Assembly (NCBI RefSeq): GCF_028421645.1
Contig: NZ_CP116887.1
Coordinates: 4,094,001 to 4,158,000 of the forward strand
DNA: 64,000 nt
Direction: 5' to 3'
DNA from: Aneurinibacillus sp. Ricciae_BoGa-3
GTDB taxonomy: Bacteria > Bacillota > Bacilli > Aneurinibacillales > Aneurinibacillaceae
The position numbers and the translations under genes are program-made. Under the pieces are notes generated by a model. That model saw only the letters and a program-made list of their open reading frames with translations, had not been told where the DNA came from and searched no databases. Positions 1 to 64,000 of this stretch are shown piece by piece; positions within the stretch are counted from its first letter, which is position 1, and each line of letters begins with the position of its first letter.

Positions 1-651
1 CTGCGGATCAACGAATTCTTCCGACAGGTGGGAAACGGCCTCCCAGCCGATAAAACACCAGAATAAAATAGCTGCAGCCTGCCCTACGCTGATCCAACCA
101 TGGGGCATAAAGGGTGTAAAGTTTATTTTCTCTATGTGGGGAGAAGCCCCGATAATCGCGAGAACAAGCACAGCTACGATGGATATAACTACCGCAATCT
201 GCACCTGTCCGGCAATTTTCATACCAGTTAAATTCGTCAGCAATCCAAATAGGAGAATCGCGGCGGATATGATCACCCGGGCATGATCACCCCATCCCAT
301 GGCGGCGGTCAAATATCCGGCACCGGTTATTGCCGCAACCGGCGCACCGATCGGCACGGACATGAGAAAAAACCAGCCGACAATCGCACCGGCGTGTGGG
401 CCGAACGCCACCGTAACAAAATGGGATACCCCGCCTGCATTGGGGTATTTAGCTGATAAGAGCCCCATGGCCAATGCCATCGGCAGTACCAGCAGTGTCA
501 TCAATCCCCAGGCCAGAAGTGACGCAGGGCCTGCAATTTCAGCAGCCAACCCCGGCACCAGGAGAACACCTGAACCAAGAACCGCCCCAATATACAGTGC
601 AACAGCCTGCGGCAGGCCTATCGTGCTTTTTAACCCGCTGTCATTTTTCAT
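1..651 (-). CDS. APC-family amino-acid permease/exporter (YjeH-like), 3' part outside the window
   Basis: The minus strand is open from an ATG at 651 to the window edge (217 codons), so the C-terminus is missing. The N-terminus reads as a hydrophobic transporter: a GAVLGSGVLLVPGLAAEIAG segment at about residues 18-37 is the glycine-rich first helix typical of the APC superfamily, and further hydrophobic helices follow. The glycine-rich motif and the general pattern are closest to YjeH-type exporters of neutral or branched-chain amino acids; the substrate is inferred from that resemblance only. A ribosome binding site (AGGGGG) lies about 8 nt before the ATG. The gene is divergent from a LysR regulator, which is the usual arrangement when the regulator controls the transporter. 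Confidence 0.8.
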   Translation of the reverse strand, partial: MKNDSGLKSTIGLPQAVALYIGAVLGSGVLLVPGLAAEIAGPASLLAWGLMTLLVLPMALAMGLLSAKYPNAGGVSHFVTVAFGPHAGAIVGWFFLMSVPIGAPVAAITGAGYLTAAMGWGDHARVIISAAILLFGLLTNLTGMKIAGQVQIAVVISIVAVLVLAIIGASPHIEKINFTPFMPHGWISVGQAAAILFWCFIGWEAVSHLSEEFVDPQ

Positions 652-738
652 GCGTTTTTCCCCCTGTATCTCTTGTTCTTTTTTCTATCGTAGCAGATAA
701 TAGTACTATCGTAAAAGCGGATGATTTCGATAATCTAA

Positions 739-753
739 ATCGGTTTAACCGAT
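739..753. promoter_or_regulatory. Palindromic LysR-type operator candidate
   Basis: ATCGGTT-T-AACCGAT is a perfect inverted repeat with 7-base arms in the divergent region between the permease and the LysR gene. It contains the T-N11-A pattern (T at 740, A at 752) of LysR-type boxes. A second short palindrome, ATAGTACTAT, lies at 700-709, and CTATCGTA occurs twice as a direct repeat (685-692 and 706-713). Binding is inferred from position and symmetry. Confidence 0.5.
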
Positions 754-772
754 GGATCAGGAGGTTGTATGC

Positions 773-1687
773 ATGGAGCTCCGCCAGTTGTATACGTTTA
801 AGGTCGTTGCGGAAGTGAAGGGGTTTACGAGAGCTGCGGAGATTCTGGGGTATGCCCAGTCCAGCGTAACCGCTCAAATCCAGGCACTTGAAGAGGAATT
901 AGGAACGCCTCTGTTTGACAGGCTTGGCAAAAAAATTATGCTGACAAGTGCCGGGGAACGGCTTCTTCCGCACGCGAGCGAAATGATCCAGATGCATGAT
1001 CTTGCCAAAAGCGCCATTCAATCACCAGCAGAAGTAAGCGGAACGCTAACGATCGGAGCTCCTGAATCGCTTGCCGCTTTTCGCTTGCCAGCGGTTATCC
1101 AGGAATACAGGAGCCTTTATCCGGAAGTCAAAATCATTTTAAAACCAGGCGTGTGCTGGGAGATGCGAGGCCTCGTCAGGCGCGGCGATCTGGATCTCGC
1201 TTTTTTGCTTGAGCCTGAAGTGGAAGAACCGGATCTGCAGGTAGATACGCTTGTCTATGAGAAAATTGCTTTGGTAGCCCCACCTGACCATCCTTTTGTT
1301 CAGAAAAAAGCCGTCGTGCCGGAAGATTTGAAAAACGAGACTCTCCTTCACACAGAACCGGGGTGCAGTTACCGCACGCTAATTGAGAAGCATCTCAACA
1401 GCCATGGCGTCTTCCCGAATCCGGATCTTGAGTTCTGGAGCATTGAAGCTATTAAAAACTGCGTTATGTCGGGGCTTGGCCTTTCTTTTCTGCCGCTTAT
1501 TGCGGTGCGCAACGAATTAGACAACAGAAAACTGAGCGCACTGGCGTGGGATGACAGTTCCCATCAGATAGCGACCCAGCTTGTGTACCATAAAAAGAAG
1601 TGGTTGTCCCCGGCCCTTCGCCAGTTCCTTCTACTTACCGTGTCCCATGCTGAAAACTGGTGTGCGGAAGAATTAATCCAAAAATAA
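773..1687 (+). CDS. LysR-family transcriptional regulator
   Basis: 304 residues, the normal size for the family. The N-terminus (MELRQLYTFKVVAEVKGFTR) carries the LysR winged helix-turn-helix (about residues 1-60, including AEILGYAQSSVTAQIQALEE), followed by the effector-binding domain from about residue 90. An upstream in-frame ATG at 752 is less likely: AGGAGG at 759-764 is 8 nt before the ATG at 773 and lies inside the coding sequence if 752 is used. The gene is divergent from the amino-acid exporter and probably controls it; the inducer is unknown. Confidence 0.9.
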   Translation: MELRQLYTFKVVAEVKGFTRAAEILGYAQSSVTAQIQALEEELGTPLFDRLGKKIMLTSAGERLLPHASEMIQMHDLAKSAIQSPAEVSGTLTIGAPESLAAFRLPAVIQEYRSLYPEVKIILKPGVCWEMRGLVRRGDLDLAFLLEPEVEEPDLQVDTLVYEKIALVAPPDHPFVQKKAVVPEDLKNETLLHTEPGCSYRTLIEKHLNSHGVFPNPDLEFWSIEAIKNCVMSGLGLSFLPLIAVRNELDNRKLSALAWDDSSHQIATQLVYHKKKWLSPALRQFLLLTVSHAENWCAEELIQK

Positions 1688-1694
1688 ATGGCAG

Positions 1695-1723
1695 TTGATT
1701 GTAATAAAAAAATGTAATAAAAT
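1695..1723 (+). promoter_or_regulatory. Sigma-A promoter candidate for the tRNA cluster
   Basis: TTGATT at 1695-1700, a 17-base spacer and TAAAAT at 1718-1723. It lies just after the LysR stop codon and 38 nt before the first tRNA. It is the only good promoter-like pair before the five tRNAs. Confidence 0.4.
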
Positions 1724-1733
1724 GAATACTGTC

Positions 1734-1752
1734 GTTAACACGAGCTGTTAAC
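1734..1752. other. Inverted repeat between the promoter and the first tRNA
   Basis: GTTAACA-CGAGC-TGTTAAC: perfect 7-base arms, followed by ATTCTTTTT. It may be the terminator of the LysR gene or a structured 5' leader of the tRNA transcript. The stem is AT-rich and weak. Confidence 0.4.
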
Positions 1753-1760
1753 ATTCTTTT

Positions 1761-1835
1761 TGGGGTATAGCCAAGCGGTAAGGCAACGGACTTTGACTCC
1801 GTCATGCCCTGGTTCGAATCCAGGTACCCCAGCCA
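1761..1835 (+). tRNA. tRNA-Gln (anticodon TTG)
   Basis: Acceptor arms TGGGGTA and TACCCCA pair fully, the anticodon loop is ACTTTGACT with TTG, the T-arm contains GGTTCGAATCC, and CCA is encoded. It is the first of five closely spaced tRNAs in the same direction. Confidence 0.95.
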
Positions 1836-1840
1836 GTGAC

Positions 1841-1917
1841 CGGGAAGTGGCTCAGCTTGGTAGAGCGCCTCGTTCGGGACGAGGAGGTCGCAGGTTCAAA
1901 TCCTGTCTTCCCGACCA
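1841..1917 (+). tRNA. tRNA-Pro (anticodon CGG)
   Basis: CGGGAAG pairs with CTTCCCG. The anticodon stem CCTCG/CGAGG closes the loop TTCGGGA, giving CGG. T-loop GGTTCAAATCC and an encoded CCA are present. It starts 5 nt after tRNA-Gln. Confidence 0.95.
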
Positions 1918-1931
1918 TAACTTATAATATT

Positions 1932-2008
1932 GGCGGTGTAGCTCAGCTGGCTAGAGCGTACGGTTCATACCCGTAAGGTCGGGGGTTCGATCCCCTCCGC
2001 CGCTACCA
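1932..2008 (+). tRNA. tRNA-Met (anticodon CAT, elongator type)
   Basis: The acceptor pair GGCGGTG/CGCCGCT includes G-U wobbles, the anticodon loop TTCATAC gives CAT, the T-arm is GGGGGTTCGATCCCC, and CCA is encoded. The acceptor stem lacks the initiator-type mismatch, so elongator Met is the best reading; a CAT tRNA read as Ile after lysidine modification cannot be fully excluded. Confidence 0.9.
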
Positions 2009-2015
2009 TACATGT

Positions 2016-2104
2016 GGAGGGATACCGAAGTGGTCATAACGGGGCGGTCTTGAAAACCGTTAGGGTGCAAGCCCACGCGGGTTCGAATCCTGCTCCCTCC
2101 GCCA
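2016..2104 (+). tRNA. tRNA-Ser (anticodon TGA)
   Basis: GGAGGGA pairs with TCCCTCC, the anticodon is TGA in the loop CTTGAAA, and a long variable arm (GGGTGCAAGCCC) gives the extra length typical of class II tRNA-Ser. CCA is encoded. Confidence 0.95.
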
Positions 2105-2109
2105 TGATT

Positions 2110-2186
2110 GTCCCAGTAGCTCAGTTGGATAGAGCAACGGCCTTCTAAGCCGTGTGTCAGGAGTTCGAATCTCTTCTGGGACGCCA
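2110..2186 (+). tRNA. tRNA-Arg (anticodon TCT)
   Basis: GTCCCAG pairs with CTGGGAC, the anticodon loop CTTCTAA gives TCT, the T-loop is AGTTCGAATCT, and CCA is encoded. It is the last tRNA of the cluster and a terminator follows. Confidence 0.95.
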
Positions 2187-2215
2187 TTCTACTAAATAAA
2201 ATAATGATGCAGTGT

Positions 2216-2243
2216 GAGAGGTTCCAGTCGGAATCTCTTTTTT
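2216..2243 (+). terminator. Terminator of the tRNA cluster
   Basis: GAGAGGTTCC-AGTC-GGAATCTCTT forms a 10-bp stem (two G-U pairs) followed by a run of six T. It lies 30 nt after tRNA-Arg. Confidence 0.8.
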
Positions 2244-2411
2244 AATTTGGAAAATACCTTCAATGTAGATCAAATAACACACATGGATCAAGTCTATTAG
2301 GCTCAATCCTATGGTAAATCTATGAATCTTATTTAACATGCTGCAAATTCAAAATTTTGATAAGTTGAAAGTGGAAATAAATTCTGTAGTAAGCGTAAGG
2401 AGGACAAAAGA

Positions 2412-4511
2412 ATGGACAAGGACAATCGTTCGTTAAGTGGCCAGCAGCGATCTCATTATGTGAGGATACCCGGGAGCGAGCGAACCGCGTTACCCAATAC
2501 CAGAAAAACAGGCCCGGTCAATCCTGATGAAGAGATGTCGGTAACTGTACTTGTACGTCGCCCCCCAGCTCCCAGTTTACTAAAGAAAACTGATACTCCC
2601 CCTTTCTCTTTAGGCCAGCATTTTACCCGTGAGGAATTTGCTGCGGCTCATGGTGCGAACGAAAGTGATCTGAAAAAAGTCGAAAAATTCGCCCATAACC
2701 ACGGCCTAGCGGTTAAAGAAGTGAACCCGGCAGCCGGAAGCATGCTGCTTACAGGAACAGCAGCATCCTTTAGTAAGGCCTTTGCTGTTGAGCTCGCACA
2801 CTATGAGCATCCCAACTTTACCTACCGTGGACGCATTGGGCATGTTAGCATCCCACAGGAACTTGCCGATATTGTCGAAGCGGTGTTAGGTCTGGATGAG
2901 CGGCCACAGCTTAAGCCTCATTTTCAGGTTTTTGAGGAAACAGAAGAATTTGCACGGCCCAACAAGACGAGAATATCTTATACCCCAGTCGAAATCGCGG
3001 AGCTTTACAATTTTCCTTCGAATATAAATTGCAGCGAACAGTGTATCGGTATTATCGAATTAGGCGGCGGCTATAATCCTGCTGAGCTTCAACAATACTT
3101 CTCCTCTCTTGGAGTTGCTGAGCCAGCGATTACAAACGTATCCGTGAACGGGGCAACCAATCAACCGACTGGAGACGCCAATGGACCTGACGGTGAAGTC
3201 GTATTAGACATCGAAATAGCTGGAGCTGTTGCACCTGGAGTAAAAATTGCGGTTTATTTTGCCCCTAACACAGATGCAGGATTCCTTAACGCAATTACGA
3301 CCGCTATCCACGACACCCAAAATAAGCCTTCGGTGATTTCAATTAGTTGGGGGAATGCGGAGAATCAATGGACAACTCAGGCTATGAAAGCTATGGATCG
3401 AGCCTTTCAGGATGCAGCAGCGGTTGGGGTAACCATTTGCTGCGCAGCAGGGGATCGCGGCTCGGCCGATGGCGTAAACGATGGGCTCGTGCATGTGGAT
3501 TTTCCTGCTTCTAGCCCCTTCGCTCTTGCATGCGGTGGCACACGGCTGGAAGGGTCAGGCGATACCATTACCCAGGAAAGCGTTTGGAATGAAGGTCCAG
3601 ACAGCAGCACGGGTGGCGGAGTCAGTGATGTATTTGATCTGCCAGTTTGGCAAACCTCTGCCAACGTCCCCCCTTCAGCAAATCCAGAAGGCCGAAAAGG
3701 ACGAGGTGTTCCCGATGTAGCGGGAGACGCCGATCCCGCTACCGGTTATCAAATTTTAGTAGATGGACAGCGAACTGTAATTGGCGGAACGAGCGCGGTG
3801 GCCCCTCTCTGGGCAGGATTGATTGCCCTGATTAATCAGCAGTTGGGTCATCCGATAGGTTTTGTTAACCCTACTCTCTATGCTCTGTCTACTCGTGGCA
3901 GTGCCTTTTATGATATTACAATTGGAAACAATGAATCAAGTCGGGAGAGCGGGGCTTATACAGCCGGGCCCGGCTGGGATGCCTGTACCGGCCTCGGAAG
4001 TCCAGATGGTACAAATTTAATCAACGCACTTCAAAGCTTCAAAACTTCGAGTGGAGGCATTCTTATGTCTGGCCATGCTCCCGCAGAAAAACACCCTATT
4101 TTCGGACATACGCTTTCAAACGAGCGATTGCCTTTTCACGTTAATCCGTTGTCTCTTCACGGACCGCTTGTACACCTTAAAGGGACCATTAAAAAAGTGG
4201 AACCCGATGTTACGTTTCACGGTACCTCCCACTATCATCTTATTATCAATCATATCGAACTAATCAGCATAAAAGGAGCCGACCCATCGATCGTAACAGA
4301 CGAATGTTTTTGTGCCATTCGTTATGGGGATAAACTTGGCCTGGGGCAGCCCATTGAAGGGCTTGCAGAAGGACAATTGATCGAGCTTCAAGGAGAATAT
4401 ATTGATAAAAATCATGCTTATCCTTCCTTAGGAAACCCGGGAGATCCTGTGCTTCACTTTACGCACCATCCTGTTGGATTTGTCATCTACAAAGGGAAGC
4501 GCTATGAATAA
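2412..4511 (+). CDS. S53 family peptidase (kumamolisin/sedolisin-like) with an extra C-terminal domain
   Basis: 699 residues. Residues about 40-185 match the pro-kumamolisin activation domain, and the S53 catalytic domain runs from about 190 to 550. The Ser-Glu-Asp triad is visible: E262 and D266 (GEVVLDIEIAG), the oxyanion Asp D348 (AAGDRGS) and nucleophile S461 in IGGTSAVAPLW. A calcium-site-like TIGNN...GPGWDACTGLGSPDG segment ends the domain. Sedolisins are endopeptidases usually active at low pH. No signal peptide is evident, as in several bacterial kumamolisins. About 145 further residues follow (GTIKKVEP... to HFTHHPVGFVIYKGKRY) that are not part of the peptidase fold and resemble DUF3465-type small domains. 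The RBS AAGGAGGA lies about 9 nt before the ATG. Confidence 0.93.
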   Translation: MDKDNRSLSGQQRSHYVRIPGSERTALPNTRKTGPVNPDEEMSVTVLVRRPPAPSLLKKTDTPPFSLGQHFTREEFAAAHGANESDLKKVEKFAHNHGLAVKEVNPAAGSMLLTGTAASFSKAFAVELAHYEHPNFTYRGRIGHVSIPQELADIVEAVLGLDERPQLKPHFQVFEETEEFARPNKTRISYTPVEIAELYNFPSNINCSEQCIGIIELGGGYNPAELQQYFSSLGVAEPAITNVSVNGATNQPTGDANGPDGEVVLDIEIAGAVAPGVKIAVYFAPNTDAGFLNAITTAIHDTQNKPSVISISWGNAENQWTTQAMKAMDRAFQDAAAVGVTICCAAGDRGSADGVNDGLVHVDFPASSPFALACGGTRLEGSGDTITQESVWNEGPDSSTGGGVSDVFDLPVWQTSANVPPSANPEGRKGRGVPDVAGDADPATGYQILVDGQRTVIGGTSAVAPLWAGLIALINQQLGHPIGFVNPTLYALSTRGSAFYDITIGNNESSRESGAYTAGPGWDACTGLGSPDGTNLINALQSFKTSSGGILMSGHAPAEKHPIFGHTLSNERLPFHVNPLSLHGPLVHLKGTIKKVEPDVTFHGTSHYHLIINHIELISIKGADPSIVTDECFCAIRYGDKLGLGQPIEGLAEGQLIELQGEYIDKNHAYPSLGNPGDPVLHFTHHPVGFVIYKGKRYE

Positions 4512-4560
4512 CCTCCTCACAAACGAATCAACCCGGTAATATGCATTTTCGGCCAAAACA

Positions 4561-4602
4561 AAGCAGTTGATTTGGATAAACCAGATCAGCTGCTTTTCGT
4601 TT
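4561..4602 (+). terminator. Terminator after the S53 peptidase
   Basis: AAGCAGTTGAT at 4561-4571 pairs with ATCAGCTGCTT at 4585-4595 (11 bp, one G-U), followed by TTCGTTT. Confidence 0.75.
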
Positions 4603-4704
4603 ATGCCTTATAATCTTAGCTGCGTGATCACATGTGGCTATACGTGTTATTCGTGCATGAAATGATGGGCCCAGCTCATACTAAATATGGAGGTATTACG
4701 TGAC

Positions 4705-5670
4705 ATGGTAAATGCGTGGTGTATTGGGCTTTTGCTGTTATTTCAACAAATTTCTCATCCTGACAACCTATTGGTTCAACGGCAAGGACAGACTATTGCT
4801 ATTGTTAACCGCACACAGTATGCCCTGCCTCTGTCCGGCATGTCGGCAATTGACGTTAATAAGTTTCAAAAATTCATTGACGATGTGGACCGGCAAATCT
4901 ATCGGCCAGCTAGTAATGCCATCATAGATAGCCAAGAGAAAATTATTCCGGGAAGGATAGGCCGTAGGCTTTATCGACAGGCTTTTACGAAACAATTTTA
5001 CACATATTTCTTCAGTAACGGACCTTCAACGATAGAAGTACCTCAGTTAGACGTATATCCCAAGGTTGACAGCGAACTGCTTGCGCATATCCGGGAAAAA
5101 CAAATCGGGCAATATACGACGTATTTTGACACCAACAACAAAAACCGTTCCCACAATATCGCCCTTGCCTCTAAAGCGATCAACAATTATGTCGTTTTTC
5201 CCAACGAAACATTTTCGTTTAACCAGGTTGTCGGCAAGCGAACGCCGGAAAAGGGTTATTTACCGGCGCCAGTGATCGTCAAAGGCGAGTTGTCGGAAGG
5301 GATTGGCGGGGGAATTTGCCAGGTATCTTCAACGCTGTTCAATGCCGTCGATCAGACCGGGTTAAAAATCATTCAACGCTACTCCCATAGCAGGAGTGTC
5401 CCGTATGTGCCACCCGGTCGCTATGCTGCTATAAGTTGGTATGGTCCTGATTTTCGCTTTCAAAACAAGTACAACCAGCCGATACTGATTCGAACTAAAA
5501 CTGAGGAAAGCAGCAGTATGACTATCAAGATTTACTCCTCTCATGTGATTGAATACAAACCGAGGGAAGTTCCAAGCGCCGCAGAGCGATTGCCAGAATC
5601 TGAAACTCCAATTGCTGTTCGTGGAATACCAATGTTCCATACAGCATTCTCTCAAAATGTGTGGATGTAG
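4705..5670 (+). CDS. VanW family protein
   Basis: 321 residues. A hydrophobic N-terminus (about residues 4-15) suggests membrane anchoring or export. Residues about 130-285 hold the VanW domain: SHNIALASKAINNYVVFPNE, TFSFNQVVGKRTPEKGY and GGGICQVSSTLFNAV are characteristic. VanW proteins accompany some vancomycin-resistance clusters and many Gram-positive envelope loci, but their biochemical role is not established. Start choice: GGAGGT at 4689-4694 is 10 nt before the ATG at 4705; the earlier in-frame ATG at 4687 overlaps that RBS. It probably shares a transcript with the mutase gene 28 nt downstream. No van resistance genes are nearby. Confidence 0.88.
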   Translation: MVNAWCIGLLLLFQQISHPDNLLVQRQGQTIAIVNRTQYALPLSGMSAIDVNKFQKFIDDVDRQIYRPASNAIIDSQEKIIPGRIGRRLYRQAFTKQFYTYFFSNGPSTIEVPQLDVYPKVDSELLAHIREKQIGQYTTYFDTNNKNRSHNIALASKAINNYVVFPNETFSFNQVVGKRTPEKGYLPAPVIVKGELSEGIGGGICQVSSTLFNAVDQTGLKIIQRYSHSRSVPYVPPGRYAAISWYGPDFRFQNKYNQPILIRTKTEESSSMTIKIYSSHVIEYKPREVPSAAERLPESETPIAVRGIPMFHTAFSQNVWM

Positions 5671-5698
5671 TACAAATTGATGTCAAGGAGCTGGAACA

Positions 5699-7438
5699 TT
5701 GAAAGAATTACAAGAATATCAAAAGTGGTTAGATTACAAAGAGCTACCCGAGAAGCTTCGCGAAGAACTCCTTTCTATACAGGGCAACAAAGAGGAAATT
5801 GAAGAACGATTCGGACGCACCCTTGATTTCGGAACGGCTGGGCTTCGCGGTGTGCTCGGCGCAGGGTTAAACCGTATGAATATTTATACCGTCCGCAAAA
5901 CCTCCTGGGCACTAGCGGAGTATATCCTGCGTCAAGGTAAAGGGGCAGACCTGTACAGCGTCGTAATTGGATATGATTCTCGGCATATGTCACAACATTT
6001 TGCACGTGAAGCAGGCCTTACCATGGCCGCTGTCGGCATTCAAGCATACGTCTCGCCGTGTTTGTGTCCAACTCCTGAGGTGTCGTTCGCAGTTCGTCAC
6101 CTCCAGGCAGCTGCAGGCGTGATGATTACCGCAAGCCACAATCCGCCTGAGTACAATGGATACAAAGCATATGGTCCAAATGGTTATCAATTGCTACCTG
6201 ACGAAGCAACGAATGTACACAATATCATGTTGGAAAACCTAGATGTATTCGAAATTCCGACTATGGCTCTCGATGAGGCGATACATCGTGGATTATTCCA
6301 ATGGACTGCGCCAGAAGTTCGAAACACTTACATCCGTGCAGTGGTCCACGAAGTACAGTTTCCTTCTGTTACCGATGAACAAAGAAAGGCATTGTCTGTC
6401 GTCTATACGCCACTACATGGAACAGGGAATGTTCCGGTACGGGAGGTATTACATGCCACTGGATACGCCAACGTGCATATCGTGAAAGAACAGGAAGCAC
6501 CAGACGGTGACTTTCCAACTGTAAAGAGTCCGAATCCAGAGGAACCGGAAGCACTGGAACTAGGTATTCGTACCGCCGGCGAAGTTCAAGCTGACCTAGT
6601 TATCGGAACTGACCCGGACGCGGACAGGGTTGGTATCGCGGTCCGTGACAATAGCGGTTCCTATCACCTTCTTACAGGCAACCAAGTGGGTGCCCTCTTA
6701 ATGGAATTCATTCTCAGCCGGCGAAAAGCGGAAAATCGACTACCCACAAACGGCATTGTCTTCAAAACCATTGTCACCTCTACACTTGGCCAGGCTGTGG
6801 CTTCATCCTATGACATCGTGACAGAAAATACACTTACAGGGTTCAAATATATTGGCGAAGGCATTACTCGTTATGGGCAGACAGGTGAACATACATTTTT
6901 GTTTGGCTATGAAGAAAGTTACGGGTATTTAGTTTCGCCTATCGTTCGCGACAAGGATGCCGTGCAGACTTGTTTGGCCATCGCTGAAATGACATCCTTC
7001 TACAAGGGCCTGGGCAAAACGCTGATCGACGCGTTGGAGAAATTATTTCAGCGGTTTGGTTATTATAAAGAAGAGCTGTTCAGCCTGACCTTAAAAGGAG
7101 CAGATGCGCCGAACCAAACAGACTTGGTGATGGACGTATTACGGCGGGAAACGCCAAAAGTCGAAGGGCTTAAACTGGTGGCTATTGAGGATTACCTTAC
7201 ATTGAAACGTATTCTCGCTGATGATGAGGGCAATCCAACTTCTACTGCAGACGCTTTGCTTTTGCCGGCTTCCAACGTATTGAAGTATTTATATGAGGAT
7301 GGTTCATGGATGGCGGTTCGTCCATCTGGCACAGAACCCAAGCTCAAAACTTATTTGGCCGCACGCGGAACGAGCAAGACAGATTGTGAAACAAAAACAC
7401 AGCAGATGCGAGCTGCAATCGAAGACCACATAAAATAA
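5699..7438 (+). CDS. pgcA: Phospho-sugar mutase (alpha-phosphoglucomutase type, PgcA-like)
   Basis: 579 residues, matching Bacillus PgcA (about 580). It interconverts glucose-6-phosphate and glucose-1-phosphate, the precursor of UDP-glucose. The four hallmark loops are visible: TASHNP at 144-149 (phosphoserine S146), metal loop DPDADR at 305-310, GYEES near 404, and phosphate-binding RPSGTEPKLK near 540. It starts with TTG; AAGGAG at 5685-5690 is 8 nt upstream. Lying behind vanW and near a giant glucan synthase suggests, but does not prove, supply of glucose-1-phosphate for extracellular glucan. Phosphomannomutase or phosphopentomutase activity is possible in this family. Confidence 0.88.
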   Translation: MKELQEYQKWLDYKELPEKLREELLSIQGNKEEIEERFGRTLDFGTAGLRGVLGAGLNRMNIYTVRKTSWALAEYILRQGKGADLYSVVIGYDSRHMSQHFAREAGLTMAAVGIQAYVSPCLCPTPEVSFAVRHLQAAAGVMITASHNPPEYNGYKAYGPNGYQLLPDEATNVHNIMLENLDVFEIPTMALDEAIHRGLFQWTAPEVRNTYIRAVVHEVQFPSVTDEQRKALSVVYTPLHGTGNVPVREVLHATGYANVHIVKEQEAPDGDFPTVKSPNPEEPEALELGIRTAGEVQADLVIGTDPDADRVGIAVRDNSGSYHLLTGNQVGALLMEFILSRRKAENRLPTNGIVFKTIVTSTLGQAVASSYDIVTENTLTGFKYIGEGITRYGQTGEHTFLFGYEESYGYLVSPIVRDKDAVQTCLAIAEMTSFYKGLGKTLIDALEKLFQRFGYYKEELFSLTLKGADAPNQTDLVMDVLRRETPKVEGLKLVAIEDYLTLKRILADDEGNPTSTADALLLPASNVLKYLYEDGSWMAVRPSGTEPKLKTYLAARGTSKTDCETKTQQMRAAIEDHIK

Positions 7439-7460
7439 GGGGTCCTAGGGTTCCCCTTAT
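7435..7460 (+). terminator. Hairpin after pgcA (weak terminator)
   Basis: ATAAGGGG and CCCCTTAT form a perfect 8-bp stem overlapping the pgcA stop codon. No T-run follows, so it may protect the 3' end rather than terminate. Confidence 0.45.
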
Positions 7461-7575
7461 ATCCAGGTTGTGGAGAAACCTTAAATTTTAAAAGTAAATT
7501 GTCAATTGCGGGCCTTTACTTGAACGCCAGATTCTAGTCGACGGTATGAAGCTTGATTTCATTTCTGTTTAAACA

Positions 7576-7860
7576 TTAAACCTCCATTGCACTTGCCAGA
7601 GCCACGAGCTTGTTTAACGTTTCCCAGCTACGCACGGTCGCTGGGACATCTAGCTTCTGAAGGTTGTCGGCAAGCTTGGAATTGCGTATGCTATGACGGA
7701 ATAAAAGGAAGACATCTCGGCCCAGAACATTGCCGCTTTGAATATACGTTTGAACTCGACTCAGGCCCATTTCTTCAAAAGTGCGCTTCAATTCAGCCAT
7801 CTTGATCATATTCTTTCCGCCTACGTTAATACCCCGTAACAGCGCGATATAAATCGTCAT
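7576..7860 (-). pseudogene. DUF1697 gene with a large internal deletion
   Basis: 94 codons. The first 46 (MTIYIALLRGINVGGKNMIK ... YIQSGNV) match the N-terminus of DUF1697 proteins; the last 45 or so (RNSKL..LQKLDVPATVRSWETLNKL) match the family C-terminus. The family is normally about 180 residues, so the middle half is absent while the frame is kept. Whether the short product is made is unknown. It is most simply read as a deletion derivative. Confidence 0.7.
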
Positions 7861-8002
7861 CTATCTCACGGACCCTCTTTTCAGTGTAGAGTTAATGAGC
7901 TCATAAGAATATTTAACTGCAAGGTATGCTTATTGCTGGCAAGCCGTAGTAATTACAGAAGAATGTATTTGCTGCAGATACCGCCTGCGCCCCTCTTACC
8001 TA

Positions 8003-8107
8003 GGCCTCCTCAATGATTGGTATGACATCCGCAGCGGTGGGCAATAGCAGAACGTCAATACCGTCAAAAAGCGATCTGGAGATCGTTTTACGGTTTTCCT
8101 CTATATG
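8003..8107 (-). pseudogene. Amidase-family remnant (about 35 codons)
   Basis: The minus strand reads RKTISRSLFDGIDVLLLPTA followed by ADVIPIIEEA and then a stop. The FDGIDVLLLPT segment resembles the C-terminal part of amidase-signature enzymes (F..xDvlltPT). Stop codons occur just upstream, and neither the GGSSGG motif nor the catalytic lysine region is present. It is a short decayed piece. The rest of 7861-8217 shows no gene. Confidence 0.35.
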
Positions 8108-8229
8108 TTAAGCCCAGGTTTCTCGCGTAGCTGCTGTTGAAGTTCCTAATCTTCTGTCAGGCGGCAATAATATACAGTAACTTCAAAAAAAAAGAGGTTG
8201 TTTTATGCTCTTATTAGTTAAACAAAAAA

Positions 8230-8430
8230 GTAAAAGCCGTTGTTGTGGCAAGAGAAGGAGCAGAACTCACAGAAGAAGATATCATTCAATACTGTGAAAG
8301 AAAATTGGCCGGGTATAAAAAACCAAAATCAGTAGACTTTGTCAATGAACTCCCACGTAATCCTTCGGGTAAAATTTTAAAAACGGTATTACGCGATTCT
8401 TATTGGGAAAATCAAAGCTTGAAAATTTAA
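8230..8430 (+). pseudogene. C-terminal fragment of an AMP-forming acyl-CoA synthetase/ligase
   Basis: The frame reads VKAVVVAREGAELTEEDIIQ, then YCERKLAGYKKPKSVDFVNE and LPRNPSGKILKTVLRD. This is the C-terminal AMP-binding subdomain, including the A10-type PSGKILK lysine motif. A TAG stop in the same frame upstream (about 8215) and the missing 400-plus N-terminal residues show that only the tail remains. Confidence 0.75.
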
Positions 8431-8610
8431 TATTCATTCACAACTATAGTTTTAAGCTTTATGATTGCCTTCCAGTTGCGTAATGTTGCTGGAACACCTA
8501 ACTTTTGAAGTTGAATGACTAGTTTAGAATTCCGAATGCTTTGACGAAAATATAAGTAAATCTCTTTACACTCGATGTGGTATTCATCTATTTCACTTCT
8601 CAAGTTAAGT
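8427..8610 (-). pseudogene. Second DUF1697 3'-end remnant
   Basis: The frame reads SEIDEYHIECKEIYLYFRQS, then RNSKL..QLQKLGVPATLRNWKAI: the C-terminal third of DUF1697 proteins. It is a diverged relative of the fragment ending at 7576 in the same orientation, and the two flank the amidase and ligase remnants. The open frame extends to 8669, but that part overlaps a terminator hairpin and has no family similarity. Confidence 0.6.
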
Positions 8611-8624
8611 AAATATTTGAAAAT

Positions 8625-8653
8625 AAGGGAAGCCCTAGGGCTCCCTTGTTTAT
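8625..8653 (-). terminator. Terminator downstream of the glucan synthase gene (bidirectional)
   Basis: AAGGGA(A)GCCC-TA-GGGCTCCCTT is a 10-bp stem with one bulge. On the minus strand ATTTTC follows; on the plus strand TTGTTTATTTT follows. It lies about 30 nt past the glucan synthase stop. Confidence 0.65.
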
Positions 8654-8678
8654 TTTGCTCCTCTTGCACACAGTTCCG

Positions 8679-11600
8679 TTACCCTACTGTACTTGAACGC
8701 TCCAAACTTGCTTGAACGACTACTTGATGCACTTTACCATCATCCACAAGTTGCAAGTACGGCTGATTCCCAACTACCTTACCGTCAACCATCCATGTTA
8801 AAGGGACTCTAAGACTTTGTCCACAGTAGACCTCAATCGAATACGTTGTTTCGCCGTATCTGTAGTCGATGGTGAACGATTTCCATTCAGGCGGCACACA
8901 GGGTTCAATATACAGTTGATCTCCCCGGCGCTTGACACCCAATACATACTCCAACCCTGCCTGGTACATCCAACCAGCAGCTCCTGTATACCACGACCAG
9001 CCAGCTTGACCTTGATGAGGATTTGCCGTGTACACGTCAGCCGACATCACATACGGTTCATTTGCATACGTCTGGACTTCTCGGGATGTTCGCGTGTGTG
9101 AGATTGGATTGAGCATGGAAAACAGCTCAAATGCCTTGTCACGCCGCCCCAACATCGCCCAGGCAACAATCCCCCAAATGACACCATGGGTATACTGTCC
9201 ACCGTTCTCGCGAATTCCCGGTGGATAGCCCTGGATGTATCCTGGGCTCGGACGCGTCTCATCAAACGCTTTTGTCAACAACCGCGCAAGATTCAAATCT
9301 CGATCCACAAGCTCACGATCAAACGAGCGCATCGCCCGCGATTGCCGGTCGGCAGATGTCCCCTGCGAGAGGACCGCCCACGACTGTGCGATAGCGTCAA
9401 TTCGACACTCCTTGTTCTTAATCGAGCCAAGCCATGTTCCGGCATCGGTGTACGCCCGGCGAAACCAAGCGCCATCCCAAGCATAATCGTTCAGGTGCTG
9501 CTCCAGTTCGCGCGCTGATTGTTCAAACTGGTCTACCGCATCAGTAGGAATGATACCGTCTTCCATTCCCGTAAACCGCTTCAGGATGTCCAGCAGGAAC
9601 CAGCCAAGCCAGACGCTTTCCCCACGCCCTTTCGCACCGACGCGATTCATCCCATCATTCCAGTCGCCAATGCCCATTAGCGGAATCCCATGTTCGCCGA
9701 ATTTTAAAGCATGGCGAATGGCTCGCAGGCAGTGCTCCAACAGCGATCCCGTTTCGTCAGACTTAACCGTATCTTCATATCGCTCCAATTCCCCCTCCTT
9801 AAGCACATCGCTATGCAGGAATGGCACGTTCTCTTTCAAAATATCGAAGTTTCCCGTCTGTTCTAGATAGCGAGATACGGCATATGGGAGCCAGAGTAGA
9901 TCATCTGAAAACCTTGTACGAATTCCTTTGTGTGTTTCTTCGTGCCACCAATGTTGGACATCGCCTTCTTGATACTGATGAGCAGCGTTAATTAATATTT
10001 GCTTCCTGGCAATCGACGGGTCCGCATGTAGGAACGCAAGCGAGTCCTGCAATTGATCTCGAAATCCAAATGCACCGCCAGCCTGATAAAACGCGGTTCG
10101 AGCCCACAATCGACAAGTCAGCGTTTGGTACAAGAGCCAGCCGTTCATCATCAAATCCATCGCGCGATCCGGTGTCTTCACCTGCACTTGCCCAAGAACG
10201 CGCTTCCAATATTGTGTCACACTTGCAAGCGTATCCTCGTAGGCAGAAGGTTGGCCATACTGCCTAATAAGCGAATGTACCTCGTCTTTCGACGACGCAC
10301 AGCCTAGTAAAATAGTAACCGTAATGTCGTCTTTTGCGGGGAGTTCAACCACAGTTTGCAGAGCCCCACATGAATTGGAAAATGCACCGGTTTGCTTAGA
10401 TAGTTTTTCTTCTAAAAGTGCTGTCGGGCACTCTAATGTACCACCACGACCGATAAATTCTGTTCGGTCTCCAGTCCAAGAATAGAGCTGTTCCGGTATC
10501 TTCGCCATCGGATCCGGCAGTGCGATATGCATAAAGCCAACCGCATCACGAAACGTCTCTTGATACGTGTTACGAGCAAGCAAGGCGCTATGCTCCTTAT
10601 CCCATTCGGTAACAATGAAGGGTGCCTGTGCTTCCCGCATAACCCCAAGAACCCACTCAGCGTAATACGTAATGGAAATCCGCTTTATGGCTTCGCTTGT
10701 ATTGCGTACACGGAGTTGGATAAGCTTCAGCGAATCGTTCAATGGAACTGTCGTCTCCATCGTGTGCACGACATCGCCATCCAGTTGTTCAATCTGACTA
10801 TACCCCCATCCGTGTTTGACCTTGTACGTTCGCTCGCCACCTGCTGGTTTGGGGGCAGCCGACCAGACTTCATTGGTGTCAAGGTCGCGCAAGTAGAGAC
10901 ACTCGCCAGGTCGGTCAAGAACCGGATCGTTCGTCCAGGGCGTGAGTTTACACTCCCGTGAGTTACGCCACCATGTATAACCCGTTCCAAATTCTGTAAG
11001 GATGCAACCAAAACGAGGATTGGCGAGTACATTGCTCCACGGCTTCGGTAGATACGATTCATTCCGTACGTGAACTTGATACGCTCGACCTCCCTCGGTG
11101 AAACTACCCCAACCATTGAAAAATTCACCTTCTGCGGAAATACCGGACGGTTGTTGTTGATTCCGATGCCTTTCTCGGATTTGTACAGGTCGTCGCTGCG
11201 AAAGCCGTATTTTCCCTTCGTCGACTCGCAACTGCGCATGCAAGCTTGGCCCTCCCGCTCGCAGTAAGACACGTGCAACCGCTGTGAGAAGAGTTCGTTC
11301 ATTCTCTGACAGTTGAGACGCCTTCAATCCTACAATTCGCTTCATCTGTCCAATTCCTCGCGCAGCGAGATTGTCCCGCAAACGGTTCATAAGTTGATCC
11401 TGGTAGCCACCGATGGTCTCATCGAGCACCACAAGGTCGACTTCCAATCCAAGCATACACAAATACTGGTGTTGGTGTGCTAATTGAGTGACGAAAGGCA
11501 AATCCGCCAGGTTGCTGACTGAAACCACAACAATTGGCGCGTCGCCGCTAATTCCATGCGACCACAAGGCAGACTGGCCTAAAGCATTGTGTGAGATTGC

Positions 11601-14600
11601 ATTCCGTCGCACGGGCGTAAGCGGCGGTGTAAAAAGGAGACGGCCCGCCAAAAGATGTGCATCTGATGCCTGTATCGGCGTAAGATGTAGATGTCGAAGA
11701 TCGATTTGCGCGCGTACCCATGACAAATGGAAAGTTCGATCCGCTTGCTTCGGCTCACGCAGGCGATGTACAATGTCAAGTGCTTGCTCACGGCTTTCTG
11801 CAACCCCTGTCACAATATACACCGTAGCCGACTCCTGCGGTGCCAATTGAATACAACGGCGCATAACAAAAGCTGGATCCACTACAGAACCAACGGACCC
11901 ACGTAGTCGTGCGTTTATTGCCTTTGGTGCTTGGAGTGAATAACCGCGGCCAATAAACTGAGCGCGATCTGTCTCGAACTCATAATCGCCTGTCTCACTT
12001 CCATCGACATAGACGGTGTGAACGGCCCATGTCTCCTGCTCATCATCCTCTCTCGGACGCCGCTTCGCCAACAAAGATTGTGTCTTTGCGTCGTGGCCCG
12101 TTTCTATGAATAACTTGCTAAAAGCCGGATGTGCATGGTCTGCCGATGGGCTTGCCAGCGCTAACTCTAGAAAGGAGGTTACTTCCAACGTACGCTCTTC
12201 GCTGCTGTTGTTGACCAATCGAAGACGCCGTACCTCCGCGTCAACATCCGGAGAAATGGTCAATTCAAGTTTGGATGAAATGTCGCTATAAGTCCCTTCA
12301 TAAGTCGTTTTATCGAGACGAAACACGGCTCGCGTGTCTCTAACCACCTGGGAAGGGAATCTGGTCATACTCCAAGTCTTCTCTGACGTGGCGTCATGAA
12401 TGTAAACAATAGCACCTGATGTATCAACAACTGGATCTTCCCGCCACCTTGTGACCGCAAGGCCGTTCCATGTGAGTGTACCGGTTCCATCGTTCGTGTT
12501 CAAACTAGTCATGCGGCCGTTTGATAACACGTTGACTTCCGGTACAAGGGTCGGTTCAGTAAACGTGCGTTCCGCATCGGCCGACTGGCCCTCAAATTCC
12601 GGCACCTTCGCATGGAGCCCAATCGGCTCTTCAATCAGCGCTGCGTTCACAGGTATCCTCTCCTGTAGAAGCAAATCTGCTGCGCATACGCGTGGATCGG
12701 TATGGAATCGCTTCACCATGATTTCATCTGCCAACAAATTGATAAGCGTCAACATGCTCATGCCTTGATGGTGAGCCATGTAACTTTGCACGACCTGGTG
12801 ATGATTACCCTGCGGCAGACGTGTTTTTGTAAAATCAACAGCTTCATAAAACCCGTACATGCCTTTCGCACCATAATCTTCAAACTTACGCAACGCTGCG
12901 AGCCCGGCATCCCCCGCATATGGCAGACCCATGATGGTGGCATACGGTGCAACGACCAAATTGCGTTCCAAGCCACGTTCAAGTCCAAGTCCGGGAACAC
13001 CAAAAGCCCGATATTGATAGTTCAATTGATAGTCAAACCCATAATAGCCGCTCTCCGAAATGCCAAACGGCACCTGGTGTTTGGCCGCGTACACCCTTTG
13101 TCGATGAACAACACCCCGGTAAGTAGAGTCCCAGATCGTGTTTCGATAGGTCCGCATAATAAGACTCGGCATGAAATACTCAAACATTGTGCCAGACCAA
13201 GATAACAGCGTCTTACAGTTACCGGAAATGGTCATCGTTCGTCCCAGAGTAAACCAATGAGAAACTGGAATTTGCCCTAATGCAATAGCGACAAAGCTCG
13301 CTTGTCTAGCTTCCGATGCCAGCAAATCATAAAGAATGGTATCTTTTTGGTTCGTGTCGACATGATAGCCCAAACAGAACAGTCGCTCATCCGAGTTATA
13401 CAGCGCCTTGAAGTTAGTCTGTTCTATGAACTGGTCGATTTCTCTGATGATTTTCTCCATGCTATATTGAAAACTTATATTGCGACGACTCCATTCATGT
13501 ATTCCCTTCCGCACGACCATCAGGTAAGCGACTAAGTTTCCAGAGTCAACCGTGGAAACGTATCGAGGTACAAGAGGCTTAGCTGAACGCGTATCATACC
13601 AGTTCAACAGATGCCCATTCCATTTTTCCATGCTTACCAAGGTTTTCATCGTTGCTTCAATCCGTTTGATCATCGTAAGCGTGTCGATGAAATCCAGATC
13701 ACGTGCAGCCACGACAGAAGCAAGGTAGAGTCCAATATTAGTCGGCGACGTGCGATGTGCAACAATCTCCTTTGGATGATATTGTACATTGTCGGGCGGA
13801 AGCCAAGACTCTTCCGCCGTAACGTATCGCTCATAAAACGACCAGATTTGTAACGCTAATTCCCTGAGTTCAGGACGCGCAACATTCAGCCATGTGCGAG
13901 CATCTACTTTTTGCGGACGGTTCAATTGCTGCATGACGGGTCTGGCTAGAAGCCAAATGACAAGAGCCACAACACCAATCACGCGATTAAAAATCCCACC
14001 GGAAAGCCAAGCTACTACGGCAAATAAGGAAATGGCGATGTAGCCGGCTGGCTCAAACATAAACACGCGTCCTTTTACGGAACTGTGATCCGTCTGGGCT
14101 GATGTGACCCACTCCAGCAAATTGCGCCGACTGATAAACAGGCGGTAAATCGTTCGCACAATGGCGTCTAAGGTAAGAACAGCGGCAAACGGCAGCGGCA
14201 ACAGCTGTACAGCACTTTGCATGAAAGTCACGCCAATCGTACGGCTCCTGCTCCGGCCAACCGCTCCTCGTGGAATAGCCCGCAGAAATGGGAGAAAAAT
14301 CGTTAACAGCACAATTGTTTCCCACACCCATACCCGGCCAGGCAGCACCCCCAGTCCGAGCAGTGCAACCAATAAGAGGGCTGGCGCAAGTAAGCTGCGG
14401 CGCAAATTATCAATGATTTGCCAACGGGTCAGCCCGCACAAATCAACTCGTCGGCTCTCACCATGGCGATCTTTACAGCTCGTGCCCAACCACTTAATGA
14501 GCTGCCAATCCCCCCGAATCCATCGGTGCGCACGTCGCTCGTAAGCATAAAATGTGCCCGGGTGCGACTCGACCACTTCGATGTCGGATGTCAATCCAGT

Positions 14601-16769
14601 GCGTAGAAATCCTCCTTCAAGTAAATCATGACTCAACACATGATGATCCGGAATGCGGTTCACCAGGGTCGTGTGAAATGCCTCAACGTCAAAGATGCCT
14701 TTGCCGACAAAGATTGCATGGCCAAACAGATCTTGATAAGCATTCGAGACAGCAAAAGCGTATGGATCAATACCAGGTTCACCAGCCCACAGTGAGGCAA
14801 AACGGGATGTGTGTGTCGAATCAAAATTTACGCCAATACGGGGCTGCAGTACACCAAACCCTGCGATCACACGCGTTCCCGCGTCATTGAGCCGCGGCCG
14901 GTTGTAAGGAAAATGAATGGTACCCGCCAGTCGGCTCACGACACCAATCGGAAGTTGTGTATCGTGATCGGCCGTAAATACATAACGAATATTTTTCAGG
15001 ATATCTTTTTGTCCATGTATCGTTGTAAAACTGGTATGGTCACTGCCCGACAAAAGCTCGACGAACTCGACGAGTTTGCCGCGTTTGCGCTCCCAGCCCA
15101 TATAAATGTTGTCAACTGAATTGTAAAGGCGGGATCTGTGAAATAGAAAAAATTTGTCAGCTCCATACTGCTTACGTAAAGCGTCAATTCGTCCGATCGC
15201 GTGCGTAAGAATCTTCGTATCGTCTGCCTGCCTCTCGGTCGGTGCATCTGAAAAGTCTGCTAATATGCCGAAAAAAATGTTCTGTTGACGGTTTGCCAGG
15301 TAGTGAATCAAGAGTCGATTGACCACGTCATCCACTTCTTCAACGCTGGACCAAATAACCGGCATGACGACCATCGTACAGGCATCATCGGGCAGCTTTT
15401 CAGAAAAATCGTAACGCAGAAGCGTAATAGGGCGCAAGCATCGAACAATTACTCCATGTACAATCGTTACAACCCATTCACTGACAGGCAAAACGAGAGC
15501 TGCTACGACCGCAATCCAAGATATAGGGCGAACGGTCGTCCCGTACGTCGCCCATCCCCCAGCAAGCAGCATTAGGCCAACAAACAGTAAAATTAAGCTC
15601 AACAAATATACGGATAGTGGCCGGCGACGGATGGCAAGGTGCGGTAGGCGGCGCGGGCGCGTCACCGTGCAGAGCGCTGCTCGCATAGCCCTGATTCCTT
15701 CCGCATCGAGTAAATAATAAGCAAGACACCCATCCCGGGGCAGCAAATTTGCTTGATCTAGGTATATTTGTCTGGATTCGGCAAGCCGCACGACGGTTTG
15801 GGCCACTAACGTTTCCGGAACATTTAGTTGATGCGCAAATTCGGCAACACGTCCACGTAGTAAGTCGCGACTTGCAAAATCTAGATGTTCATATTCGCTA
15901 TTTGTGTCAGAAAGAAGAATTTGCTCCACATGAGAAATCTTCGTAAACGTTAATCGCCATGGCAGGCGCTCTAGAACGTGTAAACTTTGCACCAAATTGC
16001 CACAAGTCACCTGCAGTTCTGCCTGAAGCTGATGCTCAAACGAGACCATCTGCTCAAGGCTGGATTCACTATTCTCAACATGGGCCGCAAGCCATTCGTG
16101 GATCACTCGAATATCTGGCTCCCATTCACTCAAGTGCCGGATGAAATGTACGACTTCGATTGGACCCAGCGGTTTTTTTCGTGCTTCTCGCTCCAATATG
16201 GAACGTATCTTGGCGTCCGACATGTTCTTTACGCCTATTCGTTCAAGCAAGGATGCGATTGAATCACATACCTCATGGTGATACCGCACCTTGCGCATCG
16301 CTTGCGCCAAACGGCGAATAATGATAACGCGCATGGCGCTCGGTAACGCCCAACATTCCATAATTTTGAGAACAGAAACTTCCTGATAGGATTGCAGGTA
16401 GTTTTCAAACGAGTGCACGTCGTAGCATCCGTCCACATGCTCCAAATAATCGTTGCAAATAGCATATATCCGCGGCATTCCAGTAGATCGCAACCTTGGC
16501 AACTGTTGAAGCGTTGCCCGGGGCAGTTTTCGAATGACAACTTGTGCTTGAGTCTCCAGGAAGTTGATATGATCAAGCAGCCAATCTTCTGCAGGTTGTT
16601 TACAGTGCACTCTGCTGTTGCTTAAATGCTCGGCAAACGCGTGCAAACTGGCCATATCTGACCGAAAGGCCGGCCAAAATCGAGCAATTGGCCGGTTGGT
16701 TGTACATAATTCATGGGTCAAGGCAAACTCGTGTGCCCTTGCTCGTAGTTGTTCAGTGTTAAAAATCAT
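8679..16769 (-). CDS. Cyclic beta-glucan synthase-like giant protein (GT84 / glycoamylase-like / GH94, NdvB/ChvB type)
   Basis: 2,696 residues, close to NdvB/ChvB (about 2,800). Order: a helical N-terminal region (1-370); transmembrane segments near 380-443; a GT84-like domain with DHDTQLPIG near 603 and RWIRGDWQLIKWL near 750; more membrane helices near 790-945; a glycoamylase-like domain with GISESGYYGFDYQ near 1236 and HHQGMSML near 1333; then carbohydrate-binding and GH94 phosphorylase domains with GIGDWNDGMNR near 2368 and a YVLGVKRRGDQLYIEP tail. Known enzymes polymerise UDP-glucose into beta-1,2-glucan and cyclise it. Substrate and linkage here are inferred. The RBS GGGAGGA is 4 nt before the ATG. 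It appears monocistronic. Such enzymes are well known in Proteobacteria and less usual in Bacillales. It could also be called a GH36-type hydrolase domain protein. Confidence 0.88.
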   Translation of the reverse strand: MIFNTEQLRARAHEFALTHELCTTNRPIARFWPAFRSDMASLHAFAEHLSNSRVHCKQPAEDWLLDHINFLETQAQVVIRKLPRATLQQLPRLRSTGMPRIYAICNDYLEHVDGCYDVHSFENYLQSYQEVSVLKIMECWALPSAMRVIIIRRLAQAMRKVRYHHEVCDSIASLLERIGVKNMSDAKIRSILEREARKKPLGPIEVVHFIRHLSEWEPDIRVIHEWLAAHVENSESSLEQMVSFEHQLQAELQVTCGNLVQSLHVLERLPWRLTFTKISHVEQILLSDTNSEYEHLDFASRDLLRGRVAEFAHQLNVPETLVAQTVVRLAESRQIYLDQANLLPRDGCLAYYLLDAEGIRAMRAALCTVTRPRRLPHLAIRRRPLSVYLLSLILLFVGLMLLAGGWATYGTTVRPISWIAVVAALVLPVSEWVVTIVHGVIVRCLRPITLLRYDFSEKLPDDACTMVVMPVIWSSVEEVDDVVNRLLIHYLANRQQNIFFGILADFSDAPTERQADDTKILTHAIGRIDALRKQYGADKFFLFHRSRLYNSVDNIYMGWERKRGKLVEFVELLSGSDHTSFTTIHGQKDILKNIRYVFTADHDTQLPIGVVSRLAGTIHFPYNRPRLNDAGTRVIAGFGVLQPRIGVNFDSTHTSRFASLWAGEPGIDPYAFAVSNAYQDLFGHAIFVGKGIFDVEAFHTTLVNRIPDHHVLSHDLLEGGFLRTGLTSDIEVVESHPGTFYAYERRAHRWIRGDWQLIKWLGTSCKDRHGESRRVDLCGLTRWQIIDNLRRSLLAPALLLVALLGLGVLPGRVWVWETIVLLTIFLPFLRAIPRGAVGRSRSRTIGVTFMQSAVQLLPLPFAAVLTLDAIVRTIYRLFISRRNLLEWVTSAQTDHSSVKGRVFMFEPAGYIAISLFAVVAWLSGGIFNRVIGVVALVIWLLARPVMQQLNRPQKVDARTWLNVARPELRELALQIWSFYERYVTAEESWLPPDNVQYHPKEIVAHRTSPTNIGLYLASVVAARDLDFIDTLTMIKRIEATMKTLVSMEKWNGHLLNWYDTRSAKPLVPRYVSTVDSGNLVAYLMVVRKGIHEWSRRNISFQYSMEKIIREIDQFIEQTNFKALYNSDERLFCLGYHVDTNQKDTILYDLLASEARQASFVAIALGQIPVSHWFTLGRTMTISGNCKTLLSWSGTMFEYFMPSLIMRTYRNTIWDSTYRGVVHRQRVYAAKHQVPFGISESGYYGFDYQLNYQYRAFGVPGLGLERGLERNLVVAPYATIMGLPYAGDAGLAALRKFEDYGAKGMYGFYEAVDFTKTRLPQGNHHQVVQSYMAHHQGMSMLTLINLLADEIMVKRFHTDPRVCAADLLLQERIPVNAALIEEPIGLHAKVPEFEGQSADAERTFTEPTLVPEVNVLSNGRMTSLNTNDGTGTLTWNGLAVTRWREDPVVDTSGAIVYIHDATSEKTWSMTRFPSQVVRDTRAVFRLDKTTYEGTYSDISSKLELTISPDVDAEVRRLRLVNNSSEERTLEVTSFLELALASPSADHAHPAFSKLFIETGHDAKTQSLLAKRRPREDDEQETWAVHTVYVDGSETGDYEFETDRAQFIGRGYSLQAPKAINARLRGSVGSVVDPAFVMRRCIQLAPQESATVYIVTGVAESREQALDIVHRLREPKQADRTFHLSWVRAQIDLRHLHLTPIQASDAHLLAGRLLFTPPLTPVRRNAISHNALGQSALWSHGISGDAPIVVVSVSNLADLPFVTQLAHQHQYLCMLGLEVDLVVLDETIGGYQDQLMNRLRDNLAARGIGQMKRIVGLKASQLSENERTLLTAVARVLLRAGGPSLHAQLRVDEGKIRLSQRRPVQIRERHRNQQQPSGISAEGEFFNGWGSFTEGGRAYQVHVRNESYLPKPWSNVLANPRFGCILTEFGTGYTWWRNSRECKLTPWTNDPVLDRPGECLYLRDLDTNEVWSAAPKPAGGERTYKVKHGWGYSQIEQLDGDVVHTMETTVPLNDSLKLIQLRVRNTSEAIKRISITYYAEWVLGVMREAQAPFIVTEWDKEHSALLARNTYQETFRDAVGFMHIALPDPMAKIPEQLYSWTGDRTEFIGRGGTLECPTALLEEKLSKQTGAFSNSCGALQTVVELPAKDDITVTILLGCASSKDEVHSLIRQYGQPSAYEDTLASVTQYWKRVLGQVQVKTPDRAMDLMMNGWLLYQTLTCRLWARTAFYQAGGAFGFRDQLQDSLAFLHADPSIARKQILINAAHQYQEGDVQHWWHEETHKGIRTRFSDDLLWLPYAVSRYLEQTGNFDILKENVPFLHSDVLKEGELERYEDTVKSDETGSLLEHCLRAIRHALKFGEHGIPLMGIGDWNDGMNRVGAKGRGESVWLGWFLLDILKRFTGMEDGIIPTDAVDQFEQSARELEQHLNDYAWDGAWFRRAYTDAGTWLGSIKNKECRIDAIAQSWAVLSQGTSADRQSRAMRSFDRELVDRDLNLARLLTKAFDETRPSPGYIQGYPPGIRENGGQYTHGVIWGIVAWAMLGRRDKAFELFSMLNPISHTRTSREVQTYANEPYVMSADVYTANPHQGQAGWSWYTGAAGWMYQAGLEYVLGVKRRGDQLYIEPCVPPEWKSFTIDYRYGETTYSIEVYCGQSLRVPLTWMVDGKVVGNQPYLQLVDDGKVHQVVVQASLERSSTVG

Positions 16770-16831
16770 AATGTCCTCCCAAGTGTCGTTAAGGAAAACA
16801 TTCCCTTGGAAGCGTCATTTTATGCGAAAAT

Positions 16832-16880
16832 AAAAAGCCTGGAGAAGCGCTTATAGGGTCGCTTTGCTCACAGGCTTTTT
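16832..16880 (-). terminator. Terminator overlapping the 3' end of cvpA
   Basis: AAAAAGCCTG (16832-16841) and CAGGCTTTTT (16871-16880) form a 10-bp stem around the cvpA stop codon. T-runs occur on both strands. It separates cvpA from the glucan synthase gene. Confidence 0.65.
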
Positions 16881-17408
16881 GGTCATATCCGTAAAAATCT
16901 GGCTTATAGAAGGCGTGTTCTTCGTGATTAGCGAAGCAATAGCCGATCGGTTCAGCGTTTGGTGCAGGGCCGATATTGGAAGAACGTTCGCGATAACAAT
17001 GATAAGGGCAAGTATGAGACCATTCTTAAGAAAGCCCACGACTGCGCCTAAAATCCTGTTAATAAGGGAAAGCACAGGAAGCTTCGCAATCCCATTCAGG
17101 AATCCACCTAACCACCTTACAACAAAGCCTGTAAAAATAAGCAGGAAAAAGAATGCGACAGAGTTATAGATCGCACTTTCCACAGGCAGCATTCCCGCAA
17201 GTGATGAAAAGCTGCTGTTTCCCGAGATTTTAGAAAGCGGGAACCAGCTCATTAACGCGGCCGCTAACGATTTGTGATACATAAAAGCAACAACAAACGA
17301 CAGCACAAGGGCAACAAGCTTAACAAGCTGTGCTACAAGCCCCTGCCTGTAACCGCTCCATATGCCTCCAATTAAGAGAAGCAGCAATACGACATCCAGC
17401 AGACTCAT
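16851..17408 (-). CDS. cvpA: CvpA family membrane protein
   Basis: 185 residues with four hydrophobic segments (about 3-20, 25-45, 80-100 and 120-145) and the CvpA N-terminus MSLLDVVLLLLLIGGIWSGY..G. CvpA proteins are needed for colicin V production in E. coli; their role in Bacillus (YshB) is not well defined. It follows zapA by 6 nt on the same strand, the same order as B. subtilis yshA-yshB, so the two are co-transcribed. The polX-mutS2 genes that follow in B. subtilis are replaced here by the glucan synthase gene. Confidence 0.88.
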   Translation of the reverse strand: MSLLDVVLLLLLIGGIWSGYRQGLVAQLVKLVALVLSFVVAFMYHKSLAAALMSWFPLSKISGNSSFSSLAGMLPVESAIYNSVAFFFLLIFTGFVVRWLGGFLNGIAKLPVLSLINRILGAVVGFLKNGLILALIIVIANVLPISALHQTLNRSAIASLITKNTPSISQIFTDMTKKPVSKATL

Positions 17409-17414
17409 AGTTGA

Positions 17415-17732
17415 TTACTCCTTATCCGGATTCTCCGTTTCCGGTATTTCAAGTGTTTCTTCCTCTTCTTCCGCACGGGAACTGTTCTCGAGCAGTTTAA
17501 TTAACTCCTCATATTCCTGACGCAGTTTAAAATATTCATCAGCCATATTTAAAGCGGCTAGTACCGCAAGTTTATTTGTATCCAATCTAGGGTTGGCGGA
17601 CGCGATTCTCCTCATTTTATCATCAACGTAGCCTGCCACCATGCGCATGTGAGAAGAACTGCTTTCGCCTTTCATCGTATAGTATTGTCCGTATATCTCA
17701 ACTACCACTCGTTCTTTCTGGTCTCCTTGCAC
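17415..17732 (-). CDS. zapA: Cell division protein ZapA
   Basis: 105 residues. ZapA is a cytoplasmic coiled-coil protein that cross-links FtsZ filaments at the Z-ring. The family pattern is visible: VVVEIYGQYYTMKGE near the N-terminus, GYVDDKMRRIASANPRLDTN, LAVLAALNMADEYFKL, then a C-terminal coiled coil rich in E/L and an acidic tail. It starts with GTG at 17732 with GAGGGGGA about 9 nt upstream. TTGACG (minus strand, 17818-17813) is a possible -35 element with only a weak -10. Confidence 0.9.
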   Translation of the reverse strand: MQGDQKERVVVEIYGQYYTMKGESSSSHMRMVAGYVDDKMRRIASANPRLDTNKLAVLAALNMADEYFKLRQEYEELIKLLENSSRAEEEEETLEIPETENPDKE

Positions 17733-17900
17733 GGTTTATAGTCCCCCTCGGCTAAGATCTATTCTCCCTCTAACTATATCCTCTACATTAAAGTAAAGAA
17801 AGTAGCGCCGTACGTCAAGAATAAGAAAAAAATCGCGGGCATGCCGCTCTGTCCATTCCCCTCATATAAGTTTGACGGCCGCTTTCTGGAACGACGGGCG

Positions 17901-17953
17901 GACCGGCAAAACATCTGGGTAACCCAATGATGGAGACAGTTGCCGGTCTTTTT
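17901..17953 (+). terminator. Orphan plus-strand terminator-like hairpin
   Basis: GACCGGCAA (17901-17909) pairs perfectly with TTGCCGGTC (17940-17948), followed by five T. The loop contains a second stem, TGGGT-AA-CCCA. No plus-strand gene precedes it, which raises the possibility of a small RNA. Confidence 0.5.
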
Positions 17954-18100
17954 CGCCCTCTGTTCCACACGCTCCACATGGGTCAAGTAAGGAGCGAGCA
18001 TTGCCTCGCGATGTTTTTCTCTGGTGTTTTGAGGACCTATGGTCCCCGTTTAAGTAACAAAAAATTTACAACTTTTAAGCGACATCCAATTTCTGACGAT

Positions 18101-18133
18101 GAAAAAGGTTCCTCCCCACGAGGGTAGAAACCT
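18101..18133 (-). terminator. Terminator of pheST
   Basis: On the minus strand AGGTTTCTACCC-TCGT-GGGGAGGAACCT forms a 12-position stem (one mismatch, one G-U), followed by TTTTTC. It lies 17 nt past the pheT stop. Confidence 0.85.
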
Positions 18134-18149
18134 CTTTCCCTATTCCATC

Positions 18150-20576
18150 CTATTTTCTAAGTTCTGCACCGCATTCCGCAGCTAAAGCCTCCACTACCCG
18201 CTCATGGGCGGCCTGTACTTCTTCATCGGTCAGTGTTTTTTCCGGATCCCGGTATGTGCAGGACAGGGCAACACTCTTCTTGTTGGCACCCAACCTGTCG
18301 TCGATGTACACATCAAAAATGCGAACCGATTCCAGAAGATTTCCCGCTGATTTCTCAATCGTATCCTGAAGCTTGCCTGCCGTGACTTCCCTGTCTACTA
18401 CGACCGCAATATCACGGCTTACAGCCGGATACTTCGGCAGAGGAACCATTCCCGGGTGCACGGTGGCAAGTTCTATTAGTAAGCCTGCATCAAGCTGGAA
18501 TACATACGTTTCTTCAACTTCGTATGATTGTTGCGTTTCAGGATGAACCTGCCCTACGTAACCGGCAATCCGGCCCTGAAGAACAATTTGAGCCGTCCGC
18601 CCTGGATGCATGCCCGGCAAATTTTTGACAGGATGGTACTGAATACCTGTTATACCCAACCGGTTTAAAAGCACATCCAGCATGCCTTTCACAAGGTAAA
18701 AATCAACAGGCTGGGTCGCATCTAACCAATGTTCTGCGATCTGGTTTCCTGTGAGAAGTCCACCAAGCGTCAGTTTTTCCTCAGGAAGTTTGGTTAGGAC
18801 CTCTTCATTCGTCAAGAATACATTACCCAGTTCAAAAATCATGATATCGCGTTGATTGCGGTTGATGTTATAAGCCGCCGTTTCCAGAAGGTGCGGGATC
18901 AGATTGGTCCGCAAAACGCTTCTTTCCTCACTCATCGGCATAGCAAGGGGAATAGCGCAGGTATCTCCATATAAATTCGCAAAAGAGCTTAAGTTTTTGG
19001 GGGTAGTAAACGAGTAAGTGCTCACTTCATCCAAACCAACCGCATTCATGACCTCGCGAATTAAGCGGCGCAGTTCCTGCTCACGAGTAAGTATACCATG
19101 CGTGCCTTCGCCATAAGGCATAGTAATCGGAATGTTATCATAACCATACAGGCGGGCCACTTCTTCAATCAAATCAACTTCCCGGACAATATCCTGGCGG
19201 CGTGTTGGCGCTGTAACATGGAAAGTGTCGCCGTCGATGTCATACGGAAAAGACAGACGATCAAATATCGCTGCTGCTTCATCACGGGACAGGTTTGTTC
19301 CCAAAACTGTATTTAAGCGATCCATGCGAAGGGCAACACGCTTATCCTGCGGAATCTCAACAACTGAGTCCGCAATACCTTGGCCGATCTCCCCGCCAGC
19401 TAGTTCTGCCATGAGCAGGGCTGCACGCTCGAGTGCCAATTCTACCGCTTTCGGGTCGACTTCCTTCTCAAAACGAAGGCTGGCTTCAGAACGCAATCCC
19501 AGCTTTCGGGACGTCCGCCGGATAGATGGTCCAGCAAAATGGGCAGATTCGAGCAGGATGGTCCGAGTATCTTCCCCAATCTCTGAATTTGCTCCACCCA
19601 TCACACCGGCAATGCCGATCGGCTTCGTTCCATCCGTAATGAGGAGCATGTCAGCATCCAGCGTACGTTCGACATCATCGAGCGTTGTGATGGTCTCGCC
19701 TTCTTCTGCCAGCCTGACTACAATATTTCCGCCTTCCACCGCACTGTAGTCAAAAGCATGGAGCGGCTGCCCAGTTTCAAGCATCACATAGTTTGTAATA
19801 TCGACCACATTGTTAATCGGCCGCACACCCGCTGCCATCAGCCGACTCTGCATCCACAGCGGAGATGGAGCAAGCTTAACACCCGAAATCATGCGTGCCA
19901 TATAACGGCGGCAGTGTTCAGGTGCCTCTATTTTAATGGTAACCTTATCTGCAATAGATGGGCCGGTCTCAGTGAGGGAGGTTTCCGGCAGCTTTACTTC
20001 CCGGTTTAAAATAGCTGCCACTTCATAGGCCACACCAATCATGCTTAAGCAGTCGGAGCGATTAGGGGTAAGGCCAAGCTCAAGCACCGTGTCATCCAGG
20101 CTCAATACCTGCTCGATAGGCTGGCCAAGCTCCAAATTCTCAGGCAGAACCAGGATACCCTCCTGGATCTCCTTCGGCAACAGCTTATCGTTCATGCCGA
20201 GTTCTTTAGCTGAACAAATCATTCCCTGCGACTCCACACTGCGGAGTTTTGCGCGCTTGATTTTCACATCGTTCGGCAGATGGGCTCCCACAACGGCTAC
20301 CGGCACTTTCTGGCCGGCTGCGACATTCGGGGCTCCGCATACGATCTGCAGCATCTCCCCTGTGCCCACGTCCACTTGACACACATTTAATTTATCTGCA
20401 TTCGGATGCTTTTCTTTCTCTTTGACAAACCCGACTACTACGTTGGTTATGCCTTTGTTAAGGACTTCAACAGCGTCAACTTCTACCCCGGACCGCGTCA
20501 GCCTCTCAGCAAGTTCTTCCGGGGAAATTCCGGACAAATCGATATATTGGCTTAACCAGTTATATGATACTTTCAT
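18150..20576 (-). CDS. pheT: Phenylalanyl-tRNA synthetase beta subunit
   Basis: 808 residues, the usual length. With PheS it forms the alpha2-beta2 enzyme that charges tRNA-Phe. The N-terminal tRNA-binding/OB domain is at about 40-150 (VGFVKEKEKHPNADKLNVCQ). B3/B4 domains with the editing site follow. A B5 domain lies near 410-480, and the C-terminal anticodon-binding domain (FDX-ACB) covers about 715-808 (PLPKYPAVSRDIAVVVD). It starts 15 nt after the pheS stop with a strong RBS (AGGAGG) in the gap. Expression is coupled to pheS under the Phe T-box. Confidence 0.96.
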   Translation of the reverse strand: MKVSYNWLSQYIDLSGISPEELAERLTRSGVEVDAVEVLNKGITNVVVGFVKEKEKHPNADKLNVCQVDVGTGEMLQIVCGAPNVAAGQKVPVAVVGAHLPNDVKIKRAKLRSVESQGMICSAKELGMNDKLLPKEIQEGILVLPENLELGQPIEQVLSLDDTVLELGLTPNRSDCLSMIGVAYEVAAILNREVKLPETSLTETGPSIADKVTIKIEAPEHCRRYMARMISGVKLAPSPLWMQSRLMAAGVRPINNVVDITNYVMLETGQPLHAFDYSAVEGGNIVVRLAEEGETITTLDDVERTLDADMLLITDGTKPIGIAGVMGGANSEIGEDTRTILLESAHFAGPSIRRTSRKLGLRSEASLRFEKEVDPKAVELALERAALLMAELAGGEIGQGIADSVVEIPQDKRVALRMDRLNTVLGTNLSRDEAAAIFDRLSFPYDIDGDTFHVTAPTRRQDIVREVDLIEEVARLYGYDNIPITMPYGEGTHGILTREQELRRLIREVMNAVGLDEVSTYSFTTPKNLSSFANLYGDTCAIPLAMPMSEERSVLRTNLIPHLLETAAYNINRNQRDIMIFELGNVFLTNEEVLTKLPEEKLTLGGLLTGNQIAEHWLDATQPVDFYLVKGMLDVLLNRLGITGIQYHPVKNLPGMHPGRTAQIVLQGRIAGYVGQVHPETQQSYEVEETYVFQLDAGLLIELATVHPGMVPLPKYPAVSRDIAVVVDREVTAGKLQDTIEKSAGNLLESVRIFDVYIDDRLGANKKSVALSCTYRDPEKTLTDEEVQAAHERVVEALAAECGAELRK

Positions 20577-20591
20577 CTTTTTATCTCCTCC

Positions 20592-21626
20592 TTAAACCCG
20601 GTTGAACTGCTTGAGGAAACGCAGATCGTTTGTATAGAAATGGCGGATATCATCAATGTTGTATTTGAGCATCGCAATGCGCTCCACACCCATTCCAAAA
20701 GCAAATCCTGTATATTTCTCCGGATCATATCCCGCCATCTCAAGTACGCGCGGGTGTACCATCCCTGAGCCCAGTATCTCAATCCACCCTGTATGCTTGC
20801 AGACGCGGCATCCGTGGCCGCCACAGAACATACAGGAAACGTCCACCTCAGCGCTTGGCTCTGTGAATGGGAAGAAACTTGGACGCAACCGGATGCTAGC
20901 ATCATCGCTGAACATCTGGCGGGCAAACTCAAGCAGGATTCCTTTTAGGTCACTCATGCGGACATTCTCGCCCACCATCAAACCTTCCACCTGTGTAAAT
21001 ACGTGTGAATGGGTAGCGTCATCATTATCGCGGCGATATACGCGGCCCGGGCAAATGATTTTCACGGGAACTTTACCCTGCATCTTCTCCATTGTCCGCA
21101 CCTGTACAGGAGAAGTATGCGTACGCAGCAGGATATCTTCCGTTATATAAAAGGAATCCTGCATGTCTCGGGCGGGGTGTTCCTTAGGCAGATTAAGCGT
21201 TTCGAAGTTATAGTAATCAGACTCCACTTCCGGGCCTTCCGCAACGGTGAACCCTAATCCCAGAAAGATGTCCTCAATTTGCTCGATGACCAGGGTCAAC
21301 GGATGGCGGTTGCCCGTATGGATCATTCTGCCTGGCAGGGTTACATCAATGGTTTCCTTCGCCAGCTTTGCTTCTATTTCTGCTTTTTCTATGGTTTGTT
21401 TCTTTTGCTCCAGACCATTTTCCACGGCTTCGCGCACTTCATTAGCCAGCTGCCCGATTAGCGGGCGCTCCTCTGCCGATAATTTACCCATCCCGCGGAG
21501 TATTTCAGTTAAACGGCCCTTTTTTCCCAGATACTTGACACGCAACTCTTGAACCTGTGAGGACTCCTGAACCGATTCAAGCTCAGCCAGCGCTTGATTC
21601 TTTACTTCTTCCAATCGTTCACGCAA
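20592..21626 (-). CDS. pheS: Phenylalanyl-tRNA synthetase alpha subunit
   Basis: 344 residues when started at the TTG at 21626, the same length as B. subtilis PheS. AAGGAGG lies 8 nt upstream of this TTG. A longer frame to 21656 would place the RBS inside the coding region and run into the T-box terminator. It has an N-terminal coiled coil (1-85) and a class II catalytic core with motif 2-like [10 protein letters not shown] and motif 3-like [16 protein letters not shown] near the C-terminus. It is the catalytic subunit that activates phenylalanine. Confidence 0.95.
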
Positions 21627-21659
21627 CGGTAAAACCTCCTTTACGATTTTGAACACAAA

Positions 21660-21905
21660 AAAGACCTTCCACCCGGTAAGGGGCGAAAGGTCGCGGTACC
21701 ACCCTTAGTAAGAATGCATGCAACTCCATTCTTATCTCTTCATTGATAACGGATAGATCGGCCTATCCGGATCCCCTTCTACTTCAATTTTCAAAGGGAC
21801 AGCTCAGGAGTGAATTCAAGCGGCGCCTATCTCAAGGATGCTTTCAGTCAGCGGCATCCTTTCCCTGTCAGTGGCATTCCGGTTTACTACTCTCCGTCAA
21901 CGCGT
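21660..21905 (-). promoter_or_regulatory. T-box leader, phenylalanine specifier (TTC)
   Basis: The minus strand carries the conserved T-box GGGTGGTACCGCG (plus 21692-21704), followed by a terminator (ACCTTTCGCCC ... GGGTGGAAGGT, then six T, up to about 21650). The specifier loop reads GAA-TTC-A, with TTC at plus 21812-21814. Uncharged tRNA-Phe should favour antitermination into pheST. Confidence 0.93.
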
Positions 21906-21938
21906 TGTACATTATGAATGATGAAACATTTAGCCTTT

Positions 21939-21967
21939 ATTATAAGGAAGATCGGAGTCAATTACAA
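21939..21967 (-). promoter_or_regulatory. Sigma-A promoter of the pheST leader
   Basis: The minus strand has TTGTAA, a 17-base spacer and a perfect TATAAT (plus 21939-21944), about 35 nt before the start of the T-box structure. Confidence 0.6.
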
Positions 21968-22085
21968 GCTTACAGCAATGGATATGTCCTTATTTATTCC
22001 TACCTTAATAATAAATTTTATCATATACTATAATCGAGACCGGAATAGCTACCCAACAACGAAGACACAGAAGGAGGAGGAACGA

Positions 22086-22808
22086 ATGGCGGACCTCGAA
22101 ACCATTCTTTACGATAAGAAATTCAAGTGTGCCCACTGCGATCACGAATTTACCAGCAAGAAGGTGCGCTTACGACGCGGTCATCCAATTCAGCGTGATC
22201 CCGACTTTTGTGTTCATTATGCAAACCAATCTGAGAATCCGCTGCTATACCACGTAATAGTCTGCCCAGAATGCGGATTTTCATTCAACGATAATTTTCG
22301 GACATTTATTCCGGACCCAACCGTTGAACAGCGGATACAAGAAAAAATATCGGACAATTGGACAAAAAAGGACTATACCGGTATGCGGACCGTCCCTGAA
22401 GCCATTGCTGCTTATAAACTAGGAATATTTACAGCAGATGTGCGCGGTGAAAGCCACTGCGTGCTGGCGGGCTTGTGCATGCGGCTTGCCTGGATGTACC
22501 GTTTCCTTAAGAAGAAAGTGAAGGAAGATCATTTCCTCGAAGTAGCCAGGCACGAATATGAGCTCTCACTTGAAAAAGGAGATTACGCCAATACAGACAT
22601 GACAGAGTTAAAGATTCTGTATCTGGTGGGGGAACTCTACCGCCACCTCGGAAACCCGCAGCAGGCCGTTCACTATTTCTCCTCTGTTATCCACCACAAG
22701 CTAAAAGACACCGATCCGCAAATGGTGCGAGCCGCCCGTGATCAGTGGGAAACCATGCGCGAAGACATGAAAAGAGAAAAAGTTGCCCGGGAAGACCCAG
22801 CCGGGTAG
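22086..22808 (+). CDS. DUF2225 domain-containing protein
   Basis: 240 residues. It starts at the ATG at 22086 behind AAGGAGGAGG (22071-22080); the open frame extends further upstream without an RBS. The N-terminal zinc-ribbon-like part has CAHC near residue 16 and CPEC near 60. The C-terminal half is helical and TPR-like (EVARHEYELSLEKGDY..., LYLVGELYRHLGNPQQAVHY). DUF2225 proteins are widespread in Firmicutes and have no assigned function. It is divergent from pheST and convergent with the methyltransferase gene, overlapping a shared terminator. Confidence 0.85.
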   Translation: MADLETILYDKKFKCAHCDHEFTSKKVRLRRGHPIQRDPDFCVHYANQSENPLLYHVIVCPECGFSFNDNFRTFIPDPTVEQRIQEKISDNWTKKDYTGMRTVPEAIAAYKLGIFTADVRGESHCVLAGLCMRLAWMYRFLKKKVKEDHFLEVARHEYELSLEKGDYANTDMTELKILYLVGELYRHLGNPQQAVHYFSSVIHHKLKDTDPQMVRAARDQWETMREDMKREKVAREDPAG

Positions 22809-22817
22809 CTTTATTTC
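22790..22817. terminator. Shared bidirectional terminator
   Basis: AAGTTGCCCGG and CCGGGTAGCTT pair over 11 bp with two G-U pairs across the DUF2225 stop codon. TTATTT follows on the plus strand and TTTCTC on the minus strand. Confidence 0.55.
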
Positions 22818-23614
22818 ATCTTTCTCAGATTCCGCTGTCTCACTGCCTCATACATAAGAATCGACCCAGCCGCTCCGGCATTTAAAGATTCCGCTCGGCC
22901 ATACAGCGGAATAATGACATTCTGATCCGTTATCTGCAGCAGATCCTCACTCATTCCGCTTCCTTCATTCCCAATAACCAGGATAATGGGTCCGGAATAA
23001 TCAATTTCCGTATAGGGAAGAGATTCATGCAGACTGGTTCCGATCACCCGAATGCATGGCTGCTGTTTCCTTACCGCTGCGATGAACCCAGCCAGATTTT
23101 TGCGCCAGACGGGTATATGAAACAAGGAGCCCATTGTTGAGCGGACAGTCTTGCTGTTATAGAGGTCGACACTCCCGTCCCCTACCACGACTCCATCGAA
23201 ATCGGCTGCGTCGGCAGTGCGGATTAGCGTGCCCAGATTGCCTGGATCCTGCAGGCGGTCCACTAGCAAAAGCATGGGGTTGTCCTTCAACTGCAGTTCA
23301 CCATCATCCGGCATCCGAATCACGGCCATTATCCCTTGTGGAGCCTGGGTTTCCGATAGTTTAGATAACACGTGCGCGCTTACCCAATACATGCGGGCTC
23401 GCCCCGCCATGCTTTGATACTCTGCAAGCCACCGAGGGATCTGCATTCCTTCTTCCAGCAGCAGCGACTCGATGTCTGCGCCGGACCGGCATGCTTCCTC
23501 CACCAAGTGCGGGCCTTCTATTAAGAAAAGCCCGGCTTGTTCCCGTTCCTTTCTCTTTTGTAACTTACTCCATTGTTTAACCCGCGGGTTTTGCGCGGAC
23601 GTTATAATCTCCAT
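22811..23614 (-). CDS. ysgA: TrmH/SpoU-family RNA methyltransferase (YsgA)
   Basis: 267 residues. The N-terminal substrate-binding domain (1-100, ITSAQNPRVKQWSKLQKRKE) is followed by a SPOUT knot methyltransferase domain with the three family motifs: DPGNLGTLIRTADA, IILVIGNEGSGMS and IPLYGRAESLNAGAAGSILM. It methylates rRNA ribose using S-adenosylmethionine. The order ysgA-sspI-ysdC matches B. subtilis. The RBS GGAGGG is 6 nt before the ATG. Confidence 0.92.
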   Translation of the reverse strand: MEIITSAQNPRVKQWSKLQKRKEREQAGLFLIEGPHLVEEACRSGADIESLLLEEGMQIPRWLAEYQSMAGRARMYWVSAHVLSKLSETQAPQGIMAVIRMPDDGELQLKDNPMLLLVDRLQDPGNLGTLIRTADAADFDGVVVGDGSVDLYNSKTVRSTMGSLFHIPVWRKNLAGFIAAVRKQQPCIRVIGTSLHESLPYTEIDYSGPIILVIGNEGSGMSEDLLQITDQNVIIPLYGRAESLNAGAAGSILMYEAVRQRNLRKMK

Positions 23615-23758
23615 TATTGCCCTCCAACTGCAAACGTGGGCGTATATCCCACTGCAATTTTCTCCTATGTCTGCTTATTTCTTTTAGAAGGGATGAAAAA
23701 AGCCTACTGTGCCAAACTAATGTTATTCATTACCTTAAAAAACAGGAGAGTGATTAAC

Positions 23759-23974
23759 ATGAATATTGCTGACTTAGATCTGCGCGATGCGATACTTCAC
23801 AATATGCGGGGCGCATCCGAGGAAGATGTCCGCCATACAATTGTGGATGCCATATCCAGCAGAGAAGAAAAGTTATTGCCAGGGCTTGGTGTCCTATTCG
23901 AGCTTGCCTGGGGACAGATGAGCGAACAGGATAAAAACAAAATGATCCAGGTTATCCAAAAGCAAGTACAATAG
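23759..23974 (+). CDS. sspI: Small acid-soluble spore protein I
   Basis: 71 residues. The sequence MNIADLDLRDAILHNMRGAS ... LPGLGVLFELAWGQMSEQDK matches SspI, a minor spore-core protein made in the forespore under sigma G in B. subtilis. The start at 23759 is set by AGGAG at 23744-23748; the open frame extends upstream without support. No convincing sigma-G promoter could be picked by eye. Confidence 0.93.
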   Translation: MNIADLDLRDAILHNMRGASEEDVRHTIVDAISSREEKLLPGLGVLFELAWGQMSEQDKNKMIQVIQKQVQ

Positions 23975-23996
23975 CCGACACTCCGCTTTATTTTAC

Positions 23997-24032
23997 AAAA
24001 ACCCGCATGCACACGTTTGTGCTGCGGGTTTT
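23997..24032. terminator. Bidirectional terminator between sspI and the M42 peptidase gene
   Basis: AAAACCCGCA and TGCGGGTTTT form a perfect 10-bp stem, with an inner GCACA/TGTGC extension, between the convergent genes. Confidence 0.85.
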
Positions 24033-24058
24033 GTACTGGCAAAATGGCACGATGTTTT

Positions 24059-25135
24059 TTAATACTCTCCACGTTTTAGTTTGGCCACAGTTTCCTCATC
24101 CAACTTTTTGATAACCTCATGAATCAATTTTACAGCGTTATCAATATCATCCTGGTGCAGAATAGCTGCATGGCTATGAATATAGCGGGTTGCAATGCTG
24201 ATCACGATGGAAGGTACACCCTTGCCGTGCAGATGCATTTTACCTGCGTCGGTCCCGCCTCCCGCCATCGCGTCATATTGGAACGGGATGTTATGCTCTT
24301 TTGCGGTATCAATCACGAGATTGCGAAGCCCTTCGTGCGGAATCATAGAAGCGTCATATAGAAGAATCTGCGGCCCTTCGCCGATTTTAGATTGGGCATC
24401 CTGTTCTTTAACGCCGGGCGTGTCTCCCGCAATGCCCACATCTACCGCAATGGCGATATCTGGCTGAACGACGTTTACTGATGTTTGCGCGCCGCGCAGG
24501 CCAACCTCTTCCTGAACATTGCCCACACCATACACCGTATTCGGATGATCTACGCCTTTTAACGATTCCAGCGTCTGAATGGCCATCGCAATTCCGACGC
24601 GGTTATCCCATGCCTTTGCCATCATGATTTTCGGATTGTTCATTACCGTAAACGGGCAAATAGGCACGGCGGTATCCCCTGGGCGGATCCCGAATTCTTC
24701 TGCTTCTTCCTTGCTCGAAGCCCCGATATCAATAAACATATCTTTGATTTCAACCGTCTTTTTTCGCTGATCAGGCGGCAGAATGTGAGGCGGGACTGAA
24801 CCGATAACCCCCTCAATCACTCCCTTGCGTGTCTGGATCGCCACACGCTGCGCCAGCATAACTTGGCCCCACCATCCGCCAAGCGTCTGGAATTTAAGGA
24901 AGCCTTTATCTGTTATCATCGTAATCATAAAGCCAACTTCATCCAGATGGCCGGCAACCATGATTTTCGGGCCTTTATTGCCTTTGCGCGCAATAAGGCT
25001 GCCTAAATTATCGGTTGTAATTTCATCCGCAAACGGCGCTATGTATTTTTTCATAACTTCCCGCACTTTGCCCTCATGGCCGGGAACGCCAGGTGTTTCG
25101 GTTAATTCCTTATACATAGAAACATGCTGCTCCAT
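24059..25135 (-). CDS. ysdC: M42 family metallopeptidase (glutamyl aminopeptidase/YsdC type)
   Basis: 358 residues from the ATG at 25135, which has GGAGGG 6 nt upstream; a longer frame to 25174 has no RBS. M42 enzymes are cytoplasmic dodecameric di-metal aminopeptidases. Visible features: HLDEVGFMI near 65 (metal His/Asp), AKAWDNRVG near 178 (bridging Asp), [11 protein letters not shown] near 210 (catalytic Glu pair), [11 protein letters not shown] near 235 and the C-terminal YIHSHAAI. The B. subtilis relative is YsdC, at the equivalent position. Confidence 0.93.
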
Positions 25136-25245
25136 CGTCTTCCCTCCAATTGTTAATCTGGTATAGTATTCCAAGGTTTACCGTTAGCATTCATTATTAT
25201 CCTACCATTTATGCCCATACTAAGCAAAAGGAGGCCGCGCATTTT

Positions 25246-25611
25246 ATGAAACTTCGCATGGTTGTTAACACGTTGTATAAGCTTGTATTTTTCCCCGCTG
25301 TGCTTGTAGGCATGTCAGCTTCGATGCCAGGCATTCTTTCGTTTTCTGGGGTTCTGCATTTGGCGTTTGTATGTATTCTGCTGACCATAATCGGGGTGCT
25401 GGCAGACGAAACGATACTGCCGCTGTTCGGTGTTGAAACTTCCACCATCCAGGGGGCTGGAGCCATAATGGCTATTTTGTATCTTTCCGGCATCTTATTT
25501 CCAGGCAGCAATATATCCGTTTCCGGGGCTGTTTTTGCTGGTGCCGCGCTCGGAATTATAGAAAGGGTCGCCCACCATTTTGTCATGTTACATCGGAGGG
25601 CAACTACTTAG
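25246..25611 (+). CDS. DUF2512 family membrane protein (YndM-like)
   Basis: 121 residues. It starts at the ATG at 25246 with AAGGAGG 12 nt upstream. Four hydrophobic segments cover most of the protein, with the family-like loop LADETILPLFGVETSTIQGA between helices 2 and 3. No function is known for the family; B. subtilis YndM is expressed during sporulation. It is divergent from the M42 gene and ends 11 nt before the convergent radical SAM gene. Confidence 0.6.
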   Translation: MKLRMVVNTLYKLVFFPAVLVGMSASMPGILSFSGVLHLAFVCILLTIIGVLADETILPLFGVETSTIQGAGAIMAILYLSGILFPGSNISVSGAVFAGAALGIIERVAHHFVMLHRRATT

Positions 25612-25622
25612 AGGAAACAAAA

Positions 25623-27395
25623 TTAATTTTTGGAAACCGTAACGTTTGAAGCATCCAGGCCAGCTGTGTAAGCTAACGGCCTATCATACTCTTCGGGATT
25701 GTAAATGACAAGCAGCAGAGTTGGCCGCGGCCTGCATTCACCGGTGTGCTCGTAATGCTCCAGGTCAAATGGCAAAGTTTCCACTACCGCATGCTTGTGA
25801 AGCTGTTTCTCGTCCAGACCGAGCGATGCCAGGCCATCTCCGAACAATGTAGGTCTTTCTGCCGCCAGCTTAATCGCCGCAGTCTGTACACTCTTGTCCA
25901 TATCATAACGCCACCATGTTTTGCGCGGCTTATATTTATGGTTCAGGAAATAGCTGTATTTCATTAAACCTTCTATTATATCCATGTTTTTTGTGCCTCT
26001 TTGCAGAAGAAAAGCATGCAGGCGCGTAAACAAATCCTCAAGCTGGTGTCCAATGCGCGACCAGCCTCTCTCTTCCCAGAAGTCGCCAAACTCCTGAAAG
26101 AAATCAAAAGCTGAAGCGAACTCATGCGCAATGAGATAGTGGATAGCCGCATCCATGCGGTGGGCGTTCCAGTACTTCTCCAGCACATCCTCTACCCTTT
26201 TAATGCGGACGATATCGCTAAATGGCAGCACATTATTACCCAGTATTTCATAAGGCGAATGGTCCATATACACATAATCGTATTTAGCCGCGTTAATCCT
26301 GAGCCCGGTTCCCCGCAGCATTTTCAAAAACCCAAGCTGCAGTTCCTCCGGTCCCAATGCGAATACATCGTTAAATGTTTTGCTGAAAGAGTTATAGTCC
26401 TCCTCAGGCAGGCCGGCGATTAAATCAAGGTGCTGATCGATTTTGCCGCTTTCTTTTACCTTTGTAACCGTCCGGGTTAGTTTCGTAAAGTTCTGCTTTC
26501 GTTTTACCAGTTCGTTTGTGGCATCATTGGTTGATTGGACACCAATTTCGAAGCGGAAAATACCTGGCGGTGCATTCTCCGCCAGAAAATCAAGCACTTC
26601 CGGGCGCATAATGTCCGCCGTAATTTCAAACTGGAACACACAGCCCCGGTGGTTTTTAATCAGAAAATCAAATATTTCAAGGGCATAGTCGCGTTTGATA
26701 TTGAATGTCCGATCGACGAATTTTATGAGCTTTGCTCCGCTTTCAATAAGAAACAGCAGCTCTCTCTTCGTCCGTTCAATATCAAAATAGCGAACCCCTA
26801 CCTCTATGCTGGATAAGCAGAACTGGCAGGAAAACGGACATCCCCGGCTTGTCTCAAAGTACGTCACCCGGTTTGCTAAATTAGGCAGGTCTTCAGCGAA
26901 ATGAAACGGTGACGGAATGTCGTTCAAATCCAGCTTCGGGTTCGGCGGGTTGATCACGGTTTTCCCATCTTTGCGATAGGCCACGCCAAAAACAAAGTGA
27001 TATTTTCCTTCACCCTGTATTTCAGTCAACAGGTTATGAAATGATTCTTCTCCCTCGCCTACTACAATAAAATCGGCCTCCGGGATGCGGTCCATCCAGT
27101 GCTCCACATCATAGGAGACTTCCGGTCCTCCTAACACGATGGTTACTTCAGGCATCACTTTCTTGAGCATCTTGATGATGCGGATGGTTTCCTCTATGTT
27201 CCATATATAGCAGGAGAATCCGATCACATCCGGCCTGCGCCCAAACAGGTCCGATACAACGTTCATAACCGGGTCTTTAATCGTATATTCAGCCAGATCA
27301 ATATCAAAGTCTTTCTCGCTGTATGCTTTTAAATAACGTATGGCAAGCGACGTATGAATATATTTTGCATTAAGCGTAGCTACCGTTACTTTCAT
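25623..27395 (-). CDS. B12-binding-domain radical SAM protein with DUF4080 C-terminus
   Basis: 590 residues. The N-terminal cobalamin-binding-like Rossmann domain spans 1-140; it lacks the DxHxxG base-off motif. The radical SAM core has C186-x3-C190-x2-C193 (RGCPFSCQFC) for the 4Fe-4S cluster, followed by a DUF4080-like C-terminal half from about 370. It probably performs a radical methylation or methylthiolation; the substrate is unknown. Relatives are common in Bacillales. The RBS GAGGT is about 8 nt before the ATG. Confidence 0.88.
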   Translation of the reverse strand: MKVTVATLNAKYIHTSLAIRYLKAYSEKDFDIDLAEYTIKDPVMNVVSDLFGRRPDVIGFSCYIWNIEETIRIIKMLKKVMPEVTIVLGGPEVSYDVEHWMDRIPEADFIVVGEGEESFHNLLTEIQGEGKYHFVFGVAYRKDGKTVINPPNPKLDLNDIPSPFHFAEDLPNLANRVTYFETSRGCPFSCQFCLSSIEVGVRYFDIERTKRELLFLIESGAKLIKFVDRTFNIKRDYALEIFDFLIKNHRGCVFQFEITADIMRPEVLDFLAENAPPGIFRFEIGVQSTNDATNELVKRKQNFTKLTRTVTKVKESGKIDQHLDLIAGLPEEDYNSFSKTFNDVFALGPEELQLGFLKMLRGTGLRINAAKYDYVYMDHSPYEILGNNVLPFSDIVRIKRVEDVLEKYWNAHRMDAAIHYLIAHEFASAFDFFQEFGDFWEERGWSRIGHQLEDLFTRLHAFLLQRGTKNMDIIEGLMKYSYFLNHKYKPRKTWWRYDMDKSVQTAAIKLAAERPTLFGDGLASLGLDEKQLHKHAVVETLPFDLEHYEHTGECRPRPTLLLVIYNPEEYDRPLAYTAGLDASNVTVSKN

Positions 27396-28040
27396 ATATA
27401 AACCTCATTTTCCTTTTAACTTCTTCTCTAATCTTCACTTTTGACAGTATAGCACTTTTCCCGATGCTTTTTCTAATGAAATGGGGAAGCATGGAGTTCT
27501 AGGCTTAGGCATCAGCAGTCTCTTCTTTGATTCAATTTTGAGTAGTGGAAGGACCCAGCTTCCTTATTGAGTGGTCTGCACAACTACTCCATTCATGACA
27601 TTTCATATGAGAGTTTCAGATAGGTATTCTGGACAACCATGCGCCATGTCATCTAAGTTTCGCACAAACGTCGGTACCCGCAAACCAATATTATTGATTG
27701 AGAATTAAATCTACTACAGCACCAAATTAATCCAGTGGCCAAATCTGCTTTTCACAACCCAATCTTTAATCCATTTTACTATTCAAAATAATGCTCCCAT
27801 CCTTTTTTGTAATTCACCTTAAAATATGCACAGAAGAATATTTATAGTAGGAAAAGGTTAAAAAACTATAAAAACCTCTAATGAATCAAAAAATTTCTAA
27901 AAAACGGAAAATAAACCTACCTAAAGTTTACGATATTATACTATTATATAGAATTATTTATAAATTATTCCTTATCAGGTAATTGGTGATCTCTGGTCAC
28001 TTTTTATAATATCTGCCAACATTCACAAGGAGGTAATACT
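27396..28040. other. AT-rich intergenic region (645 nt)
   Basis: No open frame with an RBS and no RNA gene were recognised. GC content drops clearly compared with both flanks and stays low to about 34.4 kb. The right end carries a promoter-like pair (27927-27954) for the secreted protein. Confidence 0.5.
27927..27954 (+). promoter_or_regulatory. Promoter candidate for the secreted protein gene
   Basis: TTTACG, a 16-base spacer and TAGAAT, 86 nt before the start codon. Chance matches are likely in such AT-rich sequence. Confidence 0.3.
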
Positions 28041-28859
28041 ATGAAAAAATCGCTCATTAATGGCTTTTCTTCTGCGGCTGTTTTGTCCACTCTCTTATTT
28101 GCCCCAACATCGGCCATGGCCTCACAACCAGAGAATAATCCTACACAATCGATTGTTACGTTTGAAAAACAAGTTGAAACAAATCCTGACAACCTTTTTA
28201 AACGTGCTCTTAAAGGTGAAACTGATTTAATTAATGACAACATACCCTTGACAGCTGAATTAAAAGATGAGAAAGGACAAATTGATTCAAAACATTTAAA
28301 ACTATTTAAGACTACACAACATATTAAAAGCGAAAAGTTAAGTGATGGTAGAGTGGTAGATTCCTATGCCACAACTGAATTCGCTGTCCCTCAACTTGCC
28401 AGTACTAATTCTGCTCAAATCGCTTCGTCTCAAGCCGTTTCGGCTGCGTCTTATGACGGTTCAACTTCTAATTCAGCTTATGATACCCAAACTTATACTA
28501 TTAAGGCATATGGAACAATCTATTGGGATAACTATTATTATTCGAATCAACCCAGTCATCTTTATACACAGCTAAAAGAAGCAACTGGAGGTTGGACGAC
28601 AGATTCAACAATAAGCGTAACAAATAAGAAAGTAAATATGGGTGAAAACGGTAATAGTTATTATGGATATAAACAACAAGCCACCTCTTTTTATCCAACA
28701 CAAAACACATTTGATTACTTTGCTCCATCTTCTTGGGTGCCGGTTTACTACGTTTCAACTACTTATATGCCAAGAAATTTTGGTATAACAACAAGTGCAA
28801 CTCTTAACGGGCACGGAACCTCATGGAATCTAACTTTATATGTTCAGAAAAATTCATAA
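28041..28859 (+). CDS. Secreted protein of unknown function
   Basis: 272 residues with a clear Sec signal peptide: MKKS, a hydrophobic core and AMA-SQ cleavage after about residue 27. The mature protein has a charged linker (30-100), a Ser/Ala-rich segment (118-145: STNSAQIASSQAVSAASYDG), then a Tyr/Thr/Ser-rich C-terminal half (150-272) that looks like a beta-rich domain (YTIKAYGTIYWDNYYYSNQP). No Cys residues are present and no family was recognised. The RBS AAGGAGGT is near-perfect and 8 nt from the ATG. The gene is AT-rich relative to the backbone, has its own terminator and appears monocistronic. Confidence 0.85.
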   Translation: MKKSLINGFSSAAVLSTLLFAPTSAMASQPENNPTQSIVTFEKQVETNPDNLFKRALKGETDLINDNIPLTAELKDEKGQIDSKHLKLFKTTQHIKSEKLSDGRVVDSYATTEFAVPQLASTNSAQIASSQAVSAASYDGSTSNSAYDTQTYTIKAYGTIYWDNYYYSNQPSHLYTQLKEATGGWTTDSTISVTNKKVNMGENGNSYYGYKQQATSFYPTQNTFDYFAPSSWVPVYYVSTTYMPRNFGITTSATLNGHGTSWNLTLYVQKNS

Positions 28860-28872
28860 CACATGAAAAACA

Positions 28873-28905
28873 TATCCGGTGATTAATTCACCGGATACGT
28901 TTTAT
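28873..28905. terminator. Bidirectional terminator
   Basis: TATCCGGTGA (28873-28882) and TCACCGGATA (28888-28897) form a 10-bp stem. CGTTTT follows on the plus strand and TGTTTTT on the minus strand. It serves the two convergent genes. Confidence 0.85.
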
Positions 28906-29198
28906 ACTTTGGATAAAATAAACGTTAATACAGCTACAAATAGGTTCGGTAATCCAATTAGAAAGCAGATAGCTGACCATTTCAATCGTTGATTACGATC
29001 AATTGTGGATTCGATAGCTTGGTTTGCTCTCATACGATCTCCACTAACAAAGGCGTAAGAGAAAATTCCAGCTAATAAAAGAAAAACTAACCCAATAATT
29101 CCAGCAACATAGATTAGAAAGGTGAAATTCTTTGATATCAATGACAAAATAAGTATTACCATTAAAATTCCAATTCCAATCAGAAGGGATTTAAACAA
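28902..29198 (-). CDS. DUF5316 family small membrane protein
   Basis: 98 residues with three hydrophobic segments (about 4-22, 27-51 and 73-96) and a polar loop with SGDRMRANQAIESTIDRNQR before the last helix, the pattern of DUF5316 proteins in Bacillus. Function unknown. It ends inside the shared terminator. Confidence 0.65.
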   Translation of the reverse strand: MFKSLLIGIGILMVILILSLISKNFTFLIYVAGIIGLVFLLLAGIFSYAFVSGDRMRANQAIESTIDRNQRLKWSAICFLIGLPNLFVAVLTFILSKV

Positions 29199-29499
29199 AT
29201 TGATCAGACTCCTTTAACCCGAAATAGGAGTAAATTATTCAATAAGTTATGCTGATATTAATCTCTATGACATTATAATTCTTTATCCACCGTCTCAACA
29301 CAGATCGTCGGATATTTCATATTTACGTACAATCTTATACTGAGAACAGCAATGATAACGTCTTTCCAATAAGCAATGACGATAGAGAGGCTGACACACA
29401 AGGTTATGAGTCAGCCTGTAAGACAGTTGTTATGAATTAAGCTATCCGGTTATCAACGCAGGGCAGCTGTTTATTTATTTCTGAAATCGTTATCATAAT
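29199..29499. other. Intergenic region with an inverted repeat
   Basis: AGGCTGAC (29388-29395) and GTCAGCCT (29410-29417) form a perfect 8-bp stem about 80 nt past the stop of the minus-strand CocE-like gene. No T-run follows on either strand. Nothing else was recognised in the 301 nt. Confidence 0.45.
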
Positions 29500-31221
29500 C
29501 TAAAGAGAACGTGGGATTATCGGTAAAATTAGGTGGGTGGGATGCTGTTCATCATGATACACTTTTTGGGTTGCCAGTTTTACATCTGAATAAGTTCCTT
29601 GTTTATCAATCCTGAAAGAATTTAAATTAGGATCAAAAGCTGGGAAGTTGCTACTCGATATTTCGATACGGATTTTATGTCCTTGTTTAAATACATTACT
29701 AGTGCTGCCTACATGAAAGCGATATTCATAAATTTCTCCGGTAACAATCGGGGTTGGGTTCTCATTTGATTCTCTATAACTCGCCCTTTGAATGCCTTCT
29801 AATAGATTAATTGCCGTGCCATCCGGGTGGACATCCACGAGTTTAACCGTAAAATCAGTATCATCCGCCGTAGAAGAGGCAAAGAGGATAGCTTCTACAG
29901 GACCGGTAACCTCAAGCTCTTCAGTCAGAGCATCCGATGTGAACACTAATACATCGTTTCGAATCTCTACTGAACGTTGATCTTTAGGACCCATTGGGGT
30001 TAGGGCCGCATTACAACAGCTATGCCCACCCATGCTAGGTACAGGATCCAGCGGGTTATAAACATAGATATCTGCTATCTCTTGAGCAGGTTTCGTGCAA
30101 TTCAGATATCCATCTCCACTAAGAGAATTAGCTCTTCCTTTACTGTGAATAAAAAATGGCGTATATTGTGTTCTAGCCAGCGGCCATTCATTTTCCTTAC
30201 GCCATTTATTTTCACCCATCACAAAAATAGAAACAGGTGGTTCATCCATAATACCGTTCTTCTTTTCTTTTAACCAGTAATCGAACCAGCGAACCTGAAT
30301 GTCATCAATTGCGTTATTTGCTTCTTCACCAAAGTCAACGTCTCCGACTAAATTAGCCCATGGCATATGATACCAAGGACCAATTATTAGTTTCTGGTTA
30401 CTATTCGTTTTAGTGAGGCCCATGTAATTTCGAATGGTTCCCTCAATGAAAGTATCATACCATCCGCCGATATGTAGAGAAGGAACCTTCATCTCATTGT
30501 ATTTATCTCCCAAATGCCACGTTTTCCAGTATTCGTCGAATGTTGGATGTTCGAGCCACTCATAATAAAAAGGAGAAATATGACGGTCGACCATTGGATG
30601 GTCAGTGAACGGCAAATGATCATACTCCTCAGTAATCTTGTTATTATTGATTTTTATTAATTGACGGGTCGCTTCCGGTTTTCCTCTCCGTACAGCTTGA
30701 TCCAACGCCAGCAGAGCTGACCACGATTGTAAGAAAGCAAGCTTGAGAGCTCCATTTTTATACGACCAATCTTCATAGTACCCATCATTGGTAAAAGCTG
30801 GGGCAATGGCCGTTAATCCATCAGGATTGTCAACAGCCGGTTGTAATTGGGTCGCCCCTACATACGAAAATCCATACATGCCTACTTTTCCATTGCACTT
30901 TGGCAAATTTTTAACGAATTGAATGGTATCGAGTCCATCCTGACGCTCATAATGATAAGGATGAAATTCTCCTTCCGATTGGAATTTGCCTCTTGTATCC
31001 TGGGTTACTACAATATATCCCTGCCTTGCATACCATTCGGGATGGAGGTAGCTCATAAATTCAGAATGTGTCTTATCATATGGCGCCCGCATAAGCAGAG
31101 CAGGAAAACATTCATCTGCTTTGGGATAGTAAATGTCTGCATATAACGTTACTCCGTCTCGCATCACAATCGGGACATTGATTTCGGTTTGCACTTCGTA
31201 GATTTTCGTAAGCGTTTCCAT
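29500..31221 (-). CDS. CocE/NonD family hydrolase (X-Pro dipeptidyl-peptidase S15 type)
   Basis: 573 residues. An alpha/beta-hydrolase domain carries the nucleophile elbow GFSYVG (S119), the TRGKFQSEGEF cap-side motif near 77, and the acid-bearing segment HIGGWYDTFIEG near 250. The C-terminal jelly-roll domain (about 360-570) contains GHKIRIEISSSNFPAFDPN. Family members cleave esters or amides, such as cocaine, glutaryl-7-ACA or X-Pro dipeptides. No signal peptide, so a cytoplasmic enzyme is likely. It is the third gene of a probable ridA-lactonase-hydrolase operon. The RBS AAGGTGGG precedes the ATG. Confidence 0.88.
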   Translation of the reverse strand: METLTKIYEVQTEINVPIVMRDGVTLYADIYYPKADECFPALLMRAPYDKTHSEFMSYLHPEWYARQGYIVVTQDTRGKFQSEGEFHPYHYERQDGLDTIQFVKNLPKCNGKVGMYGFSYVGATQLQPAVDNPDGLTAIAPAFTNDGYYEDWSYKNGALKLAFLQSWSALLALDQAVRRGKPEATRQLIKINNNKITEEYDHLPFTDHPMVDRHISPFYYEWLEHPTFDEYWKTWHLGDKYNEMKVPSLHIGGWYDTFIEGTIRNYMGLTKTNSNQKLIIGPWYHMPWANLVGDVDFGEEANNAIDDIQVRWFDYWLKEKKNGIMDEPPVSIFVMGENKWRKENEWPLARTQYTPFFIHSKGRANSLSGDGYLNCTKPAQEIADIYVYNPLDPVPSMGGHSCCNAALTPMGPKDQRSVEIRNDVLVFTSDALTEELEVTGPVEAILFASSTADDTDFTVKLVDVHPDGTAINLLEGIQRASYRESNENPTPIVTGEIYEYRFHVGSTSNVFKQGHKIRIEISSSNFPAFDPNLNSFRIDKQGTYSDVKLATQKVYHDEQHPTHLILPIIPRSL

Positions 31222-31311
31222 TAATAAATCCCACCTTTTTTCGGCATTCTATCATTAAGAAATCTTCAAAAGCCGATGATTAGTACCCTATCTAAATTGT
31301 GGAATACTAAT

Positions 31312-32085
31312 TTAGACAATTCGATCCCCGTATTTTTCCTCAACCTCGTAATCATGAGAGGCAAGCAGAAAATCAGCATCATTGCAGGCACGTGCAACAG
31401 CAGCCATCTCATCTCGTTTCGTCCAATAATGATTGCCGCTTGGCCAGTAATTCCCATAAATTTCTCGATAATGCCGGGTTTGCAAACCTATATTATAAAT
31501 CGCGTCACTACAAATTACGGCTGTTCCTTTTGAGGTTTGGATGTAGACAAATTGCATTCCTGGAGAATGGCTTTTCGCAAAAACGCATTTTACACCCGGA
31601 ACAACACTTATAGGCCCCGATTCTTCCCCATCCAACAGCCACAAGGAACCTGGTTTATAAAGTCGCTGGAATATATGTTCCATGTCTTCATAGACATACT
31701 GGCCTACCATTACCCCACTAAAACCAGCTTCTATTTCCTTGCGTTGAATAACCGCTTGAGCCTCCGGAAACTGATAAATCAGACCTGCATGATCAAGATG
31801 CAGGTGAGTGAGGATGACATGGCCGATATCTTTCGGCTCCAAGCCATATTTCGCGAGTTGATTTTCGAGTTTTTGTTCTTCCGTTTGAGTAGCCTTCATC
31901 CCCAGGCGCCCCATAATTTCGGTGTTTCGAAATCCGGCATCAACTAAAATCGGTTTTTCTGCACCTAAAATAAGAAAAGAATACGTAGGCACCCTCACTG
32001 TTTTACCTGGTTCATGACCTAACACTGTAAAACTTGATTCCGCTTCTATATCACCAAGATTCATGATACGAATTTCTAATGACAT
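31312..32085 (-). CDS. N-acyl-homoserine-lactonase-like metallo-beta-lactamase-fold hydrolase
   Basis: 257 residues from the ATG at 32085 (AGGGG about 9 nt upstream). The frame is open to 32181, but that part overlaps the preceding ridA gene. The metal motif HLHLDH is at 94-99, with later ligands in AKSHSPG and ICSDAIY. The layout matches the AiiA/AttM lactonase group, which hydrolyses acyl-homoserine lactones and other lactones. Being clustered with RidA and a CocE-like hydrolase under a PucR regulator suggests a catabolic rather than purely quorum-quenching role; the substrate is unknown. Confidence 0.85.
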   Translation of the reverse strand: MSLEIRIMNLGDIEAESSFTVLGHEPGKTVRVPTYSFLILGAEKPILVDAGFRNTEIMGRLGMKATQTEEQKLENQLAKYGLEPKDIGHVILTHLHLDHAGLIYQFPEAQAVIQRKEIEAGFSGVMVGQYVYEDMEHIFQRLYKPGSLWLLDGEESGPISVVPGVKCVFAKSHSPGMQFVYIQTSKGTAVICSDAIYNIGLQTRHYREIYGNYWPSGNHYWTKRDEMAAVARACNDADFLLASHDYEVEEKYGDRIV

Positions 32086-32123
32086 CGGAATATGCCCCCT
32101 TATTAACATATTAAATGAGAATT

Positions 32124-32522
32124 TTACTCTTCGTCGTTGATAATAGCCAGGCATTCCGTCTCCACGGAAATACCGCCCCAAAGACCCGATACCCCAACGA
32201 CCGCACGGGTTGGCGCTGTATGAGCATCTGGAAAAAACTCCGAATACACTCTATTAAAAACATCGAAATTTTTGATATCTTCTAAATACGCAGTTACTTT
32301 TAGTACTTTGGTTAAGGATGAACCTCCTGCCTCTATAACTGCTTGCATATTTTTTAACGTTAAACGGACTTCCTCTTCGAAATTACCGCGTAAAACTTCA
32401 CCAGTTTTGGGATCCAAAGGGCCATTCCCCCCTACTATTAACAGATTTCCAAAACGCGTGGCGGGAGAATACTGGCCTACCGGCTGAGGAGCATCCTTAC
32501 TCCAAACTACTTTCTTTGTCAA
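32124..32522 (-). CDS. RidA family protein (reactive intermediate/imine deaminase)
   Basis: 132 residues when started at the TTG at 32522, behind AAAAGGGGG with 8-nt spacing. A second in-frame TTG lies 6 nt upstream, and the open frame extends further without an RBS. RidA motifs are visible: PQPVGQYSPATRFGNLLIVG, LKNMQAVIEAGGSSLTKVLK and PTRAVVGVSGL. The usual catalytic Arg corresponds to R in APTRAVVG. The family deaminates enamine/imine intermediates; some members belong to catabolic pathways. It is first in the operon and divergent from pucR. Confidence 0.88.
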   Translation of the reverse strand: MTKKVVWSKDAPQPVGQYSPATRFGNLLIVGGNGPLDPKTGEVLRGNFEEEVRLTLKNMQAVIEAGGSSLTKVLKVTAYLEDIKNFDVFNRVYSEFFPDAHTAPTRAVVGVSGLWGGISVETECLAIINDEE

Positions 32523-32550
32523 TTGCAACACCCCCTTTTGATATAAATTA

Positions 32551-32578
32551 ATTATAACAATCAAAATATTCTTTACAA
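32551..32578 (-). promoter_or_regulatory. Promoter candidate of the ridA operon
   Basis: Minus strand TTGTAA, a 16-base spacer and a perfect TATAAT (plus 32551-32556). A small palindrome CATAC-N5-GTATG at 32621-32635 lies further upstream in the divergent region and could bind the regulator. Confidence 0.5.
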
Positions 32579-32718
32579 CTGTGCAAGAATATAAGATTAA
32601 TGATAATTTTTTGTTACTTGCATACAATCAGTATGTATTATAAAAAGGAATAAAAGTAGTATTCAGAGAATTTATAACCATTCTGCTGTGACAAATTGTG
32701 TAAGTCGGGAGGTAACCC

Positions 32719-34377
32719 ATGTTAACATTAGCTGAAGTTCTGAAAATGCCATGTCTTAAACGAGCACAAGTTGTAGCAGGGGCTTCCGGTTTACGATGCC
32801 AGATATCTTCCGTAACCGTCACGGATGTTCCAGATTTCTTTCAGTGGTTACGCGGTAATGAATTTATTTTATCAACTGGATTTGCCTTTCAGGGAAATGA
32901 AGAAAGTTTGGGTCAAATTATACATACTTTAAAAGAATCAAATGCAAGTGGTTTAGGAATCAAATTCAACCGCTATTTGACTCATTTGCCGGAATCTGTG
33001 CGCGCTATATCTGATGAGTTAGGAATTCCAATTGTGTCTATTCCTTATGAGTCCTCCTGGACCGATATTATTAACCCAATTATGACTGAAATTATTAACT
33101 TACAAGCAGCCCAACTGCAACGTTCAGATACAATAAGAAAGCGGCTTATCAAACAAATGCTTGGTCAAGGAGGAATTCGTGAAATTGCGTGTATACTGGA
33201 AGAGTTTGTTGAAAATCCAGTTGCAATAATAGATTTGGCTAGCAATCAACCGTTTTCCAACACGAAATTGCCTAATCTTTCGGAAACAGTTCTTTCATCT
33301 GAACTTTATCGCTTATTTGAGGGTGAGTCATTTACCGTGGTTCAACATACTCCCGAAATTATCCGGATCCACGGTATGCAATCTCGAATAGTTGCCCCAA
33401 TTGAGGCAGCTGGAATGAAAACGGGTTATATCATTATTCTCGAACAGAATAGGCCGTTTTGTTTAGAAGATATTATTCCTCTTGAACAGGCGACAATTGT
33501 AGCAGCTTTAGAAATTGAGAAAATGGAAGAACATCGAAAAGCCAAACGCAACCTCCGCCATCATCTTCTTCGTCGCATTCTAGAAGATGATTCCTTACCT
33601 TATCTATCGGCAAAATTGTCGTTTCGAGAGGTGGGATGGGAACTGGGTGAACATTATTTAGTCTTCGCCGTGGATGTTGCACTAGAAGAGCAAATATCAA
33701 ATGACCAACCTAGAATGGCAATCCAGGATATCAACGAGTATATTCTAAGAAACTGTTCACGTTTATTTTCCTCCACGACAATAAGTGGATTTGATGGAGA
33801 GCAGCATTTAATTTTCCTTCATCCTGTAAATCCAACAACACTTTCAAGATGCATGATAGATGAATTCACTAGAGAGTTGAAATTGAATATTACTCAACTT
33901 ATTAAGGAAATGACTCAAGAAAAAACACTAATCAGTATTGGGTACGGTAGATTCCATCCAGGCTTTGAGGGAGTACGGACAACCTATAAAGAGTCGGTGA
34001 AGGCTTTAAAAATAGGGAGCCAGATATTCGGTAAAAATCAAATTATCAGCTTTTCCGAACTTGGGCTTTATAGAATTTTGTATCATGATGAAATTCGGCA
34101 GGAATTAAAGTTATTTTGTGAAGAGATGCTTGAACCGCTCATATCAGATAAAAAAGAGAATAACGATCTCCTTGTTACATTACAAGTATTTTTGGAAACA
34201 GGAGGCAATTTCCGGTTAACGGCAAAAAAATTATTCGTACATCATAATACAGTGCGTTATCGGATTGAAACCATTGAGCGACTTTGCCAAGTCGATTTGA
34301 AAAATGACACTGACCGATTAAATTTAGCAATTAGCTTAAAGACACTCCCTATTTTTAATAAATCTTTTTTATCATGA
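32719..34377 (+). CDS. PucR-family transcriptional regulator
   Basis: 552 residues. The N-terminal PucR-like domain (about 1-130: EVLKMPCLKRAQVVAGASGL and RGNEFILSTGFAFQ), a central GGDEF-like CdaR region (about 290-430) and a C-terminal HTH_30 domain at about 490-525 (GNFRLTAKKLFVHHNTVRYR) are in the family order. PucR-type proteins activate purine, amino-acid or other catabolic genes on binding an effector. The divergent ridA-lactonase-hydrolase operon is the obvious target. The RBS GGGAGGT is 6 nt before the ATG. Confidence 0.9.
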   Translation: MLTLAEVLKMPCLKRAQVVAGASGLRCQISSVTVTDVPDFFQWLRGNEFILSTGFAFQGNEESLGQIIHTLKESNASGLGIKFNRYLTHLPESVRAISDELGIPIVSIPYESSWTDIINPIMTEIINLQAAQLQRSDTIRKRLIKQMLGQGGIREIACILEEFVENPVAIIDLASNQPFSNTKLPNLSETVLSSELYRLFEGESFTVVQHTPEIIRIHGMQSRIVAPIEAAGMKTGYIIILEQNRPFCLEDIIPLEQATIVAALEIEKMEEHRKAKRNLRHHLLRRILEDDSLPYLSAKLSFREVGWELGEHYLVFAVDVALEEQISNDQPRMAIQDINEYILRNCSRLFSSTTISGFDGEQHLIFLHPVNPTTLSRCMIDEFTRELKLNITQLIKEMTQEKTLISIGYGRFHPGFEGVRTTYKESVKALKIGSQIFGKNQIISFSELGLYRILYHDEIRQELKLFCEEMLEPLISDKKENNDLLVTLQVFLETGGNFRLTAKKLFVHHNTVRYRIETIERLCQVDLKNDTDRLNLAISLKTLPIFNKSFLS

Positions 34378-34412
34378 CGACTTGCCAAACATGCTATCAC
34401 ACTCTCAAAAGT

Positions 34413-34444
34413 AAAAATCCCCTTCGCTGATTAGGCAAAGGGGA
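34413..34444 (-). terminator. Terminator of the ilv-leu operon
   Basis: The minus strand reads TCCCCTTTGC...GCGAAGGGGA followed by TTTTTAC, 12 nt past the leuB stop. It also lies between the convergent leuB and pucR genes. Confidence 0.8.
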
Positions 34445-34456
34445 CCATAAATTACT

Positions 34457-35551
34457 TTATGCTTGAACGTATATCGAACGAATTTCTGCGATAATCTTGC
34501 TTGTCATTTCCTTCGTGCCGACTGCTTCTTCCTTGTTCTCAGCAATGTCACCGGTGCGCACACCGGAGTTCAGTACATTATGCACCGCTTTTTCGATGGC
34601 TGCTGCCGCTTTTTCCATGCCAAAAGAGTATTTCAGCATCATGGCTGCGGAAAGAATCGTCGCCGTTGGGTTGGCAATGCCTTTTCCAGCAATATCAGGC
34701 GCCGAACCATGGACAGGCTCATACAGGCCAAAATTGCCGTCAGCCAGGGAAGCCGATGGGAGCATGCCGATGGATCCCGTGAGCATAGAAGCTTCATCGC
34801 TCAGAATATCACCAAACATGTTTTCCGTTACAATGGTGTCAAACTGCTTCGGATAGCGGATCAATTCCATCGCGCAGGAGTCCACAAGCTGGTGGCGCAG
34901 CTCAACATCCGGGTATTCCGGTGCGAGGCGATCCACCACTTTGCGCCATAAGCGGGATGACTCCAGAACGTTTGCTTTATCAACAGATACAAGCCGCTTG
35001 CTGCGGAGGCGGGCTACTTCAAACGCTCTTCTCACAATCCGCTCGATCTCATGTTCATGGTAAATCATCTCATCAGACGCAACTTCTCCGCCTTCTTCTG
35101 CATACCGCTTCTTCTCGCCGAAATAAAGGCCGCCGGTAAGCTCACGAATGACCATGAGATCAACGCCTTTAACCACCTCTTCTTTTAAAGAAGAGACGCC
35201 TACCATACAATCGAGCATGAAAGCAGGGCGCAGATTTGCATAAAGCCCCAGTTCCTTGCGAATGCCAAGCAGACCTGTTTCAGGGCGAAGATGTGCCGGA
35301 TTATTATCCCATTTCGGTCCGCCAACCGCTCCTAACAAAACTGCATCTGAGCGATGGGCTTTATCGATAGTATCCTGGGGCAGCGGTGTGCCCTCTTCAT
35401 CAATCGCAATGCCACCAAGTTTGGCATACTCAAGGCTGAAGGAAACACCTTCAAGCTCTTCTACGACTTGCAATACGTTTAGGGCTTCTGCTACTACTTC
35501 CGGTCCAATCCCGTCACCGGGAAGTACCGTTATTTTAAACGATTGACCCAT
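34457..35551 (-). CDS. leuB: 3-isopropylmalate dehydrogenase
   Basis: 364 residues, the usual length. It oxidises and decarboxylates 3-isopropylmalate with NAD in leucine synthesis. Visible: [18 protein letters not shown] at the N-terminus, [36 protein letters not shown], the [20 protein letters not shown] substrate/metal loop and [14 protein letters not shown]. It is the last gene of the operon. leuC and leuD, which follow in B. subtilis, are not here. Confidence 0.96.
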
Positions 35552-35571
35552 TTTGTCTTTTCCTCCCAGCC

Positions 35572-37104
35572 TTATACAAGCGCTTCAACCACGTCGCCGC
35601 GAAGTACGATGATTTTATTAATTGCGTTTAAATAAGCTTCTGCACTTGCTTCAAGAATATCGGTACTTACCCCGCGGCCCTGTACCGTTAAATTACTCTG
35701 CTTAAGGCGGACGTACACTTCTCCAAGCGCATCCCTGCCATGTGTGATGGAGACAATCTTGTAGTCTTCCAATTCCACTTCTTCATTCGTCACACGATCG
35801 ATCGCTTTATAAATAGAGTCAACGGAACCATTGCCTGTCGCCGCTTCCTCAAGCTCTACACCGTCTGCTCTTTTAACGCGTATGCTAGCTGTAGGGATAG
35901 AATTATTCCCATATGAAAGTTGGAGGTTTTCCAGGCTGTACTTTTCCGGGATTTCAGCCAGCTCAGAGTCTACCAGTGCAATGATATCATCGTCGCTAAC
36001 ATCCTTTTTCTTGTCACACAATTCTTTAAATTGTTTGAACGCATCATTCAAATCTTCCTGTTCCAGATGGTAACCGAGTTCTTCCAACTTTTCTTTGAAG
36101 GCGTGACGGCCAGAGAGTTTCCCTAAAACAAGTTTATTGGACTTTATGCCGACTTTTTCAGGGCGAATGATTTCATATGTTGTTACCTCTTTTAACACAC
36201 CATCCTGGTGAATACCGGATTCATGGGCGAAAGCATTGGCGCCTACGATGGCTTTATTCGGCGGCACGATCATTCCCGTTAATCGGCTGACAAGCTTGCT
36301 CGTGCGCGCAATTTCATCAAGTTTCAGAGCGGTTAGAGCCTGGTAGAAATCTTTTCGTGTATCAAGGGCCATCGCCACTTCTTCAAGCGAAGCATTTCCG
36401 GCGCGCTCTCCGATTCCGTTAATGGTTCCTTCGACCTGGGTAGCACCGGCCTGGATAGCTGCCAGCGTATTCGCTACAGCCATACCTAAGTCATCGTGGC
36501 AGTGGCAGCTCAGCTTCACATTCTCAATGCCTCGTACGTTCTCTGACAGCTTCAGGAAAATATTTCCATATTCCATAGGGGTCGTATATCCCACCGTATC
36601 CGGAATATTGATGATGCGGGCACCCGCATCCACAACTGCCTGCACGACTTCGATTAGATACGGAATTTCAGTCCGTGACCCGTCCTCACAGGAGAACTCT
36701 ACCAGATCAAAATATTTCTTTCCGTATTTCACAGCGGCTACTGCGTTTTCAATAACCTGCTCTTTGGTCATGTTTAACTTGTGTTTCCGGTGAATCGGCG
36801 AGGTCGCAATAAAGACGTGCAGACAAGCTGATTCCGCATCCTTAAGCGCTTCCCACGCCTTATCAATATCCGACTGCACAGAGCGGGAAAGGCTCACAAT
36901 GGTGGAATTTTTAATGCGGTTTGCGATTTCCCGGATTGATTGTAAATCACCGGGTGAAGCGGCCGCAAAGCCCGCTTCAATCCGGTTAACCCCCAGGCGC
37001 TCTAACTGATGCGCAATCTCCAGTTTCTCATTCAAACTCAAGTTGACTCCAGGGGATTGTTCTCCATCCCGCAGAGTGGTATCAAAAATCTCTATTGTCC
37101 GCAT
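35572..37104 (-). CDS. leuA: 2-isopropylmalate synthase
   Basis: 510 residues from the ATG at 37104; GGAGGT lies 10 nt upstream, and the GTG at 37116 overlaps that RBS. It condenses acetyl-CoA with 2-ketoisovalerate, the first committed step to leucine. [13 protein letters not shown] (residues 7-19), the [19 protein letters not shown] metal site and [14 protein letters not shown] are present, followed by the C-terminal LeuA regulatory domain (about 390-510), which normally gives leucine feedback inhibition. Confidence 0.96.
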
Positions 37105-37157
37105 GATATTATCCACCTCCGCGTTTTTTGTATAGCTATTTTAAAACTCTTATCTGT

Positions 37158-38147
37158 TTATTTCTTAATCCAGGCCATCATTTCACGAAGCTGTTTTCCA
37201 ACTGTCTCCAGCTGGTGCTCTTTTTCGATGCGTCGGCGTGCGCTGAACGCTGCACGGCCGGATTGGTTTTCAAGAATCCAGTTTTTCGCAAACGTTCCTT
37301 CCTGGATTTCTTTGAGGACTTTTCTCATCTCTGCTTTTGTATCGTCATTTACAATGCGTTTTCCAATGCTGTAGTCGCCAAACTCAGCTGTGTCGCTGAT
37401 GGAATAACGCATATATTCAAGACCGCCTTCATACATAAGGTCCACAATCAGCTTTAACTCGTGAAGGCATTCGAAGTAAGCAATTTCAGGTGCATATCCC
37501 GCTTCAACCAGCGTTTCAAAACCGGCTTTTACCAGTTCACTTGTACCACCGCAAAGAACTGCCTGCTCACCGAACAGATCCGTTTCCGTTTCTTCGCGGA
37601 ATGTTGTTTCGATTACACCTGCACGCGTACAGCCAATGCCGCTTGCATATGCGAGGCCGAGTTCTTTCGCCTTGCCTGTGCCATCCTGGTAGATAGCAAG
37701 AAGTGCTGGCACCCCAAAGCCTTCCGTGTATACGCGGCGAACCATGTGGCCTGGGCTTTTTGGTGCAACCATAACAACGTCCGTGCCTTCAGGCGCAACA
37801 ATTTGTTCGAAGTGGATATTGAAACCATGCGAGAAGAAAAGTGCAGCGCCGTCTTTAAGATTAGTGCGGATTTGATCACGGTATACTGACGCCTGCTGTT
37901 CATCGGGAAGCAAGATCATAATGACTTCTGCTTTAGCCGTTGCTTCATCTACTGTATATACTTCAAAACCATCGTTCTCAGCCTGCTTCCAGGACCGGCC
38001 CTGACGAAGGCCGACGATTACTTTTAAACCGCTATCGCGGAGGTTTTGTGCCTGTGCATGGCCCTGGCTGCCATAGCCGATGATTGCGATAGTTTTACCT
38101 TGCAGGAATGATTGGTTCGCGTCTTTTTCGTAATACATTGTTACCAT
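37158..38147 (-). CDS. ilvC: Ketol-acid reductoisomerase
   Basis: 329 residues, class I length. It converts acetolactate to dihydroxyisovalerate with Mg and [22 protein letters not shown] is the nucleotide-binding loop (about 25-41), and the C-terminal knotted domain contains the [17 protein letters not shown] and [17 protein letters not shown] metal ligands. AGGAGG precedes the ATG; a second Met is 3 codons on. Confidence 0.96.
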
Positions 38148-38207
38148 TTGATGTTCCTCCCGAATTATGTTTTCTGTTTTTTTTAAAACGAATTAGCCCG
38201 GTAAAGG

Positions 38208-38705
38208 CTATACTCTTGCAAATGCGGCACCCCGGCTGATGGCCGTTACACCGGTACGGGATAGTTCCTTAATTCCGTACGGTTTTAAGAGCTCAATCAG
38301 GGCGTCATTTTTATCTGAATCGCCCGTAACCTGTATAATTAAAGATGTCGGGCTGACATCTACTATGCTGGCACGGAACGGATCGATAATGCCGTTAATT
38401 TCTGAGCGTGTGGCAGGGTTAGCCTCCACTTTAATGAGGGCAAGTTCGCGGCCAACAAAAGCAGCCTGGCTAAGATGGGTCACTTTATAAACATCAATGA
38501 GCTTATGGAACTGCTTGATCACCTGTTCCAGCATACGCTCATCTGCGCTTGTGACGATTGTCATGCGGGAAAGCCCTTTTTCCTCGGATTGTCCAACGGT
38601 GATGCTGTCAATGTTAAACCCCCGCTGGCCCATTAAATTAGCCACCCGGGCTAGCACTCCCGGCTCGTCATTTACGAGTATGGATATGGTATGTTTTTGT
38701 TCCAT
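38208..38705 (-). CDS. ilvN: Acetolactate synthase small (regulatory) subunit
   Basis: 165 residues from the ATG at 38705, two bases from the end of ilvB; GGGAG is 12 nt upstream. An earlier ATG at 38717 abuts that RBS. An N-terminal ACT domain (HTISILVNDEPGVLARVANL, 4-80) is followed by the ALS small-subunit C-terminal domain. The protein confers valine feedback on IlvB. In Bacillus the gene is also named ilvH. Confidence 0.95.
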   Translation of the reverse strand: MEQKHTISILVNDEPGVLARVANLMGQRGFNIDSITVGQSEEKGLSRMTIVTSADERMLEQVIKQFHKLIDVYKVTHLSQAAFVGRELALIKVEANPATRSEINGIIDPFRASIVDVSPTSLIIQVTGDSDKNDALIELLKPYGIKELSRTGVTAISRGAAFARV

Positions 38706-38706
38706 C

Positions 38707-40449
38707 TTACTTCTCATCTCCCAGAACCATCTGATCTAGTGTTTTGCCTGCGGCCACCATTGGATAAACATTTTCTTCGGGCTCTACCACGAACTCAACA
38801 AGCACAGGGCCATTCGTTTGCAGGGCTTCCTGCCAGATTCGCTCAGCTTCCTCTTCTGTAGAAGCGCGCAGCCCTTTAATTCCATACGCTTCTGCCAGCT
38901 TAACGAAATCCACGCTTTCACTTAGATCAATATGGCTGTAGCGGTTATCATAGAACAGCTCCTGCCATTGGCGGACCATGCCGAGACAACTGTTATTAAT
39001 GACAACAATTTTGATTGGCAGGTTGTGAATGGATGCAACGGCCATCTCCTGCAGGTTCATCTGGAACCCGCCATCCCCGCTTACCGAAATAACGAGCTTA
39101 TCAGGATTTGCAATTTGCGCCCCGATAGCGGCCGGGAAACCGAAACCCATTGTACCCAGGCCGCCCGATGTGACAAAAGAACGCTGCTGGTTAAATTTGT
39201 AGTACTGGGCCACCCACATCTGATGCTGGCCAACGTCGGTAGTTACGACTGCATTGCCGCCAGTTGTCTCATACATGATTTCAATGGCACGCTGGGGTTT
39301 CAGCGTTCCTGCAGCACTCTTCTTGTAGCTATACGGATGCATGCGGCCCCATTCCTGCACTTGTGCTACCCATTCATCTGAATCTGTTTTTTCAATCTTT
39401 TCAAGCGCTGCGTTGAGCACGCTCTTTACGTCACCTACGATAGGTATATACGTATCAACATTTTTGCTGATTTCTGCCGGGTCGATATCGACATGGACAA
39501 TCTTCGCATTCGGAGCAAATTCCTTCGTGCGTCCCATCGTAATCCGGTCATCAAACCGGGCGCCGATAGCGATCACCAGGTCCGTATTCAGCAAAGCCTG
39601 GTTGGATGCATAAGAACCATGCATGCCTGGCATACCCGGACACAGCGGGTGTGTGCCTGGAAAACCAGCAAGCCCCATAAGCGTAGGGATCACTGGAATT
39701 TGCGCCTTCTCAGCAAAAGCAAGAAGTTCTTTCTCAGCTCCGGATGTAACGGTGCCTCCACCGGTCAGAATAACCGGCTTTTTAGAAGCGGCAATGGCTT
39801 TTACCATTCGGTCAACCTGCATGGTATTCGGTTTGACCGTTGGATTATACGTGCGCAGTTTCACGCTTTCCGGATAATAGAATGGGGCACTGTCATTGTT
39901 TACGTCTTTTGGTATATCAATCAGCACAGGACCCGGGCGGCCGGTTGTTGCGATATGGAAAGCCTCTTTCACAATACGGGGCAAATCCTTAATATCTCTG
40001 ACAAAAAAGTTATGTTTGGTAATCGGCAGTGTGATGCCGGTAATATTGGCTTCCTGGAAAGCGTCTGTGCCAATGAGGTTCTGTGCAACATTGCCTGTGA
40101 TGCACACCATCGGTATGGAGTCCATATGGGCGGTCGCAATCCCCGTTACAAGGTTTGTTGCCCCGGGACCCGAAGTTGCAATGACAACCCCCGGTTTCCC
40201 TGTGGCTCGTGCATAACCATCCGCTGCATGGACGGCCCCTTGTTCATGGCGTGTTAAAATATGCTTAAGATGACTGCTGTACAAGGAATCGTAAATCGGG
40301 AGAACCGCTCCACCCGGGTAACCAAATACATACTCAACACCCTCTAGTAGCAGGCATCGTAAAAGCATATCTGCCCCGGTCATTACTTCTCCCATCTTGA
40401 TTGGCGGAAAAGAGGCTTTTTGCTCAGCCATCGCCGTCTCTGTGCTCAT
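38707..40449 (-). CDS. ilvB: Acetolactate synthase large (catalytic) subunit
   Basis: 580 residues. A ThDP enzyme that condenses two pyruvates, or pyruvate with 2-ketobutyrate. Visible: GYPGGAVLPIYDSLY and RHEQGAVHAADGYARATGKP (activating Glu, about 60-80), a central FAD-type domain, and the C-terminal ThDP motif GDGGFQMNLQEM ... NNSCLGMVRQW. It is the first gene of ilvB-ilvN-ilvC-leuA-leuB, controlled by the Leu T-box. The RBS TAAGGAGGAG is strong. Confidence 0.96.
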   Translation of the reverse strand: MSTETAMAEQKASFPPIKMGEVMTGADMLLRCLLLEGVEYVFGYPGGAVLPIYDSLYSSHLKHILTRHEQGAVHAADGYARATGKPGVVIATSGPGATNLVTGIATAHMDSIPMVCITGNVAQNLIGTDAFQEANITGITLPITKHNFFVRDIKDLPRIVKEAFHIATTGRPGPVLIDIPKDVNNDSAPFYYPESVKLRTYNPTVKPNTMQVDRMVKAIAASKKPVILTGGGTVTSGAEKELLAFAEKAQIPVIPTLMGLAGFPGTHPLCPGMPGMHGSYASNQALLNTDLVIAIGARFDDRITMGRTKEFAPNAKIVHVDIDPAEISKNVDTYIPIVGDVKSVLNAALEKIEKTDSDEWVAQVQEWGRMHPYSYKKSAAGTLKPQRAIEIMYETTGGNAVVTTDVGQHQMWVAQYYKFNQQRSFVTSGGLGTMGFGFPAAIGAQIANPDKLVISVSGDGGFQMNLQEMAVASIHNLPIKIVVINNSCLGMVRQWQELFYDNRYSHIDLSESVDFVKLAEAYGIKGLRASTEEEAERIWQEALQTNGPVLVEFVVEPEENVYPMVAAGKTLDQMVLGDEK

Positions 40450-40566
40450 GATTTCTCCTCCTTAGGAATCCTGTAACTCTCTCCAAAGTAAAAATAATCA
40501 AAAAATTGTATCTTTGCTAAAACATGTATCCACTATGACTGTGCACTGCTATCCCAACAAATTAAA

Positions 40567-40850
40567 GAAAGCCCTTTCACCCTCTGACTTTTATCATGTC
40601 AGTTGGGGCGAAAGAGCTTCGCGGTACCACCCAAGTTTATTGCCCACCTTCCGACAGGCAACCTCTGCAGGTTATAAAACCTAGCACATAACGCGTGCGT
40701 ACGGCTATTCCTACTAGACAAAATGTCGTTCAGAAAGCAACTCCGAGGTGAGATATATTCAGCATTCTTATCCGGTTTCCACCCTCCCGGACTCTCTGTT
40801 AAGCAGCGGCTGAATACGCGTCCTCATCAATGTTCTACTGTTTTATAATT
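40567..40850 (-). promoter_or_regulatory. T-box leader, leucine specifier (CTC)
   Basis: The conserved GGGTGGTACCGCG is on the minus strand (plus 40620-40632). The terminator arms AGCTCTTTCGCCCC and GGGTGAAAGGGCTTTC with a following T-run lie at about 40561-40618. Near the end of stem I the sequence GAATATAT-CTC-A places a CTC Leu codon (plus 40750-40752) in the specifier loop, as in the B. subtilis ilv-leu leader. ATC (Ile) one base off is the only alternative; the following A favours CTC. Confidence 0.9.
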
Positions 40851-40895
40851 ATCAATCTCATCTAAATTTTGTAACGAGTTGTTATATTATCTGCA

Positions 40896-40924
40896 ATTAT
40901 AGACACCCTTTTGCATTGTGTCAA
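40896..40924 (-). promoter_or_regulatory. Perfect-consensus sigma-A promoter of the ilv-leu operon
   Basis: Minus strand TTGACA, a 17-base spacer and TATAAT: full consensus. The -35 lies within a palindrome GTCAAC-AG-GTTGAC (40920-40933) that could be a repressor site. Confidence 0.85.
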
Positions 40925-41017
40925 CAGGTTGACTTTAAAAATTTTTTAGAAAACTCCCACGACCGTAAGAGTGGGCGTTGCAATGGGCTTTTTCCCTCAT
41001 GTGGAACATTCGCTTCA

Positions 41018-42343
41018 TCAGCTAACAAGGCTTTGTTCTTCCCCGTACATGGTGGTATTTTCTTCTATTCTTTGGCCCTTGACACCGTTAAACAAGAGGT
41101 TTAAGAATATAGCAATGAGACTGCCTGATACAATTCCGCTCTCCATGATGACGCGTAGGCCTTCGGGTAAATGGGCAAACACAGCTGGCGTCACCGACAC
41201 ACCGAGTCCAACCCCGACAGAAACCGCCACGATAAACATGTTCTCCAGCCGTTTGAAGTTTACCGTCGTTAATTGCTTAATTCCAGAAGCCAGGACCATG
41301 CCAAACATCGGAATCATTGCACCGCCAAGCACAGGATTAGGGATAATGGTAGTGAGTGCGGCGACTTTGGGCAAGAGCCCTAAACCCATAATAATTACAC
41401 ACGCAGAAACCACAACTTTTCTCGTCTTCACTCCTGTCAGAGCCACTAACCCAACATTCTGGGAAAAGGTTGAATAAGGGAAGGCTTGAAAAATACCTCC
41501 AATGACCTGGGCCAGACCTTCTGCCCTAAGGCCCCGCTTAATATCATCGCCGTCTAATTTTTTCCCGCATACATCTGCCAGCGCAAAAAACACACCTGTC
41601 GATTCAATCATGCTGACAATTCCGACCAGGACCATGCTGATAATAGCTGTTATGTGAAACGTAGGCATACCAAAGCGCAGCGGCGTCACCATATGAAACC
41701 ATCCCGCTCTGCCTACTGTCGAAAAGTCAACCATTCCCATGAAGAAAGCCGCAGCCGTCCCTACCACCAATGACAGGAGAACAGCGATTGATTTAAGATA
41801 ACCCGTGAAGAAGCGCTGCATCAGAACAATGGACACGAAGGTAAGGGCAGCCAGAAATAAGTTTGAGGAGCTTGCGTATCCTGGTGAATTAGGCTGGCCA
41901 ACTATGTTTCCCATCGCCACACCAATTAGAGAAGCCCCGATAATTGTGACAACCGATCCGGTTACAACCGGCGGGAAAAATCTGATAATCTTATTCATAA
42001 ACTGTGAGAGGATTAGCACGATGATTCCGGATGCAATGATCGAGCCATATACAGCTGTTATCCCCTGCATCTTCCCTATCGCAATCATCGGCCCGACCGC
42101 CTGGAATGCGCAACCCATTAAGATGGGCAGCTTTACGCCGAAGTATTTACCGCCCATTACTTGAAGCAGCGAAGCGATTCCGCATGTAAATAAATCGATC
42201 GAAATTAAGTAAGCTACCTGCTCGGCATTCATCCCGATAGCCGGCCCCACAATCAAAGGAACAACTACGGCTCCCGCATACATCGCTAAAACATGTTGAA
42301 AACCAAGCGCACCTAACTTCAAAAATCCCTGTTTGTTCTTCAC
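41018..42343 (-). CDS. pbuX: Xanthine permease (NCS2 / uracil-xanthine permease family)
   Basis: 441 residues with about 12-14 hydrophobic segments. It is a proton-coupled nucleobase importer. The NCS2 signature lies near QNVGLVALTGVKTRKVV, with GGIFQAFPYSTFSQN upstream. Linkage to xpt and the guanine riboswitch supports xanthine rather than uracil as substrate. It starts with GTG at 42343, 7 nt after AGGAGGA. Confidence 0.93.
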   Translation of the reverse strand: MKNKQGFLKLGALGFQHVLAMYAGAVVVPLIVGPAIGMNAEQVAYLISIDLFTCGIASLLQVMGGKYFGVKLPILMGCAFQAVGPMIAIGKMQGITAVYGSIIASGIIVLILSQFMNKIIRFFPPVVTGSVVTIIGASLIGVAMGNIVGQPNSPGYASSSNLFLAALTFVSIVLMQRFFTGYLKSIAVLLSLVVGTAAAFFMGMVDFSTVGRAGWFHMVTPLRFGMPTFHITAIISMVLVGIVSMIESTGVFFALADVCGKKLDGDDIKRGLRAEGLAQVIGGIFQAFPYSTFSQNVGLVALTGVKTRKVVVSACVIIMGLGLLPKVAALTTIIPNPVLGGAMIPMFGMVLASGIKQLTTVNFKRLENMFIVAVSVGVGLGVSVTPAVFAHLPEGLRVIMESGIVSGSLIAIFLNLLFNGVKGQRIEENTTMYGEEQSLVS

Positions 42344-42367
42344 TACTCTTCCTCCTGTAGCTTTTGT

Positions 42368-42958
42368 TTATTTCACTTGTGCCAGATCTTCTACAAACGC
42401 AACGTGTCCACCTGACAAAGACGCAATACGTGCCAAAGACTCAACCCGATAACCCGCTTCTTTTAGCTTTGCGCCGCCATTTTGAAAAGCTTTCTCAATG
42501 ACAATCCCGATGCCCGCCACGCTGCTCTCTGCCTGCTCAACGAGCGATGCAAGCCCCAGGGCAGCTTCTCCGTTAGCCAGAAAATCATCAATTATCAAAA
42601 CGGTTTCCCCTGCAGGCAAAAACTTCTTAAGAACAGTGACCTCATTCGTTTCCTGTTTTGTAAATGAATAGACCTGTGTATGATAGGCCTGCTCATTCAT
42701 AATTGCTGAACGTTTTTTACGGGCGAAAACGACCGGAACCCCCAGCTTTAATCCGGCTGTAAGCGCCGGAGCAATACCGGATGATTCGAGGGTTAGGATA
42801 CGGGTGATGCCTTCATCCACAAACAGCCTGGCAAATTCCTCCCCTACTGCCATCATTAAAGCGGGGTCAATCTGGTGATTCAAAAATGAATCAACTTTCA
42901 GTACATTATCGTTAAGCACCTGTCCGACATCCCGGATTGCTGCTTTAAGTAACTCCAT
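42368..42958 (-). CDS. xpt: Xanthine phosphoribosyltransferase
   Basis: 196 residues. It makes XMP from xanthine and PRPP. The PRPP-binding loop is [17 protein letters not shown] near residue 125, with the purine-binding part [20 protein letters not shown] near 60. It is the first gene of xpt-pbuX behind a guanine riboswitch, as in B. subtilis. The RBS AGAGGAG is strong. Confidence 0.96.
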
Positions 42959-42986
42959 GTTTTCGTTCTCCTCTCTTTAGTTAAAC

Positions 42987-43165
42987 AAAAAATCCGCGGG
43001 GCCCTTTTTTCTGTACAAGTGAAAAAAGGTCCCGCGGATCATAAAATAAAACACAAATAGACGATGCGTCTACCTGCTGCTAGGCTCAAGTATTTTCACT
43101 CGTAGTCAGATCATTTACGGTAACCTGGTAGAAACTTTTGGGCCATATCCCCAAGATTATACGAG
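42987..43165 (-). promoter_or_regulatory. Guanine (purine) riboswitch with terminator
   Basis: The aptamer is at 43099-43165: P1 CTCGTA/TACGAG, GGATATGGCCC, GTTTCTACC and CCGTAAATG, with ACTAC in J3/1. The C there indicates guanine/xanthine-type rather than adenine binding. The expression platform ends in a long terminator, ATCCGCGGG...CCCGCGGAT plus T6 (42987-43039). Guanine binding should end transcription before xpt. Confidence 0.95.
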
Positions 43166-43197
43166 TTAACTATGGAATTTTGCTTAATGCAGTTTTT

Positions 43198-43226
43198 ATT
43201 ATACAGAAGAGAGGGTAAAAAATAAA
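43198..43226 (-). promoter_or_regulatory. Promoter of the xpt riboswitch transcript
   Basis: Minus strand TTTATT, a 17-base spacer and a perfect TATAAT (plus 43198-43203), about 33 nt before the aptamer. The -35 overlaps the end of the pepA terminator. Confidence 0.65.
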
Positions 43227-43252
43227 GTTCGGATTTAAAAAATCCGAACTTT
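43224..43252 (-). terminator. Terminator of pepA
   Basis: AAAGTTCGGATT and AATCCGAACTTT form a perfect 12-bp stem, followed on the minus strand by ATTTTTT, 38 nt past the pepA stop. Confidence 0.85.
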
Positions 43253-43289
43253 ATTGGTTTTCATAACGAAAGTGTTCGTTAATTTTCGT

Positions 43290-44798
43290 TTATTCTTCTT
43301 TTTCATTAACCGAACGAAGCTGGGCAAGCGTGGCGAGCGTACGCACCATGACCCCGGTCCCTCCTGCAGGGGAGAGATCATTGTCTTTGTCCGCCCAGGA
43401 TGTACCCGCAATATCCAAATGCACCCACGGCGTCTCTTCCGCAAACTCACCTACAAACAGGCCAGCGGTAATCGAACCCGCATTGCGGCCACCGGTATTT
43501 TTCAAATCAGCAATTTTACTTTTAATTTGATCTTTATACGGTTTGTACGCAGGAAGCCTCCAGAGAAGCTCCCCTGCCTCTGCCGCCGAAATCATGACTT
43601 CTTCCATAAATTCTTCATTATTGGTCACCGCAGCTGTCGTACAGGTTCCAAGTGCAACAAGGGCGGCACCAGTAAGAGTCGCTAGATCGACCACATAGTC
43701 AGCGCCCATTTCTTTGGCGTAGCATACTCCGTCAGCAAGAATCAAACGCCCTTCAGCATCCGTATTTAATATTTCAATCGTTTTTCCGTTCATCGCAGTA
43801 ATCACATCGCCCGGTTTTAAAGCGGACCCGCTTGGCATGTTATCCGTTGTCGGGATAACGGCGGCTATGTTGACGTCTGGCTTCAGCCTGCCGATCACTT
43901 CAAGAGCCCCAATTACGGCTGCGGCGCCCCCCATATCCCCCTTCATTTCATCCATTCCGGGCCCTGGCTTCAGAGAAATACCACCCGAGTCAAAAGTGAT
44001 CCCTTTTCCTACAAAACCGAGCACATCTTCCCACTTATCGGTTCCCTGGTACTTAATCGCCACAAGTTTAGGCGCCTGTACCGAGCCCTGATTGACACCG
44101 AGCAGCCCGCCCATGCCGTATCGTTCCATATCGGGTTTTTCCAGAATTTCAACCTCCATGCCGTACCGTTCAGCCACTTCCTTCGCCTTCTCGGCAAGTA
44201 CAGTTGGCGTTAAATAATTGCCGGGCATGTTCACAAGATCCCGGGCAAGATTCGTACCTTCAGCAAAAGCTTGGCCAATTCGAACACCCTCCCGTGCATC
44301 CTCGGCACCCTGTTCAGCACAGAATATAACAAGGGACTCCAGAGCCGGCTTTAATTCTTCCTTTTGGTGGTAGCCTGGAAAGCGGTAGTCAGCCAGCAGC
44401 ACGCCTTCGGTGATCGCATGCGAAGCTTCCTTAGCGTCGAGGCCGCTCCAAGCATCAGAAAGTGCGAATGCCAGCTTGGTCAGCTTCGCTTTAAGCGCTT
44501 CTTTCACAGCGCGTGCGCTTGCCTCGCGCAGTTCTTCAAAAGAGAGCTCAGCCTCGTCCCCAAGGCCAACCAAAAGAATGCGGCGGGCGGCAATTTTGCC
44601 GTAAGTATGTATAAACTGAGTATCGTTTCGATCGCCGCTTATTTCACTATCGGAGAATAAAGCGGCAATATTGCCACCCAGCGCTTGATCGGCTTCCGCC
44701 AGTGCGCCTTCTGCCTTTATGGTCCCTTTAACAATACCGATAACCAGACAATCAGCCTGCTGTGTGAGAAGTCCTTTTGTAACCACTTTAATTTCCAT
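43290..44798 (-). CDS. pepA: Leucyl aminopeptidase (M17)
   Basis: 502 residues from the ATG at 44798, behind GGAGGT about 11 nt upstream. A cytosolic hexameric di-metal aminopeptidase. It has the N-terminal macro-like domain (1-170) and the catalytic domain with KGITFDSGGISLKPGPGM (metal and Lys) and the family signature NTDAEGRLILAD. The B. subtilis counterpart is YuiE, next to yuiD as here. Confidence 0.94.
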   Translation of the reverse strand: MEIKVVTKGLLTQQADCLVIGIVKGTIKAEGALAEADQALGGNIAALFSDSEISGDRNDTQFIHTYGKIAARRILLVGLGDEAELSFEELREASARAVKEALKAKLTKLAFALSDAWSGLDAKEASHAITEGVLLADYRFPGYHQKEELKPALESLVIFCAEQGAEDAREGVRIGQAFAEGTNLARDLVNMPGNYLTPTVLAEKAKEVAERYGMEVEILEKPDMERYGMGGLLGVNQGSVQAPKLVAIKYQGTDKWEDVLGFVGKGITFDSGGISLKPGPGMDEMKGDMGGAAAVIGALEVIGRLKPDVNIAAVIPTTDNMPSGSALKPGDVITAMNGKTIEILNTDAEGRLILADGVCYAKEMGADYVVDLATLTGAALVALGTCTTAAVTNNEEFMEEVMISAAEAGELLWRLPAYKPYKDQIKSKIADLKNTGGRNAGSITAGLFVGEFAEETPWVHLDIAGTSWADKDNDLSPAGGTGVMVRTLATLAQLRSVNEKEE

Positions 44799-44919
44799 TG
44801 TTAATACCCACCTCCACAAAAATTTTATCAATAATTAATATGAAAGGAAAGATTTCAGCATGTATGTGCTGCTGGGATTTGATAAAATAGGATAGAGAAA
44901 ACTAGAAAGGAACAGATCG

Positions 44920-45399
44920 ATGCCGTCATTATTCTCGAATTATCCGCTCTGGTCTGCCCTGCTTGCGATTGTAGCGGCCCAGGCGATAAAAATCCCCATT
45001 GCGTATTTTAGATCAAGAAAATGGGATGCAAAGCTTTTATTCAGTACTGGCGGAATGCCCAGCTCTCATTCAGCCGCTGTTACAGCCCTTTCAACTGCAG
45101 TCGGCTTTGTCGATGGAATCGGTTCAACTTCCTTTGCGATAGCCGTTGTTTTTTCTATAATTGTGATGTTCGACGCTGCCGGTGTAAGAAGACATGCTGG
45201 AACACATGCTGCCGTATTGAACCTTCTCGTAGAGGATTTTCAACAGTTGATCGAAGAACTAAAGACCCTGCGCATAAACCCCAGGCGGGAGAAAGCAGAG
45301 AAACTAAAGGAACTTCTTGGGCACCAGCCAAGTGAAGTGCTCGTAGGAGCATGGCTCGGCATTATCTTATCCGCAGTCATCTATTTCTTATGGAAATAA
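44920..45399 (+). CDS. yuiD: Divergent PAP2 family protein (DUF212, YuiD)
   Basis: 159 residues with hydrophobic segments at about 8-25, 60-90 and 135-157. GGMPSSHSAAVTALSTAVG (45-63) and FDAAGVRRHAGTHAA are the family motifs related to acid phosphatase/PAP2 enzymes. A membrane phosphatase role is inferred only. It is divergent from pepA; the B. subtilis order is kept. Confidence 0.9.
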   Translation: MPSLFSNYPLWSALLAIVAAQAIKIPIAYFRSRKWDAKLLFSTGGMPSSHSAAVTALSTAVGFVDGIGSTSFAIAVVFSIIVMFDAAGVRRHAGTHAAVLNLLVEDFQQLIEELKTLRINPRREKAEKLKELLGHQPSEVLVGAWLGIILSAVIYFLWK

Positions 45400-45438
45400 A
45401 CTCAGCCGGCACACGGCACCCCGGCTCGCAAGAATAAA

Positions 45439-45485
45439 GAAAAGCCCCTGCCTGTCCAAGTACACCGACAGCCTGAGGGCTTTTC
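45439..45485. terminator. Bidirectional terminator
   Basis: GAAAAGCCC and GGGCTTTTC enclose an imperfect inner stem between the convergent yuiD and 3D-domain genes. Confidence 0.75.
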
Positions 45486-45493
45486 ACCATTTG

Positions 45494-46117
45494 CTATTGC
45501 TTGCTAATGCTTCTGTTTTGGTTTAAATCCCGTACCATCGCTTCGCTCACTTTTCCTTTTCCTTTTTCAATGATATACACGTCTACCTGCTTCTTACCCC
45601 ATTCCTTAAAGACGTCCTGTTTCTTCTCAAAATACAGATCCAGCTTATTGCCTTTAATAGCCGAACCAATATCCGCTACAATGCCGTAGCCGTATCCGGG
45701 AATATATAAAACAGTTCCCAGCGGAAAAACGTGTAAATCTGCTGCTATGGTGGAAACTCTATCCCGTCTCACTTTGACGCCAGAATAGGTTATTTTGTAT
45801 GCAGGATGGCTTTCATCTTTCCCTGTAGACTCCGGACCCGGATAGTAGCCTGTGGCCACCACAGACACTTTCGGATATTGCTCCAGCGACTGAACGGGTA
45901 TTGTCAATCCCTCACCTGAAACCGGTTTAGCCGGGATTTTCTCTGTTTTTAATTTATGTTTATCAATTTGAACAGTCTTCTTTACACTTTGTCCATGTGC
46001 GGGCTCCCTGGTGGCCTGCGGCTGTACAAGCAGAATGTATAGGCCAAGCATGGTAAACACAATCGAGATGAAGAGATATGGCAAAGAAGGTTTCACATTT
46101 TTTAAGATCGAATTCAC
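45494..46117 (-). CDS. yuiC: 3D-domain protein (YuiC-like, putative cell-wall lytic transglycosylase)
   Basis: 207 residues. An N-terminal transmembrane anchor (about 13-32) is followed by a linker and the 3D domain at about 85-185. The three catalytic-type aspartates appear in TGYYPGPESTGKDESHPAYK, RVSTIAADLHVFPLGTVLYI and GYGIVADIGSAIKGNKLDLY. YuiC/Sps-type 3D proteins act as lytic transglycosylases in sporulation or germination. It starts with GTG at 46117 behind GAGGAGG. Confidence 0.88.
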   Translation of the reverse strand: MNSILKNVKPSLPYLFISIVFTMLGLYILLVQPQATREPAHGQSVKKTVQIDKHKLKTEKIPAKPVSGEGLTIPVQSLEQYPKVSVVATGYYPGPESTGKDESHPAYKITYSGVKVRRDRVSTIAADLHVFPLGTVLYIPGYGYGIVADIGSAIKGNKLDLYFEKKQDVFKEWGKKQVDVYIIEKGKGKVSEAMVRDLNQNRSISKQ

Positions 46118-46294
46118 TCTTTTAGCCTCCTCTTATCTTAAGAATCTCCCATACTTGGGCAGCCTATACATGCAGAACAAAAAATTAACCGCGTCAGGCC
46201 TTGCGTTTTCGCTCATGGGGATAAAAAAAACACCCGTTTATACGAGTGGCAGCGAAATTTTCTTATTTGAAAGCGAAAATCAGTGTATATAAAG

Positions 46295-46329
46295 AAAAAC
46301 CTCCCAAATGGAATGTTTGGAAGGTTTTT
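46295..46329. terminator. Terminator downstream of the NADH dehydrogenase gene
   Basis: AAAAACCTCCCAAA and TTTGGAAGGTTTTT pair over 13-14 positions with one mismatch. T-runs occur on both strands. Confidence 0.8.
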
Positions 46330-46348
46330 GATCGTTTTTATTTGTAGC

Positions 46349-47539
46349 TTACAGCTTCACTTTTTTAGTGAGAAGTGAAAGTCCGCCGAGCATAAACAAA
46401 GAGCGATTATCAATAACTTTTTTCATAAATGCTGCGGTTCCACCAAAGATTTTCTTATTTCCAACCAGCCCAATGGCTTCCCCTTTACCAAGAGAAGCGA
46501 CTGTACCTTTAAGATGGAATACGAAAGGTTTAGGCGTTCCGCCGCGCATAAGCTCCACAAGATTTTGCCCGAGGTTCTCGCCCTGCTGAATAGCAATCTG
46601 GGCAGTTGGCGGATACGGACGGTCTGTTGCAGCGTTGATGACAAGCGCGCTGTCACCGACGATAAATACATTATCATGCCCTGGTGCACGAAGGTATTCA
46701 TCCACCTTCACACGGCCGCGCATGGTTTCAAAGCCGGATTTCTCAATTACAGAGTTACCGCGGACACCACCAGTCCAAACAACAGTTTTGGATTTAATTT
46801 CTTCACCCTCACCGATAATTACACCGTCTGGCGTACATTCTTTGATCGGTGTAGCAATTCTAAACTCTACACCTTTTTTGGAGAGAATATCCATTGCATA
46901 CTGCACAAGTTCAGGGTCAAAGCCCGGCAACACCGTAGGGGCTGCTTCTACGTTATAGATCTTAACGTCGCTCGGATTAACATCAAACTCTTCACACAGC
47001 TCAGGGATACGGTCCGTTAATTCTCCAAGGAATTCAATCCCGGTAAAGCCAGCACCACCGATTACAAAGGTAATAAGCTCAGGGCTTCTTTCATTTTTGT
47101 AGCGGGCAAAATTATACTCAATATGCTCGCGAATCTCACGCACGCTGTTGATGCTGCGAATGCTGAATGCGTGTTCCTTAAGACCTTGAATGCCAAATGT
47201 TTCAGGCTCGCTTCCGAGGCCGATGACCAGATAGTCATAGGACAGCTCGTCGCCAGATTCAAGTGTAACGGTTTGCTTATCTTTATTAATGCTAGCAACG
47301 GTTCCTTTGAGGAACTTAACTTTGCTGGAATCTAGAAGGCTGTTAATTTCAACCCGGCATTTATCCGGATCAAGCGTACCTGCTGCTGGTTCATGCAGCC
47401 ATGTCGTAAAGTAATGGTAATCATGCTTGTTAACCAGCGTTACATCTGCCTCGTTGTAATTCATGGTTTTTTGCAGTTTCACTGCAGTCATTAAACCGCC
47501 GTAACCGCCGCCAAGAATTAGGATTTTTGGATTTGCCAT
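46349..47539 (-). CDS. ndh: Type II NADH dehydrogenase (YumB-like)
   Basis: 396 residues from the ATG at 47539 (an upstream TTG at 47548 is possible). It passes electrons from NADH to quinone without proton pumping. The FAD-binding [11 protein letters not shown] (8-18), the NADH-binding [14 protein letters not shown] near 165, and [12 protein letters not shown] near 295 are typical. The C-terminus carries a likely amphipathic membrane-binding stretch. It is divergent from yumC, as in B. subtilis. Confidence 0.9.
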
Positions 47540-47663
47540 CTTTCTCAACCACTTTCCTTAAGTATTTGAAAATCCATTGTGCTTTTTTTCACTAGCATAC
47601 CCTGACAAAAAAATCACACCCATGGATTAATTACCCAGTCTCCATTAAATTGTTCACACTTTT

Positions 47664-47692
47664 ATCATAAGTCGGTTTATACGTTTTTTCAA
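47664..47692 (-). promoter_or_regulatory. Promoter candidate of ndh
   Basis: Minus strand TTGAAA, a 17-base spacer and TATGAT (plus 47664-47669), about 125 nt before the start codon. Confidence 0.55.
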
Positions 47693-47886
47693 GTGAAAAT
47701 ATGCACAAACACGTTTTTTTATATCGCCTACAGTTAAGCTATTCCATACAAAAAATGGGGAAAACTATGGTTCACCGCCTTATGTAACTTGGTTGCGGGC
47801 CAATTTTGTTATAATTTTGATTGTAACGCGAATATTAGGGACAATTGATTAGAAAATATTCGCTTTTGAAAAATTCCAACTTTAGC

Positions 47887-48026
47887 TTTCCAACCCGGGG
47901 AAGCGGTTATATAATTGGAGAGACATCTTTTCCTTAATGAATAAGAAAGTACAACCCTTTCTTATCCTAAACGCAGCTACAGCTATTGCCAGGCTGCGTT
48001 AAAGTTTGGCCTGGGGCCAAGTTTTC
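47887..48026 (+). promoter_or_regulatory. Promoter and three-hairpin 5' leader of yumC
   Basis: TTTCCA, a 17-base spacer and TATAAT end at 47915. Three hairpins follow in the leader: ATAAGAAAG/CTTTCTTAT (47941-47965, perfect 9 bp), AACGCAGC/GCTGCGTT (47970-48000, 8 bp) and TTGGCC/GGCCAA (48006-48020), the last followed by GTTTTCT like a weak terminator. This may be an attenuator, but no known riboswitch class was recognised. The rest of the 510-nt divergent region shows no gene. Confidence 0.5.
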
Positions 48027-48049
48027 TAAAATTTTCGGGGGTGTAAGAT

Positions 48050-49045
48050 ATGGATCTCTATCGGGATGAAAAAACTTACGACATTACGGTAATCGGTGGC
48101 GGACCAACCGGGCTGTTTACCGCTTTCTATGCGGGTATGCGCCAGTCTAGCTGCAAAATTATAGAAAGTATGCCTCAGCTTGGCGGCCAATTAGCAGCGC
48201 TATATCCGGAAAAATTCATCTATGATGTAGCGGGGTTTCCAAAGGTGCGCGCTCAAGAATTAGTGGATCGTTTAAAGGAGCAGGTCGCGCATTTTGAAAC
48301 GGCCAGTGCTCTCGAGGAGAAAGTGCAAAGCATTGAAAAAAAAGAAGATGTATTCGAAATCACCACAGATAAAGGCATTCACTTCTCCCGAACGGTTATT
48401 ATTACTGCCGGTGTTGGAGCATTCGAACCGCGCAGGCTCGAATTAGAAGGTGCGGAGCGCTTTGAAAAAACAAACCTTCATTATTTTGTGGATGATCTAA
48501 ATAAATTTGCCGGACAGAAAGTCGTTGTTTTTGGCGGCGGCGATTCTGCCGTTGACTGGGCGTTGATGCTTGAACCAATTGCTGAAAAAGTCACCCTCAT
48601 ACATCGCCGGGACAAGTTCAGGGCGCATGAACACAGCGTTGAAAACCTTATGAAATCTAAAGTCAACGTTCTTACACCATATGATTTACATTCAATAGAT
48701 GGCGAAGACAGAATTAAAAAGATCACCATCCGCAACAGTAAGACGGAAGAACTTGTAACGGAAGAAGTGGATGCTGTGATAGTAAACTTTGGCTTCATTT
48801 CTTCCCTTGGCCCGATAAAAAACTGGGGGCTTGAGTTAGAGAAAGGTTCTATCAAGGTCAACACAAAAATGGAAACCAATATCCCAGGTGTTTATGCGGC
48901 AGGGGATATCGCAACCTACCCGGGCAAGATTAAATTAATTGCTGTAGGTTTTGGCGAAGCACCGACAGCGGTCAATAATGCCAAGTCGTATATGGACCCG
49001 GATGCCAAAGTTCAACCCGCACACAGTTCCAGTTTAAAAATGTAA
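48050..49045 (+). CDS. yumC: Ferredoxin/flavodoxin-NADP reductase (YumC type)
   Basis: 331 residues, thioredoxin-reductase-like but lacking the CxxC redox pair. FAD-binding [16 protein letters not shown] (16-31), NADPH-binding [13 protein letters not shown] near 160 and the C-terminal [18 protein letters not shown] are visible. It reduces ferredoxin or flavodoxin with NADPH. The RBS GGGGGTG is 7 nt before the ATG. Confidence 0.93.
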
Positions 49046-49063
49046 AGTAAATACGAACAAGCT

Positions 49064-49092
49064 AACCCGCCTTTTAAAAGGCGGGTTTTTTT
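49064..49092 (+). terminator. Terminator of yumC
   Basis: AACCCGCCTTTT and AAAAGGCGGGTT form an almost loopless strong stem ending in T7. Confidence 0.9.
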
Positions 49093-49149
49093 GCATAGGC
49101 TATCTTATAGTGGCAAAACATAAAAAACCAACGACCCAGGGGGGTAAGC

Positions 49150-49329
49150 ATGACGCGCAGTTCTATCTCAGCTGTTTATGCTGTATTTATTATACTTCTT
49201 ACAGTAGGCATCCCGCTCTTGCTGTTTTTTGGCACGGACGAACCATCGGGCATACTAGCTGCTGTGCTTGCATTTGGCATTCTGCTCAGTTATACGCTGT
49301 ATTCCAACCTGTTGAATAGGCGCAGTTAA
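49150..49329 (+). CDS. Small membrane protein, 59 residues
   Basis: The frame starts at an ATG behind a GGGGGG-type RBS (AGGGGGGTAAGC) and encodes MTRSSISAVYAVFIILLTVG, two hydrophobic segments (about 8-27 and 33-52), and a short basic tail NLLNRRS. It ends 20 nt before the zinc-ribbon gene, so the two are probably co-transcribed. No family was recognised. Confidence 0.7.
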   Translation: MTRSSISAVYAVFIILLTVGIPLLLFFGTDEPSGILAAVLAFGILLSYTLYSNLLNRRS

Positions 49330-49349
49330 TCAAAAAGGAGGGCGGCACA

Positions 49350-49613
49350 ATGTCGATATGTCCCATTTGCAATGGCTTTTCCCACCTCGAACAATCCTGT
49401 CCCTCTTGCCGCCACATGATGGAAGACACAGGCAACATTGAACAGTTTTTCGGTCCATACACTCCTTATCGGGAGCGGAACGATATTAAGATGTCTAATG
49501 GCTATCTGGATGTGGCGCACCACGAATGTATACATGTACTAAGCTGTCCTCACTGCGGCCGCCAGCAGACATTTACGGTGAAGGAAATGATGGGTCCCGA
49601 CGTTTACGACTAA
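49350..49613 (+). CDS. Small zinc-ribbon-like protein
   Basis: 87 residues with three CxxC pairs: C4/C7, C17/C20 and C66/C69, each preceded or followed by Pro/Gly/His as in zinc knuckles. Acidic and aromatic residues fill the middle (GNIEQFFGPYTPYRERNDIK). It probably binds zinc and is cytoplasmic. A strong RBS (AAGGAGG) lies about 10 nt before the ATG. No function is known. Confidence 0.82.
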   Translation: MSICPICNGFSHLEQSCPSCRHMMEDTGNIEQFFGPYTPYRERNDIKMSNGYLDVAHHECIHVLSCPHCGRQQTFTVKEMMGPDVYD

Positions 49614-49669
49614 TCGCTGTCCTAACTTTTTAGCTTCTTACTAGTCAATGCATTTTCACAACTAAATAA

Positions 49670-49712
49670 AAGAGCGGGGGGACGAAAAAAAGTCGCCACC
49701 TCCGCTTTCTCA
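49670..49712 (-). terminator. Terminator of the small minus-strand gene at 49725-49898
   Basis: The minus strand AAAGCGGAGGTGGCGAC and GTCCCCCCGCTCTTTT form an imperfect stem around a T7 loop, followed by ATTT. It lies 13 nt past the stop. Confidence 0.65.
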
Positions 49713-49724
49713 TTATTAAGAGGT

Positions 49725-49898
49725 TTATTCAGTCATCACTGCGTATGTGTGAGTGTTCTGGTTCCGGCCCATGATATGTATGTATTGCGCACACTTAAAT
49801 GTTAGTGATACATCGCCAACCCTGATGCACCTATCTTCTGATATTGCCTCCACATAAATCCAACAAATTTCTTTAGCCTTTCTTTTTGTTTCCTCAAT
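49725..49898 (-). CDS. Small protein of 57 residues with a probable ATT start
   Basis: The frame gives EETKRKAKEICWIYVEAISE, then DRCIRVGDVSLTFKCAQYIH and a polar tail. No ATG, GTG or TTG occurs at the proper place. A near-perfect Shine-Dalgarno GAGGGGGTGA lies 7 nt before ATT at 49898, and a terminator follows the stop. A GTG at the RBS edge is out of frame by one base, so a one-base deletion in an A-run is the alternative to an ATT start. Sequence upstream of about 49905 on this strand is antisense to a protease remnant and should not be included. Function unknown. Confidence 0.55.
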   Translation of the reverse strand: MEETKRKAKEICWIYVEAISEDRCIRVGDVSLTFKCAQYIHIMGRNQNTHTYAVMTE

Positions 49899-49920
49899 TT
49901 TGTCACCCCCTCTAAATGAT

Positions 49921-50166
49921 ATCGGCACAAACAAAAAATTATTTCCTTTTACATCTGACAAGGCTAACGTCGCAGGATATCCGGGTTCGGCGGATTTAAA
50001 GGGATTCCTGGATGACAAAAGCCTGCTAGTGTCATCTTATTCAGATGCTTCCATTACAGCGAAGAAAAACAGTGAAAATGGACCCGTCATTCAACTTGCA
50101 GGAAGCTTCAATCCAGGAAATTCTGGCGGCCCTGTTTTTAATGAAGCCGGAAAATGGCGTACATAA
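49921..50166 (+). pseudogene. Truncated trypsin-like serine protease fragment
   Basis: About 81 codons read TSDKANVAGYPGSADLKGFL and SFNPGNSGGPVFNEAGKW, matching the part of S1/HtrA-like proteases around the catalytic Ser (GNSGGP). The His and Asp parts and any signal peptide are missing. The fragment begins abruptly next to the divergent small gene. It is a remnant of a larger gene. Confidence 0.65.
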
Positions 50167-50310
50167 CTTGTTTAAAACGACAAATTTATCGTTTTCCTAA
50201 AAAACAGTAGAAAAATATGTCGGAAGTTTGAATTTTTAAAAACAAGAAGATAAACGGCTTTCAATGTTATTATTAGTGAAAGGACTAACAATAATTAGGA
50301 GGTATTTTTT

Positions 50311-50502
50311 ATGACAATGGAACATTTAATTAACGAGTTTATCCAGGTCAAAAATATTCAACCTTCCAATGCAAATGATTTGTTAGATTTTATCCAACGC
50401 AGATATATCCAAGGTGAATTATCGATTGTCCAGTATCGCAACATGTTTCGTGAACTTACTGCGAGAGGCGCAAAGAAACCAAATTCACTAGAACTTATAT
50501 AA
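50311..50502 (+). CDS. YppF-like small protein
   Basis: 63 residues, MTMEHLINEFIQVKNIQPSN ... LLDFIQRRYIQGELSIVQYR ... RELTARGAKKP, which resembles the short YppF family of Bacillus. It is soluble and helical, with no known function. A perfect AGGAGGT precedes the start by 7 nt. Confidence 0.65.
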   Translation: MTMEHLINEFIQVKNIQPSNANDLLDFIQRRYIQGELSIVQYRNMFRELTARGAKKPNSLELI

Positions 50503-50514
50503 GAGTAATCACGG

Positions 50515-50540
50515 AGCGGGGAAACCCGCTGTTTCTTTCA
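50515..50540 (+). terminator. Terminator of the yppF-like gene
   Basis: AGCGGG-GAAA-CCCGCT followed by GTTTCTTTC. The following 325 nt to 50865 hold no recognisable gene. Confidence 0.75.
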
Positions 50541-50865
50541 GCTTTCTTGTCCGGAATAAAAAGTGTTAGCTTCTGATAGGGGCCAGGACGTAAATTTATA
50601 AACAATCAATCACAATTACTTAATAAAGGTTTGCTATATTGAAATTGCTCCCTAATTAGCAACAACCCTTATACCTTCTCTCAGGCGCAGACTCCAGTCT
50701 GTGTCTTTTTTCTGCTACGATTACGTTTAAAGTCAAATCACACAATAAGACTTCCTAACAATTACCTTTTCTTTAAAAAATGCACAGATCATCTGAATCA
50801 ATAGCCCGTCCCAACAAGCGAGCAATGGAATAAAATAAATCATCAATTGAAAGAGGTGAATTTTA

Positions 50866-51537
50866 TTGGCTATTACTCCATTGACGAGACTAGTCAGCAG
50901 CGGCTCAGCAACACCTGCACCCCGCAGAACTTTTGTTGCATTAGATAGACCTACAGCTATTTCCCTAGCAAGAGCGAATCAAGGTGAACAGGCATTCGCA
51001 CTAGTGGCTCAAGCCGATTCTGTGGCAACTGACGAAGGTCGTGTATTTCAAGGATGGCCCAAATTAACGCCGTACAGAAATGACAACAGCAATTTTACTA
51101 AGATTGAGCCTGCTTATGTATGGGACTCGTATACAACCGCGGGGCAAATGAGATTCTTTGCTATATCATCAACAACTTTTCAGTTGTTGACAGGGCAGCA
51201 GGTTCTTATCGATTTATGGGTATTTTGTGATAACGCCCATGACGTGCAAATTGACGTTTTTGATCTGACTCAAAGTGATACATTTACAACTATTTCTCCA
51301 CCTGACAATCTTTCAGATGGCATGTTAGATCCCAACACTGGAACTACCGACGATGTTCCTTTTAACTGGCTAAACGTTCAATATTATTCAAACACTAGCA
51401 TTCCTGTTCCAGATACACGCAATGGAGACACCTTTCAAGTTGTGCTATCCTTCGAAGCTGTAAACTATAACATTGATCCGCCGAATGCGTTTAATCCAGC
51501 AGGGCTGTCTTTCGCTGCAGATTTATACTTAGGCTAA
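50866..51537 (+). CDS. Protein of unknown function, 223 residues
   Basis: It starts with TTG at 50866; AGAGGTGA is about 8 nt upstream. There is no signal peptide and no membrane helix. The N-terminus is Ala/Ser/Pro/Arg-rich (GSATPAPRRTFVALDRPTAI). From about residue 60 the sequence has many aromatics, Asn, Asp and Thr with alternating hydrophobics (QQVLIDLWVFCDNAHDVQID), suggesting an all-beta domain of roughly 150 residues. It is monocistronic, with its own terminator. No family was recognised. Confidence 0.75.
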   Translation: MAITPLTRLVSSGSATPAPRRTFVALDRPTAISLARANQGEQAFALVAQADSVATDEGRVFQGWPKLTPYRNDNSNFTKIEPAYVWDSYTTAGQMRFFAISSTTFQLLTGQQVLIDLWVFCDNAHDVQIDVFDLTQSDTFTTISPPDNLSDGMLDPNTGTTDDVPFNWLNVQYYSNTSIPVPDTRNGDTFQVVLSFEAVNYNIDPPNAFNPAGLSFAADLYLG

Positions 51538-51584
51538 GTTACGTGCAACATTCGATAGCATCCTGCACTATCTTTGCTGTTCAG

Positions 51585-51609
51585 AGGGTGCTGTATAGTG
51601 CCCTTTTTA
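51585..51609 (+). terminator. Terminator after the 223-residue protein
   Basis: AGGGTGCT-GTAT-AGTGCCCT (two G-U pairs) followed by TTTTATT. Confidence 0.7.
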
Positions 51610-51703
51610 TTCGCCATTCACTTTAACTGATTGTATGTCTTTTTCCCGAGGTTCCTTCATCGCTTGCATGCTTATCATCCTTTACGCGACCCTGCCATAA
51701 CGT

Positions 51704-51746
51704 AAAAAAGCACCTCCTAACGTATCTGATATACGTCAAAAGGCGC
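51704..51746 (-). terminator. Terminator candidate of the IscA-like gene
   Basis: Minus strand GCGCCT...GACGTAT and ATACGTT...AGGTGC form a two-part stem followed by TTTTTTACG. It lies about 120 nt past the stop, rather far. The rest of 51538-51866 shows nothing else. Confidence 0.5.
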
Positions 51747-51866
51747 TATACAAAGCCTAACCACTATATATTTGCGGGGTAACGTATTACATCCCTCATC
51801 AAATGAATACGTAACTCTCCGCCTAAACTATCGTACATTGTCCGAAGATGTTAACGAATCAAAACG

Positions 51867-52220
51867 TTAGCACTCGCTTGGCGCACCCGCATTTTCTTTG
51901 GTACGGAAAGAAGATCCGCAACCGCATGTTGCAACCGCGTTTGGATTATCAATTGCAAATCCGCCGCCCATCATCGATTCTTTGTAATCTATTTTTAGAC
52001 CGTCTACATATTTGTGGCTTTCGCTGTCCACAACGATTTTCACACCTTGCTGGTTGAATTCAGTATCGCCCTCACGCATCTCATCATCAAAACCCATTCC
52101 ATATGAAAAACCGCTGCATCCACCAGGCATAACACCTACGCGCAGGAAAAGATTTTTATTCTCTTCAGCGGCCAAAAGTTCTTTTACTTTAATTCCAGCA
52201 CTCTCAGAAAGTGTAATCAT
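51867..52220 (-). CDS. yutM: Iron-sulfur cluster assembly/carrier protein (IscA/ErpA type, YutM)
   Basis: 117 residues from the ATG at 52220 behind AAGGAGGG. An A-type Fe-S carrier: conserved Cys in MPGGCSGFSYGM (about residue 36) and the C-terminal CGCGSSF pair. It transfers clusters to apoproteins. A YutM-like gene lies in the corresponding B. subtilis region. Confidence 0.92.
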   Translation of the reverse strand: MITLSESAGIKVKELLAAEENKNLFLRVGVMPGGCSGFSYGMGFDDEMREGDTEFNQQGVKIVVDSESHKYVDGLKIDYKESMMGGGFAIDNPNAVATCGCGSSFRTKENAGAPSEC

Positions 52221-52447
52221 TGGATAGATTCCCTCCTTGTGGTTCCTCAAAAGAAACCTTTGTCTTTAGTATACTCCATATAATCCGGCCGCTCAAGATT
52301 TCCAATATTACCAAACAAAAATGTTTACTAACTAAATGTAATTTACCTATACAGTACATCTCTTGTTTGAATCGGAAATTATCTCTATAATAATGAAGAT
52401 GGATGAGTCTACGTGCAGCGTGTTTATTAAAGCTAAGAGGTGAAAGT

Positions 52448-53554
52448 ATGAATACTTTTGTGAAACAATTTGTGCAGGATGAGACCCTGCTTCCTGTTAT
52501 CGAGAAAGTCGAAAACGGTGAACGATTGACTCTAGAAGATGGTTTAGCGCTTTATAATTCGAACGATATTCTAACCATCGGACAACTGGCCAACCGGGTG
52601 AACACCCAGAAGAACGGCAACAATGTTTACTTTATCGAAAACATGTATATTAATCCGACCAATGTATGTGAGGCCCACTGTTCATTCTGTGGTTTCCGCC
52701 GGGATCCCGGAGAAGAAGGCGCTTACACGATGAATGAAGAGGAGCTGTTAGCATACGTTCAGAAGGGCTATTCCTCTTCTCTGCGCGAATTTCATATCGT
52801 AGGCGGACATAATCATACCGTTCCGTTTGAGTACTATGTGAATACTGTTCGTACCCTCAAAAAACATTATCCGCATGTTACCATAAAAGCATACACAGCA
52901 GCTGAAATTGTTTTCTTCGCTAAAATCTCCGGACTTACCGAACAGGAAGTACTGAATGAATTAGTGAAAGCAGGACTGGATACGATGCCTGGAGGCGGCG
53001 CTGAAATTCTGACAGAAGAATACCGGGCCAAAATGAGTCCTGAGAAGGCCAGCACTGACCAATGGCTTCACGTGCATGAGCTGGCCCACAACATGGGAAT
53101 GAAAACCCACGCCACCATGCTTTACGGATCCATCGAAAAATTAGAAGAGCGGCTTGTACATATGATTCGTCTGCGTGAGCTGCAGGACCGAACCAATGGA
53201 TTTATGGTATTTATCCCGTTGGCCATCCAGCCTAAGAAAATTACCGCTTCCATTAAACGCAGGAACTCTGCTTTTGATGACATGAAAACGATGGCCATCA
53301 GCCGACTTATGCTGGATAATTTCCCGCATGTGAAGGCGTACTGGATCAATATCGGTACACAGCTTACTCAGATGGCGATAAACTTTGGTTCTTCGGACAT
53401 TCATGGTACACTTGTTGAGGAGCGCATCAGCCATGCTGTAGGTGCCCTTACACAGTCTGCTCTTACCCGAGATGAACTGGTATGGCTCATTAAAGGCGCT
53501 GGCAGACAACCAATCGAACGCGATACTTTCTACAACGCAATAAAGGAATACTAG
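52448..53554 (+). CDS. mqnE: Aminofutalosine synthase MqnE (radical SAM)
   Basis: 368 residues from the ATG at 52448, set by AAGAGGTGA at 52434-52442. The radical SAM cluster is C74-x3-C78-x2-C81 (CEAHCSFCGF), with REFHIVGGHNHTVPFEYYV, GLDTMPGGGAEILTEEYR and NGFMVFIPLAIQPK typical of the MqnE/CofH group. It joins the enolpyruvate product of MqnA to SAM-derived adenosine in the futalosine menaquinone pathway. No other mqn genes are in the window. Confidence 0.92.
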   Translation: MNTFVKQFVQDETLLPVIEKVENGERLTLEDGLALYNSNDILTIGQLANRVNTQKNGNNVYFIENMYINPTNVCEAHCSFCGFRRDPGEEGAYTMNEEELLAYVQKGYSSSLREFHIVGGHNHTVPFEYYVNTVRTLKKHYPHVTIKAYTAAEIVFFAKISGLTEQEVLNELVKAGLDTMPGGGAEILTEEYRAKMSPEKASTDQWLHVHELAHNMGMKTHATMLYGSIEKLEERLVHMIRLRELQDRTNGFMVFIPLAIQPKKITASIKRRNSAFDDMKTMAISRLMLDNFPHVKAYWINIGTQLTQMAINFGSSDIHGTLVEERISHAVGALTQSALTRDELVWLIKGAGRQPIERDTFYNAIKEY

Positions 53555-53571
53555 CTTTTTTAGCTATAAAT

Positions 53572-53612
53572 AAAAAAAGGACAGCCAGGCCATCAGCCGG
53601 CTGCCCTTTTTT
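53572..53612. terminator. Bidirectional terminator
   Basis: AAAAAAAGGACAGCC and GGCTGCCCTTTTTT pair with one mismatch between the convergent mqnE and yuzB genes. Confidence 0.8.
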
Positions 53613-53874
53613 AAAATCCAAGTTCTTCCCATAACTTATCTTCATCCTGCTTCTGCTTGAGGTACTCCTTAATCGCAATCAAAAGCTCATCCGGCGTATC
53701 TGCAGCAATTAATTTCCCCTCAACAAGGGCATACGGCTGGATAAAGCACTGGCCGCAGTTTCCAAGACAGCCATATTCGAGAATATCGACTTCCCCTTCC
53801 TCTTCCAGCACTTTCTTAACCCGGTCGCTCCCGTTGGACAGGTTGCTTACACAAAATTCAACCATGGGGCGCAA
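53611..53874 (-). CDS. yuzB: DUF1450 family protein (YuzB)
   Basis: 87 residues. VEFCVSNLSNGSDRV and LEYGCLGNCGQCFIQPYALV with several Cys match YuzB. It may bind a metal or an Fe-S cluster; function unknown. It starts with TTG at 53874 (MRPMVEFC form, like the B. subtilis protein) with AAGGGGGAG 5 nt upstream; the ATG at 53865 is possible. Confidence 0.88.
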   Translation of the reverse strand: MRPMVEFCVSNLSNGSDRVKKVLEEEGEVDILEYGCLGNCGQCFIQPYALVEGKLIAADTPDELLIAIKEYLKQKQDEDKLWEELGF

Positions 53875-53894
53875 TCAAACTCCCCCTTTCTTCC

Positions 53895-54203
53895 CTAGCT
53901 AATCGCGCGCATTCCCGTTTTCTCTATGGCCTGCTTAATTTCCTTTAGCTTCGGATTTCCTTCACCCACTACTTCACCGTTTAATACGACAAGCGGATAC
54001 CAGTATTCGTCAGCTTGAATCCGGCGGGCAAATTCCGCATCCTCCCCTTCAAGCTGGCTATATATATCAATATACCGAACTTCAATACCGGGGCCGTATT
54101 TGCGGTCTAAAGCGGATTGAAGCCATTCGGAAGTGTCTTTAGCTGACGGCAAATTCACACAGCTTGCACAGATTTGTTCTGCGCCGAATACACGAATAAC
54201 CAA
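53895..54203 (-). CDS. yuzD: DUF1462 family protein (YuzD)
   Basis: 102 residues. A thioredoxin-like fold with CASCVNLPSAKDTSEWLQSA near residue 12 and YPLVVLNGEVVGEGNPKL near 70. The CxxC could be redox-active or bind metal; no function is established. It starts with TTG at 54203 behind GAGGTGA. It lies next to yuzB and close to NifU- and IscA-like genes, suggesting a link to Fe-S metabolism. Confidence 0.88.
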   Translation of the reverse strand: MVIRVFGAEQICASCVNLPSAKDTSEWLQSALDRKYGPGIEVRYIDIYSQLEGEDAEFARRIQADEYWYPLVVLNGEVVGEGNPKLKEIKQAIEKTGMRAIS

Positions 54204-54219
54204 ATTTAATCACCTCGTA

Positions 54220-55353
54220 TTAAGAGAGCGCCCGCTCAAGTTCCTCAATGAGATCTTCCACATCCTCAAGACCGACAGAAATACGGATTAGGCCGTCTGT
54301 AATGCCAAGTTCGGCCCGTCGCTCCGCAGGAATGGACGCATGGGTCATCTGGGCAGGAACAGAAATTAAGCTTTCTACAGCGCCGAGGCTTTCTGCCAGC
54401 GTGAATAGTTTGACGCGTGAAAGTACCTGATTGGCACGTTCAAGACTGCCCACATCAAAAGACATCATGCCACCGAAACCCCTACCCTGTCTGGCTGCAA
54501 TATCATGCCCCGGATGTGAAGTCAGCCCCGGATAAAATACTTTCGTAATGTCCTTTCGCTCCGAGAGCCAGGCCGCAATGCGACGGGCGTTTTTCTCGTG
54601 TTCCTCCATGCGCACACCTAGCGTCTTCATGCCACGCAGCAGAATCCACGAATCCTGAGGCCCAAGTATAGCTCCCACGCTGTTTTGTACGAAATGAAGC
54701 TCATCACCTAGGGCCTGGTCTTTTACCACTGCAAGACCGGCAACAACATCGCTGTGACCGCCGAGGTATTTGGTTGCGCTGTGAACCACAATGTCAGCAC
54801 CTAATTCCAGCGGATTCTGCCAGTACGGCGTCATAAATGTGTTATCCACAATGAGGTACAGGTTTTGATCCTGGGTTATTTCAGATACGGCAGCGATATC
54901 GGTAACCGTTAACAGCGGGTTACTTGGTGTTTCAAGCATAATTGCTTTTGTGTTGGGCCTAATAGCTGCTTTGATTGCGTTGGTATCCGTGGTATTGACA
55001 AACGTCGCCTCGATGCCAAACCGGTTAAACACTTTGCTCAACACCCGGAAGGTGCCGCCATATACGTCGTTGCCCACCACAAAATGCGCGCCCTTGTCAA
55101 ACAGCATCACAACCGAAGAAATGGCGGCCATACCCGATCCGAAGGCAAAGCCTCTTATACCGCCCTCGATATCGGCAATATATTGCTCCACCGCAAAACG
55201 CGTCGGATTACCTGTTCGGGAATATTCATACCCTTTATGTTTTCCAACTGCCTCCTGTTTGTACGTGCTTACCTGGTAGATCGGTACACTTACGGCGCCT
55301 GTTGCCGGATCTCCGTCAACACCGCCATGAATCAACCTGGTTTTCATGCGCAT
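54220..55353 (-). CDS. mccB: Cystathionine gamma-lyase / homocysteine gamma-lyase (MccB)
   Basis: 377 residues, PLP-dependent Cys/Met metabolism family. The PLP lysine is in VHSATKYLGGHSDVVAG (about K196). YEYSRTGNPTRFAVE and the C-terminal RISVGLEDVEDLIEEL are typical. It cleaves cystathionine to cysteine, completing methionine-to-cysteine conversion. It begins 2 nt after the mccA stop, so translation is probably coupled. Confidence 0.92.
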   Translation of the reverse strand: MRMKTRLIHGGVDGDPATGAVSVPIYQVSTYKQEAVGKHKGYEYSRTGNPTRFAVEQYIADIEGGIRGFAFGSGMAAISSVVMLFDKGAHFVVGNDVYGGTFRVLSKVFNRFGIEATFVNTTDTNAIKAAIRPNTKAIMLETPSNPLLTVTDIAAVSEITQDQNLYLIVDNTFMTPYWQNPLELGADIVVHSATKYLGGHSDVVAGLAVVKDQALGDELHFVQNSVGAILGPQDSWILLRGMKTLGVRMEEHEKNARRIAAWLSERKDITKVFYPGLTSHPGHDIAARQGRGFGGMMSFDVGSLERANQVLSRVKLFTLAESLGAVESLISVPAQMTHASIPAERRAELGITDGLIRISVGLEDVEDLIEELERALS

Positions 55354-55355
55354 GA

Positions 55356-56279
55356 TTACATGCCCCCCTGGTATATTTTTTTGCTTAGGTAACGCTCACT
55401 GCTATCCGGGAAGATTACCACGATATGTTTGCCTGGCTTTGCCTTCTTCGCTTCTTCAAGTGCAGCAAACATCGCCGCACCGGATGAGCTGCCCACTAGC
55501 ATGCCTTCCTGTGCAGCCAGTTCCTTCACCAGGCGAAAAGATTCAGCATCCGGTACCGTGTAAACGGCATTAAAGTATGATCTATCCATAAAATCTGGAA
55601 TAAGCTCCATGCCAATTCCCTCAACCTTATGCGGAGCAACTTCCCCACCGCCCAGGATCGATCCTTCAGGTTCTACAATCACTGTCTTAATGTGCGGATT
55701 TTGTTCTTTTAAATACCGGGCGCATCCCATAAAGGTTCCGCCAGATCCTGCACCCGCGACAAAAACATCCACTTTCCCGCCCATCTGCTCCCAAATCTCC
55801 GGGCCTGTCGTTTTGTAGTGTGCAGCCGGATTCGCAGGATTGGCAAACTGCTGCGGAACAAATGCCCCTTCAATTTGAGCTGCAAGCTGCTGCGCCTTCG
55901 CAATAGCCCCTTTAATTCCTTGCTCGGTAGGTGTATTCACGACTTCGGCTCCAAGCGCCCGCATTAAATCCTGTTTTTCCAGGGAGAATTTCTCCGGTAC
56001 GACAAACATGACGCGGTAGCCAGTTCCTACAGCAGCGAGCGCCAGTCCGATTCCTGTGTTACCCGCCGTGGGCTCGATAATGGTGCCTCCGGTCTTTAAT
56101 GCACCGCGTTGTTCGGCGTCCCGAATCAATTCAATACCCAGTCTATCTTTAACACTTCCACCCGGATTAAAATACTCCAATTTAGCAAATAGCCTAACCC
56201 CTTGAGGAAGCCTAAACGTTGTAATTTCAACAATCGGGGTGTTCCCAATTAGCTCCTTAATGTTGCTGAATACCTTCAT
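55356..56279 (-). CDS. mccA: O-acetylserine-dependent cystathionine beta-synthase (MccA; cysteine synthase family)
   Basis: 307 residues. The PLP lysine is in PGGSVKDRLGIELI (about K43), and the substrate loop is EPTAGNTGIGLALAAVG. The family includes CysK, but adjacency to mccB supports cystathionine synthesis from O-acetylserine and homocysteine. The mtnN, yrrT and luxS partners found next to mccAB in B. subtilis are not here. Confidence 0.9.
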   Translation of the reverse strand: MKVFSNIKELIGNTPIVEITTFRLPQGVRLFAKLEYFNPGGSVKDRLGIELIRDAEQRGALKTGGTIIEPTAGNTGIGLALAAVGTGYRVMFVVPEKFSLEKQDLMRALGAEVVNTPTEQGIKGAIAKAQQLAAQIEGAFVPQQFANPANPAAHYKTTGPEIWEQMGGKVDVFVAGAGSGGTFMGCARYLKEQNPHIKTVIVEPEGSILGGGEVAPHKVEGIGMELIPDFMDRSYFNAVYTVPDAESFRLVKELAAQEGMLVGSSSGAAMFAALEEAKKAKPGKHIVVIFPDSSERYLSKKIYQGGM

Positions 56280-56475
56280 AGGATTCGTCCTTTCAGGTTT
56301 GTTGAAAATACCACTATCATTTTATCATATTAAAATCGAAAGCGTTAATCTACAGTATTCTTATAGGAATAAATACTCCCCCCCTGCAAACTGGAACGAA
56401 AAGGCGCAAAAACATGGATTTATAAATAAAACGGTATTATAATATAAGTATGTACCGAAAAGGAGTGAAAAAACG

Positions 56476-56712
56476 ATGACTGAAATGACTCAAAAAGAAG
56501 AAGTACAAGAAGTTCTAGATAAATTGCGTCCGTTTCTACAGCGTGACGGTGGGGACTGTGAATTAGTTGACGTTGAGGATGGTGTAGTAAAGCTTCGTCT
56601 CCATGGTGCATGCGGCAGCTGCCCTAGCTCAACAATTACGCTTAAAGCGGGTATTGAGCGCGCTCTAATGGAAGAAGTGGAAGGAATTACAGAAGTACAG
56701 CAAGTTTTCTAA
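56476..56712 (+). CDS. yutI: NifU C-terminal-domain Fe-S scaffold protein (YutI/Nfu)
   Basis: 78 residues. [20 protein letters not shown] and [20 protein letters not shown] match Nfu domains; the CxxC pair binds a 4Fe-4S cluster for transfer. Its own terminator follows, and the RBS AAAAGGAG precedes it. Confidence 0.93.
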
Positions 56713-56747
56713 GATCAAAATATTTGCTGTTTGGCATATAATTGAGA

Positions 56748-56782
56748 AGAGCCTTGTAAACTTTGTTTACAGGGCTCTTTTT
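56748..56782 (+). terminator. Terminator of the nifU-like gene
   Basis: AGAGCCTTGTAAAC and GTTTACAGGGCTCT pair over 14 positions with a G-U, followed by TTTT. Confidence 0.9.
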
Positions 56783-56844
56783 GCATCAATCATCGTAAAA
56801 ACCATAAGCATCCAAGCGTTTGCCCTGGCCTTTAGCCCATTCCG

Positions 56845-57363
56845 CTAGTCTGCTACCCCGGGTTTAGATTCAGTGCGGTTAAGCAAAAACTGCTTAATTA
56901 GAGGGAACAGGTTATCCTGAATAAAATCACTGTATCCCCTGGCAAAAGGCTGAAGGTTGAAGGTAAATATACGGGATTCGAGCGTTTCAAATCCCGGCGG
57001 CAGATCCAACCACTCGTAAACTGTACCAGCGTATATATTTTTAACGATTAATTCGCCGCATTTTCCCGGGTCAATTACATACTGCCCAATCCAGCGCAGA
57101 TCATTTGATTTTACACCCGTCTCTTCGAATAATTCCCGGCACGCAGCGGCTGCAGGCGTTTCCCCTGGTTCTACCTTACCGCCAGGAAGTTCCCACCCCC
57201 GCCTTTTATGCCGGGTTAACACCATCTGCTGTTTATTGTTTCTGGGAGAAACAAATACCAGTACGTGTTTGGCATCATCCCGGAAGTTCTCTGCATTGAA
57301 CGTGAGGGAGAAAAAATGCCCGCTTTTATCATAAAAACAATAACTCACTGACCGTCGCCACAC
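56845..57363 (-). CDS. Nudix hydrolase (YtkD-like nucleoside triphosphatase)
   Basis: 172 residues. The full Nudix box is present: [24 protein letters not shown] (about 75-98), and the surrounding KHVLVF...[10 protein letters not shown] pattern resembles B. subtilis YtkD, which hydrolyses oxidised and normal dNTPs. It starts with GTG at 57363; the RBS is weak and a GTG 5 codons later is possible. Confidence 0.8.
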
Positions 57364-57448
57364 TTTCAGACTTTCTTTCTTTACTTTCTCTATAATACAA
57401 TTAAATCAGACCCAACCAAATATTCCAAGCAGAAAGGCATGGTTTCCG

Positions 57449-58228
57449 TTGAAAATAAACCGGACAGCTTTGATTACGGGAAGCGCTAAAGGACTCGGTG
57501 TCCAAATCGCCCATGAACTGGCTGCAAGCGGCATCCGCATAGCTATTAATTACCGTTCCAGCGCTGCTGAGGCGGAGGCACTCAAACAACAATTGGAAAA
57601 TACATACGGCTGTGAAGTCCTCTTGATACCGGGAGATGTCAGCAGGCCACATGAGGCAGCAAACATGGTAGAAACCGCAGTTACACGCTGGGGGCGCTTA
57701 GATATGCTGATTTTGAATGCCGGCCCTTACATAAAAGAACGTAAAAAACTCATGGACTATACGGATGACGAGTGGAATGCGATGATAAACGGAAACCTGT
57801 CCAGCGCTTTTTATATATGCCGGGCCGCTATTCCTGTCATGCGGAAGAACAGTTGGGGCCGAATTATAACCATTGGATTTGAAAGGGCGATGAATGCACC
57901 GGGATGGCTGTATCGGTCTGCCTTTGCCGCCGCCAAAGTCGGCCTTGTGTCGTTAACCCGTTCTCTTTCCCTGGAAGAAGCTGAGTACGGGATCACTGTA
58001 AACATGATATGTCCTGGCGATATTATTGGAGAAGCCAAACAGAAAACAATTGCGGAGCTAGCTTCGGTACATGACCCCGACACGCCGGTAGGACGTCCCG
58101 GATCTGGCCAGGATGTCGCCAGAGCTGTCTCTTTCTTGTGTATGGAGCAATCTGATTTCATAACGGGTGCAGTCCTAGAAATAACCGGGGGTAAAGACAT
58201 TTTGGCTAAACACATGCAGGGGAAGTAA
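57449..58228 (+). CDS. Short-chain dehydrogenase/reductase-like protein with altered active site
   Basis: 259 residues. The Rossmann NAD(P) motif TGSAKGLG (10-17) and LILNAGPY near 95 are intact. The catalytic YxxxK position reads FAAAK, with F159 (codon TTT at 57923-57925) and K163. The usual catalytic Ser region reads IITIGFERAM, without a clear Ser. Overall it looks like FabG-type Bacillales SDRs. It starts with TTG at 57449, with AGAAAGG about 11 nt upstream. It could be a non-catalytic or altered-specificity member. Confidence 0.85.
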   Translation: MKINRTALITGSAKGLGVQIAHELAASGIRIAINYRSSAAEAEALKQQLENTYGCEVLLIPGDVSRPHEAANMVETAVTRWGRLDMLILNAGPYIKERKKLMDYTDDEWNAMINGNLSSAFYICRAAIPVMRKNSWGRIITIGFERAMNAPGWLYRSAFAAAKVGLVSLTRSLSLEEAEYGITVNMICPGDIIGEAKQKTIAELASVHDPDTPVGRPGSGQDVARAVSFLCMEQSDFITGAVLEITGGKDILAKHMQGK

Positions 58229-58250
58229 AAAGACACCTTGATCAAGGTGC
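58226..58250 (-). terminator. Terminator between convergent SDR and HAD genes
   Basis: CACCTTGATCAAGGTG is a perfect palindrome (58234-58249), and the minus strand continues with TCTTTTTAC. Confidence 0.65.
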
Positions 58251-58251
58251 C

Positions 58252-59061
58252 CTAAAATCCTTTCGCTTCTTCAGCTACGGCATTTGTTACGAATTCCCGG
58301 GTGATTCCTGCGCCATTATATTCCTTCCGAGTGGTTGAGATGTATTCGCGGATAGCGCCGGGAAGCTTTTCCAACGAATCAATGGTGAGAAAAGCACCTG
58401 TTGGCTCAATATCGATATCGACGATATTGTACTCCCACTCCAGCGCTGCCGGAATATGTACGGCGTTAATTCCGAGTTCAAGCGCGGGTTTGATATCGGT
58501 TCTCAGCGAGTTTCCAATCATCCACGTGTTTTTCGGATCCGCTTGAATGGTGTCCAACACATGTTTTAATGCCTTCGTATCTTTGTGAATGCTGATAAAA
58601 ATATTGTGGTGGAAGAAAGTCGACAGCTCGAGCTGGTTGATCTTTCTGCACTGATTCTCTTCGTCACCACCTGTGTACAGATATAATTCATGCCCTTCCT
58701 TGACAAGCTGTTGCAGGGTTTCATACATACTTGGAAGGGGCTCGACTTTGATTTTAAACACACTCTCCCCTAACTCGCACAGAAAGTCCATTTCTGCGCT
58801 GACAGTCCCTCTGCCCAAGCTAGTGCAATAATGTTTATACGTTTGCACAAAGGAATCCGGGAACCGGTGAGAAGTTAATCCATTCTGATCAATGGAAGCG
58901 AGATCAATTTCGAGCTGCTTTTTTCTTATTTCTTCTCTTGTCAAAGCATAATCCTTAAAATACACAAGCATTTGGTCAATGAATTTATTAATGACAAGCT
59001 CAAAGTATTTGTTGCAGTAGGACAATGTATCGTCTAAATCGAATATAAGGTTTTGTTTCAT
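58252..59061 (-). CDS. HAD family hydrolase
   Basis: 269 residues. Motif I FDLDDT (7-12, nucleophile D8), LYLYTGGDEENQ (motif II region), and motif IV WMIGNSLRTDIKPALELG are visible, giving a class I HAD phosphatase. The substrate is unknown. An upstream hairpin separates it from the next HAD gene. It starts at an ATG. Confidence 0.85.
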   Translation of the reverse strand: MKQNLIFDLDDTLSYCNKYFELVINKFIDQMLVYFKDYALTREEIRKKQLEIDLASIDQNGLTSHRFPDSFVQTYKHYCTSLGRGTVSAEMDFLCELGESVFKIKVEPLPSMYETLQQLVKEGHELYLYTGGDEENQCRKINQLELSTFFHHNIFISIHKDTKALKHVLDTIQADPKNTWMIGNSLRTDIKPALELGINAVHIPAALEWEYNIVDIDIEPTGAFLTIDSLEKLPGAIREYISTTRKEYNGAGITREFVTNAVAEEAKGF

Positions 59062-59093
59062 TATTTTTCCTTCTTTCTCTGCGGGAGCTGTTA

Positions 59094-59123
59094 ATACGGG
59101 GTAATCAGTATGTTACCCCGTAT
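59094..59123. terminator. Strong hairpin between the two HAD genes
   Basis: ATACGGGGTAA and TTACCCCGTAT form a perfect 11-bp stem with an 8-nt loop. The minus strand continues with TAACAG, a poor T-run. It is a weak terminator or an mRNA end. Confidence 0.55.
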
Positions 59124-59141
59124 AAATAAACTCAAATCATT

Positions 59142-59939
59142 TTATCGCTGCCATCCTTTCAGCGTTTCTGCTGTATAGGTAGGCTTGATTGCCGATTTTT
59201 CTACATCTTCCCTGCTGCTGAACCCTCCAAAAACAAGCAGTGTATCCACCCCGCTTTTGTGTCCAGCTGCTATATCTGTCTCAAGGTTATCCCCGATGAG
59301 GAGGACATCGGAGGCAGTTAACTTCAGCCGGTCGAGCGCCAGTTGGATAATGGCTGTCTCCGGTTTCCCTACAAAAATTGGATCCGTCCCTGTTGCCGTG
59401 GCGATCGAAGCGGTAAGTGCGCCATTTCCAGGCAACAGCCCTTCTTCGGAAGGTACCGCGCGATCGCTATTGGTGGAAATAAAAACGGCACCTCCGCGGA
59501 TTGCCAGCGCAGCTTGCTTCATCTTCTCGTATGTAAACTGCCTGTCAATACCGATAACCACATAATCTGCCGGTGCTTTGTCTACCAGGTTTACACCTGC
59601 CTGATTCAAAGCGGTGTGCAGGCCATTTTCACCGATGGCGAGCACGGTAACTGCTTCGAAGTTATTATGCTCATTTTTCCCTTCCCTCTCTTGTATCCAT
59701 CCGGCTGCCGCCATACTTGATGTAAAAAAATCTTCTGGCACCGCCTCTATTCCCATACCGCACAGGCGCTGTGCGAGCTCATAAGGCGTTAAGGCTGAGT
59801 TGTTTGTAACGTACTGGTAGGGGATGTTGTTTGCCAGGCATTCTCCTATAAAATCTACAGCTTCCGGTATGACCTGTCCTCCCTTATATACGGTGCCATC
59901 AAGATCGAACAAGTATCCGCGGTACATCTTCTTCTCCAT
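59142..59939 (-). CDS. yutF: TIGR01457-type HAD phosphatase (NagD/YutF family)
   Basis: 265 residues from the ATG at 59939, with GGAGTGG 6 nt upstream. Motif I is FDLDGTVYKG near residue 9, followed by the NagD cap domain (FVTSSM-like FFTSSMAAAGWIQ) and motif IV LLIGDNLETDIAAGHKSG. B. subtilis YutF lies in the equivalent place. Likely substrates are nucleotides or sugar phosphates. Confidence 0.88.
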   Translation of the reverse strand: MEKKMYRGYLFDLDGTVYKGGQVIPEAVDFIGECLANNIPYQYVTNNSALTPYELAQRLCGMGIEAVPEDFFTSSMAAAGWIQEREGKNEHNNFEAVTVLAIGENGLHTALNQAGVNLVDKAPADYVVIGIDRQFTYEKMKQAALAIRGGAVFISTNSDRAVPSEEGLLPGNGALTASIATATGTDPIFVGKPETAIIQLALDRLKLTASDVLLIGDNLETDIAAGHKSGVDTLLVFGGFSSREDVEKSAIKPTYTAETLKGWQR

Positions 59940-59994
59940 CAAATCCCACTCCTTTACCCTTCTTCTCTTTCTGATGTATCAAAAAAAGCAACCA

Positions 59995-60657
59995 TTATTC
60001 TGGCTGCTCGATTTGATTGCTTTTTTTCTCTTGTATTACATATACACAGTTTTCTGCACCGGTTGCCATACATGAATCCTGTTCTACTTCAGCATCCAGT
60101 ACTTTTTGGAATAAAGCTTTCTCGCAGCTGCATGCATAATTGTATTCTTTAGCAACGGTTGAGATCGGGCAATTGGATTCAACAAAAAAATATTTTCCGG
60201 TCTTTTCATCTTTTTCAATTTGAACCATGTACCCTTTTTCATTCTGCAATTGGGCTAAACGTTTCATTTTATCGTCAAAGCTGGGATTCGCAGAAACGGA
60301 GCCAGCATATGATTCTTCAAAGCGCTGCATTCTTCGGTTGAAGAGAACCTCCACCATCTGTGGTCCCTGCAGTTCTTGAATGTCCTGCAGCAGCTCGAGG
60401 GATAAATCGTGGTAGTTCTTAGGAAATATATTATCGGCTGCTTCAGAGAGGGAATAAACATTCGTGGGCCTGCCCATCGCCTGACGGACGAGGCGGGTCT
60501 GTACTAAATTATCCCTCTCCAGCGTATTTAAATGGCGTCGGACTGCCATCTCTGTAATTCCCAGTTCTTCGGCCATATCGCCAACGGTCAAAGACCCTTT
60601 AACTTTTAACATGTGCAAAATCTGATCGCGTGTAGAAGAGGACTTGTCTTTGTTCAT
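59995..60657 (-). CDS. SufR-like HTH transcriptional regulator with C-terminal cysteines
   Basis: 220 residues. An N-terminal winged helix (10-60: ILHMLKVKGSLTVGDMAEEL, GITEMAVRRHLNTLERD) is followed by a coiled linker and a C-terminal domain with C-x12-C-x-C-x17-C-x7-C spacing (NCPISTV, YACSCEKAL, DSCMATG, ENCVY). This matches SufR-type regulators that bind an Fe-S cluster. No suf genes are adjacent, but the yutM- and nfu-like genes lie 3-9 kb away. A cluster-sensing role is inferred. Confidence 0.8.
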   Translation of the reverse strand: MNKDKSSSTRDQILHMLKVKGSLTVGDMAEELGITEMAVRRHLNTLERDNLVQTRLVRQAMGRPTNVYSLSEAADNIFPKNYHDLSLELLQDIQELQGPQMVEVLFNRRMQRFEESYAGSVSANPSFDDKMKRLAQLQNEKGYMVQIEKDEKTGKYFFVESNCPISTVAKEYNYACSCEKALFQKVLDAEVEQDSCMATGAENCVYVIQEKKSNQIEQPE

Positions 60658-60682
60658 CCTTACCTCACCTTCCTCTTACTCT

Positions 60683-60711
60683 ATTGTACCCGAATGTGCA
60701 GGATAAGTAAA
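60683..60711 (-). promoter_or_regulatory. Promoter of the SufR-like gene
   Basis: Minus strand TTTACT, a 17-base spacer and TACAAT (plus 60683-60688), 26 nt before the ATG. Confidence 0.55.
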
Positions 60712-60759
60712 TTTATATAAATATATATATAATAACTATCCTAATGTTGCTAATAACTT

Positions 60760-61185
60760 CTATAGTTCTTTATTCAGGTATTCACGAACTTGCCGTGGGA
60801 ATTGGAGGAGGGTTGCATAATGACGTTGAAGAAGCTCAAAAATTCTGCCATCGTTCATGCGAATAAAATGGGTTACAAGATCGCGGCGGGCATTCACGAT
60901 GTCTTTGAGAGCAGCTGAAGCTGCGTCGGGTATAACGGTTTCATCGCGAAGTATTTCCACTATATCTTCATAACTGCCAGGATCCCGCATAATAAATCCG
61001 TCAATCAATTCGTTTCCGGTATCTGCAATGGATTCCAGGGCAATGTGGAGTGCCCGCTGAAGAGCCAGCTTTTCTATTGGACTTTGCGGACCATGCTCTT
61101 GCTTGAGCAGCGGTTCAATCACACCAAGCGTTTGTTCTAAATATTGAAGCGTTTGCTCGATTTTCGACACATTAACTTGATACAT
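60760..61185 (-). CDS. yutE: DUF86 (HepT-like) family protein YutE
   Basis: 141 residues, all helical. IGDGFIMRDPGSYEDI-like text (ELIDGFIMRDPGSYEDIVEI) and the LQRALHIALESIADTGNELI helix match YutE. The HepT RNase motif R-x4-H-x-Y is degenerate here (RRDLVTHFI, no Tyr), and no MntA-type nucleotidyltransferase is adjacent, so toxin activity is unlikely. Position between yutF- and yutD-like genes matches B. subtilis. Confidence 0.85.
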   Translation of the reverse strand: MYQVNVSKIEQTLQYLEQTLGVIEPLLKQEHGPQSPIEKLALQRALHIALESIADTGNELIDGFIMRDPGSYEDIVEILRDETVIPDAASAALKDIVNARRDLVTHFIRMNDGRIFELLQRHYATLLQFPRQVREYLNKEL

Positions 61186-61364
61186 GATGATTCTCCCTGT
61201 TATTTTTCTTTAGCTCGAATTGAAGTTATGGGACTTTATCTTACTTAAGTATACACGAGTACAACGGGAAAATCATGAGGAAACTAGGACGATTTCGGTT
61301 TCCTGTATGTTACAATGCATATAGATAAAACATGATTCATGGCACTTGAGGAGGAAAATTGTTG

Positions 61365-61637
61365 ATGCAAAATGAAAATTGGGATTTTCTGTACGACCAT
61401 TCTGAGGAAACAAAAACGCGATATGTGAGTTTTATGGGTGAAGTTGGCCGCTATGACCTGGCTATTATTAAAACAGGTAACTTTTACGGAAAAAGTATTG
61501 TCCTGAATATTCAAAGCAACAGAATGGCCATTCTGGGACAGAAAGATTTGGATGAACCGGGTTATCTTGAAGAAGTGTTTAACATGTCCGAGACCGAAGC
61601 CGCTGAATTGCGGGAATTTCTGTATGTAAGCATCTAA
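61365..61637 (+). CDS. DUF3055 (SAV0927-like) family protein
   Basis: 90 residues from the ATG at 61365, behind [27 protein letters not shown] and [20 protein letters not shown] match DUF3055. It is a small soluble protein of unknown function found in many Firmicutes. Confidence 0.85.
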
Positions 61638-61695
61638 CTCCCGTCATTTTGGGCAAACTACCCCTATTCCTGCTTGTTGGAAAGGGGTTTTTATT

Positions 61696-61965
61696 ATGAC
61701 GAAGCGTGAACAGTATAAGCCGCTGTCAACCGAATACAGCATGCTGCATACGCGGTATCCGGAGGAATTTCCTGAAGGCCCGTACGGAACCTCGGCCTCC
61801 TCTACCGGACAGTTAGGTAAAGAAAGCTGGGAGACCGGGGAAAGGCCACAGTCGGCATACGCTTATGAATACCGCAGCCTCCACGAAGGTATTCCCAGAC
61901 ACGAACAACCGGCTCACCCAATGCATGATAATCCTGCAGAAGATAATGAGCAGCCTTTAAGCTAG
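61696..61965 (+). CDS. Small hydrophilic protein, 89 residues
   Basis: The sequence is polar and rich in Glu, Pro, Ser and Tyr ([37 protein letters not shown]), with no domain recognised. It is probably disordered. An AAAGGGG RBS lies about 10 nt before the ATG. It is co-directional with the DUF3055 gene (58-nt gap). Its end overlaps a GAGCAGCC/GGCTGCTC hairpin (61948-61972) that could terminate it. Confidence 0.65.
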
Positions 61966-61970
61966 GCTGC

Positions 61971-62432
61971 TCATTGTTGGGGTGTATATTCTGTCACACG
62001 TTCGCGCGGTTCTTTATTCTTCCTTCGTGGGCGCGGCCTCCGTCTGTCGCGTTTCTTTGTTTCGCGGCCATCCTTGGCTCGATTATCCGCATGAGCCGAT
62101 GCACTCTCCGATTTATCATATTCCTTATCGGCCGTTTCTTCAGATAGGGCCTGGCTTAATTCTTTATTTTTCTTTAACAGGAAATAAGAGCACCCGAAGT
62201 TGCAATATTCCAGTATATATTCATCAAAAAAGCTCAAACGGGAATCGTAAGGGGCTTTGCGATTCGTATCTTCAAACAGACCTTTCAATCGAAGCTGTCC
62301 GTATCCCCAGTCTCCCGCCACATAATCAAACTTATCCAATATATCGCTGTATCGCTCTTTGAATGCTTCAAGGTTAAATCCTTCTTTGTTTTCTTCAATT
62401 AGTTCATAGACGTTTCCCTGGACTCGTATCAC
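61971..62432 (-). CDS. yutD: YutD family protein (DUF1027)
   Basis: 153 residues from the GTG at 62432, with AGGAGGGG 6 nt upstream; the open frame continues upstream without support. VYELIEENKEGFNLEAFKER, DKFDYVAGDWGYGQLRLKGL and EYILEYCNFGCSYFLLKKN match YutD. The C-terminal 55 residues are a charged Arg/Lys/Glu tail. Function unknown; syntenic with B. subtilis. Confidence 0.88.
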   Translation of the reverse strand: MIRVQGNVYELIEENKEGFNLEAFKERYSDILDKFDYVAGDWGYGQLRLKGLFEDTNRKAPYDSRLSFFDEYILEYCNFGCSYFLLKKNKELSQALSEETADKEYDKSESASAHADNRAKDGRETKKRDRRRPRPRRKNKEPRERVTEYTPQQ

Positions 62433-62561
62433 TTCGATCCCCTCCTGTCTTCCTCTGGGTGTACTGCCTCCTATTTTACCACATTTTTCGGGAAAGCACA
62501 CAAATTTGCCACGAAAAGTCTGCCCCCCATCTGGTTAGCCTAACTATCAGGAGGTGTTCAA

Positions 62562-63815
62562 ATGAAAAAAACATTTACTGTACTATCAGCAGCAGCATTA
62601 GCCGTCTCTCTTGCCGCATGTACGCCACGTGATAATACGGGAACGGGAACAAGAGCCACCAACTATACAGCTCCCCGTGCACTTCCTGGAACAGGCGTTA
62701 ACGGAACAAGAACGGCTCCAACTGACACTAGGGGCTACCGCGCAGGTACAACCGGCACAACCGGTATAACTGGAACCGGAACAGCCACACCAGGCAATTA
62801 TGGTACAGGCACTGGTATTTATGGGGGACCTGGTCCTGGAGCTACCGATCCTTTAACACCAGGATATGACCCCAGAACCCGTGATTCCGGCCGCTACAGA
62901 ACAGACACGTATGGAAACGTCAGGGATACCCGTGATGGAATGTTCCAGACTCGAGGATTTAACAACACAGGAACGACAACCAATGGTTACCGCGGCTATA
63001 GCACAACCCCGGACCGTTACCGGGGATCAGCAGGCACTGCAGCTACAGGGCTGGATAGATATTCTGTTTACCGCGCGCACGATGGCAGAACCACATCAAC
63101 CCAATCAGCAGGCCATCAGGTGGGATTTGTTTATATAGGCAAAACCGCCGGAACGACTGGCGCTAAAGGAACACAGGCTGCGGGAGGCGGAACGTCCGCA
63201 ACGGCTCGCAGCACAGGCACAACTTCTACCTCTAGAACAACTGGCACTACTGGCATGGCCTCTGGTATCACCGGAACAACCGGCGGTGCAGGCACTACAG
63301 CTGGTACAACCGGTGGTGCAGGCACTGCGGCTGGTACAACCGGCGGTGCAGGCACTGCGGCTGGTACAACCGGTCCACAAGGTCAAACAATGACCCCGCA
63401 CGGCACGCCAATGGTGTATGTGGATCGCCAGAATCTTGCGTATGCGATTGCAAATGCGGTGAAGGCTGTTCCAGGCTGCCAGGCAGCTACCGTTCTCACA
63501 ACAGATAATCAAGCGTTTGTTGGCTGTGACACGACCGGACTAAGTGCTTCCGATGCTCACCGGGTACTTCGCCAGGCGCACACTGCCTCTGAAAATGTTT
63601 GCCCACGTTACTACAAAGTGTATAGCACAAACGATGGAACGGTTACCAACAAGATACACCAAAATCCTACTGCTTATGCAAATAAGACGGATAAGCAGTT
63701 CGAGCAAATGATTGGATACCCGTCCCGCATAACTCACGCGACTACGTCTACAACTGGAACAAGCGGCACCAAAGCGAGCGCAAGCCCAACAGGCGGAAGC
63801 ACAAGTACCCGTTAA
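62562..63815 (+). CDS. YhcN/YlaJ-family sporulation lipoprotein with Gly/Thr-rich low-complexity region (YutC-like)
   Basis: 417 residues, much longer than typical YhcN/YlaJ lipoproteins. A lipoprotein signal ends in LAAC at C20. Residues about 25-270 are low complexity, rich in Gly and Thr, with collagen-like GTT/GTG motifs and three 10-residue repeats (GAGTAAGTTG type). The conserved YhcN/YlaJ domain is at about 280-390 (NLAYAIANAVKAVPGCQAAT, SDAHRVLRQAHTASENVCPR). Family members are spore cortex or membrane lipoproteins. It is divergent from yutD and next to lipA, the place of yutC in B. subtilis. Confidence 0.85.
   Translation: MKKTFTVLSAAALAVSLAACTPRDNTGTGTRATNYTAPRALPGTGVNGTRTAPTDTRGYRAGTTGTTGITGTGTATPGNYGTGTGIYGGPGPGATDPLTPGYDPRTRDSGRYRTDTYGNVRDTRDGMFQTRGFNNTGTTTNGYRGYSTTPDRYRGSAGTAATGLDRYSVYRAHDGRTTSTQSAGHQVGFVYIGKTAGTTGAKGTQAAGGGTSATARSTGTTSTSRTTGTTGMASGITGTTGGAGTTAGTTGGAGTAAGTTGGAGTAAGTTGPQGQTMTPHGTPMVYVDRQNLAYAIANAVKAVPGCQAATVLTTDNQAFVGCDTTGLSASDAHRVLRQAHTASENVCPRYYKVYSTNDGTVTNKIHQNPTAYANKTDKQFEQMIGYPSRITHATTSTTGTSGTKASASPTGGSTSTR
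63281..63370 (+). repeat. Three tandem 30-bp repeats within the lipoprotein gene
   Basis: CGG-YGGTGCAGGCAC appears at 63281, 63311 and 63341 with a 30-bp period, each unit encoding about ten residues (GAGT-AGTTG). Units differ by only one to three bases, and units 2 and 3 are nearly identical. Confidence 0.85.
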
Positions 63816-63821
63816 AGCAGC

Positions 63822-63852
63822 AAAAAACCCCGTCTGTTTATGGACGGGGTTT
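63822..63852. terminator. Bidirectional terminator between the lipoprotein gene and lipA
   Basis: AAACCCCGTC and GACGGGGTTT form a perfect 10-bp stem between the convergent genes. Confidence 0.85.
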
Positions 63853-63856
63853 CCAA

Positions 63857-64000
63857 TTATTTTGCAATACCAGCGGCTGATTCTACCTGCTCATGGGCAT
63901 GGTATGAGCTTCGTACAAGCGGGCCGGATTCGACATGTTTGAATCCACGCTTCATACCCTCTTCTTTTAACCAGGCGAACTCATCGGGATGGTAATATTT
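63857..64000 (-). CDS. lipA: Lipoyl synthase, C-terminal part (start outside the window)
   Basis: The last 47 codons read [20 protein letters not shown] followed by [30 protein letters not shown] is the conserved C-terminal motif of LipA, the radical SAM enzyme that inserts sulfur into octanoyl groups. In B. subtilis lipA is also next to yutC. Confidence 0.93.

Follow-up and report, generated by a model that had tools for sequence, protein, structure and literature searches.

Organisation of the fused gene

The 64,000-nucleotide stretch of Aneurinibacillus sp. Ricciae_BoGa-3 DNA analysed here (the window) carries on its forward strand an uninterrupted ORF of 699 aa at 2412..4511, which combines a pro-kumamolisin activation domain, an S53 catalytic domain, a linker and a DUF3465-like domain. 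A Shine-Dalgarno GGAGG, recognised as a pattern match, lies on the same strand at 2399..2403, 8 bases before the ATG at 2412. Against Pfam the complete ORF matches the pro-kumamolisin activation domain (PF09286, E 5.4e-21; residues 29-163, 2496..2900) and a subtilase-clan catalytic domain, the S53 domain being placed at residues 189-541 (2976..4034). Membership of S53 is indicated both by the presence of the activation domain and by the Glu-Asp-Asp-Ser catalytic residues, all of which are kept (E262, D266, D348 and S461 in an alignment to 1t1e). In a sequence search of solved structures, residues 19-541 match kumamolisin 1t1e with an E-value of 4.7e-191 and the match stops at 541, close to residue 545, where the peptidase fold had been predicted to end.

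What follows is a linker (residues 542-570, 4035..4121) that carries the His-rich leader of stand-alone proteins (EKHPIFGHTLSNERL), and then the DUF3465-like domain (residues 564-699, 4101..4508). The original prediction had placed this region at 3980-4511 and had given it about 145 residues; the extra region does exist and all the residues quoted for it lie within the ORF, but position 3980 still belongs to the catalytic domain, and the additional region, 155 residues long, starts at about 4035. When residues 545-699 (the tail) were searched alone no match was obtained in Pfam, NCBIfam or the sequences of the PDB. The tail could be ruled out as the standard S53 C-terminal region and does lie outside the S53 fold, as had been supposed, given that the kumamolisin match ends at 541 and that tailless paralogues end there too. 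Judged from its sequence, the product would be a kumamolisin-type acid endopeptidase that has no leader and has gained a C-terminal OB-like domain predicted to fold independently.

Elsewhere in the window a single ORF of 2696 aa (8679-16769, reverse strand) reads by eye like a cyclic beta-glucan synthase with glycosyltransferase and phosphorylase-like parts. Two short ORFs on the reverse strand, 7576-7860 and 8427-8669, share a similar stretch (RHSIRNSKLADNLQKLDVPATVRSWE and RQSIRNSKLVIQLQKLGVPATLRNWK) and are possibly pieces of a dispersed repeat.

The C-terminal domain and its relationship to DUF3465

AF2 modelling of the tail from a 60-sequence alignment gave a structure that is nearly all strand with a pLDDT of 88.6 and a pTM of 0.83, and in the model of the full protein a low-confidence linker at 549-566 (pLDDT <50) is followed by a confident, separate beta domain, in agreement with the small beta-rich C-terminal domain that had been predicted. 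A fold search of the PDB with the tail model returned matches with E-values of 0.018 or worse and TM scores of 0.3-0.5 on the query. The leading matches, individually weak, were nearly all to OB-fold proteins, among them the agrin NtA domain, PriB, SSB and editosome proteins. An OB-like barrel is therefore likely for the tail; the OB fold that had been suggested is thus recovered as a prediction and in nearly all of the leading fold matches, but each of those matches is weak. Nucleic-acid binding, which the likeness to SSB and PriB might bring to mind, is not supported: those matches are too weak, and with 11 K/R and 15 D/E the tail has a nearly neutral net charge of about -3 at pH 7.

Resemblance to DUF3465 had been proposed from the residue pattern, and its fate depends on whether the window tail or its family is considered. 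PF11948 does not match the window tail, whether at E<=1 or at E<=10, but 29 of 61 tail-family members match it at E<=1, and one (L055) lies above the curated cut-off at 35.7 bits against 25, the sole homologue among those scanned singly to do so. From L055, annotated Vibrio DUF3465 proteins can be reached by tblastn (8e-7 to 1e-4). Furthermore, an hhalign comparison of the tail family with 21 genuine DUF3465 proteins, taken from the class of a Paraburkholderia genome, gave a probability of 98.7 and an E-value of 1.5e-16, with the motifs Q-G-E-Y/G-E-Y, H-F-T-H-H/H-W-T-H-H and the terminal G-x-x-Y all in register. The relationship to DUF3465 thus holds at the level of the family, whilst the window tail itself is below PF11948 detection.

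The G-x-x-H-Q and H-W-T-H-H patterns and a Gly-rich end are common to both families, and the profile alignment pairs H607, H682, T684 and H685 of the window protein with H75, H125, T127 and H128 of DUF3465. No row of the family alignment lacks H607 (4230..4232, forward strand), which corresponds to the invariant H75; after this conserved His the window protein has Y where DUF3465 has Q. The signature V680-L-H-F-T-H-H-P-V688 (4449..4475, forward strand), in which H682, T684, H685 and P687 are conserved, is the counterpart of the DUF3465 H-W-T-H-H-D. As some propeptide-less fusions have Asp at the H682 position, this His is not strictly required. A functional site would first be sought at H607, H682, T684 and H685, which the two families have in common. 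No N-terminal membrane or signal segment is present in the window tail or in the Bacilli stand-alone copies examined; most genuine Proteobacterial DUF3465 rows have a hydrophobic N-terminus when judged by eye. Since the family matches PF11948 and the window tail does not, the tail family is, on these alignments, a DUF3465-related sister subfamily with two insertions, and not DUF3465 as Pfam defines it.

Distribution and gene neighbourhoods

More than 50 homologues of the tail are found in other genomes at 29-67% identity, so its residues are not random. A scan of 84,980 species genomes yielded 54 loci, and all but three of Alicyclobacillus type encode small proteins of about 140 residues, which upholds the expectation that the stand-alone form predominates. 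Stand-alone homologues occur in Tumebacillus, Cytobacillus, Neobacillus, Ectobacillus, many Paraburkholderia, Rhizobium and cyanobacteria. Among 400 sampled genomes of the window's class the domain is present in 27 and its fusion to S53 in 14; a search for the same architecture elsewhere thus found 13 fusions besides that of the window, twelve in family code f8 and one in f43. Beyond the class the domain proved rare: in a phylum-wide sample it was seen in one of 399 genomes, namely the window genome itself, where no second copy was found, and in the sampled phylum of a Paraburkholderia in three of 399. The fusion to a sedolisin had been called unusual: with 14 of 400 class genomes and at least two origins within S53 it is not unique. 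Long frames in Azospirillum (L053) and at L174 were considered as further fusions and rejected, as they look like GC-rich chance frames. No tail homologues were found in the annotated phages searched and a PHROGs search gave matches at chance level only; one viral-labelled contig (L056/L159) carries a homologue.

The domain also occurs in architectures outside S53. In a Stanieria plasmid protein of 857 aa (L086:2634-5204) it stands at the end, behind Trypsin_2 and Endonuclease_NS. The gene after this one is annotated as a matrixin family metalloprotease. At L149:5803-6555 (reverse strand, genome G047) the domain lies behind what appear from the sequence to be two membrane segments, within a prophage-like cluster that has Amidase_2, a papain-family/SPOR protein and a protein that by eye looks NlpC-like. 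Papain-family genes adjoin stand-alone copies at L004 and L056 and are nearby at L149; the neighbours of most stand-alone copies are not proteases. The neighbours vary, for example an alpha/beta hydrolase in Rhizobium and, in some Bacilli, papain genes or genes for SLH proteins, and no single conserved operon partner was found among them. In most of the Paraburkholderia loci (26 within L009-L046) one gene family lies a few hundred bases behind the domain gene, and the member tested is an M23/LysM peptidase. The link of the domain to proteases is thus an apparent trend.

Origin of the fusion

The junction between protease and domain retains what looks like the beginning of a gene. At 4053..4067 on the forward strand lies GGAGGCATTCTTATG, apparently the relic, or a still working version, of the ribosome binding site and start codon (4065) of a former stand-alone gene. 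The DNA here runs ...TCG AGT GGA GGC ATT CTT ATG TCT..., that is GGAGG, seven bases and an ATG in frame, and a product begun at 4065 would comprise M552-E699, 148 aa. Stand-alone relatives have their binding site and start in the same place (in Tumebacillus, CCTGGAGGTGTTCCCGATGTCC), and the EKHPIFGHTLSNERL that follows the internal ATG matches the stand-alone leader HPIFGHTLAN, which is absent from the Alicyclobacillus-type fusions. The two strands of the window together have 17 instances of GGAGG-N5-9-ATG, one of them being the start of the protease itself (2399-2414), so a chance occurrence in frame exactly at the domain boundary is unlikely. The genome has one other kumamolisin gene, a paralogue whose catalytic domain is 77% identical and which has no tail, ending ...DALKA-stop at the equivalent of window residue 543. 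Together the tailless paralogue, the GGAGG-N7-ATG and the stand-alone N-terminal sequence at the junction suggest that an entire adjacent stand-alone gene was recently fused to a kumamolisin gene. On the simplest reading the stand-alone gene would have lain directly behind the kumamolisin gene and the stop codon between them would have been lost, with the old ribosome binding site and leader being kept inside the new ORF.

The window-type fusion is known from this one genome, and an unfused adjacent pair of kumamolisin and stand-alone genes was found in no genome examined. In an empty-site comparison, a genome of the same genus had neither the protease nor the tail, nor anything close to the VanW gene that adjoins them in the window; in another genome, whose VanW protein is 79% identical, no S53 gene lies next to VanW.

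In a tree of the catalytic domains the window protein pairs with its own tailless paralogue. Both belong to a clade of 16 kumamolisins with propeptides, and all 15 members other than the window protein are without a tail. The 13 other fusions fall in a second clade of 19 proteins with no propeptide, long and fully supported branches separating the two. Members of this second clade (L006-L008, L065-L075, L108-L111, L113 and L117) have intact catalytic residues and no evident signal peptide, and would be missed by a search with a propeptide model. Tailed members are intermixed with tailless ones, which end after the catalytic domain (L108-L111, L113 and L117), and since deep support is weak there may have been one fusion event within the clade or several. 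The deep Bacilli branches in the tree of the tails are not resolved either and speak neither for nor against a common source of the fused tails. Nevertheless, the tree of the catalytic domains, the paralogue without a tail and the leader kept from the stand-alone form lead to the conclusion that the S53 plus DUF3465-like architecture arose at least twice independently.

Possible role of the domain

By analogy with the C-terminal domains of secreted proteases (PMC11294657), the domain may be a tethered accessory binding module of the protease, a proposal to which we would give an even chance. Once the propeptide is removed the domain would act as a flexibly tethered module, holding the protease on a surface or polymer such as the cell envelope or a bulky substrate, and catalysis would not depend on it. 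A metal or ligand may be bound by the conserved His residues, or these may make binding pH-dependent, and the internal start may also yield a free copy of the domain. Several of the propeptide-less fusions have long Pro-rich linkers, which are typical of tethered modules and count toward this proposal, as do the Stanieria trypsin-like protein and the papain-family genes near some stand-alone copies, and the separate joining in Alicyclobacillus-type bacteria suggests that proteases benefit from the domain. Weighing against the proposal are the neighbourhoods of most stand-alone copies, where proteases do not adjoin, and the restriction of the window fusion to one genome. DUF3465 is not known to have a ligand, surface or substrate; the open papers found to mention it either list it or place it in a gene neighbourhood.

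It would seem quite improbable that two adjacent genes were merged here by faulty assembly, by a sequencing error or by a newly arisen stop-loss mutation. Only about 10 codons separate the end of the catalytic domain from the internal start, the junction codons CAA, AAA, TCG and GGA are each one substitution from a stop, and the fusion comes from a single genome with a reported contamination of 7.47%. However, the assembly is of two contigs and 99.56% complete, a base error would have to fall in that short stretch, and the pairing of S53 with the domain is real in independent assemblies. Neither alternative forward frame has a stop between the catalytic-domain end and the internal start, so a simple indel would give no tidy gene pair. 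Somewhat easier to entertain, yet still unlikely, is that the free domain is the product that matters, the locus being in effect two genes in which 4053-4067 starts the 148-aa protein; the fused form would then be a mere by-product of reading through a lost stop. The retention of a well-spaced Shine-Dalgarno together with a complete stand-alone leader would fit such an arrangement, as would the lack of another copy in the genome; but separately arisen fusions are kept in at least 13 genomes, mostly without a comparable internal start, which argues that elsewhere the fusion as such is favoured.

A different function for the fused domain, as an intramolecular inhibitor, chaperone or stability cap that replaces the work of the propeptide in the propeptide-less Alicyclobacillus-type clade, is improbable in our estimation. 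It is true that the domain is joined to an S53 clade entirely without propeptides, that papain-family peptidases lie near some stand-alone copies, and that the top fold match, albeit weak, is the agrin N-terminal domain, which the titles of its PDB entries call related to TIMP inhibitors. Yet OB folds are too general to support an inhibitor reading, the window protein has both propeptide and tail, and some propeptide-less S53 proteins keep all their catalytic residues without having a tail, so the domain is not a required replacement for the propeptide. A broader and rather doubtful idea is that the DUF3465-like barrel is a general protease partner recruited several times, with the window gene yielding both fused protease and free domain; if true, such a partner would span kumamolisin-type S53, propeptide-less S53 and a trypsin-like plus nuclease protein.

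Comparison with known systems

S53 proteases, DUF3465 and C-terminal accessory domains are each familiar, and it is their combination that appears to be new; the pairing of S53 with a DUF3465-like domain was not found in the open papers searched, which are part of the whole literature. Kumamolisin and kumamolisin-As (MEROPS S53; 1t1e and 1sio) have the same propeptide and catalytic domain, with the Ser-Glu-Asp residues and homology over 19-541, but the window protein differs from them in its added 155-residue C-terminal region; kumamolisin-As is described as having a catalytic domain without a collagen-binding domain (PMC11294657). The Alicyclobacillus-type propeptide-less fusions (L006-L008 and L062-L075) share the order of S53 followed by the DUF3465-like domain, with catalytic residues intact, but differ from the window protein in having no propeptide, a catalytic identity of about 42-46%, linkers of their own, some Pro-rich, and no stand-alone leader. 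DUF3465 itself (PF11948), which is mainly a single-domain family of Proteobacteria, has the same homologous barrel with the G-x-x-H-Q and H-[WF]-T-H-H motifs, whereas in the window subfamily extra residues are inserted ahead of R-Y-G-D and within the A-Y-P-T loop, and both W-N-x-K-G-G and the N-terminal membrane segment are lacking.

Collagenolytic proteases with the C-terminal binding domains PPC, PKD and CBD (PMC11294657) likewise have a catalytic domain followed by a tethered domain; the window domain is unrelated to these, and a binding role for it would be by analogy. As DUF3465 is without known function, its repeated, independent fusion to proteases of known activity offers a first handle, since these enzymes lend themselves to assays in the presence and absence of the domain. 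Furthermore, the ribosome binding site that was apparently kept makes the window gene legible as a gene fusion at an early stage, for which the tailless paralogue in the same genome serves as a control.
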